Below, in pieces: positions 1 through 64,000 of a stretch of DNA of 64,000 nt. The notes under the pieces were generated by a model. That model saw only the letters and a program-made list of their open reading frames with translations, searched no databases and was not told the origin of the DNA. Made by a program: the position numbers and the translations under genes. Positions within the stretch are counted from its first letter, which is position 1, and each line of letters starts with the position of its first letter. Origin of the DNA: Brachycybe producta (taxonomy: Eukaryota; Arthropoda; Diplopoda; Playtdesmida; Andrognathidae); the NCBI GenBank assembly GCA_036925085.1, contig JAUPFP010000010.1, positions 1,051,001-1,115,000 on the forward strand, written 5' to 3'.

Positions 1-1887
1 TTGCATAAAAATCCGAACCCTAATAATTAATTAAACTTATTTTTCATGTTAGATTTCTAAATTTTTGTACTCAGCTTAGTTTATAGATTACATTAGAGCT
101 TCTTTTTTTAGATTAGGCACCTTTTTATTTTACGGTAATTTAGCGCATCCAAGCACTTTAAGTTGGAAATATTTTTTTTTCCTCCCAAATTTGTAACACA
201 TAAGCCTAGTCAGTCAAAAGTATAAAAATGTTAAATGTCAAATGTACCATTTCTAGACTACTTTTACGTGGATTTCGTAGTTTTTATTTTTTTAAATATA
301 ATCTCCATCATCATCAAAATCATCATCATCATTCTCATAATGGGATTGGAACTTTTTGCTTGTCAATGCACTTCGTTCGGTTAATACCCTCTAATCACTA
401 AGCTTATGGATACATTAAAATAAATTCCAATATCGATTGATTGTGTCGTCAGTCAAATAATAATAACCCATATAAACTCCAGAACTAAACTAAAATATAT
501 ATATAGGCCTATAGTTATATGGCAAATAATGCCTGCGCACGAAGAAATACTTAATGTATGCTAATTGGAGCCGGAAATGTTAGATATGTGATCAATAAAA
601 TGTTCTTCTTTTCTCAAAATATCCTAAAAGTAACTCTCTCTCGCTATTTGAGACTTCTTCAAACAAGTGGATCTAATCCATCTTAAAAAAAAACATTTAA
701 GAGGCTACTAATTACTAAACTAGGCTTATATACTAATTAGACAAGAGCATAAAATTCTAGCTTTTAATTGAACTGGATTTACTGAGGGGAAGAAAAAAAA
801 GCTAAAGCAAATCAATTAAGAATTTAAGATAATTAGAAAATAAGAAAAATGGCTAAGGGTATGGATATGGTTTTCTAAATTGATGTGAACTATACCACTT
901 TAATCACAATGCATAAAATATGTTAAAGTTGTTGTACATACCGGTATTTCAATGCTTTGTGTGTACATTGTTACATTTAAAAGTTTAATCCTTTTCAAAA
1001 TCTCGATTTATAGAAAGATTACAAAGAAACATCAATTTTTTTATCATACATAGTTTTAGTAATTGAAAAGTGGTGCGCCATATGTTATAATAATACAATA
1101 TGTTCAGGGGTTTTTACATTTGAAAAGACCTTTTTTTAAAATTGTCTGTACAATATACTCACAAAATGTTGGAACATGTTTAATTAATACAATTATTATA
1201 ATGCTGGTTTTTGTATTGTTTTAGTGAACAGTGAGTGTTTCTTAATTTAATTTGGCCACGAATCGACCTTTTTTATAATCTTTTCAAACATTATGGAACT
1301 CCAATTGTACTTTTGACATAAACCGTGCATAATATACTGTACACAGAGCTAGAAAAATACAAAAAAAGTGGATATGGATAACCCCCCCCCCCCCCCCCCC
1401 CCCCCCCGGTTGTCCGTTTCTCTTTCCTTATTCCTTTTCTTTTTTCTCTTTCCCTTTGATTCACAAAAGAACATGCTATGACTTCTTAAATTAAAATTAA
1501 TATTCTTATTAAAAATTCTGTTAATTCTATGTAACTATTATATTACTGTGTACAATTATATCAGGCGTGTGCAACTTCATTAAGAGTATGGGCCGGATAG
1601 CGAATTTTAAATAAATCCGTGGGCAATACCATAGGATGTTTATTGAAACGAATATCTTTTTTTTTAAAGTTAGCTTTACGAACAAAATTAAGTTAAGCTT
1701 AAGACAGATCACATACAGGAGTAATAAAAATCACAAGTCATTTTCAGCAGAGGGTCACTGTGATTGGTTTATTTGCTCCATTGGTGAAATGGGGTGGGTT
1801 CTGAAAATAGAAATATGCTGGCGGGCCAGATTCAGTGAAATTTCGAGAAGTCTTCACCGGCCAGATAAAATCAGGGCAGAGTCCAAA
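1..1887. other. AT-rich intergenic region, no gene seen
   Basis: No ORF with convincing composition or splice structure is visible. The ORFs here are short and follow poly-A/T runs. The only conspicuous feature is a long poly-C run near 1.4 kb, listed separately. Confidence 0.6.
1382..1407. repeat. Poly-C homopolymer of about 26 bases
   Basis: An uninterrupted run of C follows an AT-rich stretch and is followed by a pyrimidine-rich tract. The exact length is unreliable in any assembly. Confidence 0.9.
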
Positions 1888-2066
1888 AAAAAAAATCCAA
1901 AACCTGTTTCCCATATCGCCAACAAAGCAAAAGAAGAAAAGGGTTAAAAAAATAAACTGAATTATACAACAATGAGAGTAAACTCACTGAGATGCCTTTT
2001 AATATTAAATTACTAATAAACACAAACAAAACTACTGAACTCCCATTTAAAACTGAATTGTTGTCG
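1888..2066 (+). repeat. Dispersed direct repeat R4, copy 1
   Basis: About 178 bp, beginning near AATCCAAAACCTGTTTCCC and ending near AAAACTGAATTG. It recurs almost unchanged, in the same orientation, at 5719-5893. Only a few differences are visible, so the copies are recent. No terminal inverted repeats are obvious and the flanks differ, so the element type is unknown. Short ORFs over it are not credible genes. Confidence 0.85.
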
Positions 2067-3939
2067 ATAATTATCATTTACATTTACTTTTTATGGCGTG
2101 AAATTTATTAATTTTTTTCATTTTTTGGCGGAATCTAATATTTATTTAAATTTAATATTTATCAGTTTAGCACTACATTTGACTAAGTATTTTATTCATT
2201 AAGAATACGACCCTCTAAACGTTGCTATCATGTAGAGGTGAACAGGTATGAAGTTTGTTGACCCCTTCTCTACTTGGTCATTCGATAGATTTTTCCAATC
2301 CACTTTGAAATGAAGTGCTTAATTGATGGCTATGGTGCACCAATTTCGAACCACCTTGCATAATAAACCCTGTCTTGTGTTGCATATATATATATCGATT
2401 CGAAGATATATAGTGTCTCTATATATAAATATAGCTTGGAAGATAGAAAAAAAGGTGAAGTTGTCCTACTCTTTTTTCTCTTTTTCCGTTTTTTTTCTTT
2501 CTTACCTTCCACTCAGGAACTCCTTCCCTTTTTACACCATTTCCCTCCAGGGTCCTGTTTTGACATTTTTCTGCCCTCAAGTTGTGATGGATGGGGAGTT
2601 ACCTTACCTAGATGTATTTTGGGGGGAGGAGGAGGAGCAGGAGCAGGGTGGTGGCGGTTGATTCCTGATGTTACTCTATTTATAGAGATAAATATACACA
2701 CAAAGTGTGACGAAATGTGCCATTATTGTAGGCCTATCTAGCAGCCAAATTTCAAAGAAGATTCAGTCTTTTTTTTTTTTTCCTCTTCTTCTCTCACTTG
2801 ACGAATACACTTTTCGTGCAGATAGTTGGCTAATGACAAAGTAGAAAAGCTACATTAATTTGCATATTCATGTCATACTATAAGCTCTCTTCTCTGTCTT
2901 ACACTGTATCTCATTATTTGATTAAGCTTGTAAAAGGATCCACTTAAATTTTGCTTATAATAACACATTAACACATAATCTTTATCGAGTTATACCACAA
3001 GACAACAACGGATAGTCAAGTAAGTGATCACCTGTCTACAAGTCTCCCCCCATAAATATTTTCATTCTGGCAACTGTTGGCAGAAATAAGTTACATCTGA
3101 AGGTAGGAAGAAATAAACGGGACTTCTTCTTTTTATAAAAATTTCATGGTTCAGGTAATATATCATGTGATTTTGTCATTCATTTCTTTATTGTCAAACC
3201 AAAAAAAAAAAAAAAAGTAACTGTAAAAACAAAGCCTACGTTTTAAATCACTTAAGAAAATGTCATATTTTCACGTAAACCAAAGCCATTATTTTAGAGC
3301 CATTCAATTCAATCAGAAAACAAAAACAATCTTCTAATGGTATTGTCATACATCAATTGCGAATTTCTACCTGAACGTAAGGCTCAAATCTACAATGAAA
3401 ACCTCGTACTTCAACTTTAAAACTCAGATCTGAACAGGGTTTCAACATGGAAGAAACAGAAAAACACTGTTTAATAATACTCAATAAAACAGGGGTTTTT
3501 CCATGTTAGACATAATCCTGTTTCGATAGTTCAAAAGTTGAATTAGTGCCTTAAAGCATGAATTACACATGTGTGAACAACAAAAAAAAGCAGAAAATAG
3601 AAATTACAAATCATAAAGAAGGTTCTCCTCTATATTTCTGCTTCTGTTTTTTCTTTGGTTGAATGCAACACAAACATTAGGTCTACACAATGGGTGAAGA
3701 GGACCCATAAAATGTGCCTTAAGGACGCCTTCGTATTGACTGATATTATGTAATTCCATGTGGCAAGAAGAAACAATTTCATTCTTTGCTGCACACTTTC
3801 AGCGAAATATTTTCAGTCAGGTTTTTGTTTTTGCGCGTGTGGTCTTGGCCTTACTATAGTTTGGTCACACACGTAATATAATATAACGTTTGCGCAACTT
3901 TATAATGTATAGTCAAATTTGGTTATAGCGTCATTCAAT
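2067..3939. other. Intergenic, low-complexity and AT-rich
   Basis: This holds poly-T runs and a GGAGGA-rich patch near 2.63 kb. Several ORFs overlap one another here and are driven by simple sequence. No homology or splice structure is visible. Confidence 0.55.
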
Positions 3940-4185
3940 TTTTTTTTACTCGCTTCATAATATGTTTGTTTCTCTCTTAAATATTTGAAACTAATCCACT
4001 GCACGGGGGATCGAACTCATCGGCTGCAGTTAGCATCTCACGCTAACCACTACACCAGCTAGATAAGAGGGGATTGTAGTTAGTTTTACTTTTTAGACAT
4101 TTTTTTATATATAAAATCGAGTATCCCAAAAAAAACATGTTTTTTTGTTTAATTCTCTTGTTGTCATTTAAATACAGACTATTAG
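3940..4185 (-). repeat. tRNA-derived SINE-like repeat, copy 1
   Basis: On the minus strand, about 4070-3990 resembles a tRNA gene. It has an A-box-like GGTGTAGTGGTTAGCG and a B-box-like GAGTTCGATCCC, but the flanks do not pair as an acceptor stem. A body containing AAACATG within an A/T palindrome lies upstream, and the minus-strand 3' end runs into poly-A near 3940. A degraded relative occurs at 32715-32905. That makes a SINE-like retroposon more likely than a functional tRNA. Confidence 0.6.
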
Positions 4186-4253
4186 TAATTATTGTCAATT
4201 TTATTTTATACACGTTCGGTTTCCATAGACTTTTCATTTTGGCACAATTCTTC

Positions 4254-4619
4254 TCAAAGGACTGACTCCTTTAGTTTTAATCTTGCATTTTCGATTGTAT
4301 GAACAGTTAAGTTCGGTAACTTAAATTCACAACCAACTGGCCGAGTTGTCGTTATATCAGAGGTCACAATAACGGAGTTTGACTGTATATGAATAGATCC
4401 CAATGCATCATCAATCTGTCCTCCAGTTAGAGAATATATCGGCGTGTATCTGATATGGTGTGTTTCCCCTTCGAAGTCCAGACTCCAGGACTTCAAAACA
4501 TATGGCAAATTCGTTTTATTGCATTGTGTGAAAGAAACAGATTTCTGAACTCTACCTAATGTAACAACAGTCCAAGACTTAAAACAGCTATTAGGAACTG
4601 CTTTAGTGACTATCACCAT
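4254..4619 (-). CDS. Hypothetical ORF, possible isolated exon
   Basis: 121 codons with a balanced amino-acid composition, unlike the simple-sequence ORFs nearby. Cysteines occur in NSCFKSW, TQCNKTN and VGCEFKLP, and the middle is Ser/Thr- and Ile-rich. The frame stays open a few codons upstream of the ATG to an acceptor-like AAACAG, so it could be a terminal exon. I recognise no family. It sits between a SINE and a hAT-like element, so it may instead be a transposon or retrocopy remnant. Confidence 0.3.
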   Translation of the reverse strand: MVIVTKAVPNSCFKSWTVVTLGRVQKSVSFTQCNKTNLPYVLKSWSLDFEGETHHIRYTPIYSLTGGQIDDALGSIHIQSNSVIVTSDITTTRPVGCEFKLPNLTVHTIENARLKLKESVL

Positions 4620-4849
4620 GGAAGATGTCCAAAAGCAGTGCTGTTTTTATCCATTAAGCACAATAGGCAAAGTGCCTAGGGCCTACAAGCATTTAATACA
4701 AATATAATACCCACAAATTAATTTTACAAAATCGACTTTAATAAATATTTTATGTTTACTGTTACGTTGGAACGTATGGCGCATAATTCCAAAGACAAAA
4801 TCAAAATTAACTGAAATGCTAAGAGCAGGGGGGGGGGGGGGTATTTATG

Positions 4850-5043
4850 GTCCTCGTACGTCTGTTGAACCCTCCTGAATTCATTTCAGTGCTTTTCAGG
4901 GCATCTGGAAGACATTCATTTTTTGCCATTTTTTGAAAATTTTCCAAAATTTAATTTTTGCCAATTTTTACTTTTTCTGAATTCATGGGTTTTTATGGTC
5001 TTTGATAGTCTGTCGGGCCCTCCTGACTTCATTTCAGTGCATT
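4850..5043. repeat. Short internally duplicated repeat
   Basis: CCTCCTGAATTCATTTCAGTGC near 4870 recurs as a close variant near 5020, about 150 bp apart, with Phe/Leu-like T-rich sequence between. A similar style of duplication is seen at 28120-28345. No coding potential is seen. Confidence 0.45.
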
Positions 5044-5334
5044 CATAGGCGTAAATTAGGGGGCGCGTGGGGTGGCGGCCGCCAACCTCCATAAAATAAA
5101 TTAATTTTCTTTCTTTTTTTTAAATTATTTCTCATTTTTTTGTAATAAAAACAGGATACAAGTTGACACATTTGTCACCAATTTATCTGTTCCTGTTCAT
5201 GCGGGCCAGCATGAAGCATTTTTAATGCCCTAACAGTTCAATCCTTCCAAAAATGCAATGCAATACTAGGTCTTTTTTGTTCTTGGTCTCCCAACTCTTG
5301 CCACCCCACTTTTCAATCCCAATTTACGCCTATG
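5044..5334. mobile_element. Non-autonomous hAT-like element
   Basis: About 290 bp with inverted ends. The left end begins CATAGGCGTAAATTAGG and the right end finishes AATTTACGCCTATG. A clean 8-bp target duplication is not visible. The interior has no transposase. Confidence 0.6.
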
Positions 5335-5718
5335 TCTTAGGGCCTCCTAATGTCTGAACACGGCCCTGTTCAAAAGAGCTATAGGGAAAAAAAATTTTGT
5401 GCAAAAAAAAAAATGGTTTCAAACTTTGTAGCCACTCTGTACAACACGGCCCAAAAATATTACTCAAGAATTGAATGTAGACTTTTGTCTTTTACTGCAA
5501 TCTGTAATAAGCTTGCTTTAAGCATTTACTTGGTAAAATAACCAGGCTGAAATCGAATATAATGTCGACGACGTATATCGACCTCAACTTCAAGCAAGAT
5601 TCGTGAAAATGAAATAAAGCAGAAAAAGAAAAACATAAGCAAGCTTCAGTGCTGAAGGAGAAAAATAAATATAGAAGTTACCTTTATCAAGTCACAAGAG
5701 AAAAGCAAAACAAAAAAT

Positions 5719-5893
5719 AAAATCCAAAACCTGTTTCCCATATCGCCAACAAAGCAAAAGAAGAAAAGGGTTTAAAAAAAATAAACTGAATTATACAACA
5801 ATGAGAGTAAACTCACTGAGATGCCTTTTAATATTAAATTACTAATAAACACAAACAAAATTACTGAACTCCCATTTAAAACTGAATTGTTTG
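5719..5893 (+). repeat. Dispersed direct repeat R4, copy 2
   Basis: Near-identical to 1888-2066 in the same orientation, about 3.8 kb away. Differences include one extra A in a homopolymer and an isolated substitution. Confidence 0.85.
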
Positions 5894-7333
5894 AAGACAA
5901 TTATCATCCAATAATGATAACATGACATTATTTTTAAATTTCCATACATTTTTCAAGAATTTTTTTTATTCCATACGCCTATTACATATTGAAATAACAT
6001 TTAAATTTTTATAATATACTGCCTTTAAATGAGGTCACTTCAATTTTGCACAACTTTACTACTGGTAAAAAAAAATACCTCTTCCATTCAAGCAACAAAG
6101 AAGTGGACCACCTATTGTTATGGTAATAATAACCGTTTCCAAATAACACCACAACTAACACATACATGTACAGTTGTACACAAATACCACAAATACACTA
6201 CTTCAACTACCAGGTACTGACTGACATTTTCAAATCAAATACTATTTACAGCACAGAAACACGTCACTAACAGCTATGGAAAAATAACAACCCAAATGTA
6301 ATTAACTTTTTCGTAATTGACGGGTAAATTTTATCAATTTATGTTAATATTTTATGAAAATCTTTATTGAAATCAAAAAGTACATCATATATTTTAGAAC
6401 ATCTTCATGTAAAAATGTGTCAATTTTGTCTTAATACTTTTTTTTTAATTATTAATTAAAATTCATAAGCCAATCTATCAATTTCAAATGTATGCGCGCC
6501 GAGATTGTTGCCATATAATAATAAAATCCTAAACATGACCATGCTAAATATCAGTCTAGGCATTTTCAGGGCCTTTTGTGAATGGTTTTGAGTTGATAAA
6601 AAAATTGTCACTATTGTTAATAATAATTTGAATAAAATTTAAGACAAAACTGACAATTTTTTTTTTACATAAAGATGTTTGTTCTATATTTCAATCAAGA
6701 TTTTCAGAAAATATTGACAGAAACTGATGAAATTCATCTGTAATATGGTCGCTATTAATTTTTCCATAGGTTTATGCAAATCTATCTACTTTAAAGTTAT
6801 TTATAAGCTACTCTTAATCAGACGAGCCAAGTAATTAGCCACGTTGCAATCTAAAGTAGAAAAACCACTTAACTGTTTTCAGCGGAATGTTCCGCAACTG
6901 ATTAGTATCGTAATGTTGAAAACAATTCCTAGAAACTAATTTCAAAACATAAGCAGGTAAAAATTTGATGATTTCATCTTATTTGCTTTTTTTTTAAACA
7001 TAATAGTGAATATATGTCCCTTTATATTTGTCTTCATTCAGTTTAACACTTTGAATTCTGTCACACCCAACATAAATTTATGTTTTTTTTTCTGACATTG
7101 TAAACAACAAAAAAAAACAACAACTAAAAACTGACCAATCAGAAAAAAAAACCCATCCCAAACTGATTTATGTAATAGTTAAACCCGTACCGTATATAAT
7201 ATAATAGAATGTTTTGTTATTCCTTCCAGAGCTTCAGACGAACTGGACACAAATACTAATAATAATGTAATTTCAATTTAATCTCAAAGATTACTTTTTT
7301 TTTTTCTTATTACTTTTCAAATAAATGTAAAAG
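5894..7333. other. Intergenic region upstream of the PLD3-like gene
   Basis: AT-rich, with no supported gene. It should contain the promoter and any 5' untranslated exon of the phospholipase D gene, but I cannot place a transcription start. Confidence 0.5.
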
Positions 7334-7405
7334 ACGGTGGTGGAAGACTGTGGTAAACCAGATCTCATACAATTGGAATTGGAAAGAAGTGACAACCGTT
7401 ATGCA

Positions 7406-10400
7406 ATGGACAAAGACAAAGACGAAAGGTGGAATGGATGGCTCAAGCCTTCCTGTATTCCAATCAGTATTATCCTCATTCTAATCGTTCTGGTCGTACT
7501 CCTACCACTCATTGATCAACACAAGAATGCCGTAGATCAAGAACATGTGAGGAACTTCTTACGATCGTGGGACAGGTGTCAGAACAGATGCAGGTAACAT
7601 TCTACACACAAAAAAAAACATTCGACATTTTCTTATGATATTTATTCTAAAAACCTAAACCTGTTTTTATGTGTCTCATATAGGTTCACTATAGTGGAGA
7701 GTATCCCAGAAAATGTCACCTATGTGAATGGTTCAACCGTGTATCCATCAATATTTGATGGTTGGATGAACTTATTGGCAATATCCACAAAAACAATCAA
7801 TATAGCCTCGTCTTACTGGACATTACGTGGAAGTGACACACATTTCACTTCAGATGAACAGGTAAATTTATGTAATGGTTCACCACATTTACCAGAGCTA
7901 AGCTACGTTTAGACAGAAAACTAAGTAGTAATTCTAAAATTTTATTGAATATTTAATGAAATATAAGAATTTTTAAATGAGCTGGCGTTTACACCTCACC
8001 AGAGAGCCGAAAGGCCAAGGCAAGAATGAAACTGGCGTCCCCTTAATATTATCATTCGAGTTATTTTTGCGCCTCTAAGCTTTGCGCCCCCGAGGCATTA
8101 GCCTCAATCACTTTACCTTAGTTACGGCTCTGCACATCACAGCCGCCAACTGCATTTGTGCTACTGTGCTGAAGCACTAAATGAAGGTTTCTAAGGTGTG
8201 CACAGTACCTCTTAGAATTTTTCAGTTTTAACGTTTTTTGTCCAATTTTATATAAACACCTGCCAAATAGAATCCCTTATGAATTTTTTTAACGCTGCGC
8301 ACTCAGTTTAAGCTATCAACTGGTTGAGCACTCATTCGAATGATGTCATTTAAGGTACTTTGACTAGCAAGATATAGCCTCTTGTAACAAGCAACAAATC
8401 ATCCTGTTATCAAAGCAGACCGATGGTATGCAAACCATGGCCGTAACTATAATGAACTTTACTAGTCCTCCAGACCAGGTCCTTACTTCAAGGAGGCCCA
8501 AAACAACATACAATACGAATCATATGGGTCATAAGTTATGAACCTGACACATACTACTGAGCACCCTTGACGTTTTTTTTGTTGTTAGAAGTTCGCGCGC
8601 ATTTTACACCAGGCTATTCGTACAATCAATTTTTTCTTGAAAAGTTAACCGGAGCAAAACGGGACTTTTCCTTCTGAGTTGATCTGGTATTACGGAATTC
8701 TTTAAATAAAATGACCTAGAGGCCACAAGTGACAAAGTTATGCAACCCAATATAAAGTATACATTATACCACAAATGCAAGATGACTACAAAACCTAGAA
8801 ATTAATTGTCTTCAGAAATTAACAGCCAGAAAATCTTCCCCCTTCACCCAAAAAACCCCAAGACTTTTGAAAGTTCCAAAAGAATACATTGAGAGAATTA
8901 TTACTTTGAAAACGCGTTTTATGCTGCCATTGGACTAGATTGTACTTCTACCATAAGCCGTCTGCGCTGCATTACGAAATTATTCGAATTCAAATCAAAC
9001 TACAATGCAACAATAATGCATTCATTGCCTATTTCTTATAAGAAACAAGAACAGAATTCATTATTAAACAGCACGGTAGAGTCTCTCGAAAGAAGGTTCG
9101 CATTCATTCATTTGACATGTGTTTGTGTGTTCGCACAATGTATGTTTGACATTTTCATCGTTTTGCACTTTAATAATACAGTAGTAGATAAGAGAGAAGA
9201 CACACAAGAAACATTCTTGAGTCGATCTCATCCACTTTTTCTCTACACTTTGCAACACACACAAAATAAAACTTTCATCGTGGTTGTACACGACGAACAC
9301 TGAATGAAGGACAGTTATCTACGAACATTGTATCGGATGTACCTCAATGGGCATGGGCATTCAATAATGAATGTTTGTTTGTTTGTTGTTTGAGAACTCA
9401 AAACAAAATCAACTATGCAATTTTTCATTGGCGCAGATGGATACATCTCGAAATCCCTCTCCCTTCCATCACCATGCACCTACCTACCCACCCACCGAAT
9501 CTTCAAACAAACTATTTATTATATTTGTCAAGCTTAACGTTACAAGTATATGTAGCTATATAGTTGCTACAGTGTAAGCACTTCTTTCAAATGTGCATTA
9601 TAAAAATTTCAATGTCTTTTTTTAGACAAGAGAGCTGTTCCCAATATAATATACGTACGGCAATATTGCAAACATAGCAACTATTTGGTTCTATGCGCGT
9701 TCATGAATAAGTGATTCAGTCAAATACATAAAACATACATAAGAAACTTGGCACATAATGAAAATATAGACTACTATATGGTATCATAAATAGAGAGAGG
9801 GGCGGGGAATGGGAAGGGGGAGAAAAAAGACAAAAAAAAAACCAATGAAAACGGTTTTCTTACCTTGTCTTCAGAATTTCTTTTGTATTCAATGGTCCCC
9901 TTGGTCACTATTCGGTCAATCTCGTCAGTATTAATGTGAAGAGAAAAAAAAAACCAAAATCCCAGTTTGTCGTTGTCGTTGTCCCCCCAGAAAGAACAAT
10001 TCTGAAAAACAAACAAAAGACTTCATTTAAAATTATAATTTAATAATTTATAATATAAATCTCAAAGTTAATCCCATATGTGTGTGTTTCTTGAGCTTGT
10101 TTTGTTTTTATTACACAAACAGGGTGAAATCATTTTCAAGGAGTTAATGCGTGCTGGTACAAAGCGTAATATTTCCATAAGAATTGCTCAAAATCAACCA
10201 TCTCACTACCAACCTAATCATGACACCGAGGACCTTCAAGAAAAAGGTTTCGGGGGAAAAAAAGATAATCCATAAATTAATAGGCTAACATCTATATCCC
10301 AATTCTCAAATGTAATAATGCAATTTTGTGTGACAGGAGCTGCCGATGTTCGAAGTGTCAACTTCCAAGCGCTCATGGGAGCCGGAATATTGCACACAAA

Positions 10401-11910
10401 AATGTGGGTCATCGATGGTCAACATTTCTATCTGGGCAGTGCAAACATGGATTGGAGATCACTCACTCAAGTAACAATGCAATTTTATAAATACACATAT
10501 TGGTAAATATAATAATGTGGTTCGGGTTTTTTTGTTGTTGCATTCAGGTCAAAGAAGTGGGTGTCATTGTTTACAACTGCAGTTGTCTGGCCGAAGATAT
10601 GGACAAATTATTCGAAATTTACTGGATGCTTGGAGTTCCTGGTGCAGTCATTCCGGATAAATGGCCAACGTGGCTAGAAACTGAATTCAATGAAACATAT
10701 CCAGCCATTCTTCCACTCAATGGCACGGTTTCCCAAGTTTACGTCGGTGTAAGTTTCTTTCATTTATATTTAATTTCGTCTATTTACCGCTTTAAATCAG
10801 TCTGACCTCTGTTTAAACAGATGACAGCATAAATAATTTCGTTTGCCGCCTTTTATTATTTAAGTTTTAATTCATTTTATTGAACTATCAAGAGTTCTCC
10901 GCCGCCAATGTGTACCAAGGATAGAACTACTGACATCGACGCCCTTTTAAATGTTATAGAGGATGCAGAAAAGTTTGTCTACATTGCTGTTATGGACTAC
11001 TTTCCAATTACAATCTACACAAGGAATAGCAAGTACGAGGATCTGTCACGGCTGCTTAATAATTAATCGAAATAAAAAAAATTAAAGTTTCATAAACAGC
11101 TGATTTTCAAACTCTGGTTATTCTGCGCTTCAGAAGAGCAACACTAAGAAGAAAATGAAAGTGTGTTAGAAACCAGAATAGTAGTTGAATCACTTTATTG
11201 TGTAGTATCATTCATATCGATATCTTTCAAAGTAAACTTTTTATAGACAAAATTTAAAAAAAAAATATTGTAAGTGATTCAGCTACCTGTCTAGTTTCTA
11301 ACACACTTTCAAGTTTCTTTTAATGTTGCTTCTGAAGGAATAACCATAGTTGCGGGCGCGTTTACACTTTAAAACTTTGGAATGACACTTGGGTCTATAT
11401 TCTCATTTTTACCTACAATAAAAGTGATAATTTTATTTGAAATTATCTGAAATTATCTGAAACCAGCAAATTTTTTTATCAAATATTTTTCTAGTTTCCA
11501 TTGTTTTTTTTTTACACAACATGGTGTCATTTCCATTTTTTTGACTTTTCTATTATTAAAAAAAAAACATCAGCTTTCTGATCGTTTTCCTGTGCGATTT
11601 TTAAACTTGTCAAGTTTCATCATAAAATCGGTCATCAAGCGAAGCAACCCATCGGGAAAATGCCCGATTTCATGATAGGCCAGTAAGCCATGTTTAAAAC
11701 CAACTTAATTGAATTATTATAGATTTTGGCCTGTCATCGACGACTCAATTAGAAAAGTGGCCATCGAGAAAGGAGTGAAAGTGAGATTGTTGGCCAGTCA
11801 CTGGAATCACACATTACCCAGCATGCCCTACTATCTCAACTCACTCGCAGCTTTAAACAACTCCTATTCCGGCATCAATATTGAAGTGGTCAGTATCTAA
11901 TATAAGCAGC

Positions 11911-11980
<70 letters not shown>

Positions 11981-12465
11981 CATCATAAGTCAATACTAAT
12001 TTAAGTGTGTATTTTTAGAAACTATTTGTTGTACCCAGTTACACAAAGGAACAATCAGCAATCCCATATGCAAGGGTTAACCACAATAAATACATGGTGA
12101 CCGACAAAGCAGTTTATATTGGTAAGTTTCGGAGTGAATTCAAGAGTTGACAAACTTCAGCAAAACTGAAATTAATTAAATTTTACCTGCGTGATACTTT
12201 ACTTCTGTTTGTTATTTGTGTCTTGAACAAAGGGACGTCCAACTGGTCGGGCGATTATTTTATAAGTACCGGAGGAGTTTCAATTGTCATTAACCAAACA
12301 AATCCCTTTCATAACTCAACAAAAAACACCGTCTCAGACTCAAGTGTGCAAGAGAACAACATTAGTGTATCTTCGGCTATTCAGGGAGACATGAAAGCCC
12401 TTTTTGAACGAGATTGGACATCCGAATACGCACGCCCTTTGAAGGAATTCATTGACAAGGCTTGA
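7406..12465 (+). CDS. PLD3: Phospholipase D3/D4-like lysosomal 5'-3' exonuclease
   Basis: Nine exons: 7406-7593, 7684-7861, 10123-10246, 10337-10470, 10548-10748, 10893-11032, 11723-11888, 12019-12121, 12233-12465. They join in frame to 488 residues (human PLD3 has 490). Residues 17-36 form a type II transmembrane anchor after a short charged cytosolic tail. Two HKD motifs are intact: HTKMWVID at His183, followed by LGSANMDW, and HNKYMVTD at His399, followed by [11 protein letters not shown]. In the family these act together in the lumen to degrade single-stranded nucleic acid or remodel lipids. The frame is open upstream of Met1 to an acceptor-like AAAAG at 7333, which suggests a 5' UTR intron. 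ATG 7406 was chosen because it gives the family length. AATAAA lies near 12616. Exon 3 uses the weak donor GTTTCG. Confidence 0.93.
7862..10122. other. Intron 2 of the PLD3-like gene
   Basis: A 2.3-kb intron, the longest of this gene. It contains fragments ending in sequences such as TTAGTTACGGCTCTG (near 8125) and GGCCGTAACTATAATG (near 8440), which resemble hAT-type termini. ORFs near 9.0-9.6 kb are unsupported. Confidence 0.5.
11085..11375. mobile_element. Palindromic repeat R1, copy in PLD3 intron 6
   Basis: A foldback with left arm AAGTGTGTTAGAAACCAGAA and the inverse right arm near 11300 (CTAGTTTCTAACACACTT). The outer sequence includes GGCGCGTTTACACTTTAAAA. It is one of about 13 copies in the window. 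Confidence 0.8.
11917..11978. repeat. (AT)n microsatellite in PLD3 intron 7
   Basis: About 30 uninterrupted AT dinucleotides just after the donor of exon 7. Confidence 0.95.
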
Positions 12466-13472
12466 AAATACCTTGGGTCAAAGTTTTTAAATTTTGTCTA
12501 CAAATTCTTCCTTCTCCTCCTTCTGTTCTTCCATTCAAATCTACAAAAACACAACAAACAAGAAAAACAATTAAAATGCAATCACAAATTGTTCAACCAT
12601 GTTTCTAGAAACATTAATAAAGCAAAAGTGCCTTGCATAATTTAATATGCAAGAAAAAAAAATGACAATGAAAAACTCTAAATTTAATTATGAATACCTG
12701 TAATCTAATAATCATGAATAAGAAGAGAAGTTATTAAAAACTTATGAACTCAACTTAAGGGAAAAACTTGTAAATAATAAAAAATGAAAATTAATTTGGA
12801 AGGAATCAAGAAGAAGAAAAAAGTGAATGGAGTCAAATTGCAAAGATTTTTACAATTTCATATTTGCCATTAATTTCCAGGTTTGTAATATGAATTCTAC
12901 TTAACGTGAACGTGTATGTACAAGAAAATATATTTGTCTTTACATAATTATCATATAGAATTCAATAAATGTCAAATTCACAAGCTGGAATTGTGGATAA
13001 AAAAACAAGAAAAAAGCCAAGTATCTTTTTTGACATTATTTTAACTTTTCTCTATACTAATTGAATAATAACTTGCACTTTCTATAATAAAATTTTTGCT
13101 TTTTTATATAAAAAGAAATATTACACATTTTAAACCATTCGATTTTGATGTCATTAACTACTTTATTGTGTATTTTATATAATTATGCCTCTTATTATGA
13201 GCTTTTTATATTTGAAATTAATTGCCAATTATTCCTAACAATTAGCAACCCCTTGGTTAAATCAGTCAAACAGAAGATTTGATTAGCGTAAAAACTAAAC
13301 TGAACATTAAGTTCTATTGTGCTAATCTGAACAACAGCCTTCTATTGATTATTTCAAAGACAAATAACAATAAGTTCATCCTACAGTAGAATTACTCTCA
13401 ATTGTTAATGTTTGTTCAGATAAAAGCGTTTTCAGTTTCGAACTTAAGGCACTTTTACTCTCCGTTTTCACT

Positions 13473-13726
13473 TAGACCTAAGGGTTGGAACATACAGGCG
13501 ACTTTTAAAAGACTTTTCGACGACAAAATGAAGTTGAGATCGCTGGGCTGTCATCACAATGTAATTTGTATGGAAGGACGGTAACCATAGCACACAGGCG
13601 ACGTTTAACTGTGCGTCTTTTCGTATAAAATACATCGCGACAACTGCCCAGCGACCTTCGACTTCATTTTGTCGTCAAAAAGTCTTTTCAAAAGGCGCTG
13701 CCTGTGTGCCAAGGGCCTAAGTAAAT
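13473..13726. mobile_element. Palindromic MITE between PLD3 and the GRL gene
   Basis: About 250 bp of inverted repeat. The left arm runs from ACCTAAGGGTTGGAACATAC through AGGCGAC and TTTTCGACGACAAAATGAAG. The right arm returns as CTTCATTTTGTCGTC, then GCCTGTGTGCCAAGGGCC. ORFs on both strands here are products of the palindrome. The rest of 12466-14315 shows no gene. Confidence 0.75.
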
Positions 13727-14315
13727 TACGCCTCCTCCTTTTTTGCAAATTTCTTTGTAATTTTTTTTTTTGTATTTGAATACTGCACATTTATCTTTTT
13801 AATTCTTTTAAACTTTTACTGTCGAAAAATTTACTTAATACAATTTGTGACATTTGCAATCTATTACGAATAAAAAATATTTTCAATACTTGAACTTGAA
13901 AGCCAATTTTATCTTTCTGTTAATTGCCATTTTACACTCATTTTCTAAAACACACCACATAAAATGTAAGATTGTGGTAATTACTCAAGTGGTAACAACA
14001 ACAGTAAATATCGATCACCACCTTAAAACATTGTTGCAACATGTGTTCAACAATAATTGTTAGTCTAGTCTAATGATTACAGTGGTTAACAACAATTTGC
14101 TTCAATTAGTTGCTAAGCACGTTTGAAATAAGTTTTGTTTACTTGGTGTTAAGTGTTACATCTAACTGCATTAATGGTCCATAGAATAACTTATACCAAT
14201 TACGACTACTTTTTTTTTCCTGTTTTCGCCATCATTAGATAAACGTTTACTAGAATCACTAATTTAGTTTGGAACGCAACAAGAAGTCCATACAAGTCCA
14301 CATCACGGTAAGAAC

Positions 14316-16931
14316 ATGGCCAATTTAAGCTTGGAGGATAAAGTAGCAGAATTAAATGCAAAAGAATGCAAGCATGGATATCTTCTACATCAGCTGTGTC
14401 CTGCACTGTCATATTTTCAGCCATATGGCTTTAAGTTCGTACTGCACGAGAAAAAGGCTTTGAAACCCCGTATCTACTCGTGGCTACAAGTTATTCAACG
14501 CAGCCTGCTCTTTGTCACTTTCATCTATACTGCACACTTTTTCTACAGATATTGGAAAGTGTCTTACAAGGCTAATAACCAGACTGGAATTTGTCATTCG
14601 ACAGTCGTCGGTGTCCTTCTCATCACCGCCACAGGTGCATTCATATCTCTGTGCAGTTATGAAAACCAAATTGCCCGTTTCATTGTCAGTGTGGCCGATC
14701 TTGCCGAAGCGCAGTTAACTCCTGAAGACAACGAGCAATTTCTGTTCAATGCTCGAAAATATGGTCAAAAACTCGCCATGATGCCACCTATTATCAGCGC
14801 AATTAAAATGATCGAGGGCTTCTACCAAGTGGCAAGCCAGGTGACCTTCGTAAACGACGTCATCCATGGAACATACAAAAACAACGCCACTGGGATACAA
14901 AATTTGGAACGGGTCATCGAAGTAGATTACGTAGACGATCCCTATCTGGTGGCAATATACGGCTCAATCCGTGTTATATTCTTTAATGGCATTTGCGAGC
15001 ATTTTACACTTTTGTTTATGGCTATGGTGGCACAATGCTGTTACATAGTCAGTTTCTCGTTCCCTGCTCAACCCTTGCAACCTGTAAGTCCTGAGATATT
15101 GGACGATGACGAAGACGAAGATGTATTCAAACCTAAAATTTACCCTGATGAAACACAAATATCTCTGGCTAAAAGTACGGACAAGATGCTTATTTTTCAA
15201 AAACAACACAACAACATCACGTTTCTCATCAAGAGTGGTGACAACATCTTTTCTCCAATGTTCTTTATTTGGATGATCTTCTTGATGACTGGGATCTGTT
15301 TTTCCGTGCGAGGTCTCAAAAATAACCTCACTGAAGCTAGAAACGTGCCCGTCCTTTTCTTAATCATTCTCCATTTTTGTCTCTACTTGGCCCTCATTTC
15401 TGTCGCTGGTAACTTAAATAGCCAAGTAAAGTATCAACAATTTTTTTTCGCAAAATTTAAGAGACCAACAATATATATTTTTTTTCTAACATTAAATATT
15501 TAAAATAAGGTGCAAATTTCCATGTCTACTTTCCCTGGAAGTATGGATGCCGAACTTGGCGCAGCAATGTATTTAAAACAGACCCAAGCCGTAAGTAAAC
15601 AAATACATTTATTATTAAACTAACTGAAATCCATTTCATCTAGAGCCGGATTCAGAGGCGTAGCTTGGGGCCCACAGACACAACAAATGCGGGGGGGGGA
15701 GGAGGAAGGTTTGGGACGCAATGTTAAAAGAGTATTAATTAATATTCTCTAAGGCAACCAGTAAAAAAGTTACTTTTAGTAATAAAAAATAACTATGTTT
15801 GAGTCTTTATAAGGCTATGCTAGATGCTGTTTTCACCTTTGAATTCTAACGTCTAACCAGGTTCTTTAACTGAAAACGCAATTTTTTGTTTACTTCAGAA
15901 TTTCTATTTAAAAAAAATGTGGGGGGCGCACTGAATATTTTTGCTCCCGGGCGCCAAAAAAACCTAGCTACGCCACTGGCCGGATTTAAATTTATGGGCC
16001 CCCAAACAACTGCAATTGTGTAGAAAGGTTCATGGCGACCGCTCCCTTTGCCCCCTCCCCCCCTTTTCCTCCTAAACCGCGTGAAATATTTTATAAAAAG
16101 TAAATTGCTCCCTAGAAATGAATGAAATTTTAAACGAAACTAGACAACATATATACAAGTACGACCCTAAAAGGAAATTTCCGTGTACCTTCCAGTTTTT
16201 AAACGCACAATTAAAAAACAGGTTGTTATAATTAGGTGAAAACTTCAGTTGGCTCCGCCCTTGTTATGACGACTGGCAACTGTAGTTTTCACCTATTTCT
16301 AACTACCTGTATTAAAAACCAAGCACCTCCACTTCCCATACACTTAAGATGAAAATATCAAAATAAAGAAACTTTTTAAAATCTGTACAGCTCTCTCTGT
16401 ACAAATGAATATAATTTTAAACTAACCTAGAAAATACATCTACAACCATAGCGCTAAAAGGAAATTCCTTTGTACATTCTAGTTTTTTTTAAATAGAAAA
16501 TTAAAAACCGAGCACTTCAACTCACCATGCACTTTTACAAATTAAGATTGAAATAGAAATATTTTCAAAAACAACTGTGGTGAAATAAATAAGATTTTAA
16601 ACAATACTAGAAAAATATATCCGTAAACATAACTTAGAGCGTATGAAGCTGCAATTTTGTTGGAGGTCAAGCCCTGATTTCACCTTTTCATCTATTTTCA
16701 AGGCCGTCGAATCGACTGTTCTTTACATCAACAACTTTTTCAGCCAACCTATAGGAATAACCGTATGGGGATTTTTTATAATTGAACCTGATCTTGCATT
16801 CAGTGTAAGCAAATAGCTCAATATGTGTTTTTTTCTAATAATTAACGGTTATCAATAATTTTCTTTTTATTGATATTTAGTTATTGGGAACCGTTTTCTC
16901 ATACTCGGTCGTCATGTACTGTCTCAAATAA
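14316..16931 (+). CDS. Gustatory-receptor-like (GRL) seven-transmembrane protein
   Basis: Exons 14316-15425, 15510-15590, 16703-16804 and 16881-16931 encode 447 residues, typical for the insect Gr/Or superfamily. Hydrophobic segments lie near residues 57-77, 94-113, 151-172, 212-246, 311-331, 344-364 and 415-445. An acidic insert at 261-270 sits in the loop before segment 5. The C-terminal segment reads GFFIIEPDLAFS then LLGTVFSYSVVMYCLK, matching the layout of the Gr seventh helix, although the insect-type TYhhhhhQF signature is reduced to FSYSVVMY. All three introns are phase 0 and lie near the C-terminus, a hallmark described for Gr/GRL genes. Family members are ligand-gated cation channels with the N-terminus inside. 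The ligand and tissue cannot be inferred. Family assignment rests on topology, tail and introns rather than high identity. Confidence 0.8.
15653..15978. mobile_element. Non-autonomous hAT element with 8-bp target duplication
   Basis: It begins CAGAGGCGTAGCTTGGGG and ends CCTAGCTACGCCACTG, so the ends are inverted repeats. It is flanked on both sides by GCCGGATT, an exact 8-bp duplication typical of hAT insertion. It lies in GRL intron 2 and contains a poly-G tract. The flanking AGAGCCGGATTTAAAT resembles another hAT-type terminus, so it appears nested. Confidence 0.88.
16220..16311. mobile_element. Short R2-like palindromic MITE
   Basis: About 92 bp in GRL intron 2. The core GGCTCCGCCC and TTATGACGACTGGCAACT is shared with the R2 elements at 27185, 38272 and 49416, but the ends differ (AATTAGGTGAAAACTTC and its inverse). 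It is an internally deleted or subfamily copy. Confidence 0.65.
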
Positions 16932-17129
16932 TTATGGCAAATCCAACAAAACACACCGTCACGATTAAATTATACAATTTGAAACACTGCTAATACAAAG
17001 TTCTCACCTTTTACATTGCAAAAAAATAATAGTAGATTTGAAATGGCTCCTTGGAATCCAGTAGAAGGCTACGGCATTTACCTCAATACTAAGTAAAGTC
17101 GAAAAAAATCAATGAACTACCTCCTATTC

Positions 17130-17965
17130 ACAGTTCCTCTTCAGGGTCAAGACATTCCAGAGTTACACATGCTGCACAACGCCACGGACATAATGTTAAG
17201 TGAAGTAGTGTCCAAAAAACAAGTTCTCAATTAACTCATATGTGCATATATGAAGTGTATTTTCAATGTTGTCGCCATTTTGGTTGCACCTATTCAATTG
17301 GAATTTTCTTATTTTACACCCTTTTCAATTATGCTAATTTGCATGATGCTCGCAATGACCTCAACAAGGTCAAATTTTGCTAAATTTGAAAAATTTTGGT
17401 AAATCTGTCAAGTAAGCGGGCACAGGCATACCTGACAGGTTTAGCAGAATGTGTGGGTGCTCTGTGGTCGTCCAGTAAACCTGTCAGGCATACCTGACAG
17501 ATTTAGGCATGTCTGTGTAGGTCGATCAGACGACAGTAATGCACCGTGATTCTGTGACGTAATGATGATGTGGCACCTGAACTGACACCTGCCACGTGGC
17601 TACACATGCTCCGGTTTGCCTGCGCAAGCATATCGAATGATTTTTCACATTTGTTCCCTTTGAATGTGCAGGCAAAATAATCCCGCACATTTATAAATTA
17701 TCATCTACACAGGCTTGCCTGCAGCAGGTATACCTGACAGGTTTACCGAAACGTATGAGGCGGCCTTTAGGAACATCTGTCAACTTTAAGAAAAATTGGG
17801 TGTATTTAATATATTTTTCAGATATTCTATAATAAGACTTAATTTTCTTGACATTTCGAATTGCGGTTAGGTTGCTATGGCCATTTGAATAACTTTGGAA
17901 CCACAACATTAACCCTGTCTCATGGCACTTGCAATTCTGGAGTGTCTCTAGGCTCATATGTTCAC
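17130..17965. mobile_element. Foldback repeat R5 with an embedded second palindrome
   Basis: The left arm contains CATTCCAGAGTTACACATGC and the right arm near 17935 has the inverse, GCAATTCTGGAGTGTCTC. The same family occurs at 21785-22285 and partially near 53400-53590. The middle (about 17410-17770) carries its own inverted repeats built on CATACCTGACAGGTTTA, which suggests a later insertion. No transposase ORF is present. Confidence 0.65.
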
Positions 17966-18599
17966 TTATAAAATTTTACCACTTCGGCCACGACAATCTG
18001 TCGCGTTTCTAACGTTCGGAGTCCCCTTTTTTGTGTCAGCTTTTTATAAATAAACAAAACACCAGGAAAACTGCACTTCACATTTCCATCAATATTTCTG
18101 CTGTAACTGATTTAGAAGAGAGAAAAAAACATCATGACCTGAGATCCACACAATTTTAATTGCATAATAGTAACATTTTGCATAATAAAATTTTAAAACT
18201 TATATTAAAAGTAAAATACATACATTTAAAAGAATGCACCTAATTTGAAGTTTTTAAGATGCACTCACAATCTACAAATAGACCAACATAATTGGGGAAA
18301 ACAATTAAATTTCCCAATTATAAACTCTATAATAATGAGCTTATTTATATACTTAAGTGTTTACGTTTAGTGTATATTTATTTTGGTTCACACAAGGAAA
18401 AATAAATGTTTGTAAAGAAAGAAATTTGGTATGTTTTGGTCCACATCTCCAAAAATATCATTTTTGGAATTCAAATTGGTCAATTCTTCAAATTATGGAT
18501 TAGAAATTGTTTATATTTTTATCAACAACAAAAAATGCCCATCTTAATTGAAGAATCTGAATTATGTTAAACGTTTTAAGATGTTTAATAGACAGGTGA

Positions 18600-19370
18600 T
18601 TTTTTGATTTTTTCACACAGAAAAAATTGAAGTTGTGTTAGAACCTATAACGGTAGTCGAATCACTGAAAAATCGAGATGAACGAATACCACTTTTCTCG
18701 AATTCGAATATTAACCAGATTGTCCAGATCTCGCTTAAATATTCGAATACCTCGAATATACCGAACAGTTATTTGAAATTGTTAATAAAAAAAATATTAT
18801 TTATTATTAATTAAAATTAATAAAGAAAAATAAAAAAGTGTAATAAAAACACGTTAATTTAGCTTTTTAGGTACTCGTAACTACAATAATAATTAATTGA
18901 ATAGTTGTAAATGCTTCTCACTTACTGCAGATTTGTATTTAAGAAAACAGTTAAACAAGCATTCGAAGACGTTCAGGTTCTCGTCTCCTTCTGTACGTAT
19001 GGCGCGATATTCCAGGCATTCAAATGTCTTCTATTTACGTTGTATTTGAGATCTCAAATCACCGAATACTTCTGTATTCGATGTATTCGAATATTCATGG
19101 ATACTATTCGCCCATCTCTACTTAAAAGTGATTTTTCATGTTTGATATCTTTCAAAATAAACTTTGCCATTGTCTGTTAACTCTCTTAAAGTTAGATTAT
19201 TTTCCAACTAACATAAAAAGCTTATTTTAAGAGATGGCGTCATGAAAACACCCTTAAGTGATCGAGCTAACCTTCTAGTTTCTAAAACATCTTCAATTTT
19301 ATTTTAATGTTCCCCTCGAAAAACAGAATAACCAAAATTCAATTGACGTCTACACTTTAAAACCACCGTA
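18600..19370. mobile_element. Palindromic repeat R1 interrupted by another element
   Basis: R1 arms are recognisable at 18600-18680 and 19130-19340. Between them (about 18688-19127) lies a block with ends like AGATGAACGAATA and TATTCGCCCATCT and an interior rich in TTCGAATA motifs. It is probably a separate foldback inserted into R1. The remaining intergenic sequence from 16932 to 20089 shows no gene. Confidence 0.6.
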
Positions 19371-20089
19371 AATAATTAAACTAAATAAAAGTTAAACGAC
19401 ACGTTTCCTTTTCGTTGTCTGTCTTATTGTAAATCTCCAAACAAACCGAAGCATAATTCCACTCAAGTTTAGCCTTTTTTTTCTTTCTTCAGCTTCTGTT
19501 TCAATCTTAAAGCTAAAATATATATTCATGCTGAAAAAGTAACAACTAATTTTAATTTCAAATAGAACTAATTAATAAAATATATTATAATTACTGGAAA
19601 TAATGTATAAAAAATAAACAGAAAAAAAACAAACAAACAAGTAAAATCATAAATAAGGAATCGAAATTGATTCATAACAACAATAATTATCTGCAGATAA
19701 AATGCAGTATTTTCAATAAGTTAAAACATTTTCCCCCCATTGGTTTGAGTGATATAATGGAGGAGAAGAGATCACAAGTGGATATGTTAAGTCACTATAG
19801 TCGTTCTAATTGTTTAATTAAAGATGTATCGAACCCCGAAAAAAAAAACCCTTTTGATATGTTTTCGAAACGGAATAATGTATAAATTACATTGAAATAT
19901 TAATTTCATTCTTTGAATTGGACCAAATGGAAAACAAAAACATGTAAACCACATGCTTTTCGTTAAAAGGAAACAATTTTCAAACGAAAAAAAAGAAGGA
20001 ATCTATTCACAACTTAGTTACATTCGCAATTTCTTTTTGAGTTAGTATGTAAATTAGAAAGTGGAAGTCAAATGAAGAACTATATGTTG

Positions 20090-23000
20090 TTAGGGTAAAC
20101 TCGATAGTTGATCCAGATGAGAAGAAGAGTTCAAAGAGGCGAGAAGGTGAAAGTTCTGTACGAAAGGTTTCGCACTGTGACAGTATTCCATTTCCTTACC
20201 GTGGCTACAAGTGGAGTCCGACGGATTGGCAAACGCCAAGAAGAGACCGACGACAGCCACAATTATGCCAAAGAGTGCCGTCATTAAAGCAGGAATCTTC
20301 TTAGTAGAAAGTAGAGGGGCGGTCTCCAGTTTTAGATAACATATGGCCGGTAACACGTACGCCAAAGGAACGGCGGCTAAAACACCCTGAAAATTAGAAG
20401 AAGAAAAAAAGAAAATATGGCATTTTGTGTATAGCATCATTTTAATTAATGTTTGCATTTTCAACTTTCAAGGGCGCAAGCATAAATAAAGCTTATTTTA
20501 TACTTCACTAAAAATGAAGCGAAATGAAATGCTCTCACTTTGTAAGCTTTTGGCGCGATAAAGTAATGTTTTCGTCTGATGTTTCGATAAACCTGTGTAC
20601 ATACAATCAATTCTGCCCTACATAGTCATTCCTGGTTTGTCTTTCAAAATTACCAGTCTTTTAAATCGTTTCTGTTCAATTTTCTTTAGCCTGGGTAAAG
20701 ACGGTCAATTCTTACTTGTCCATCTTTTGATTCTCTTTTGAAAATTTTGTGGACAGCTCCTATTTTTCTCTTTTTAACAAATTACTCATGGTCCTCATCA
20801 TTACAAAGCATTATAATCTGAACAAATGAGTCCTATGCCCAGGATGGACAAGCCAGAATTGATCGTGAAAGTGTACCTGGCGTTTGATTTTCTTTCGAAA
20901 CTGTACGTAGTCAGAGCCGATTTTTAAAATCTTTTAACTAATTAATTGCTTATTTTCTCATCATTGCAAATCATTAAAATTTTAACAAATGTTTATGTTC
21001 CCACGTTCTAAAACTTGTCAATGTGGCATGCCACAGACAATCCATTTGCAGTAATTTACCTTCATTTCGCTCGATTTAATTGAACTGGATTTCTGACAGA
21101 GCAGATAGTTTGTGCCAAGATTGAACAGCAATAAAAGTTTGATTGAATCAATATCATCCATTACATATACTGTACGTTCAATGTTTGAACTGAAAAGCAA
21201 AGATTATCAAGACGCAACCAATCATAAGTTAACATTCTGTTTTTTGCTAGACAATGAAGCGGTTCTGGCTGGGGTGTTTTTGTGACAACATAACGATTAT
21301 TCGCTCCATCATATACACTTATTTGATTATATTTTGCACGGTATAAACCAAAATATAAGTTTTCATTACAAATATGGAGGTTAAAAGTGGAAAACGACCA
21401 ACGTACGTTGAGTTCGAGAACAATGCCTAAACAGTCAGTGGCCAAAGAGATTAAGAACGTCATGATAACGACAGAAAGCGTGATGGTAACGTGCAAGTAG
21501 GTCGGCTTAGGGTTCCAAGTGCTGAAGAAGACGTTCTCGACCACCTGTCAAAACGACCGACAACGTACGTTCATTTAAACACGAACGTTAATAAACGAAA
21601 GAATTAAAACTAAAAAAGCATTTCTGTTGTCACCTCTCTTGCGACAAAACATTCTATGGGATATGTCAACATGATCGTAACGCTGAAAACTATCCGTCCG
21701 ATATTCATGAGATCGTCCGTGATACAGTAATTCTCCAACACATCACCTGATTACGATACACAAAACACAAGTTTGGTATATAAACGTCGAACGAACTCCA
21801 TATTACGAGTCTCGACACTCCAGACTGTGAACGTGCTGCATGACGCAACAGATAGACGCAATGTTAAATGACATTTGATGTGTCCAGAAACATGGCCTCG
21901 ATTCAAACAATAAAAACTGCCTTCAAACTGTGTTTTGAACAACAATAGAAGTTTCAATCGCTTCATGAATGCTGGGGTGAAGTATTAAAGACATTTGGTT
22001 GTAACATTAAAAGGGTTTTTTTTAATTTACACCCGTTTAAATTAATGATAATTTGACCCCACCCATGTTAAACGTCTATTTGCCTAAAAAAAAAGTCCAC
22101 CTTTTGTTCTTCAGGAACAACACCTTCATGAAAAGTGTGTATTCGTTAATATGAATTACAGGTCACGCGGCATTTTCACAAAGTGACTCATTGGTCTTTG
22201 GTTGCTAAAACAATTCGAGTATTTTTTGGAACCATCAACATGGTTACGTCTCACAGCACAAGTAACTCTGGAATGTCTCATTTCTTAAAATGCTAAAAGA
22301 GGGCAACCTTGCGAGTAACCGGTGAATGTGGCATAACCTGAAATGCCCAGAATGAGGAAGAGAACCAACGCAACTACGATGCTGGCATGCGTAACTTTGT
22401 TCCATTGTCCTTGACTCGGCGTCTGAAGAGTGTCGTACAACATGAAACTATTGTGGTGACACATATAAGCTAAAACAAGGACAACAACAAGCAGGAAGTT
22501 TATTTTTGCGTCACGTCGCATAAACAGCAATGCACTAAAAGTGTGCGTGCCAACATACCGAATGCCATTACGCCAATCGCCTGTGTGATTCCCGTGTTTG
22601 CAAACTGCCACGAATCTTCCGTCGGAGGTCTACGATGAAAACCCCAATTTATAAACACAATTAGCACAGTAACAAGAACAAACACCAGGGTTAAACAACG
22701 ACAGTTACAACGCACACGGATCCTCGCATCGTTCCCCAGCGATAAAGAATTATCAGTGCGATGAAAAGAACGAAAACCAAAGATACGAGAGATATCTGAC
22801 AAAACAAAAACGGTACATTTTATCAACAAACTGTAACTGGAGAAATCGAAACGAGTGGATTTCAATGTTAACCTTAGCTAACTTTGCGAGTTGCCGATAT
22901 AACGATAAAGGAAGAGTGATGAAAAGTGTGACAAGAGCAACGATGAAGTAACGGTTACCCATAATTCCTGCTGCAGCTCCTTCAAAGGATAAAACAAGAC

Positions 23001-26000
23001 AATCGTTATTATTCGCGCGCTCCCACTCGCACCATTTTAACCGTTTCTAGTGTTAAGATGTAACCAGAAAAAAGTTAACGTTTTAGGTTTTCAGTGAATG
23101 TTTTCTCGCTGGCTAACCGATACTCTACCAGACGATTATTGGGCTAGAACACTGGCTCGCTCTTGTTCGCTCTTTTAGTGAATGCCCAGCATTACAAATG
23201 CGATTTTTCTAAGAAGCCAAGTAACCCTAACCGTGGTTCATTTAATCTAGGATTAATGCCTGAACGAACAAACGGTTTCTGTGGTTACATCTTGAAAAAT
23301 TTAATTACCGGATCCGATCACCCTGACCATAACTTTGGTGATTGTGTCTCCAATGATGATGTTGTAACTGATCATAGCTGTGACAATTGTTCATTATATA
23401 ATCAGTCAGAATCGTTTGTCACATTAAGAAACGAATAACAATGTGAACCTCACCGATTATTGGATACATGAATTGTATAAAGCTAAGAATATAGAATCCC
23501 GGTTTGCCGTAAGCAGCTTCCATCAGGCCCTTTTATTTATAAAACAATAAAACGAGAATACGATCAAAACCTCCAATTCGATACGGATCTAAGATCGCAA
23601 TCGCTCACCTGATATGTCCTCGTACCAGATATGAGTCCACCTTTGATGAGTAAAACCAGGGAGTAATCTATTATCGAAGAGAGAATGAAAAGTATAACGA
23701 AAAAAATTCTCGTTCTCATGATCAGGGCCGGACTGGCTAGTGGTTGGCCCCACCGGCTATGAAATTGTGTTGGCCCCATTTTTTAAATTTATTTATTTTT
23801 GGCCCCCATTTTCTTCTGGCCCCCAATTGACCGGCGATCGCCGGTCAGCCGGCCGGGCCAGTCCGGGCCTGCTCATGATCCATTTTCACAAATGAAATAA
23901 AGTTCCAAATCGTATTAACCAGTGATGATGGCAACGACGAACAATAAAACGACTCCGACCCCAAACCCCGCTTGATGCAATGCGTACGGCATTCCTTCAT
24001 TGTAATAAAAAAAATAATAACGAAAAGTCGATTAGCCGATTTTCAAGAAAGCAATTTTACGTTTAATATGATGTTTCATGTATAGATTGTTTTCAAAGTC
24101 TGGTTATTTATTCTGCCTCTCACCAAGTGAAAGCGTCTTAGAAACTAGAATGGTAGCTGAACGAAAATTAAAAAACATCGTCTGCTTAAAAGTTCAAACT
24201 GACATAAAAAGTTTAATTTGAAGGATATCAACATGAAGATACCCTTCTAGTTTCTAAAACACTTTCAAGTTTCTCTTAATTTTCAACCTGAAAAATAAAT
24301 ACTTTAAAACCAACTTAAAAACGCCTTGCTAATTGTGCAAACTACTTTTATATCAATTAAGTACTTGAAACTCATTTTAAAATAGTTTAAGCAGTTTTAA
24401 TTAATTCAACCATTAATTTAAACCTTTTTTTTGTATTTTAATCACCAATTAATTACTTTTAACGAGTGTTGTGACAATTTACCTTTACAAATAGTCAATT
24501 AGAATAACTAATTATACCAGCGACAAACTAATTATATTTAATTATACTTAACGAAATTTTTAAAGAAAGTAACTACAAGTATTCATTTTCTCCTTCCTAA
24601 GTATTTGAATTTTAAAATTAACTAGAAACTAAAACAAAAGTAATTAAAAATTAATTTAAATTGCATTTTTAATTACAAATTATTAAAAAAAAAGTAATTT
24701 AACTACAATAACTCATGCAAATTACCTCCAAACACTGCCTTTAACAATTTAACTATCTGTGATTTAACTATCTATAGATTACGTTCTTCTTCACCCAAAC
24801 CACTTTGTGGCGTTACAGAATAGTGGCCAGTTTTATTAGGCCACTGATTACATGGCGGGTGTTCACACGAGCCGACCGCCACTGTGTTGGCGCCACATTG
24901 GCGATGAGTGGTAGAGTCCCGTCACAAGTGGCGATGACAGTCACTTTTGTCAATGATGATGATCAACGTCATACTATACCAGTGGCCCGCACTGACGACA
25001 GACCACTGTTTACTACGGGAGTAGTCCGTGTGGAGAAAATATCTTCGTTAACAACTTTGTGGCACCACAAAGTAGCAAGTGAAGCCAACCTAAGTTTTAA
25101 CTTTCGGAAACAACGTTCTACAAATAAAAAAATTACCAATTATTCCTGAACCAAGAATTGAATTAATGTAATTGAAACTGGCAAATGGAGTGCTGCTCTT
25201 ATGTGCAAAAGACGCATCTTTACCCTTTGAATAAAATAGGAAAAAAAAACAATTATTATTTACAGCAAAATACCGACTAACCAATTGTCCGGATTAACCG
25301 GATGTACAATTACCCGGACCAAAATAAAACAACAACAAAATGTCGACACCCATCTATAGTCTCTAAACCATTTTAATTGTTATTGAGAATTTGAATAATT
25401 ACTCTGCAAAGCAGCTCGGAGGGCCTACGACACAAAGGACGATTTAGTCCAAAATCAGCAAAAGAAACCGTATTGTCAAGATCATCTATTAATACAAGTT
25501 TATCATAATCGTATAATTTCACCAATGCAAATGTTTAAATTAGTTGAAAAACAGCATTAATATTTATGTTACAATGACACCTCCAACATAAATCCTCCGC
25601 AATTTCTCAGAATTTGGCCAAAAAAAGGCATTGCTTCTTCCACCTCCTCCCCGTTTATATTCAGTTTGTCACAAGTACCAAACAGTGCTGTCATCATTAA
25701 TAATTATGTTACAATTATCCATGAAGACAGCACGGTTTGGTAGTTGGTACCTATCACTCTGAGTTACCTCTAACAAAGGTTAATCAGGATCATCGGCGTT
25801 AGTAATATGCGCGTGGGGGATTCAGGCACACTTCCCCTTTAATACGAAATCTAAGGTCAGAACCCACTTTTACTAGCCTCCCTCGACCCGATCCCCCCCT
25901 TTTTCCCCCCCCAGAGCTCGTTTTAATGACACAAACTCTCTCTCTCTCTCTCTCTTTTTCTAACTATCAAACACAAGAAATCAATATATATTTGATGGAA

Positions 26001-29000
26001 GTGGGGTAAACACCATAAAGAAACCTTTTTATCTCTCCACATTTTTGACACTTGTTGCCTGAAAACAACTCTCTCTCTCTATCTCTCTCTCTCAAGAATC
26101 AAATTCAATCAATGAAGAAGAAACAGTGACGAATATCGAATATTAAAAAATCGTTACAAGAAAGTGTTCAATAAATATAATATTAATTATTAATCACCTC
26201 TACTAATTGCTGAGTGTCACTTAACGAAGTTCCGGGACTGATTTGTTCCGTAGACACCGAATAACTGACCTATAAAAATATAAAAAGAACCCAAAACAAC
26301 TTAATTATTAATCACAACGATATTAACTTCTTAAGTAATTAATCTTAATTGTGACACACACGAATATTTATGTAATAAAAAGCAATCAATGATTTAATAA
26401 AAGTGGAGTGGTTCATTTGATTTTCGTTGAAATTTGTTTGACAGTAGGTGCAATTGGAAACTTAAAAGGATATTTCTATATGACGTAAAGAATCTATAAA
26501 CGTAATATGCTTCAAATCGTAGACAATTCGTGAACTACCCCTACCTAAACACTACTATATACTCGAATAACGATAATCGTCGAAATGGCTAATCGATTAC
26601 ATTATTTCAAATAATTATAATGTGACATATTACATCCTGCCTGATCCAATGCAAATCCATTCAACTGCAGGATTTTAAACTTGAATTTCTATAGCACAGC
26701 ACAGAGGGCCCGTGGTCAATTAGGGACTATCAGACAAGAAGCATCATAAGAATGCATCGTCAATAATAACCTTTTCACCCCCTACTAAAAAAAAGATTCC
26801 TCAATACAGATGTAATTTATTCATTTTACTATTCACACATTCCGTTTATGAAATATTTGTCCAGTGGTGTGACGTCATGTCCATCTACATCTAAATAGAA
26901 TGGCTGTCACACTCACTGATTGGAATTGTGCAAGGTTGCAAATTATAATTTCAAATTGAGCCTCAGCTGATCTTTAACTTAAAAAACTTGGTATAATCGG
27001 CTGTTGGTTTCATAACTGACTAGTCAGATAATAATCACAGTTAAATCTCACATCAAAATGGCAATAGAACACTTTGGATTTTTATAATATAGTCCAACTT
27101 AAAAGTGAAAAACGAAAAACCAGAATTTAAAATTACCACCCAAGTTGATTTTACAAAAGGCAGATTAAAGGCTGCCCATTCCCACAGGCAATTAGAAATC
27201 GGGACGAACTTCAATTGGCTCCGCCCTTTTTATGACGACTGGCAACTTCTAATTGGTTGGTTATGTAGTCTGACATCACATGCTCCGCCCTTTTCAACGT
27301 CGAGCCACACAACAAACCAATTAGAAGTTGCCGTTCGACAATAAAAAGGGCGGGGTCAACTGAAGTTCGACCCAATTTCTAATAGCCTGCCCCGCCCCCC
27401 CCCCTCAAAAAACACTAAACCGACTAGAATCGGAAAGAAAAATTCCAGATGGAGTAAAAGAATCGAATATTAGGCACGGGCGGATAGGGTCGAATTAAAG
27501 ACAGCGACCGGCATGCGTCCGGCTCCGATTCGGTCTAGTGTGGGTCAACCTTTAAACGAAATTACTTCAATTATGTACTCTTTATAATCTTTATTACGAA
27601 GCATATTAGATTTTTTTTTATTAGCCTCATATGTTTCAACACATCAATTTGTTTAAATAAAATAAATGACAGAAATTAAAAAATAAATCCAAAATGAAGA
27701 AGACTTTGTACTTTTGCGATGCTGCTGATGATGATGATCTTGCAATTATAGAATGAATAATTAATTACAACACTCTTGAGAAGAAAACTTCATGATGACG
27801 ACACAAGAGAGAAATTCAAAACCGAATTCTCAGCATATTTTTTTTTTCTCTCTCCATCAGATCCACAGCACGATTTGCTTTATAATAATAATAAATATAT
27901 GATGATGAATTCATTTTGGATCGATATCATCCTCTATCTATCTGTGTACTGAACCTAATGTGTACAACTCTGGGATGAACCAACTCCAAAAACAGAATTA
28001 TTTATGTCACGTGCACGTGTTTCCATCACCTAATATTCACTTCCGAACTTTATTGTCAATATACACGGTGACCACAAAGTCATTGTGCAGTTTCACTTTT
28101 TTAATAACTTCAGTCCCATATAAGACTCCTTGAGGCATTTTTAGAGCTTTCAGAGCATTTAAATATTTTTCGACTTTTGGCCGTTTTTTGAAAAAAAAAA
28201 AACCCCCAAAAACTATATAGTCTTGGGTTTTTGGCCCATTTTTTTCGAATTTTAAAAATTCTTGAATCCTTGTGCTTTTCCAAGTTTTTTGGGACTTTGG
28301 GGCCAGATGAGCTCTCTCCTGACGCATTTTTAGAGCTTTGAAAATAAAACAAAAACCAAAATAATAACGTATGCTTGAAAATGACCCAAATTTAAGCAGA
28401 CGACACACCTGCTGTTTAATAAAACAACCGAATAAAAAGCGAGATGAGTTCAAATAATAATAAGTAGTTGCGTCCTGATAAAACATACAAGTATAGGATC
28501 AAATCAATCAGTATTAGAATAAATTATGAATTTTATGATTGATCCATCTTAACCCCATTTATAATTAAATCGGTTTGAAAGATATCTCACGAATTCGGAT
28601 CAGAAAAGGTTGGTGAAGAAAAAAAAATGAGAGCAATTTCCACGACCGTACATTTTTGCCGGAAATAAAAAAAAGAAGTATGCCATTAGAGTGGAACGAA
28701 AAAAAAGAGAGAAATATGCGAGAAATAATCGATTTGCACTCGGCACTACTAACCACACACAATCAATGAAGCCCTCAGCCGAAATTTCATCATTTTTACC
28801 TCTCTCTCTCTCTCTCTCTCAAGAAGAGAGAGAAAAAAAACCCCAGCTGAAATTTATGAGAGGAAAAAGTAGGGTTTTTTTAAAAATTTTATTTCTACTT
28901 CAAATGTTCTTTACTTTTATTCGTATTAATATATATATCTTTCAAAACATAACCATTTGTTTCGGTTATTCATCGATTTATTCAACAGGAGTGACGTCAC

Positions 29001-32000
29001 GACACATCTATAGATGGAAGAGGAGGAGGATTGGATTTGGGGATTTCGATTTAAGAACAAATTAAACACATTTGGATTTACCTGTATTGCAAATTTAATG
29101 CTTTTACATTTCTAGTTATATATATAATATCCCAGGTATGTGTGTGTGTGTGGAGTAATATCGGAATTTATATAATTTGAATAAATGAAGAAATGAACAG
29201 CTTTTTTTTTCTCAAGGTCAACTATATGTTGCACCTTTCCCATCCAAGAACCCCATGATATTAAATTGGAGAGGGGGAAAGGTTGGATGGAAAGTGTAGA
29301 AGGGGGGGGGGCGAGAGAGAAACGTGGAGGGAGGAAAAGTGGGAGGGGGTGACTGAAATTGAAATGAAAGGAGTAAAAAAGGAACAAACGAAGCGCATGC
29401 GCACAATTGCCTGTGAATTTTGCTCCCGTCATTTATGACGGGTTACCCCACTAGTAATATAATATTAAATATGATTTCATAAACAATTTTTTTTTTACTC
29501 AACAACTGGAAACAAATTAAAATTCTCAATGTGCCTTTTTTCATTTCTGAAATTCACTCGGCTTTTAAAGGTTTTTTTTTCTTCCAAAAAATAACCTCTG
29601 AACCAGGTGAACCAATAATGAATATTCACTGTGGTATATATTTTCTCCTGCTACTAATAACAACTATTAGTAATTCCCTGACATTTCTAGGTGGTCCATG
29701 TTTCCAGACCCTGTTTTCTCTATTTTTTTTTGTAATTTCTAGACCCCGTTGAGCCCTCCCTTTTAGTGGTTTTTAGAGCATTAATTAAGGTTAGTATTCT
29801 TAATGATGATTGGCTAAGTCAAATTTAGTTCTAATTTCATTAACTTTTTACATGAAATTTCTCATAACGTGCCCCCCCCCCCCCCCCAGCCCCCTATGAT
29901 AGTGTGAATAAGTCGGCGCCACATTTGTTCGATTTTTCACTAGTTGAAATATTTTAAAATGTTCAAATTTTCGCCCCAAAGGAAGCAAGACTTTTTTTTT
30001 TAAAAAAAAGTTAATTAATATTTTTTTAAATTTTAATTTGTCATCAAACTAAAATTTAAGACACAGATGGGCTGTTTTAGTAGCATTTAACCCAAATCAA
30101 AATTCTCTCTTTTTTCAAGATTTTGAACCCGTATTTTTCATTTTTATTATTAATACGAATTATCAGTTGAATGCGCACATTTAGACTTTTTCTCTCACTT
30201 TTCCATGAATCAAAATCTCAAAATTTCAGGGGTTTTTTGTGTGTCTAATTCGCAATCATTATCTTTGTTGTTGTTTTTGACTCATAAATTGTTGTCTTCC
30301 GCTTTAAAGAGTATTTTTCTCATGCAAAACCGAAGAGGGGGTGGAAGGTGGGGGAAAGGGCGGTTGAGAAAGGAGAAGGTGGAGGAGGACGACGATCCGT
30401 GAATTTTTTCTTTTTCAATTCTGAAGTAAAAAATAACAAAAACCCAATTCATTTTTTAAATAAAATAATAAAGAGTAGATGTGTAATTTTAAAATGGAAC
30501 AAACGACCACTTGTTGAACCTAGAAGATGGAAACTAGAGAACAATGGTGGTTCCCAACAGAGAGGAGGCCTCGCTGGCCTATCGGGCATTATCTATCACC
30601 TACTTCGAGGGCCGAACTTTTTCATTAAAGAGCCAAATGTCACGACGAAACTCAGGAAATTTTTTAAAAATATTCGTACAAAAAAATAAACATAAACTAT
30701 GTTTCTAAGCAGCAGCAAAAAAAACAATAAATGTAAAATAATAACATTTTTGTTGACGAAAAGAAAGGAAACAAAAAGATTTTTTTTCCACGCTACGCTC
30801 TAAGGGTGCAAAAAAAATGGCAGCGTGTGTGTGCGTGTAAAAATAAAAATGTAACCAAGGGGTTCTAGGCATTTTGGGACTTTCATTAGGGCCAGGTAAA
30901 TGGGTTTTCCCCGGGCCGATTCTTTCTCTCCATCCAGCCTTGGTTCTTTAAGTTTGCGCCGTGAATTTTGCAAGGTTTGGATGTTAAGGGGCTTATTAGC
31001 CTATTGAATATGTTAATAAAATTTAATAATTTCAAATAAATATTAAGTTTATTGGAAAAAGTAAAACAAACAAAACGTTGCTATAAAGCGGAGATCACAT
31101 TGGGCAATATTTGAAGCACGACATACACTGCAACGTGTCTTTCAATTAATTGCCATTGAGTGCAAGACTTACATACAAGTGGTTTCTTACAGGAAACGCT
31201 GCAATCTTCGTTTTGTTGTTTCAAGAAATAGTGCAAGATTCAAAGCAATATATTACTTATTTCTTGCTTTCTATCAGATGTCTGTCACAAGCGTGTAAAG
31301 CGGCGATCACACTGGCTATTTTTCTCGCAAGATTCAGTGTCCAAGAAACAAGTCAAACATTACTGTGAATCTTGTACACAGTTTTAATGCAAAAAAAAAA
31401 AAAAAAACGAAGATCGCAGCGTTTGCTAGGTAAGAAGACACACGATGTCTGCAAGAAACCAGTTTTGCAAGAATCAACACAACGCATTGGCAATTAATTC
31501 AAGGACACATTTACAGATGAATTTTGCTTTAAATAATGTGAATGTGATCGCCGCTTTAGGAATGAACGACCTTTTTAAGGCAAGAAATAAAAAAAAGTCT
31601 CATAAATACGAAGGTTGATCCGAACCGGATTGATCCGAAACAACGGACAAGATTAATTACAATCTGACATCTCTACAGACAAGAGATCAATTACTTAATG
31701 ATGATTATGATGGCATTTCAAATAAAATTCTCAAAGACTTTTCTTATAAAAATTAGTGCAATTATATAAGAAATCAAGTGGAATAGATATTTGCAAGTGT
31801 TTTAAAAACTAGAAAGAATAAACTGAACCACTTAAGAACACAATTTCATGTTAATTTCATTAAAAAAAATTAACTATTCAAGAAGAAGAAACATCCTCAA
31901 GTCTGGTTCTGGTTTCTAAAACACGTCCATTTTATTCTGGTTTTCACTTTTAAAGTAAAAATAAAAATCAAATTTTATAATAGAAAAAAAAGCAAATTTA

Positions 32001-33285
32001 AGTTAATTTTAAAAGTCTCTCAGAAATACTTTTCTAGTTAGTTCTAAAAGACGATGGTTTTATAATGTACGTTATATGCTTCTCGAACTCTTGATTATTC
32101 TGTCCTTTGAAATGCAAAATGAAAAAAGAAAAAAACTAGAAAGTGTTTTAGAAACTAGAAAGGTACGGATATATTATACAGATATCTTTCAAAATAAGCT
32201 TTTTGTATTAAATTAAAAATGAACGAGACAATATTTTTATAATTTTCGTCTATAAAAAGTTTAGTTTGAAAAACAGCAACAAAAAAAAAATACCGTTACA
32301 TTATTGATCTATCATCCTTCTAGTCTCTAAAACACGATGAACCACCACAAATTGATGTTATTTACCAAGGGAGAAATGAGGGGGGGGGGGGGGAAGAGGA
32401 GGAGGAGGCGGCGAGAATAAATCAATCAAAATGTTAGAAGAAAGAAACCAAAGGTAAACAGAATAAAACAAGAATAAACGGGGAAAGACAATTGTCGAAC
32501 AGGTGGTCCCCCCCCTCCTCCTTCCCTTCAACAAATGGAAAGAACGTATCATTCACTCATTAGTATTATTGTCATAACCAATATACACATGATACAAATA
32601 CAGTTGCGTTTCATCATCTTCTTCTCCACCCCCAATCATATGATGTGATCTGTCATAGCCTTTCTCTATAGAAGGCTATGGGGATATCAGGATAATGGAT
32701 GGATGGATGGATGGATTCCTTATTATTGTAACTCGCTATTATTTAACTTCATAATTTGTTTGTTGAAAATAATTCACACACTGCACGGTACAGTGGGCTG
32801 AGACACTAATCACTACACCAACAACACAAGACCTTTTTTTTTTTAAAAAAAAAAGCGAGTATCACAAAAAAAACATGTTTTTTGTTTAATTTTCTTGTTA
32901 TTAGTCTGAAGTGACAACCAGGAGACTGAGAATAACGAGAGACCCTCCTTCCTATTTGAGAGCCCCAATTTGGGACATAACACCGGAAATGACCCCTCTC
33001 TCTCTCTCGTTGTAGCTACGATCTCAGTACACAACTGGGTCACCTCGACCCACTAAAACAGGAAAAGGGGGGGGGGCTCGACAACAGATGAAGGAGAAAG
33101 AGGGGGGGGACCCCCATTGGGGCGTACGAATACCTGAAACGAATGGGTCTTTCTGACTCAGTAAAAAAAAATTATAAAGATAAATTACAACCAGATATAA
33201 TAAAATTTACCTGCTGACTACGAACATTTTCAGACAAAATGAGTGAATTTTCACTCAATTTTCCATTTGTATTCTGCGAAGACAT
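20090..33285 (-). CDS. SLC38A11: SLC38A11-like sodium-coupled amino-acid transporter
   Basis: Fourteen exons in transcript order: 33285-33211, 26269-26198, 25224-25137, 23994-23920, 23667-23609, 23529-23454, 23377-23309, 22979-22873, 22795-22716, 22629-22559, 22469-22308, 21746-21634, 21544-21407, 20386-20090. All junction phases agree and sum to 493 residues. Family landmarks run in order: FNYINSILGSGIIGMPYALH (first helix), DYSLVLLIKGG, AMISYNIIIGDTI, FITLPLSLYRQLAKLAK, MCHHNSFMLYDTL, MLTYPIECFVARE, ATDCLGIVLELNGVLAA and the tail CSHGKEMEYC. These match the orphan member SLC38A11 better than A1-A10. Expected role: plasma or endolysosomal membrane symport of neutral amino acids; the substrate is unproven even in vertebrates. 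The first two exons encode a poorly conserved N-terminus and are less certain; the first intron is 6.9 kb and full of repeats. Confidence 0.93.
20560..20910. repeat. Inverted repeat in the last SLC38A11 intron
   Basis: GGTCAATTCTTACTTGTCCATC near 20705 is repeated inversely near 20845-20865 (GGACAAGCCAGAATTGATC). This suggests a decayed foldback element. Confidence 0.5.
21785..22285. mobile_element. Foldback repeat R5, second copy
   Basis: It has the same arms as 17130-17965: CACTCCAGACTGTGAACGTGC on the left and GCACAAGTAACTCTGGAATGTC on the right. The interior contains TTGGTTGTAACATT and a T-rich run. It lies in an SLC38A11 intron. The short ORF over it is not a gene. Confidence 0.65.
23723..23871. 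mobile_element. 149-bp hAT MITE with perfect 8-bp target duplication
   Basis: It begins CAGGGCCGGACTGGC and ends GCCAGTCCGGGCCTG, and is flanked on both sides by CTCATGAT. The interior is rich in TTGGCCCC and contains the palindrome CCGGCGATCGCCGG. The intact duplication and ends indicate a recent insertion, just upstream of SLC38A11 exon 5. Confidence 0.92.
24085..24300. mobile_element. Palindromic repeat R1 in an SLC38A11 intron
   Basis: Arms AAAGCGTCTTAGAAACTAGAA and CTTCTAGTTTCTAAAACAC form an inverted pair with AAGGATATCAACATG inside. Confidence 0.8.
24795..25085. repeat. GC-richer palindromic element
   Basis: It contains CCACTTTGTGGCG at one end and CTTTGTGGCACCACAAAG at the other, with other short inverted motifs inside. 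Its base composition is richer in GC than the surrounding intron. A plus-strand ORF spans it but shows no family resemblance. Confidence 0.45.
27185..27389. mobile_element. Palindromic MITE R2, copy in SLC38A11 intron 1
   Basis: 205 bp, begins CAGGCAATTAGAAATCGG and ends in the inverse AATTTCTAATAGCCTG. Internal blocks GGCTCCGCCC and CCAATTAGAAGTTGCC also mirror each other. Confidence 0.85.
28120..28345. repeat. Internally duplicated repeat
   Basis: GGCATTTTTAGAGCTTTCAG near 28133 recurs as GACGCATTTTTAGAGCTTTG near 28322, about 190 bp apart. The ORFs across it are A/T-rich and unsupported. The rest of intron 1 between 26270 and 29100 holds R2, CT microsatellites near 25.94 and 26.07 kb, and no exon I can support. 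Confidence 0.45.
29105..29447 (-). mobile_element. Interspersed repeat R3, copy 1 (minus orientation)
   Basis: Read on the minus strand it begins GTGGGGTAACCCGTCATAAA, passes through GTGCGCATGCGC and a polypyrimidine block, then CATATAGTTGACCTTGAG. It ends with a CA microsatellite and CTGGGATATTATATA. The second copy is at 62721-63112 on the plus strand. ORFs beginning at its ATGACGG are created by the repeat. Confidence 0.85.
31082..31560. mobile_element. Foldback MITE with AAAGCGG ends
   Basis: The left end is AAAGCGGAGATCACATTGG, an internal copy TAAAGCGGCGATCACACTGG occurs at about 31296, and the right end is the inverse AATGTGATCGCCGCTTTA. Internal CTTGCAAGA-type segments also pair. The plus ORF here is spurious. 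Confidence 0.7.
31790..31950. mobile_element. Short palindromic repeat R1
   Basis: Arms GTGTTTTAAAAACTAGAAAG and GGTTTCTAAAACACG flank a shortened centre. It lies in SLC38A11 intron 1. Confidence 0.7.
32085..32345. mobile_element. Palindromic repeat R1
   Basis: Arms GAAAGTGTTTTAGAAACTAG and CTTCTAGTCTCTAAAACACG, with TCTATAAAAAGTTTAG in the centre. It lies in SLC38A11 intron 1. Confidence 0.78.
32715..32905 (-). repeat. tRNA-derived SINE-like repeat, degraded copy 2
   Basis: It shares with 3940-4185 the block around AAAACATGTTTTTTGTTTAA, the tRNA-like GGTGTAGTGATTAGTG and the downstream CATAATTTGTTTG. The B box is no longer recognisable. Confidence 0.55.
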
Positions 33286-33787
33286 TATTATTATCTGAAT
33301 AAATAAAATACAACGCGACTGAATTGACACAAATGGAGAGAGAAAAATCGAAGGATTCAACCCGTTTATAAAACGTTTCAATTGGAAGAAATAGACGCGT
33401 TTTCAGCGACGAAATGACAGACGAACCGTCAAATTAAAAGAAACCACCGACGTCGACCTCATATCTTCGCCCCACCTCCTTTTTTTCTTCATAGAAATCT
33501 ATGAGATGCAAGGAGGGAACAGAATCAAGAGAGTAGAAAACGAAGTGAAAAAGGACGACGATAGGGGGCGCTTCATAACATCCTCGCATTATTATCGATA
33601 AAAACAAATTATCGATAATAAATATATGTTACAGTCAAAACTCGTACTTAGGGAGCTAGTTTTTAACTACATTAAAACCAATTTATAATTGACAATTTGC
33701 TGGATGTAAACCCAGTTTAAAAAATAACGTAATCTAAATTTAATTACAAACCTACTTTAAACCTAACGTGGTAAAACCGCAATGTCC

Positions 33788-34689
33788 AATAAGCGCCTCT
33801 AGTGGCAGTAGGCTAAAAGATGGCCCCCCCCTAAGAAGTTAGCAGACGAAACTTTAACATAGAGCTCTATGGAAAAATCGCAGTACTGTTGCCGTTTTTT
33901 CGTGAATTTTTGAAAAAATAAAAGACAAAAGTACGTAGTTTCACATCCTTGCATTAGTTTTTTAATATTTCACGTTGTTTTGTTGTTTTCGATGTTTTGT
34001 TCTGAACGTTGCTGTTATACCTGAACTTTTAACATGGAAGCAAATGGAGATTTCGATATGTCTGTAAGTTCTTTTGCTTATTTCTTGCAATTACATGCAC
34101 AATTATCGTGAAATTTTAAAGAAACAAAGAAAAAAGTACGTAGTTTCACAATCAGGCATTGTTTTTTTTAATGTTCCTTGTTGTTTGCTTGTTGTTCAAT
34201 GTTTTATTCTGGACCCTACACTGAATAGTTGAAGTGAATTTTTTTAATAACACATGAAAAACAAACAAAAAGGAAGAACATTTAACTAAACAATGATTAA
34301 TTATAAAACTACCTATTTATCTTTATTTCTTTAAAGTTTCACAATAATTATGCAAGTAATTTACAAGAAATAGCAAAAGAACTTACCGACTTATTGAAAT
34401 CTCCATTGGCTTCCATGTTAAAAGTTTCGGTTTAATAGCAACGTTCAGAACAAACATCGAAAACAACAAAACAATGTGAAATATTAAAAAAAGTAATGCA
34501 TGGATGTGAAATTATGTACTTTTATCTTTATTTTTTCAAAAATTCACGAAACTTGTGCGAGTAATTTGCGAGAAAACGGCAAAAAAACCAGTACTGCGAT
34601 TTTTTCATAGAGTTCTATGTTAAAGTTTCGTCTGCTAACTTCTTTGGGGGCCATCTTTTAGCCTACTGCCACTAGAGGCGCGTATTGGA
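33788..34689. mobile_element. 900-bp foldback element carrying a duplicated mini-exon
   Basis: The terminal inverted repeats extend for hundreds of bases, beginning ATGTCCAATAAGCGCCTC and ending with the inverse AGGCGCGTATTGGACAT. Each arm contains an ATG in a good context followed by nine codons and a splice-donor-like GTAAGTTC. Both arms read MEANGDF, one continuing DMS and the other NKS. Part of the left arm (AAAGTACGTAGTTTCACA) is duplicated again at about 34133. No transposase is present. It lies between gamma-tubulin and SLC38A11. Confidence 0.8.
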
Positions 34690-34698
34690 CATATGGCT

Positions 34699-34738
34699 TA
34701 GAGTTCCTTTATAGAGAGGTTCCTATAAAGGAACTCTA
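34699..34738. mobile_element. 40-bp palindrome flanked by 8-bp direct repeats
   Basis: The arms TAGAGTTCCTTTATAG and CTATAAAGGAACTCTA are exact inverse complements separated by AGAGGTTC. The palindrome is flanked by ATATGGCT on both sides (34691-34698 and 34739-34746). It looks like the minimal remnant of a terminal-inverted-repeat transposon. Confidence 0.8.
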
Positions 34739-35422
34739 ATATGGCTCACTCAGAGTCCGGAACACACCAATGAGACATTACGTCACGATTTTGAAGCCAC
34801 ATTATTCGATAAAAATGGGCAACAGAAGTACTATCATGAGTCATGACATTATTTGCAATTAAAATACCCATGGATCTGCCATATTAGTACACACCTTCGT
34901 GCTTCAAAACACGACAGCAATTATGATTGCCAATGCTCAATTTTACTTAAAAAAACACAGAGAGAGAGAGAGATATCAAGTGTCCTGCGTTAGATAGGAC
35001 GTCCTAACAAACGCAGGCCATCTTTTAAACACAGAATATACACAATTAACATACGTAATTTACCCAAAAAAAATAAATTAAGCAACTACATTAATTATCG
35101 TTAAGATAGTAATCAATTATCATAATATACACAGTCCGTTACATAACTCACACGTGACGTATATTTGCAATGTACATAGTGTTCAACAATTCAACTAATA
35201 TAAACACCTGAAACAATAACTAAACGAACATTTGTTCAAACTCTTTCTAACAATAGAAGAGAATAGGTTGAAGAAGAACAAATAAAAAAAAATCTCACTA
35301 CCATAGAGTTACCGAACGTGTTCTTCCTTCTTGTAACTTGTTTCTTCCACCATTTCGATGGCTTTGAAAACATCTTTGCCAGAAGAACCCTCAAACGAAG
35401 AGAGAACGGAAACGAAGAAGGA

Positions 35423-38088
<2,666 letters not shown>

Positions 38089-38271
38089 TTTCTATCGCAC
38101 ATGAAAACACAAACATCTGAAAACAAAAAAAAAATAACGTTCATAACAAGGCGAAAACAACGTCAAATTATAAAAAAATTAAGCAAAAAAAAAAAAAGGA
38201 CTCACGAAAAACAAAACCTTCCAAATGACAAAAACTGAAAAAGAAAAAAATGCACGAAAAAAAATCTAACA

Positions 38272-38475
38272 TAGGCAATTAGAAATCGGGACAAACAGAA
38301 GTTAGCTCCGCCCTTTTTATGACGAACGGCAACTTTTAATTGGTTTGGTGTGCGATAAAACGTTAAAAAGGGCGGAGAATGTGACGTCAGACTACATAAC
38401 CAACCAATTAGAAGTTGCGTTCGGCATAAAAACGAGCGGAGCCAACTTCTGTATGTCCCGAATTCTAATTGCCTG
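38272..38475. mobile_element. Palindromic MITE R2 upstream of gamma-tubulin
   Basis: It begins AGGCAATTAGAAATCGGG and ends TTCTAATTGCCTG, with the shared core GCTCCGCCC and its inverse. It is less than 200 bp from the gamma-tubulin start codon. The minus-strand ORF here is repeat-derived. Confidence 0.85.
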
Positions 38476-38954
38476 TAATCTAACGAGTTAGCTGCCATTT
38501 TGACTCCAGCTTATACAGATTTTAACATAATTCTGATTTACAACGGCGGTTTATAGCTTAGTTGGTCATTAGCCAAAAGCTCCAATCATTTTCGAGTTTC
38601 GACATGAACAACAAGAAAAGCCGCGGCTAAAATTGATCACAAAAACGACGGCGGCGGCTATTTAACATTGGCGCCAAAATTGACAATCGTTCAATTGCAA
38701 GTAATTAATTAATATTAATATTCTTTGTATTATTTTAATTTTCAACGTAATAAAATTGCAAAATTACGTGAAAAACACATTCAAAAAATGTGAAAAACGC
38801 AACTAAGGAATTATTAATATTATATTTAATTATTGATTTATATTTTTTTATAACCGCATGCAGTTTCTGGACTATATTGTCCCTCTGCTATAGGCTCTTT
38901 GACCTGCTTGTAGAGTTATTATTAAATTTTTTTTAAAAAAAAATCGTTATTTAT

Positions 38955-39839
38955 TTATGTATTTTTCGTTATTTGGTTGTTATTGACGATTGATGCACAA
39001 CTTCGGAAAGTTTCTTGAGGTCCACACCCTTGAGCGCCACGACCATCAGGGCAAATTCCCCCAATTGCTATCGGATACAAAAACAAAACGCAACTACGGG
39101 TAAATATAAATTACTAAATCGTGACTATAGATTCTGTACCTGTGTTCCAGTGCCACTGAAAGAAACACTGGAAACATGTTGCGTCTTCAGGTAATTTCAG
39201 TTTTAGTTTGATTTCAACGTTTCCTTCTTGAGTTTCTTTTGAAATGTGGTACCTCGTTCCAGAACCATCGGCCAATTCCAGAACGTACTTGTCCAGACAT
39301 TCCTTTAAACATCCTTATCATATTAGATCTAGCTTGTGGTAAGGGTAAGGTGTTAAAGGTAAGATGTATACCTGAGACGATTCTGTTTTGAAATCGTTAT
39401 GGGGACATAGTCTAAACACGAACCATCCGTAATGATTTGTGGTCAAATCGAGAGTGACGTTGTTCACCTGACCAACGCCTAAGTTCGAACGATAATCCCG
39501 TTAGCGTATTTGCCACCCCTTCGTTTTCACGAGATTGAGGAGCATTGTAGGGGTCACCACAAACGCCGCATTTTGCCACCGTTCTCATCCCACTGAACCT
39601 GCATTTGTTAGTACTGAGTATATTGACTAAATGTAGCAACTGGTTCGTTAAATATATTATATACCGATCGCAAATGAGCCACAGTTGAGTTGGTTATCGT
39701 CCCAATTCACGGGCGTCTTGTAACACAATCGCCACATACTCGATCGGCTCGGAGGTTCCATTAGTCGTCCATGAGCCCACACTTGAACAACAGTCAACAA
39801 GAAACATAAAACAGAGGAAAAAATTATAGAAATGTTCAT
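38955..39839 (-). pseudogene. AA15 lytic polysaccharide monooxygenase, frameshifted copy A
   Basis: Homologous exons in transcript order: 39839-39665, 39598-39372, 39302-39140, 39067-38955. The signal peptide and the mature start HGRLMEPPSRSSMWR are intact, as are CGVCGDPYNAP, TTNHYGWFVFRLCP and GCGPQETFRSCASI. Exon 2 carries a +1 at GGCAAAATGC and two -1 changes (GAAGGGGTGGC and ACTTAGGC). It is 227 bp against 228 in both sister genes. The exon 1 donor also lies four bases beyond the conserved junction. As read, no frame encodes the whole domain. Several lesions fall in homopolymers, so assembly error is the alternative to a pseudogene. It shares intron positions with copies B and C. Confidence 0.75.
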
Positions 39840-40189
39840 TGTAGACTGTTAGAAAAATATGAATTGAGACATATCTTTAAATAGAAAACTATACTTTCTC
39901 TCTTGTATATTTCTAAATTGGTTAAATTTATCTTTTTTCCAGTTTAAACATTAAAACATACGTAAATCAAGTCCTTTAGATGTTAAATTCGTGTTTGTTA
40001 ACGAAAAACAAAAGATCGTTGTAATTTTAATTCTAGAATGATATCAGATTGTGATTTATTGATTTAGGCCGATCGAAAGTATTTATTTGTTACATATTAT
40101 TTTAGCTGGTTTTATAGTTTATCCTGTTCTGTGACCCAACTTTTAATGAATTCAATGAACGGTATTTTTAAACTTGTTTTGTCAACGAA

Positions 40190-40450
40190 AAACTTATTTT
40201 GAAAGACATTGAGCTACTCTTCTAGTTTCTAAAACACTTTCAAGTTTCTCTTAATTTCGCTCTTGAAAGACAAAATAAGTTTAGCAAAATTAAGAATAAA
40301 TCTGTGCAATCATTTAACGGTTGTTCTTATATTGATATTTTTAATACGCTTTTTATGTTAAGTCTGAAAATGACCCAACTGAAAGCAGACGATATTTTTT
40401 TCATTTTTGTCTATAAAAAAATGTGTATTTTGAAAGATGAAAAGCCTATT
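40190..40450. mobile_element. Palindromic repeat R1, rearranged copy
   Basis: The right arm CTTCTAGTTTCTAAAACACTT lies at about 40220-40240, and central-type sequence GCAGACGATATTTTTTTC follows. The plus-strand ORF at 40304-40588 starts within this repeat and is not supported. Confidence 0.6.
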
Positions 40451-40894
40451 CAACTATCGTTAATTTTAAATGCTATGGAAAAAGATAACTGGCTTGAAAA
40501 AGGTGGCGCCAAATCCAAAAAAGACGAACACCATCTTTCAAATTATCACTTTAGTAATTTAAGTTACATTTCATTTTGGCATGAATGATAAGGGAGACAT
40601 CAGATCTATAATATTATTTATTTTGAAGGACTTCTAACAACACTTTATCAAAAACAAAATGGGCGCTTGCGCCTTTTGCCACCGTAACAATAATAATAAT
40701 CAAATTGTAATAATCAGACACAAGATAATTGATTAAACCGTTTAACTAATCTCTTTGAGAAGAACAAACAAACAAACAAGGAAACTCTTTTAACTCACTT
40801 ATAAGTGATATTAAACAGATTAGACTGATTAGTTATTGATAATTTCAAAATATAGACAGAGACGATATAGACAACACGAAAATTCTTTTGTAAA

Positions 40895-41334
40895 TAATGT
40901 GGACCGTTTCTGAAAGTCCTTTGTGGTCCCATACCTTTTAGTTCGTGTCCTATCTGAATCCAACCCAATGTGATGGTTGGTCTTCAGGTTTACTTCAGCG
41001 ATCTCGCCTATATCTTAAACACCCTTTGTTAGCTCTCGGTAAGGATCTTCACAGATGCACCGTTTACCTCAGTGACAATTCCACAGGCTCTACAAAAAAT
41101 AAATACAGATCTATAGCATGGAAAACCTGTGGATGTCTGAACGAAATTCATATTTGTCTTATTGTCTTACTTACAATGAGTCTCTGACCATACTGTTGAC
41201 TCACCCTCGTTGTCTGCAGTTGCTTTGAATCCGTGTCTCGAAAAAAAAAAAAAAAACTCCATGGAACGGCTCGACGGGTCAAAGATGCATTTGTAGCCGT
41301 CACACAGTTCAATGATTACAAAGATGGAATTCAT
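40895..41334 (-). pseudogene. AA15 LPMO, heavily decayed fourth copy
   Basis: Fragments on the minus strand follow LPMO order. A start with DPSSRSM (cf. EPPSRSSMW) is broken by a poly-T run. RHGFKATADNEG comes next, followed by a donor-like GTGAGT. CICEDPYRE (cf. CGVCGDPYN) lies near 41058, EVNLKTNHHIGW near 40985 and GMGPQRTFRNG (cf. GMGCGPQETFRGC) near 40940. Frames differ between pieces and exon 3 is missing. It sits between copies A and B in the same orientation, so it is best read as a dead tandem duplicate. Confidence 0.65.
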
Positions 41335-42132
41335 TGCAATAGGATTTTTTTTTAAATTTTTGTACAAATTATTTTTGTTATTATTTTTTAATTATTTATT
41401 TTATTTTATTAGCTGTAATAACGTTGCTTTTAATGTAGGTTACTTTTTCAGTTCCAACTGGTCGTAAATTTATGTAGTCCAAAAATGCCAAAAGCAGATT
41501 AGAAAGTGACAAAGAATTTGTAACAGTTTCTAGTTATAGATATTATAAAAGCAATAAATAACATTAAAATTTAGTGTTTTTATATGTAATATTCAAGTTT
41601 ACCTTTTTTTTATTGTCTCTAAATTATATTAATGCATTAAAGATGGCCCCGTTTTTCATTCAATTATAATAAATAATAACAGCGATAATAATATGAAATA
41701 TCGAAAAAATTATTATTATTTCGTACATCTGTGAATTATAAACAAAGCAGATGTGTAGAATTAATTAATAATACTTCGATATTTTCATTATTATTATCAT
41801 AAAAAAAACAGTTGGGGAAATTGGCACAGAAATGTTTTAACAACAAACACTGTTTTGAGATCTCGTAAGATTAAAAAAATCGCGATTTTCAACTGTTTAC
41901 TTCATAAAAAATTTGTCCAAAATTCTTTTTACCAAATTTATAACCAATAAAATATTATAAAAGTTAATTTGAAATAAAAAATTTACTTGTATCATCACAT
42001 TTTGTTTTACAAAACTCAAATTTTTGATTAGATAAAGATAATCTCACTTGAAATTTAAAAAAAATATTCATATCAATTTGATATCACTGACTTTATCATT
42101 AAAAAAACACTCGATTCTATTGATCAATCCTT

Positions 42133-43588
42133 CTAATCCAAAATTGCAATATCCGAACACCCTCTAAATGTTTCTTGAGGACCACAACCCATTTGGCCAG
42201 TACCATCTGGACATACTCCCCAGTTAGAAGCTAAAATATAGAAACAAACAATTAGAGTAGATAAAAACACTAACGTCCATATTCTAAAAACATTACTTAA
42301 GCCAAAGTGAAACTTAAAACGACGCTAAACCATAAAACTCTCCATAGACTAACTAAAGTTTTGTCGTGCGTCATTGGTTTAACCTCAACTTTATTTTAAG
42401 CAACATTTTTGAATACAAGGGGGTAATGGCAATTTTCTAAAACGTTACTCAAGACACAGTAAACTTTAAACAAAGTAGTAAATCTCCACACCCTCACTAT
42501 AGAAAATGTTGGCAAAAGCCACGTTTTAAGTTTTGCTTAATTTATGTGATAAATTTAACAATAGAAAACAACTAACCAGTGTTCCAATGCCATTGTAAGA
42601 CACATCGCGAACATGACAAATCTTTAGGTAACTTGACTTTTATGTTGAGGGTACAGGCGGAAGCGGTAGATGCTGGAATGTGGTAACGGGTACCAGAACC
42701 ATCGGCCAACTCGAGAAGATGTTCATTCAAACAACTCTTTTGAAAAGAAACCAAAGTTAAATATCTGTTAAGATTGTAATTTGTACATTCACGTGTATCT
42801 ATTGGTCAGTGGTCACCTGCGGTGCTACATTCATCATGTCGCCGTTAGAACACAATCTAAATTCAAACCAACCAAAATGGTTAATCGTAAGTACAATTGT
42901 GATGTCCATTTCTTGTCCAGTGGTGAACTTTCGTCCAATGATGGTCTGGCCATATTTTCCACCATCCTCATTATTTCTAGGTGCAGGCTGTCCATATGGA
43001 TCACCACACGGACCACAGCTTCCGTTATGAAGAGTCCATTGTTCCTGCATTACACCAACAATTACAAACATTGTTTTTAAACTTTGGTTATTCTGTTTTT
43101 CAGAAATAACACAAACTGTGTTAAAAATTAAAATAGTAGCGGAATCACTTAATAGTTGTTTCGTGTCAATATCTTCCAAAATCAACTTTTTATAGATTAA
43201 AGTTTAAAAGCACTGTCTTCTTAAAGATGGGACAATATGAAACTTGCATGAAAAGTTTATTTTAAAAGATATCAATATAAAATACCCTTAAGTGACTGAA
43301 CTACCCTTCTAGTTTCAAAAACACTTTCAAATTTTGCTTAATTTTGCTCCTGAAAAACAGAATAACCAGAGTTCTAAAAAAATAAAATAATTATTGAAAA
43401 AAAAAACTTGCATAAAAGCCACCACAGTTCAGGGCATTATCGTCGTAATTAATAGGTGCATTCGGAAATCCAGAGTCTCTCCAAAGAGTAGAACGACTAG
43501 GAGGAACTAGCACATAACCGTGTCCACCGCATCGTACGACAAAAACCATCAAACTCAACAGAACAACGGCACAAGTATTCTTGAACAT
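42133..43588 (-). CDS. AA15 lytic polysaccharide monooxygenase, copy B
   Basis: Exons in transcript order: 43588-43412, 43044-42817, 42736-42577, 42230-42133, giving 220 residues. A signal peptide of about 22 residues precedes the mature start HGYVLVPPSRSTLWR; this N-terminal His is half of the copper-binding histidine brace. The second brace His is in LTINHFGWFEFRLC (mature residue about 93). CGPCGDPYGQP, LADGSGTRYHIP and GCGPQETFRGCSDI complete the domain. AA15 enzymes oxidatively cleave chitin or cellulose outside the cell. The first intron appears to use a GC donor (TAT|GCAAGT), since the only nearby GT gives the wrong phase. Substrate specificity is not deducible. Confidence 0.9.
43078..43378. 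mobile_element. Palindromic repeat R1 in LPMO B intron 1
   Basis: It runs from TTGGTTATTCTG through TTCCAAAATCAACTTTTTAT to the inverse CTTCTAGTTTCAAAAACAC and CAGAATAACCAGAG. It is a complete foldback. Confidence 0.82.
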
Positions 43589-43934
43589 TTTCGAAGAACG
43601 AAATTATGTACGTTTAATAATAAAAAATATTAATTTATACTAATAATGAGACGACCTCAAGCACTATAAATACTCATTAGAAATGAACTTTAGCACAGTT
43701 TACCTAAATTTATATACATATAACATGCGGAGAGTTGCTCCAGTTAATAATTGTCCTCGAATCTCGATCAAATTGATTGCATGCAAACCAATCATAATAA
43801 AAATAGCTAAAATTATGTTTCTATAGAAAACAATATAATCAGTTGTCAATTGAATTAACTGATTTTATCCTTTTCTGTCGAAATATCGAGATAATCTTTT
43901 TTAATTGCAAAGTTTTTAAGTGGTTAAGATATTT

Positions 43935-44225
43935 TTTGAAATTCTGGTTATTCTGCCTTTCTGAAGCAACATTATACGGAGAAATTGAAAGTGTTTTAAA
44001 AAGTAGAAAGGATAGCACAATCACAAGAGTATTTTCAAGTTGAAATATTTTAAAATATATTTGCTATAGACAAAATTTCATAAAATATTATCTGCTTAAA
44101 GTTTAGTCGTTTAGAAACTGACACAAAACATGAAATTTCCATTAAGTGATTAAAATACTCTTCTAGTTTACAAAAGCCATTCAAGTTTTTCTTAATTTTT
44201 GTTTCTGAAAACAAAATAACTGGAG
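43935..44225. mobile_element. Palindromic repeat R1 upstream of LPMO B
   Basis: Arms GAAAGTGTTTTAAAAAGTAG and CTTCTAGTTTACAAAAGCC flank a centre with ATCTGCTTAAAG. Confidence 0.8.
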
Positions 44226-44229
44226 TAAA

Positions 44230-44640
44230 ATCAAGTGGTTTAGACGCTAGCAGGGTAGCTCAATCACTTAACAGTAATTTCATGTTGATATCTTTCAAAA
44301 TAAACTTTTTATAAACCAAAAAAATATCGTCTGTTTAAAGTTAGGTCACTTTCAAACTTACTATAAAAAGCTTATTTTAAAAGATATCGACATGCAAATA
44401 CTCTATAACAGTGGTCTCCAAAGTGGGGTGCGCAAGATGATCCACGAGGATGTGCGAGATTCATCATCAACTGATATTTATTCAATTTTTTTTTTAATAT
44501 CGGTTGTCACTTATTCTGGGGTGTGTGCTTCGATTTTTTAGTACGTTAGGAGTGCACGACCACACAAGTTTGGAGACCACTACCATATAATAACTGAGCC
44601 ACGATTCTAAGTTTTGAAAAAAATTTCTAGTTCTTCATTT
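44230..44640. mobile_element. Palindromic repeat R1 split by a hAT-like MITE
   Basis: R1 sequence runs from about 44240 and is interrupted at 44409-44582 by an element starting CAGTGGTCTCCAAAGTGG and ending TTTGGAGACCACTA. The flanks CTCTATAA and CCATATAA could be a diverged 8-bp duplication. R1 resumes to about 44640. Confidence 0.72.
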
Positions 44641-44644
44641 TGTT

Positions 44645-44925
44645 TCTGAAAGAGAAAATAACTACAAAATTAAGAAAAACTAGAAAGTGTTTTAGAAACT
44701 ACAATGTTTCGTGTCTTCATCTTTTAAAATCAGCTTTTTATAGACAAAAATGAAAAAAAATAGGCGAATCATTTTCAAACTTAACCCAAAAAGCTTATTT
44801 TAAAATATATAAAACTCTTATGTGATTAAGCTACCCATTCAGTTTCTAAAACACTTTCAAGTTTCTCGTAATTCTGCTTCCAAAAGATAAAATAATCGGA
44901 GTTCGAGGGGCATTTACAATGTAAA
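44645..44925. mobile_element. Palindromic repeat R1 downstream of LPMO C
   Basis: Arms GAAAGTGTTTTAGAAACTAC and GTTTCTAAAACACTTTC. It ends just before the AATAAA (minus strand, about 44968-44963) that probably serves LPMO C. Confidence 0.8.
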
Positions 44926-45083
44926 GAAACATGCAGCAGTTCATGGAATTGATTAAACATGCTTTATTCAATTGAAAAAAAACATGCAAAATTATAAAAA
45001 AATTAGTATAAACAATTTTAATTAATAAATAATCCTGATTTTGTCCACAGTTTACAGTATAATTACAATTTCGTCATTGGCTT

Positions 45084-45942
45084 TTAATATATGGCAATGT
45101 CGGAACATGCTCGGAAGTTCTCTTGCGGTCCACACCCCATTGCACCATAGGAACCGTCTTTACAAAATCCCCAGTTAGTCGCTGAACAACACAAATAACC
45201 ATTTTTATCCACACAAAAAAACCATGAAAACAATAACCATTACCTGTATTATAGGTCCACTGGAACACACACTGAGAACACGTCACCCCTTCGGGTAATT
45301 GCAGTCGGAGCGTCACTGTCCCACTGTACGGAAAACTGTCTGGAATCATATATCGTGTTCCAGAGCCATCGGCCAGTTCCAATAAATGCTTGTCCAAACA
45401 TTCCTATAGAAGAAAAAAAGGCAGTCATTGCATTTCTTCGATCGAAAAGATAACTATTAATGATACAAGTGTCGTACTTGTGTTGCTTCTCTGGCAACGT
45501 CATTGTTCGGACAGATTCTGAATTCAAACCACCCTTTGTGATTTGCTGTCAGTTCGACCACCACATCGATCACTTGACTCTCATTGTATGTCTTTGAAAT
45601 GATTCCCAATCCGTATTTGCCTCCGGCTTCGTTTTCTCTCGGTTCTTTCTCATTGTATGGATCTCCACATATGCCGCATTTACCATTGTTCAACTCCCAC
45701 TGAACCTAAAAGTTTGATGGAAAAAAAAACTTAATATTGTTTCGATTAAGAGCAACGATAACCAAAAAAAAACGTACGGCAAAACCACCGCAAAATAATT
45801 GATTGTCGTTATAATTTGGCGGAGTTCCATAGCCAAACCGCCAAAGGCTCGATCGGCCCGGAGGTTCCAACAAAATACCATGAGAACTGACATTAGAATA
45901 AAAAAGAGACACTAAAAGCAATAAGATAAAAAATGTATTCAT
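45084..45942 (-). CDS. AA15 lytic polysaccharide monooxygenase, copy C
   Basis: Exons in transcript order: 45942-45778, 45705-45478, 45403-45244, 45181-45084, giving 216 residues. A 20-residue signal peptide (LLLLVSLFYSNVSS) is followed by HGILLEPPGRSSLWRFGYG; His21 becomes residue 1 of the copper brace. The second brace His (ELTANHKGWFEFRIC) falls at mature residue 91, the position known for the characterised Thermobia AA15 enzyme. CGICGDPYNEKEPRENEAGG, LADGSGTRYMIP and GCGPQENFRACSDIAIY follow. A Phe in the ENF/ETF motif is my candidate for the axial aromatic residue. Exons 2-4 match copy B in length and phase. All splice sites are GT-AG. This is the best-preserved member of the array. Confidence 0.95.
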
Positions 45943-46283
45943 TGTTGGATCTCGAGTGTAAACAATGAACTAACTGACAAATAACAACTAAAGTACGGCT
46001 CTTTTTATATGAGAAATTAAAACACCCTTTGTTTTTATTATAATAATATTGATGATCTGAAATCCTTGACAACCTCAGAATTTAATTTGTGAGCAACAAA
46101 AACTTATTTGTAATCCAAGGGATTTAAGAAATGTAAACAATAAACAAAACATTTTATCTTTAGGGATTCAGAATGTCACATTCTGAAGAAAAACATTTAT
46201 CAATGTACTAATCCATGACTGTTATAAAATATTTTCTCAAATTAACGGGAGATTCTGTTTTATATTATAAAAACATCATTTTG

Positions 46284-49240
46284 TTAGATCTCAACATCGT
46301 GCTCATCGTCTTCATCGTCATGATCGTCCAAATGGTCGGACTTGAATAACATGGAACGAAATTGACTGTCGGCATACTCGGGCCACGACGAAAACTGTAT
46401 AAACAGACGAAGGAACTGTTGCGGCGAAAGGTCACCGAATCGAGTGAATATCGTATACCCTTCTTTGATGAGTCGTGGCCCACTGTTTGGAATCCACTTT
46501 CTGATAGTAATAAAAAAATAACGGAAAAATGATTGCAATCATGATTCTGAATCATTTGGTTTCTCAAAAATATGTCGTTTAACGTAATCTTTGACAAAGT
46601 TAGAATTTTCTTCAGAAACAAGGTTTTTTTTTTAAATAACTAAGATTAGATTTATTACAGATTTTCAAGTAAACTTTTATTTGATGTGTATCTTCTTTAT
46701 TTCGGCATGAAATATATTTCACAAAGTGCTTTGTGTAACATTTTAATGCCATGGTCATAAATGATGTACAATTTCGTTTCAGAGAAATATTGGACCCCCC
46801 CCCCCCCTATAACAATTTTACGCTCATCATCATCGACTAGTTTGTCGCATCGCAATGAAATTCATTAAAAAAGAATTTCGAACGGACACCGAAACTAACG
46901 TCACGTTGAAGTCCTCCCAGATTAGCATTTAAACTGCACATAAACGGTGTGTTCCATCTTCAAACCGTTTCATTTCAAATGACGAAAAGGGTTTGAGGTG
47001 GAGACTAGCCATTGCAGACCCGTCCATTAGGCGAACCTAATCCAGGGCCTCGAACGCAAAAGTTTTAGGGGGGCGCATTTCAACAAAATTTATTTTTTTA
47101 GTATTTAAAAAATAATTAACTAAATTAAATAAGCTAATAATTATTTCAAAATCATGAGATATAAATAGGTGGGGAAAAGATAAGCTTGTCTGTAGGCAGT
47201 TTGATGCTACCCATCACCCTCCTACAGACAACTTACCTACCGTAAGTGGATGAATGGAACAGCAGAATACAACTATATTTAGACATTTTGAACTTTTTAA
47301 AAATCGTTTTCAATGTATTCCAAACTATAAACACTTCAAGGTAGCTATTATAAATGTTTCATTCTATACTTCACCATTCAAATCGCGCCACACAGTAAGT
47401 ACATACTTATTATAGAGATTCCCTATGTTTTTGTGTGAAATTAATTTTTAAAAAATCCTTTAATATACTAAAATAATTTAAATCCCAAATAATGTACCTT
47501 TCAACAAAAAAACGGTCACTTTTTCGTCGAAATTTCTTTTAAACAAACACAACTCGTCATCGAACATGTCACAAAAATAAGAATTTCAAGCCTACTTACT
47601 CTAGAGAATAAATGACGACTGCCGTCCTCTTTACCATATGTTGTTTGACAAAGTAGTAAAATTCCAAAAGGTGTTCTTTAGATGAGAAATTAGACAAAAG
47701 GTCCGATTTGGGCGTTAATCGAACAAGGTATAAATGGTCTTGGTCATATTTTATCTATGGACGAAATCCAAAATGAAAAAAAAAACAACATACACTTAAA
47801 GAAACAAACATTCATCGAGAGAGACGATGACGAACTGACCCTCATCCGTTTCGACTTCGTTGGTTCTGGATAGAAATATTTCGTCTTTTCTTTCTCCAAG
47901 AGATCGATGTCAAAGAAGGCACTGTACAAGACTGACGCCATACGATATCTTCCAGCGCCCTTACTCGGTTCAGAAATCATGTACTTAGAAAAAGAGAAAA
48001 CAAACAAGATTCTGCGTAAGAGACAGTTCGGAGACGTATCGTTGCTCTTCGTGATTTACTTCTGTGTGTTTGTGTGTGTGCTTTGCATATATGCTTTTGT
48101 GTCGCATGATTTTTTTCAATTTTATTGAATTTCGCACCTTTTTATAGAAATTTCATATAGAATCGATAATCGATAAAAATGCTGCGTATGTACATAATTG
48201 AAACTTACATCGTACTCTTTACCAGATACGAAGAAAACGAACTGAACTCTTCCATAAACGAACATACCGTTCAGATGGGCCAAACTTACTAACAAGTAAC
48301 GCATGAACCTCACTTCGTATTTCTGCGGAACCGTAGCAAAAACGACCAGAGGAGGAGCTACAAAAAATAAGAGAAAGGAAAAATGATAAAAAAAAAATGC
48401 CACCTAATCTCATTTCACGTCAACGCTCACATTCGATCCAATTTTTCGTTTGTACACCGTCAAAAAGTCGATCGAGATTATCCGAGAAGGTGATCTTGTC
48501 GACGTAAAACAGTTTCGGCAACTTGAAGAAGTCTTTCTCTACAACTTCAAAGCTTCCGACCGAACTCTCATCTCGTAACCTTTCCAACACGGAAATGAAT
48601 TCCGTGTTGCTCTCTAACAGTTTCAGCTTACTAACACCGTCACGAAGCAAAGCCTTCGTCACAATCCCCAAACCTGAAAGGTAAAAAAAAAATGAGACCA
48701 GAGATTTATTTCAATTATGTTCGATGAACTTAAGATAGTAACCAACCCGGATTCACTTCAATAAACATCTTCGTATCGTTTGGTCCGCGATCCGAGTGGT
48801 CATCACATCCGGTCAAGTGCCTGGAAATATAATCTACATTATACCAATTATTAATGTTGGCTCCTCTTACGTAATTAAATCACGTCTTGTACATAATCAC
48901 CTGCGATATGTGGATACAGAATATAGACTCCATCCGTAAGACGTTTCTTTGACTTTTTCATCATCGTCTTGTGTTCTAAGATCAAAGCGGCCGATTCCTC
49001 ACTCATTTCCTTCTCTTTTTCGTCGTTTTCATTAGTTACCGAAATCGTACTTATTTTAAATTTCGACTGAAAAGCGAATTTGTGGGTCGCAGGGACCGAA
49101 CCCCCTGTTCTTGACCTCAAAAACACATGGTTGTTAAGAGCAGCATTAGTCGTAATAAGCTTAACGTTCAGGAAAAAGTGATACTTCAATAAGAAACATG
49201 ATTGACAACAAGCTCTTGAAGTTAACCAAGGGCCAGTCAT
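46284..49240 (-). CDS. TFB2M: TFB2M-like mitochondrial transcription factor / rRNA dimethyladenosine transferase
   Basis: Seven exons in transcript order: 49240-48901, 48820-48747, 48673-48431, 48357-48209, 47983-47840, 47754-47600, 46500-46284, about 440 residues. A basic, Ser/Arg-rich N-terminus fits a mitochondrial presequence. The SAM-binding motif MFIEVNPGLGIVTKALL matches LLECNPGPGILTQALL of human TFB2M, followed by KLLESN and EKDFFKLP. FMRYLLVSLAHL, YGRVQFVFFVSGKEYD and the C-terminal QQFLRLFIQFSSWP follow the family order; the tail is acidic. The protein melts promoters for mitochondrial RNA polymerase. The exon 1-2 join is one base short: the donor after HIA is phase 1 while HLTGCDD needs phase 2. 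That points to an indel or a misjudged junction. The divergent neighbour starts 1.4 kb away. Confidence 0.85.
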
Positions 49241-49415
49241 CTTTGCACAAATTTAAAAACTATTTAAACTCCACACGCAACCAAATTGAATTTCACCGAA
49301 ATTTCACATTTCTATTCCTCCTTTTCATATACTGTTTTGAAGCATCGCAAATAGCTCATGTCCTAACGAAGATGAACGGCAACAGTGATCTATTATGGCG
49401 TCATTTCAATCTGAG

Positions 49416-49627
49416 GCGACAGGCAATTAAAAAACGGGATGAACAGAAGTTGGCTCCGCCCTTTTTTATGACGACCGCAACTTATAATTGGTTGGTTATG
49501 TAGTTTGACGTCACATGCTCCGCCCTTTTCAACGTCAAACCCCACAAGAAACCAATTAGCAGTTGCCGTTCGTCAAAAAAGGGCGGAACCAACTTTTGTT
49601 CATCCCGTTTTCTAATTGCCTGTCGCC
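49416..49627. mobile_element. Palindromic MITE R2 next to TFB2M
   Basis: It begins GGCGACAGGCAATTA and ends TAATTGCCTGTCGCC, so the terminal inverted repeat is longer here than in other copies. It carries the shared core GGCTCCGCCC and GACGTCACATGCTCCGCCC. It lies less than 200 bp from the TFB2M start, on the divergent-promoter side. Confidence 0.85.
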
Positions 49628-50678
49628 TTATTTGTTCACCCACATGTGTGTAACATCCGGTTTCAGAAAGTTTACATATTGCCACAATTTCTATTCCTTT
49701 TTTTGTTTAAGTTATGTTTTGAAGCATTACGCATGACCTATGTGCTCATAAAGATAAACGACAATGATGAACCAATGTGGCGTTGCAACATTAATGCTGT
49801 AAATCGAAAACATGCCATATTAGTACACCTTAATAGCTTAACATCCGGCTTTGTAAATTGTAGGTAATGTCATGTCCGGTATGATACAATCAAAACTCAA
49901 ATTTAAAGAATGATAGTTTTAAGTACATAAAGTAGCTGTAAATCACGTTTTATGAATGACTATTTGTCATTCAAATCTAATATAAAATAAATTAAATATA
50001 TATTCCTAAATTAATGTTAAAATTCACACAACATTGACCGTATCCATGACTTATTTCAACCTAAAGCCTTTGCAAAACATAATTCGGAATTTGACTATAA
50101 CACGTATAATAAGTAGACAAGGGAATAAAAGATGGAAACCGAGGTTTTGGTAATCGGTTCGTCCATCCGGTGACCGTGATAATGACCACTAAGAAACAAT
50201 CCTTTTCTTTTACACTTTTACTATTCTGTCATAGGATATGGTTTTATGTTTTTCGTTTGCTGTTAACGCCGTCCTTTATTGAATGGAAAACATTTTCAAC
50301 TTGAAAAATTCTCCTTTTTCAACGTGTGTGACTGTGACAGTAATTTAGGAAATGAAGTGTGTTGAAACTGCGTTTGACAACTGAAAACAATCAGATTTAC
50401 AAGTCGTAGTTTTGAGTGGCAACTAGGTTGCTTTTTGTACCGTTTACGTACGTTAAACATGTACGTACGTTAAAAATTCAGACGATTACGTAGACGTAAT
50501 TGTCTAAAAGTAACCACTTTCTTGTGTTTAAAAGCCTCTTAGTCTTTCAGAGAGCCTTTTTGAATGAATGTAGACGAGAAATATCTGACGGATTCTCTTC
50601 GAACAGAGAGTACATTTTTATTCTAATTATATAAATTGTAACCCTTTTGAAACATTTTCTTCTTTAAGTAATCGAATC
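49628..50678. promoter_or_regulatory. Divergent intergenic region between TFB2M and the MBD gene
   Basis: About 1.05 kb of AT-rich sequence separates two genes transcribed away from each other, so both promoters should lie here. CGTACG-rich motifs (ACGTACGTTAAAC, GTACGTACGTTAAAA) occur near 50445-50475. I cannot identify a TATA box or transcription start with confidence. Confidence 0.45.
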
Positions 50679-53600
50679 ATGGAAGGTTTTGAGTGCGAAG
50701 TGGATCTTTGTAATTATGGTAAAGTGGAGTCTGTACGAGACAGTTTCGATTATGCAGGCGCCGCCGCCGCCGCCGCTGCTGCTTCTCCTGTTGTTTTTAG
50801 TCGTGGTGTTGATGACGCTGCATTAAAGACAAAGGCCATTGACCATGACAACAACAACACCACAGTGGAACTGATGGAAATGGATGATGAGATGACGATT
50901 ACGACGAACGTTGAAGCAACGCTTGATGCTACACAGTGCGTTCAGGATACGCTTCGAGAGCTTTTCGTCGTAACAGGAGCCAACTCAACGGGAAACAGCC
51001 CAGAACACCAAACGGAGAATGTAGAAAAACGACTAGAAGAAGCAGTGATAGAGACTGAAAAACCTGAACAATTGGAAGCTCGAGAGGAGGAGAACACGAC
51101 AGCAGAGGCCACCGAAGAAGAGGAAGAGGAGAAGGACGAACAAATAGAGGCGAATGGGGAGATGGAGGAGGAAGGGGAGGGAGACGTTGGAGTTGAAGGA
51201 CTCGATGCATCATTTAATTTATCACAGGAAGATATTGGAGAATGGAATGTAGTGGATGAGGTGAATGAATCTATAGAAGAAGAATCAAAGGAGTTTCCAC
51301 AAGAAGAAATTGACGGAGTGTCAGAAGAAGAGGTTTCGGCCGCGAAAGAGAAAGACTATGAAGAACATGTAGAAGCTGCCAAAGAAGAAGACGATTTAGC
51401 GGCAGTCGAAGACGAAGCAACATCGGAAGTACAGAAGTTGCCACAAGAAGAAGATAAACAGACTCAAGTGTTGTCGGTTGAAGATGAGTTAGAAAACGAG
51501 ACTGATGAAATTACAGAAAGAGAAAACGAACAAGTTACGCCAGAAGACGTTTATGTTGAGGAGGAGGAAGGAGAAGATTACGTGGCTGTAGACGACGATG
51601 CAATATCGGAAACAATGGAGAGGCAAGAAGTTGAAGAATTGATCATCGAAGAGGATGAAGAGGACACTTTGGCTACAGTGGAAGAAGACGGTGAATGCCC
51701 ATCGGGAGAAACATACGATCTGACGCAGGATGTCGAAGAAGTGACGATAGAGGAGGTGGAACACCAATTCGACGAGGAAGATGAAGAAATGGAACAAGAA
51801 GTTGATATAGAAGGAGATGTAATTAGTCCAATTACGCACGAGATCGAGAAGGATTTTCAGAACGCAGAAGAAATAAACGGTGCGTCGAGAGTAGTCGACG
51901 AGGCGATGAGACGATCGAGCGACAACAACGACACTGTTCATCCGAGGGAAGAGAGCGATTCGGTTTTATCGGTCGCTTCTAATCTCGCATCTACGCAAAA
52001 CGAGACAATATCGATAAAAAACTTGTACGCAGAACAAAGTCCACCACATAGATCACAAATTGTGATTGACCAAAGTGATGAAAACTCTGCGATTGGGAGT
52101 TTTGACAAAACATCGGACGAAATTAATCTTCCGTTTATGGCTGCGGCCATTAAGCAAGAGGTTTTAGAACACGGAGTTGGTCAGTTCTCGCACACGAACG
52201 CTATGGGAATGAGAACTACTGCTGCTGCTGTTGCAGCGACAACATTGGACGCTTCGAGGAAGTTACCGATCGTGGCCAAGAAGAGAAAGAAGAAAAAGAC
52301 CGATCAAACGGGACACGAGAACGGCGTTACTCAACCAGCCACCGTCGCATGCAAGAACATCAAATTGATATTTTTAAATAAAATTCAATAGAGGATGTTT
52401 ATTATTAAAATGTTTTTTCTTTGTTTTATTCGAATTAGTGGGAAGACCTCCAATCACGATCGGCCGTTCTTATCCGTTATGCGAGAGTCATGCTCTGCCT
52501 TTTGAACGAGGCTGGAAACGAGAAATCGTTCATCGTTCGGTCGTAATGACGGGATCAAAGGCGTGGAAAAGTGTTGACGTTTATTACTTCACGCCGGCCG
52601 GACGTAAAATGGTGAACCTGTTGCTCCTTTTGAAAGCTCGAGTTTCTTCGTCTCGTAACTGAAACGCACTTTTAATTTATTAATAATTTCAGAGATCGTT
52701 AAGAGAAGTGGGCGAATATCGTATGTATCGTGTAATCGCTTCGTTTAAAAGATAGAATTGATTGTCGTTTACGTGTTTCTTTTTTTGTTGCTGTTGTTAC
52801 AGTTGAGAAAATCAACGATGCCACGTTGACGCTAGCCAACTTCTCTTTCTCACGAAAAATAATAAGCAACTCGCCTTTGGAGACATCTCGAACGGCGAAA
52901 AGACGTGGAGCACCTACTTTAGAAGATGGTTCGAAACCGGCTAAGGTGCCGTGCCCTAAGACACACGTTTTCCCGAGCAAACCGAGATCAGAAACAAAAA
53001 TCAGCGCCCAATTTGGAGTTCCAAAAGTTATTGCTCTGCCGAAAGGAACAAATATTGTAGAAAAAAGGTGGTGCAAGGAATCTTATGAAACGTTTATCGG
53101 GGTTTCCACCAAATTGAACAACTTGGAATTCTCAAGGACTTTCAAACACGATCGAAACTCACGGGGAATTTTAAAATATAAATTCAAAAATAAATGCAAG
53201 AAATCACGAAGGAAATTAAAATGTCCAAAATCGTATTTTCGCTTACATCCTTTATATTTTTGAATAATAAAAACGTTTAAAATTTTATGCTCATTTCTTT
53301 CGCCAAAAATTGTAAATTAAGTGCGGTAAACACAGTTTTAGAGAGAGATTTGTCTTTTCCAAAAACATGGTCCTCGATTCTTACAGAAAAAATGTTTACG
53401 CTCGCAGACTATTGAGAACAATAATTGAAGCTGCAATCACTTCTTAAATGTCGTGACCAGCTATTAATAAAGGTCTTTTGGTTGTAACATTCAAAGATGC
53501 GGTTTTTATTTTATGCCCTTTTGAATTATACTAATTTGCTCGACCCATGTCAAAGGTCATCGATCTAAAAAAAAAGCCGTTCTTTGGGGGGCAGGCTCTT

Positions 53601-56600
53601 AAAGCGGAAAAAGAGGAAACTTAAAAAGAAAATATTTCGCTCACAGACAGGAAAGTTAATTATGTTTTCAGAAGTTTCAGTGTATTTTCACCCTAGAAAA
53701 AGACCAAATTTACCCCATTTTAAAACATTAAAAAACACTAGTAAAATTGAAATCGATATTTGGTGGAAACTCTGCTTTAACCTCAAAATGCTTACCGTTT
53801 CAATGTCGGTCCTTTTTGTGTTTAGAAGAACCGAAGGAGAACTGACGACAGACGTGAAACGTTGTTCGTTTCACTGTCCAGGTCAACAGGGTATCATCCC
53901 TACGTTGCAGTGCACTAAGTGTCTTTGCCTGTTTCATCCACGATGCGTCGGACTCGCGGATTCTTTCACGGGACTCTTAACTTTTATCTGTAGAGTATGT
54001 TATACTTCTGATTCAACTGTTACAAACAACGTTTTTTTTTATCGCAAGTTGTTTCCTTTTTTCAGGAATGTGGTGGTTCTTATACTCCACTTAAAAATAC
54101 ATCATCGCTCGTTAGATTACTCTCACCTACGGTAACAAAAAACAGTTCAGCAAACAATAACGTTGCCGGAAACAACAGTGTTAACATTCGACCACATATG
54201 TTGACTTATCCGAATAATCCCGGTAATTCTAACCGAGTGTCGTGTAAAAATGTGACCGTTTCACCGGTTTGGAGCATTAACCCTCCGTTACAGACGACAA
54301 ACCTTCATAATACGACACAATTTCCTTGTGGTGTGACTATAGAGAAAATTCCCCCCGGGACGAAACCGGTGCCGTCGGAACTTCCGACCGCATCGATATC
54401 CGTCATACCGATGAACCGTCCTCTCATGTTTTCTCGGTTGCAGACTCCGCAGACTAGTGTCAAAAGTATAGTTAGACCAGAATTCGCTCCACGCGGTTAT
54501 CATCCTAATTACCTGTTTCCTAATCTAACGAATGCGATGATGAGGGCCATTTCCACTCAAAACAACAACAAAATAACTCCCGAACAACAATCGATGCATA
54601 CTAACTATCGGGTTGTTAGAGCTTTAAAGCCGTCTTTTCCGGCCGGCAATCTTCAAACGTATTCGAAAATAACGGAACGGACGGTGACAGTCAACGCGAG
54701 TGGAAATCAGCTCTCGTTGCCGATGTCTGCCTCGGAACACGCGTACACCAAAATAAAACCTAACAATGGTCACCCTCAGGTGTCCATCGTTCGACAGAAC
54801 AAATTACGTTCTCTCTCTGCTCCAAATCCGATAAATTGTTTTGTTAGTTCTCTGAACGGTGGTTTCACATCTCTGCTAAAGATCTTCAAGTATCTGAGTC
54901 TACCGGACCTTCTACAAGCGTCGCAGGTGTGCTGCACGTGGAGAGACGTGGCTAGACATTGTTCGGTGGTAAGGGGCACTTTTAATAAAAGATGATTTTC
55001 AAACAGCCGAGAATCGAACGCCGGTTATTCTATCTTTTAGGATTAAAAGTAAAGATAAACTCGAAAGTGTTTTTAGAAACTAGAAGGATAACTCAATCCC
55101 TTAAGGGTAATTTAAATGCTTGACATCTTTCAAAATAAGCTTTTTATGTCATTTGGAAAACGACCTAACAATAGTTTTCAATTTTTGTATCTTAGGCCTA
55201 CTTTGAAACATGTCAACATGAAAAAATACCCATAAGTGATTGAACTACCGTTCTAGTTTTTAAAACACATTTTATTCTCTTATCATTTTGCGCTACTGAA
55301 AAGACACAATAATGAAAGCGTTCGAAAATCAGCCGTTCATATGTCCCCATTAAAACGTGTTTCCTTATTCAGTGGGAAACTGTGGTTCTGAAAAACGTAA
55401 GGATTAGAAACTGGGAGATGTTCGGAAGGTCCGCCCCCACTTTAACGATACAACAACTGGTGAGTACTCTTTCCTATCGTACGTCCCCCCCCCCCCAATA
55501 ATGACAAACCTGTCGAATGATTACGTTTGTTACGTAGGATATGCGAGGCATGCCCATCAGTGACAACAAGGACGTCACGTTTCGTGGGATACTCTTACTC
55601 TCGAGCAAGATTAAAAACCTGCAAACCCTTCATCTGTGCGAAGTTCCTGCGTACATCGTACACACGGTCACAACACAACATCCGAATCTGAAGTGTTTCA
55701 CTTCGGAATGGATCACGGAGGAAAACAAAGAGAACTCGTCAGTTCCATCTTTTTAGTCTACAATTCCGCCCTCATGTCTCTTCTAAATTGATATATCGTT
55801 ATGTTTTAGAAAAAAGAAATGCAACTTGGACTTGGTAAAGTTCGGCAAAGTGGTTAATCTGGAAACTCTCCAACTTAGAGGAATTTACGGTCTCTACTTA
55901 CTTGGCAACGGTCTCAGAGAACTCGAAACGCTGAACAGACTGACTCGACTGGTCGGACGCGTCACTCGTTTTTACGATCGTAACGTGGTTTTATTAATCT
56001 CGATCGTTGTCTTTTCGTACAGTGCATCACATCTTTACGAGGCGTTCCGCCATCCCAATACTCCTTTCTGAAGTGTCTTCCGAAACTGAAAACCTTAGAA
56101 CTCGGAGAATGTCTGGAATTCACCGAGGAGGTTTGTTATTTTGCTTTAAATTATCATTTTTCCGTCGCTATTTCGTTTTGATCTCTTATTTGTTCTGAAT
56201 TAAGGTTTACGAAACGATTGGCCAGTTGACAAATCTGACTACTCTGAGATTAGAATTCGGTGGAAATTGTGCCGAACGTGGAGTGGAAATCGTTCTCTCG
56301 TCACTGCAAAAGTACGTTTTCTCTTTAAAATAATTAAGTATCCGGATTTATTTTTGCATATTTTAAATCTCGAATTTGTCAATTTTTTGTTCCCGAATTT
56401 CTCGGCTCTTTATCACACATACTCTCTAAGCGGAAACCTTATTTTTCTTCCGTTTACAGTTTGGTTCGTCTCGAATTGATCATATTCAGGATACCTCCGA
56501 ATTTCGGCGAACTTCTCGAGAAGGTGAAAAATCTGAGGCATATGACCATCTGGCCCGACATGAAATTTAGGGTAAAGGACCACTACTACAACAACAACAA

Positions 56601-56985
56601 TCATCATCAAAGGTGTTCCTTTTTTTTTTTTTAAATCTTAAAAGGTCTCCTTTTTTTTTAGCCGGATCACAACAATTACAACACGGTTCGTGCTACGAAA
56701 TTCATCCCGTTTGTAAAGACGTTGATGTGGGGACTCGTGACGTTGTCTCTGCACGACAGCAACCACCAGATCGGTTCAGCCGGAGACTCGCAACATCGTA
56801 TAGACCATAATTCGTGTTGTATTCCGTTTCTGTCTTTCAATTTGGGCTGTACGATACCGCTTAGAACGTACATAAGTGCACACCAACTAATGAACAAATT
56901 GCGCTCGGAGTTACCGCAATCTAAAGTACAAGTGGTCATGGTTCCGAATTCGTCTTATCGAACCATCGCCTACATGCCTCGGTAA
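50679..56985 (+). CDS. MBD-PHD-F-box-LRR chromatin/ubiquitin-ligase protein
   Basis: Thirteen exons: 50679-52350, 52439-52611, 52693-52720, 52803-53067, 53826-53994, 54066-54968, 55373-55459, 55538-55737, 55810-55951, 56023-56130, 56205-56311, 56460-56571, 56662-56985; in frame, 1,429 residues. An acidic Glu/Asp region (about 110-420) and a basic KKRKKKK (534-540) precede a methyl-CpG-binding domain at about 578-643. That domain has GWKRE, SVDVYYFTPAGRKMRS and NFSFSRK; Arg585, Asp604, Tyr606 and Arg616 correspond to mCpG-contact residues of MeCP2. A C4HC3 PHD finger follows (Cys726, 730, 742, 745, His750, Cys753, 768, 771). Then come an F-box (from about 1036, FTSLLKIFKYLSLPDLLQAS) and leucine-rich repeats. 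The order parallels FBXL19 (CXXC-PHD-F-box-LRR). Inferred role: SCF substrate receptor on methylated DNA. Exon 1 needs a GC donor (GCA T|GCAAGA). Confidence 0.88.
53400..53590. repeat. Partial R5-like repeat in MBD-gene intron 4
   Basis: TTGGTTGTAACATTCAAAG, a T-rich run, TGCCCTTTTGAATTATACTAAT and GACCCATGTCAAAGGTC match the interior of R5 at 17280-17370 and 21995-22075. The Lys-rich ORF from 53584 is intronic and is not supported. Confidence 0.5.
54985..55335. mobile_element. Palindromic repeat R1 filling MBD-gene intron 6
   Basis: It begins within 20 bp of the donor at 54969 and ends about 35 bp before the acceptor at 55372, so most of the intron is this element. Arms AAGTGTTTTTAGAAACTAGAA and CGTTCTAGTTTTTAAAACAC. 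Confidence 0.8.
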
Positions 56986-58069
56986 TACCAGTATTCGAGA
57001 GAGAGAGAGAGACAAGGTTCTTTTCCCCCGTACTCTCTCCTATTACCTCGTAACGTTCGAACCTCTCTTTCCCTTCTTCTCCCCCATTTAATCCGTTCCG
57101 TTATCTGGACGCGCAAGCGAAACAAGTGATTAAATACGTTCTTTTTAATATCTTCTTGCTTTCTCTCTCTGGTATTTGTATACATGTAAATGAAATTTTA
57201 CTGGTTAATTAAGCATAAGAATAGTTTTTTTTTCCGAGATTATTATTATTATTATATGGTCTAAGAAGGATTTTTTTTATTATGTTGGTGGTTTTTTAAG
57301 AAATTGAGAAATAAATAAATCACTTAATTTTTAGGACCTTTGTTTGATCTCTACTTTAAACGTTTTTTTTCTCACCCACCTATGAAATGGAATAAAATTT
57401 TGTTACGTGCGAAATAAAATTTTTCTTGTTGATATTTTTGGGAAAGTCATTTGCCAAAAGTAATGAAATACTATAATTAGATTACTTTTTTTCAGTAATT
57501 AGTAATTCAACACGTTCCTTTTTTAAAACATGCAATTTGTAATTGTAATTAATTATTTTTTTTGTTAGAAATCTAATTCAATTCAGTGCCTCCGAGGTAA
57601 ACTGTTAGTTTTACAGAGGAGTCATTCGAAAGTTTCTTCTCTTCATTGAAGGGAATAGGACTTAACATGGTATACCACCATCTAGCGGCTGATATGTAAA
57701 ATTGTGGAGTTAACACTGTTTACCCCCCCTGATAGAAGTTGACACCAATGGATCACCTTGTGGCGGCGACCCTGATTGCCATACTGTTTTTATTATTAAT
57801 TTAATATTATTTCATTTATTTGTATCTTCTTAATGAATAATACAGGATTCATCCCACCTATTGAGTAAAATGAGTAATTTTAATTATTTTTTACTGATGT
57901 AATTAGTAATTGTAATTCATTACTTTTAGAAGTAATTTGGGGTGTTCTTTCTATTAGCAGCTACGTATAGCCTCCAATATAAGGTTTTGAGGGTGTTATA
58001 TAGATTGAGGCAGATTAAGGTGAAAAGCTACACAAATTTCCTGCATAGAGGCTAAGCGGCTGCAAAAGC
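56986..58069. other. Intergenic region downstream of the MBD gene
   Basis: It starts with the 3' UTR of the MBD gene; AATAAATAAAT near 57310 is a likely polyadenylation signal. The remainder is AT-rich with GAGA and TAATTAG runs. No gene is seen. Confidence 0.55.
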
Positions 58070-58285
58070 TAGTTTCCTCAGATAGCGGTACGGTAATGTG
58101 ACGGTAAACGACGACACAAAAAAGTTGAAAAAAAAAACCGTTTTAATAGATGTAAATTGATGTTCTTTTCTCGAGAGCTGTGGTGCTTATATCGTTCTCG
58201 AGAAAACTGCATTCATTTACATTTATTACAACGGGTTTTTTGTGTCGTCGTTTACCGTCAATATTGCGACGGCTATTTTACGGTA
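58070..58285. mobile_element. Palindromic MITE with GTCGTCGTTTACCGTC arms
   Basis: The left arm GACGGTAAACGACGACAC, then AAACCGTTTTAATAGATG, is mirrored by AACGGGTTTTTTGTGTCGTC and GTTTACCGTC on the right. The ends read GCGGTACGG and TACGGTACC. No coding potential is seen. Confidence 0.75.
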
Positions 58286-58309
58286 CCAATACCTTAAGAA
58301 ACCCAGGCC

Positions 58310-58377
58310 ACAAAATAAGGGAATTATATTTACTGTATTCGAAAATTATATATACAGTATTTCCCTATTCTGTGGAC
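58310..58377. repeat. Small palindrome CCACAAAATAAGGGAA
   Basis: CCACAAAATAAGGGAA followed by TACTGTA is mirrored by TACAGTAT and TTCCCTATTCTGTGG. At about 68 bp it is a hairpin-sized transposon remnant or an independent palindrome. Confidence 0.6.
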
Positions 58378-58627
58378 AGGCTAATCGAAAGGATAACTAG
58401 TTATATTGTTACCACTAGATGGCGCTACACTCTTCAAAGACATGTGCGGTTCAGAGTACTCCATCCACGTGCGGATAATTCTTTCTAGCATTGTATTGTA
58501 AACTGCAAACAGTCACAATACGATCAGAAATAATAAGGCCACACATTTCATTTGTAATTAATGAGATTTTTATCTTACGGAATATGACATTCATTTTGAA
58601 GGGCGCCCCCGGGTTTGACTTTTTCGA

Positions 58628-58792
58628 TTAAAGTTTGTTGATTTCGTCTTGTGTTGCAACCAACTTGTTCATGAGACGTTCTCGTTTCCGTTTCAGATAA
58701 GCGACCCGAAAACTCTTCACTCGATAACCAACAAAAAAACCGACAATAAAACTAAACGCCACTGAAATTATCAACACTTTGTTATTAGTCAT
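58628..58792 (-). CDS. MTLN: Mitoregulin-like microprotein
   Basis: A single-exon ORF of 54 codons plus stop. Residues 6-23 (VLIISVAFSFIVGFFVGY) form one transmembrane helix. A strongly basic amphipathic tail follows, containing RVAYLKRKRERLMNKLVATQ then DEINKL. Human mitoregulin (56 residues) has the same layout: a helix, then RRRYLDWRKRRLQDKLAATQ and KKLDLA. The pattern Tyr-Leu-x3-(K/R)-(K/R)-x-Arg-Leu-x-(D/N)-Lys-Leu-x-Ala-Thr-Gln is shared position by position. In vertebrates the protein sits in the inner mitochondrial membrane and supports respiratory supercomplexes and fatty-acid oxidation. ATAAATATG is a plausible start context with no upstream ATG nearby in frame. It is too short for default gene callers. 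Confidence 0.85.
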   Translation of the reverse strand: MTNNKVLIISVAFSFIVGFFVGYRVKSFRVAYLKRKRERLMNKLVATQDEINKL

Positions 58793-59699
58793 ATTTATAG
58801 ATCACTAATTACACACTGTTTCCATCCGCAATATTTAATCAAAAATGATATATGATTAATTAAAGGTCAACGGCGGCGACTAAGCTAACAACTCAATCAG
58901 CCGCTGCCAATTTGAAACTACGTTATTAATGCCGGTTCCACACGTAGCTTACACTATAGTCACATATTTTCAATCTTGGACGCATTTTGCATAGGGTTTC
59001 AAGTATCAACATTTGAATAATTCAACTCAATGGGAACTTTTGAAACACTTTTTGTTAGTTTTGTTTCTATTTTAGAATATTTTTTTTAAGAATTCAAATT
59101 ACAAGTGTACCCGTCGTATGGAACCGGCCTCGCTCACATTATTTTAAAATTCAAATTAAAACAGAAAAAAAAGACGTAAATTTGAGAAAATTTGATGAAA
59201 TTTTTGTTCAAATCTGCGAAAAGCAAAGCTGCAACATTAAGAAGAAATTCAAAATGTTCCAAGACCATCTTTAATGTTGCACAATTAGCAATTTCAAATT
59301 CTGTTTTTACCACGTTTTTCACTGAACTAAAACTAAAAACTAAAATGAAAACTAAATTCGTATTTGAAAACTACTACAAATTGTACAGCATTTTGATCCA
59401 ATCTAAATTAACGCTATTAAAATGCATAATACATCAGTTCCACTGTAGAAATTAATTATTATGCAAAATGAAAAAGACTATTTAGAGGTTAGACTCCTTT
59501 CAGAATTAATTATCACGTTTAAAAAACAAATAATTCCACTTCGATTATAACTTCTAAACAGTCTTTTTCATTTATAAAAGAGTAATTCTCATTTGCCTTT
59601 GTTATAATTAATATTCATCATTCGAAAATTGAAATAAAAAGATTATTTTACAATTTTTTTAAACTTCTGAATTTTTTTTTTTTTTTTTTGCGTTTTGAA

Positions 59700-59965
59700 A
59701 AGTAAAATTGAGAAGAAGTTAAGGTTGTTTTAAAAAGTAAACACACCTCTCGAAATCTGATATTATTCTGTCTTTCAGAAGAGCAAAACAAAGAAAAACT
59801 AGAAAGTGTTTTAGAAACTAGAACGGTAAAAGCACTTTCATGTTGAATATCTTTTATTTTGAAAGATAACAAAAACACTACCACTTCTAGTTTCTAAAAT
59901 GCATTCTAGTTTCTTTTCATTTTGCACACGAAAGAAAGACAGAATAATGAGGAGTTCGAAAGGTG
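59700..59965. mobile_element. Palindromic repeat R1
   Basis: The outer end GGTTGTTTTAAAAAGTAAAC is followed by arm GAAAGTGTTTTAGAAACTAG and the inverse CTTCTAGTTTCTAAAATGC. The minus ORF over it is repeat-derived. Confidence 0.8.
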
Positions 59966-60244
59966 CATATTTCTTCTTAATTAATATTATTTCTGAAAAC
60001 GTAAAAGCAAATTCTGAATAGGAGACACTTAATGTATCATTTAGCGAACAAATTCATTTTTTTGTTAAAAACCATAGATTTGAATTTGGCGCCAAATTAC
60101 GAGCCATCAAACAAAACTTATCCGAGATTGCTTCCCCACCCAACACCACCCTCCATTTAGCATCCATCCCATACTATACTGCCCTCACTTTACTCAAAAC
60201 GTAGAAAACGCCGTAGAAAATCAGAAGAAAAAAAAAATCAGCTA

Positions 60245-60350
60245 TTTGGCTTACTATTAGCCTCTAATGTTAAGCAATTATTAAGTTTAGATATAAAGCG
60301 TCGACCGACCGAAAGCGGGCAAATCGACCTGTACACGGAGGCTAACAATA
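60245..60350. repeat. Small inverted repeat with TTAGCCTC ends
   Basis: CTTACTATTAGCCTCTAATG is mirrored by CACGGAGGCTAACAATAA about 90 bp away. It is probably a short MITE. The surrounding 58793-61175 interval otherwise holds R1, simple repeats and no supported gene. Confidence 0.45.
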
Positions 60351-61202
60351 AAAACAAAATAGCTCATTTAACTGAATAGCTATTTTTCCTGCCACACACA
60401 CATAATATTATATGTATTTAAATTGCCATAAGGCAGCATTTGTAAATTGCTATCATCTTTAGTAGTACTAGTAGTAGTAATAATCATAAGAAGTGACGAT
60501 ACGCACTGATCATTTGTAGCACGCAACTCTTTGTTTGTATGACTGTTGCTTAGTCTATTGATTGTGTTTTGCCGCCACCGCCGCCGCTTTATATTCTTCT
60601 TCTTATTATTATTATTATAATCACATATCCAATGCCACGATGTCATTTATAAATTCAATGAACTTCGAAAGAATCACCAGCAAAAAGAAAAAATGAAATG
60701 TTTTTTTCCATTATTAACCTTATAGTGATTTGTATTTGATTTATTTTTTTAAAAAAAAAGTGGTTATGTGGCGTTTGTTTACTCAACTTAATGTGGGTGA
60801 GTTTTTAAAAAAAGGAGTGCTAGTTAACAACAACAACAACGTTAACAAAGTACAATTAAGGAGGGGCTCAACCCCCCTCCCTCCCTCCCTCCTCTAGAAA
60901 ACACTTTTAAAAAAACTCCCTTTTCTGAAGTCGGTTTTTTTTTTCTTTTCTTATTCTACTTTCAAACTTCCTTCCTTCTTTTGTGTCGTTCGTATTAATC
61001 TCCTTTAAAATATTAATTAATTATAAAACAAAATAACAGGTGGTTTTGGTTGGTGTTTATAACTGGAATATCTTTTAAGTCGGTCTGAATCGAAGAATAT
61101 AGTTTAAAAAAGGCCCCAGAGGGCCCACACAACAACTATGCAAATGTTACCATATTGTAGTTTGTATTCAAACTCATGGAAACTCATTGTTGTCAACAGA
61201 AG

Positions 61203-62273
61203 ATGGAGGACAAAGGAAACGAAAAAACAACATCGAAAGAGACGAAAGGAGGAGTTTCAAAAGACGTCAACAATTGGACACAGCACAGATGGTCAAGAGG
61301 GCAGGAAGGACCTGAAAGAGGAGGAGGAGGCACGATGCACGGCCCACCACAGCTACCGCCACCACTTCGTTCCATTCCGAATGTGTCGTCAGTCAAAGAG
61401 GAATGTTGTTCCGTCAACATCGACCTAACATCGAAAGAGTCGAGGAACAACAGTTTGACAGTTCCTCTTCAACTACTTCGTTCAGCTTCTTCGATGAGTA
61501 ACGTTCGAGACGTCGGTAGTGGTGGTGGTGGCGGTCATCGAAGTTCCGTTTCTTCCTCGTCGTCAGTCGTCTCGGCTCCATCCTCGCCAGACTCCTCCTA
61601 CTACTCCTACTATTTCTGTGATAGTGTCTACAGCAGCAGGAGCAGCTACAGCGGTACGACAAGCCTCGATCTAAACGTTACAACGACGATATCGAACACA
61701 CTGTCCAGATCTTTGTCTCTGGACGACTCCAACTTGCACAAAATACAACTGTCGGAGACGCGTAGAACTCTCAGTTGTGAACGACTACGAGAGATTCCCA
61801 TAGAAGACGTAAAGGAACGTTTTTCGAAGGTGGTCTTAGTTTCGCCCAGTTCTTCGAGTGGACTGACAGGAGGAGGAGGAGGAGGAAGAGGAGAAGGAAG
61901 TTCCAAATCACCATTGCAAATGCCTTCGGTCGTAATCAGTGATCATAGCGGTTGTTGTACTGCAGAGGCCATTCATGCCACTGTCAGTGCGACTCGAGAC
62001 TTTTCCAGTCTAGACGAGTCTCTTTTCGATGACTCTTCTAGTTCTTATGTCTCTAATGTACGGACGTCTTCCTCGTGTTGGAGGAAACTGTCGGACTGCA
62101 GCACGTGTTCGCTCGCTTCGTCCATCTCTTTGGATGACGATGGCGATGACCAGTCCTACTCTTCTCTTCCTAATCCTCCTTGTTCTTGTTGTAGTGACCA
62201 TCATCATCAACAGTGCCTTGGACAGAACGGGCCCTTTGAGGAATGCTCTTGTTCCAGTCACCTACACCAACAG
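61203..62273 (+). CDS. Serine-rich first coding exon of an unidentified gene
   Basis: An open frame with strong codon structure from an ATG in good context (AGAAGATGG) to a clear donor CAACAG|GTAGGG at 62273, phase 0; without splicing it would stop at 62324. An alternative ATG lies in frame at 61176. The about 357 residues are low in complexity: Ser/Gly/Thr-rich tracts (GGGGGHRSSVSSSSSVVSAP), Cys/His clusters near the end (CSCCSDHHHQQC), and one more ordered stretch, RTLSCERLREIPIEDVKERF. I recognise no family. The remaining exons probably lie beyond the right edge. It is likely a cytoplasmic or nuclear disordered protein. Confidence 0.6.
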
Positions 62274-62720
62274 GTAGGGCACCGTACCCATACACAGTTA
62301 TTACAACCAGTACCAAGACGGTAAAAAAAAAAAATTCACTCAAAACAATTGAGTCAATTGTCTTTATTCATTGATTTGTCCAACAGAATTGACGTGACGT
62401 CATCATTCCATTCGGATAAATCGATAAATGGAGGAATTTGTGGTGCATTTATCTATTTTAAAATTTTTGAAAAAGCAAAACTTATGAGAAATAATTTCAA
62501 GATTTATTACAAACTAGAAGAGTAAATAAAAAATACATATTATAAAGATAATGTTCATAATGATATCTTTGAAAATAAACCTTCTTTTATGGCAGGTGGT
62601 TTTTTTTTGTTTAAATTATGTGACGTTTTTATTATTTTAAATTACCATCAAAATTTTGTTTTTTTAAAAGATATCGCAAACATTACTCATGCACTTTTTA
62701 TTTAATATATTTAAACTATA

Positions 62721-63112
62721 GTGGGGTAACCCGTCATAAATGACGGGAGCAAAATTCATAAGCAGTTGTGCGCATGCGCGTCGTTTTTTCCTTTTTTTTA
62801 CTCCTTTCATTTCAATTTCAGTCACCCCTTCCCACTTTTCTCTCTCCCCTTCTACACTTTCCAACCTTTTCCCCCTCACCCCTCCCACTTTTCTCTCTCC
62901 CCTTCTACACTTTCCCCTCACCCCCTCCCACTTTTCTCTCTCTCTCTCCCCCTTCTACACTTTCCAAAGGAAGAGTTCAACATATAGTTGACCTTGAGAA
63001 AAAAAAAAACGGTTCATTTATTCAAATTTATATAAATTCCGACGTGCTTCAAGGGTTTTGTACAGTGTTACTCCACACACACACACAGACCTGGGATATT
63101 ATATATATAATA
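62721..63112 (+). mobile_element. Interspersed repeat R3, copy 2 (plus orientation)
   Basis: It begins GTGGGGTAACCCGTCATAAA and carries GTGCGCATGCGCG. The polypyrimidine block is expanded into about three units of CCCACTTTTCTCTCTCCCC / TTCTACACTTTCC. CATATAGTTGACCTTGAG, a CA microsatellite and CTGGGATATTATATATA follow. Several overlapping ORFs here are repeat artefacts. Confidence 0.88.
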
Positions 63113-63169
63113 ATGCTTTCATCATTTCATAAGTTACTTCCAACAACAAACAACAAAAAAAAACTGTTC

Positions 63170-63455
63170 TTAAGGTGGTTTTAAAGTGTAAACGGGGGCC
63201 TCTCAAACTATGATTAATTCTCTTTTTCAGGTGTAAGATGAAAAAAAAAACTTGAACGACCTTTAGAAACTAGAAGGGTAGCTCAATCATTTAAGGGTAT
63301 TTTCCATGTTGATATCTTTTTTTTTTGTTTTAAAAAATAAGCTTTTTATGAAAGATATCAACATGAAAATACTATTAAGTGATTCAGTGTTACCGTTCTA
63401 GTTTCTAACACGACTTCAATTTGCTCTTCGTAAACTGCAAAATAACCAAAAGAGT
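63170..63455. mobile_element. Palindromic repeat R1
   Basis: The outer GGTTTTAAAGTGTAAACGGG is followed by TTTAGAAACTAGAAGGGTAG and later the inverse GTTCTAGTTTCTAACACG. The remainder to 64000 shows TA-rich sequence, a CCCT microsatellite near 63.9 kb and no gene. Confidence 0.8.
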
Positions 63456-64000
63456 TTTGAAACTCAGCTAGCTAACTAGCTAGCTGTTCATGAAAGATTT
63501 TAGGTCAGTTATATAAAATGTTAAAACCTAAAAGCAATATTATGAAAGACATTAAATGAAAATAACAAATGACTGGCTTATTGTAAGTAGAGAGAAAAAT
63601 GGCTTATGAAATATGACAGGTATTAACATACTAGTGAGGAGAGCTGCTTATTTTAATGATAAAAATGAAAATATCGTCTTCTTTTGAGGTGCGTTTTGAA
63701 ATCGTAAATTCATAAACAAATAAGTACCAACCAAAAAAAAAAAAATGACACATGTGTGAAAATTACACATCGTCGTCATTACAGGAAAACTTCCGGTTTC
63801 GAATTTTTCAAACAATCTAAACTAGAAAGAAAGTCTACAAAACAAAAATAAAGAGGGATTTAAAACAAAAATGTTACAGGAAGTCCGTGTCCCTCCCTCC
63901 CTCCCTCCCTTTTTCATTCCCCTTAGTGACCTAACCTCAACTGACCTCATCCAATGTGTTTGAAATAAGTTCAAATAACTTCAAAATTCGACTGAGAAGA

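Follow-up and report, generated by a model that had tools for sequence, protein, structure and literature searches.

A candidate millipede gene joining a methyl-CpG-binding domain to a PHD-like finger, an F-box and leucine-rich repeats

The region 50679-56985 of a 64,000-nucleotide stretch of Brachycybe producta DNA (assembly GCA_036925085.1, contig JAUPFP010000010.1, positions 1,051,001 to 1,115,000 of the forward strand; hereafter the window) raises the question of whether a methyl-CpG-binding domain (MBD) and an F-box are encoded by one gene, and of what such a protein would do on chromatin. Little is understood of the ways in which invertebrates read DNA methylation and put it to use. The reading that best explains the data, to which we assign a probability of roughly one half (0.53), is that one gene encodes a presumably nuclear chromatin protein of the type MBD-PHD-F-box-LRR, with a length of 1,372 or 1,429 residues depending on the donor of intron 1, which would act as a substrate receptor at methylated DNA.

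The 13-exon chain proposed in a preliminary description of the locus was found to close in frame on the forward strand, with the terminal stop as the sole stop in the 1,429-amino acid translation of the joined exons (Table 1). Eleven of the 12 introns were GT-AG, and intron 1 as first drawn was GC-AG with a donor of -1.0 bits; a GT donor of 7.3 bits is present in the same phase at 52180 and would end exon 1 at 52179, the frame being kept with either donor. Despite the poor GC donor that follows it, the segment 52180-52350 scored as coding (+0.37 to +0.50 per codon). A basic, NLS-like KKRKKKKT stretch lies in exon 1 at 52278-52301, and the Pfam search of the model gave zero domains above cut-off in this exon.

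Table 1. Coordinates of the predicted exons and domains in the window
Feature	Position	Strand	Remarks
Exon 1	50679..52350	+	ATG at 50679; acidic N-terminal region, 29% D+E over 557 aa
Exon 2	52439..52611	+	First part of MBD: first contact arginine and D-V-Y-Y
Exon 3	52693..52720	+	28-nt micro-exon; second contact arginine in RSLREVGEY
Exon 4	52803..53067	+	End of MBD (to 52861), then basic linker
Exon 5	53826..53994	+	Greater part of PHD finger; coding signal +0.20 to +0.31
Exon 6	54066..54968	+	End of PHD, long linker, greater part of F-box
Exons 7-12	55373-55459, 55538-55737, 55810-55951, 56023-56130, 56205-56311, 56460-56571	+	
Exon 13	56662..56985	+	C-terminal tail, TAA stop
MBD	52495..52861	+	aa 577-644, exons 2-4; Pfam PF01429, 57.1 bits, E 1.4e-15
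PHD-like C4HC3 finger	53863..54077	+	aa 726-773, exons 5-6; eight ligands
F-box	54873..55390	+	aa 1039-1076, exons 6-7; PF12937, 41.3 bits, E 1.3e-10
LRR region	55442..56559	+	About aa 1094-1318, exons 7-12; PF23598, PF12799, LxxLxL motifs

Searches of the model against Pfam upheld the earlier assignments of the MBD and the F-box in full and those of the PHD finger and the leucine-rich repeats (LRRs) in part. The MBD scored well above the cut-off of 21 (55.8 and 57.1 bits with two query lengths) and was also detected here in a whole-genome Pfam scan, in which exon 2 alone gave 28.5 bits as compared with 57.1 for exons 2-4 joined. In the alignment, the domain was identical to MBD2 at the R, D-x-Y and R-S columns, which we take to be the methyl-CpG-contact residues of canonical MBDs, and both contact arginines that had been noted before aligned with the MBD2 arginines. 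The F-box reached 41.3 bits with the F-box-like profile (cut-off 24.3) and 32.6 and 31.3 bits with PF00646 (cut-off 20.5, two query lengths), and it aligned with SKP2. All eight ligands of the C4HC3 finger were present, at offsets 0, 4, 16, 19, 24, 27, 42 and 45 with a first C-x3-C pair, but the profile score (15.0 and 20.6 bits with two query lengths), despite a low E-value, stayed below the curated cut-off of 24. The repeats were likewise backed by a low E-value for LRR_14 (1.4e-7), which covers the later part of the region, but at 31.0 bits against a cut-off of 40; LRR_4 gave 21.8 bits (cut-off 27), and seven LxxLxL motifs were counted in the C-terminal 336 amino acids, the shuffle mean being 2.5 and at least seven being reached in 14 of 2,000 shuffles. 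Against NCBIfam, the model matched only two LRR entries of bacterial origin with scores far under the cut-off, which we take as chance LRR likeness.

The MBD and the PHD-like finger meet across intron 4, whose donor at 53068 scored 2.7 bits, lower than all 10 training donors (5.9-10.6). The modelled exon-4/exon-5 splice pair ranked 20th of 1,059 pairs on splice score alone, and the exact exon-4/exon-5 junction is therefore uncertain. The donor/acceptor scan covered solely pairs joining exon 4 to exon 5 and consequently has no bearing on the number of genes; in-frame pairs were dropped as proof of the MBD-PHD join, the scan having allowed no other pairs. The ends of the two exons are phase-compatible, which by chance would occur in 1 of 3 cases. 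In three scorings, two of which used a background without any piece of intron 4, the coding signal was positive to 53067, negative within intron 4 and positive again from 53826; both halves of exon 4 were positive and the sequence directly downstream was negative. The scores of exons 2, 4 and 5 (0.20 to 0.32) are among the lower ones obtained for coding windows of this gene (range 0.05 to 1.2, median 0.56), and 0.2 was also attained at 4 and at 5 of 400 randomly placed windows. Taken together, coding signal and frame suggest that the MBD, PHD, F-box and LRRs are probably parts of one protein, translated from a single predicted mRNA.

Two adjacent genes, the first for an acidic MBD protein that stops in or beyond exon 4 and the second for a PHD-F-box-LRR protein downstream of it, would account for the weak donor and for intron 4 being the longest of the gene (758 bp), and they would be in agreement with the in-frame stop at 53263, at which exon 4 closes when it is read through, and with the in-frame ATGs shortly upstream of exon 5. 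However, non-coding scores were obtained both for the tail at 53068-53263 (-0.36 to -0.52) and for the sequence preceding exon 5 (-0.21 to -0.36). Because exon 5 lacks an ATG, a separate PHD gene would have to begin either in a first exon that has escaped notice or within that non-coding-like sequence; we regard this arrangement as unlikely. Somewhat less so, though still doubtful, is a single protein whose MBD is TAM-like or MBD3-like and binds DNA or RNA regardless of methylation. The best solved relatives of the domain are MBD2 (E 2e-6) and BAZ2A (E 6.7e-6), and the scores against MBD2 (31.0 bits) and BAZ2A/B (29.4 and 29.0 bits) are nearly equal; moreover, the domain ends in NFSFSRKI, resembling the NFSFSAKI of BAZ2, and has a loop 4 residues longer than that of MBD2 or MeCP2. 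The TAM domain is described in PMC4446428 as having no preference for methylated DNA, which counts for this reading. Against it, BAZ2A, BAZ2B and the genome's own BAZ2 carry E for D and have R, S or both changed, whereas the domain studied here shows no TAM-type substitutions at the contact sites and keeps the canonical D-V-Y-Y and R-S, and the genome has a separate BAZ2 that gives 102.6 bits to BAZ2B. The MBD was also ruled out as part of the genome's MBD2/3, MeCP2-like, BAZ2 or SETDB1 gene, each being a separate locus (the MBD2/3 and SETDB1 labels were given by reading of exons).

The short forms of KDM2A and KDM2B, and FBXL19, run from a DNA reader through a PHD and an F-box to LRRs, an order shared by the protein predicted here, which has an MBD where they have a CXXC. 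In PMC3685328 they are treated as CpG-targeted chromatin proteins. The preliminary description had called the locus a reversed reading of this architecture, and as a parallel in layout this was borne out by the genome itself, which holds a separate KDM2 gene with CXXC, PHD, F-box and LRR, the last three in the same order as here; CXXC was absent among the Pfam matches over the whole model, and the three CXXC places that were found in the genome all belong to other contigs. As a statement about descent, the claim found no support. A diverged KDM2/FBXL19 paralogue with its CXXC exchanged for an MBD would explain the shared order of PHD, long linker, F-box and LRR, and faint blastp matches to KDM2 were found for the PHD (21.9 bits, E 0.002) and the F-box (23.5 bits, E 0.018, the best for the F-box/LRR part). 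But in phmmer the F-box/LRR part scored 39.1 bits with an FBXL14-like protein and 2.8 with the corresponding part of the genome's KDM2, and when searched by tblastn in 30 kb taken from the KDM2 locus it gave no match at E 10. The PHD of KDM2 belongs to Pfam PHD_4 (84.2 bits), a family that the PHD studied here did not match (Pfam, E 0.1). The phmmer score and the empty tblastn rule out the F-box/LRR part as a recognisable KDM2 copy, and we consider such a paralogue very unlikely; the layout was probably assembled independently rather than by a swap of the reader domain. The genome search (10 candidates scored) revealed no paralogue or retrocopy and yielded, besides the gene itself, two FBXL14-like frames of 28-29% identity, the only other locus type found. 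This relative, presumably FBXL14, was the better of the two genome F-box/LRR proteins compared, but its single open frame contains neither MBD nor PHD.

As for the function of a one-gene MBD-PHD-F-box-LRR protein, the MBD would dock on methylated CpG, the PHD-like finger would contact a histone tail or a partner, and the F-box and LRRs would recruit SKP1 and most probably a ubiquitin ligase of the SCF (cullin-1) type together with its substrates, thus placing a substrate receptor at methylated DNA. The fuller proposal of a methyl-CpG-directed SCF receptor, a counterpart of KDM2/FBXL19 that would degrade or modify chromatin proteins only at methylated DNA, is put forward tentatively. According to PMC5997449, FBXL19 copurifies with SKP1 while CUL1 and RBX1/2 were undetected, and it recruits CDK-Mediator, its F-box being required for the CDK-Mediator contact. 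Because of this precedent the claim of SCF recruitment calls for caution, and it is possible, if speculative, that the protein is a methyl-CpG-targeted scaffold without ligase activity that brings SKP1 or some other complex to chromatin through its F-box, in the way reported for FBXL19 and CDK-Mediator. Against such a scaffold, the F-box identified here scores well and aligns with that of SKP2, and many well-scoring F-boxes serve SCF.

A role at methylated DNA would depend on methylated CpG in the organism. Exons for DNMT1 (PF00145, 54.1 bits, motifs read), DNMT3 (PWWP 40.5 bits, ADD 37.7 bits) and UHRF1 (SRA 66 bits, PHD 25.5 bits) were present in the genome, as was a TET-type CXXC (34.4 bits, the TET label being given by reading of the exon), and on these grounds methylated CpG probably exists in it. 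CpG depletion was uneven, with a mean CpG o/e of 0.72 over 10 sampled stretches versus 1.32 over the MBD-F-box gene. A significant relation between CpG and TpG was seen for the window (rho -0.51, P 0.019, 21 windows), but the 10 sampled stretches did not show one (rho -0.30, P 0.39).

Among known systems, UHRF1 is tied to ubiquitylation and shares with the predicted protein a finger of the PHD or PHD-like type and the putative reading of methylated DNA. It binds (hemi)methylated DNA and carries PHD and RING fingers, as stated in PMC8330077. UHRF1 has SRA and RING in one chain, whereas this protein has an MBD and an F-box adaptor; neither SRA nor RING gave a Pfam match in the model, the genome's SRA is on another contig and UHRF1 is a separate gene. 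BAZ2A/B (TIP5) and Drosophila MBD-R2 also bring together an MBD-type domain and a PHD finger, but they have, to our knowledge, no F-box or LRR, and BAZ2 is a separate gene here. The MBD2/3 and MBD4/MeCP2 groups have the canonical methyl-CpG-contact positions in common with this protein and are likewise encoded by separate genes. An intron inside the MBD is shared by the MBD1-4/MeCP2 genes (PMC2917364). In the genome's MBD2/3 and MeCP2-like genes an intron lies directly after DVYxY, which is absent in the present gene, whose MBD introns fall after GRKM and within the L codon of EYL.

Two scans each of viral contigs and of prokaryote genome contigs gave no useful relatives, and the combination of MBD and F-box in one protein was undescribed in the titles and abstract openings of the literature matches listed; we suspect that public databases may already contain unnamed arthropod proteins with this layout. 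Judged from sequence, these data suggest that the layout of CpG reader, PHD, F-box and LRR arose more than once. A canonical-looking MBD and an F-box adaptor in one protein would connect methylated DNA with protein turnover directly and in a way open to experiment, and their pairing could allow action on proteins specifically at methylated DNA. If this is true, the lineage would gain an output of DNA methylation beyond the MBD2-NuRD and UHRF1 routes.

Translation of the 13 re-derived exons, which lie on contig C10 of a 295-Mb genome in 442 contigs, yielded 1,429 amino acids, the phases being compatible at every junction and the only stop terminal, in agreement with the in-frame chain of the preliminary description. 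GT-AG borders were found at 11 of the 12 introns, intron 1 being GC-AG as drawn. A small splice model, with 10 other introns from this gene as its training set, gave an alternative GT donor for intron 1 at 52180, in the same phase, 7.3 bits versus -1.0 for the drawn GC donor. Use of the GT donor would give a product of 1,372 amino acids and drop the stretch 52180-52350, which is coding-like (+0.37 to +0.50 per codon); both donor forms may exist, and the MBD is reached in frame from either.

A piecewise Pfam search of the model confirmed the MBD (57.1 bits, cut-off 21) and an F-box-like domain (41.3 bits, cut-off 24.3). The PHD (20.6 bits, cut-off 24) and the leucine-rich repeats (LRR_14, 31.0 bits, cut-off 40, E 1.4e-7; LRR_4, 21.8 bits, cut-off 27) scored under the curators' cut-offs and are nevertheless statistically credible; the PHD of the same genome's KDM2 likewise falls under the general cut-off (23.5 versus 24). 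Of the complete C4HC3 finger claimed earlier, the eight ligands stood, with the first pair spaced C-x3-C, and the profile score did not reach threshold. The claimed repeats are backed by LxxLxL motifs, of which the last 336 amino acids hold seven (shuffles averaged 2.5 and reached seven in 14 of 2,000), and not by a profile above cut-off. Many H3K4me3-reading PHDs carry a tryptophan two positions before the histidine; because a leucine takes its place here, no H3K4me3 reading is predicted.

The solved structures closest to the MBD were MBD2 (E 2e-6), BAZ2A (6.7e-6), BAZ2B (8.7e-6) and MBD4 (3.2e-5), and by sequence it is a diverged domain without a clear single parent. When aligned with the genome's MBD2/3, MeCP2-like and BAZ2 domains and with solved MBD2, MeCP2, BAZ2A and BAZ2B, it showed a loop four residues longer and, unlike the BAZ2 proteins, the canonical pattern (second-strand arginine, D-V-Y-Y, R-S); both contact arginines noted previously align with those of MBD2. 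According to passages of PMC4446428, the BAZ2A TAM domain does not prefer methylated DNA, which may be explained by non-conserved residues at those sites. An intron inside the MBD is described as common to canonical MBD genes (part of PMC2917364); such an intron follows DVYxY directly in the MBD2/3 and MeCP2-like genes of the genome, whereas the gene under study lacks it. The MeCP2-like gene is present in two copies on opposite strands, identical at 3122 of 3123 bases, which look like either a gene duplicated very recently or a haplotype left uncollapsed.

The MBD-to-PHD join is the weak point of the model. None of the 10 donors used in training scored as low as its donor at 53068 (2.7 bits), and 53068/53826 ranked 20th among 1,059 exon-4/exon-5 pairs, a scan restricted to such pairs and silent on one gene versus two. 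Since four better-scoring pairs among the best 12 are in frame and open, the real junction may not be the drawn one. Codon scores, trained on codons from the gene's other exons, were positive in the exon 4 halves (+0.32, +0.20) and exon 5 (+0.20) and negative in the tail 53068-53263 (-0.52) and upstream of exon 5 (-0.36) with a background containing part of intron 4. The pattern was kept with an intron-4-free background (exon 4 +0.26, tail -0.45, upstream -0.36, exon 5 +0.13) and in another such scoring with two training sets (exon 4 halves +0.18 to +0.32; exon 5 +0.31, +0.22; tail -0.36, -0.48; upstream -0.21, -0.33); 4/400 and 5/400 random window places reached +0.2. Exon 5 lacks an ATG, and the in-frame ATGs just upstream lie within non-coding-like sequence. 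The codon scores favour a single gene joining the MBD and PHD-F-box-LRR exons, to which we assign a probability of about 0.8; the single protein proposed earlier is supported by codon usage and weakened by its splice sites.

The preliminary description had regarded the protein as a reversed reading of the KDM2/FBXL19 architecture. The KDM2 locus on C22 encodes, in order, CXXC (56.7 bits), PHD_4 (84.2), F-box-like (40.4) and LRR_6 (26.6, cut-off 23.4) domains, with a Jumonji helical domain upstream just below cut-off (21.9 versus 23.4). Faint blastp matches to its F-box (23.5 bits, E 0.018) and PHD (21.9 bits, E 0.002) would fit a greatly diverged KDM2/FBXL19 relative, but in phmmer the F-box/LRR part scored 2.8 bits against KDM2 and 39.1 against an FBXL14-like protein, and independent assembly would account better for the shared domain order. 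A genome search found no second copy of the gene. Two FBXL14-like proteins, each in one uninterrupted open frame, are 94% identical over 405 amino acids.

The genome encodes DNMT1 (PF00145, 54.1 bits, plus motifs read), a TRDMT1-like frame, DNMT3 (ADD_DNMT3 30.5 bits; PWWP 40.5; ADD 37.7, cut-off 27), UHRF1 (SRA 66 bits; PHD 25.5; tandem tudor 16.2, under cut-off) and CXXC domains assigned by reading to KDM2, TET and CFP1. CpG o/e averaged 0.72 (0.40-1.09) in 10 sampled 3-kb stretches and was 0.61-1.41 in 2-kb pieces of the window. Because DNMT1, DNMT3 and UHRF1 are present and CpG o/e is uneven, CpG methylation is likely in this animal. CpG loss correlated with TpG/CpA gain in the window (rho -0.51, P 0.019, 21 pieces) but the relation fell short of significance in the 10 sampled stretches (rho -0.30, P 0.39); CpG loss was not seen in the gene itself (o/e 1.32). 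Along the window, CpG o/e is 0.61-0.83 in the initial 18 kb and climbs to 1.19-1.41 between 46 and 60 kb.

Further features are collected in the table. The mitochondrial contig reads as an animal mitochondrion under code 5 and looks arthropod-like by its COX1; what we take to be nad4L, nad4 and nad5 share the cox1 strand, with nad1 opposite, and ARAGORN with the bacterial code found no tRNAs on it. The COX1 matches on large contigs are most likely nuclear mitochondrial insertions. The hydrophobic stretches of the 411-residue frame suggest a protein that crosses the membrane several times and may be a chemoreceptor.

Locations of additional features in the window and elsewhere in the same genome (G000; C, contig; L, locus)
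Feature	Location	Strand	Remarks
LPMO_10 (lytic polysaccharide mono-oxygenase) frame	window 42799-43203	minus	Pfam 23.9 bits, cut-off 23
411-aa frame, hydrophobic stretches	window 14268-15503	plus	no Pfam match at E 0.01
387-aa serine-rich, low-complexity frame	window 61161-62324	plus	no Pfam match at E 0.01
MeCP2-like MBD gene, L005	G000:C61:46633-49755
MeCP2-like MBD gene, L006	G000:C98:202365-205487
FBXL14-like protein, L029	G000:C88 ~256.0-257.3 kb		437 aa
FBXL14-like protein, L030	G000:C1 ~1220.4-1221.6 kb		416 aa
Mitochondrial contig (L023, L024)	G000:C442		15,359 bp
COX1 matches outside C442	G000:C1:12.70 Mb; C17:3.33, 4.00, 4.03 Mb

The concept is not entirely new, since UHRF1 ties the reading of methylated DNA to ubiquitylation. 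Joining MBD, PHD, F-box and LRR modules is new as far as the listed literature titles and abstract openings go, none of those listed in targeted searches (25 of 87 in one of them) describing such a protein. A cross-animal survey of DNA-methylation proteins names two groups of Mbd proteins (Mbd1/2/3; Mbd4), and the term F-box is absent from its main text (PMC8330077). In the proposed mechanism, the MBD would bind methylated CpG, the PHD a histone or partner, the F-box SKP1 and the LRR a substrate. By analogy, there is a real chance that the product would instead be a scaffold, because FBXL19, according to portions of PMC5997449, was purified with SKP1, with CUL1 and RBX1/2 undetected, and recruits CDK-Mediator. 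The reading that we favour is that the gene product would act as an SCF receptor at methylated DNA.
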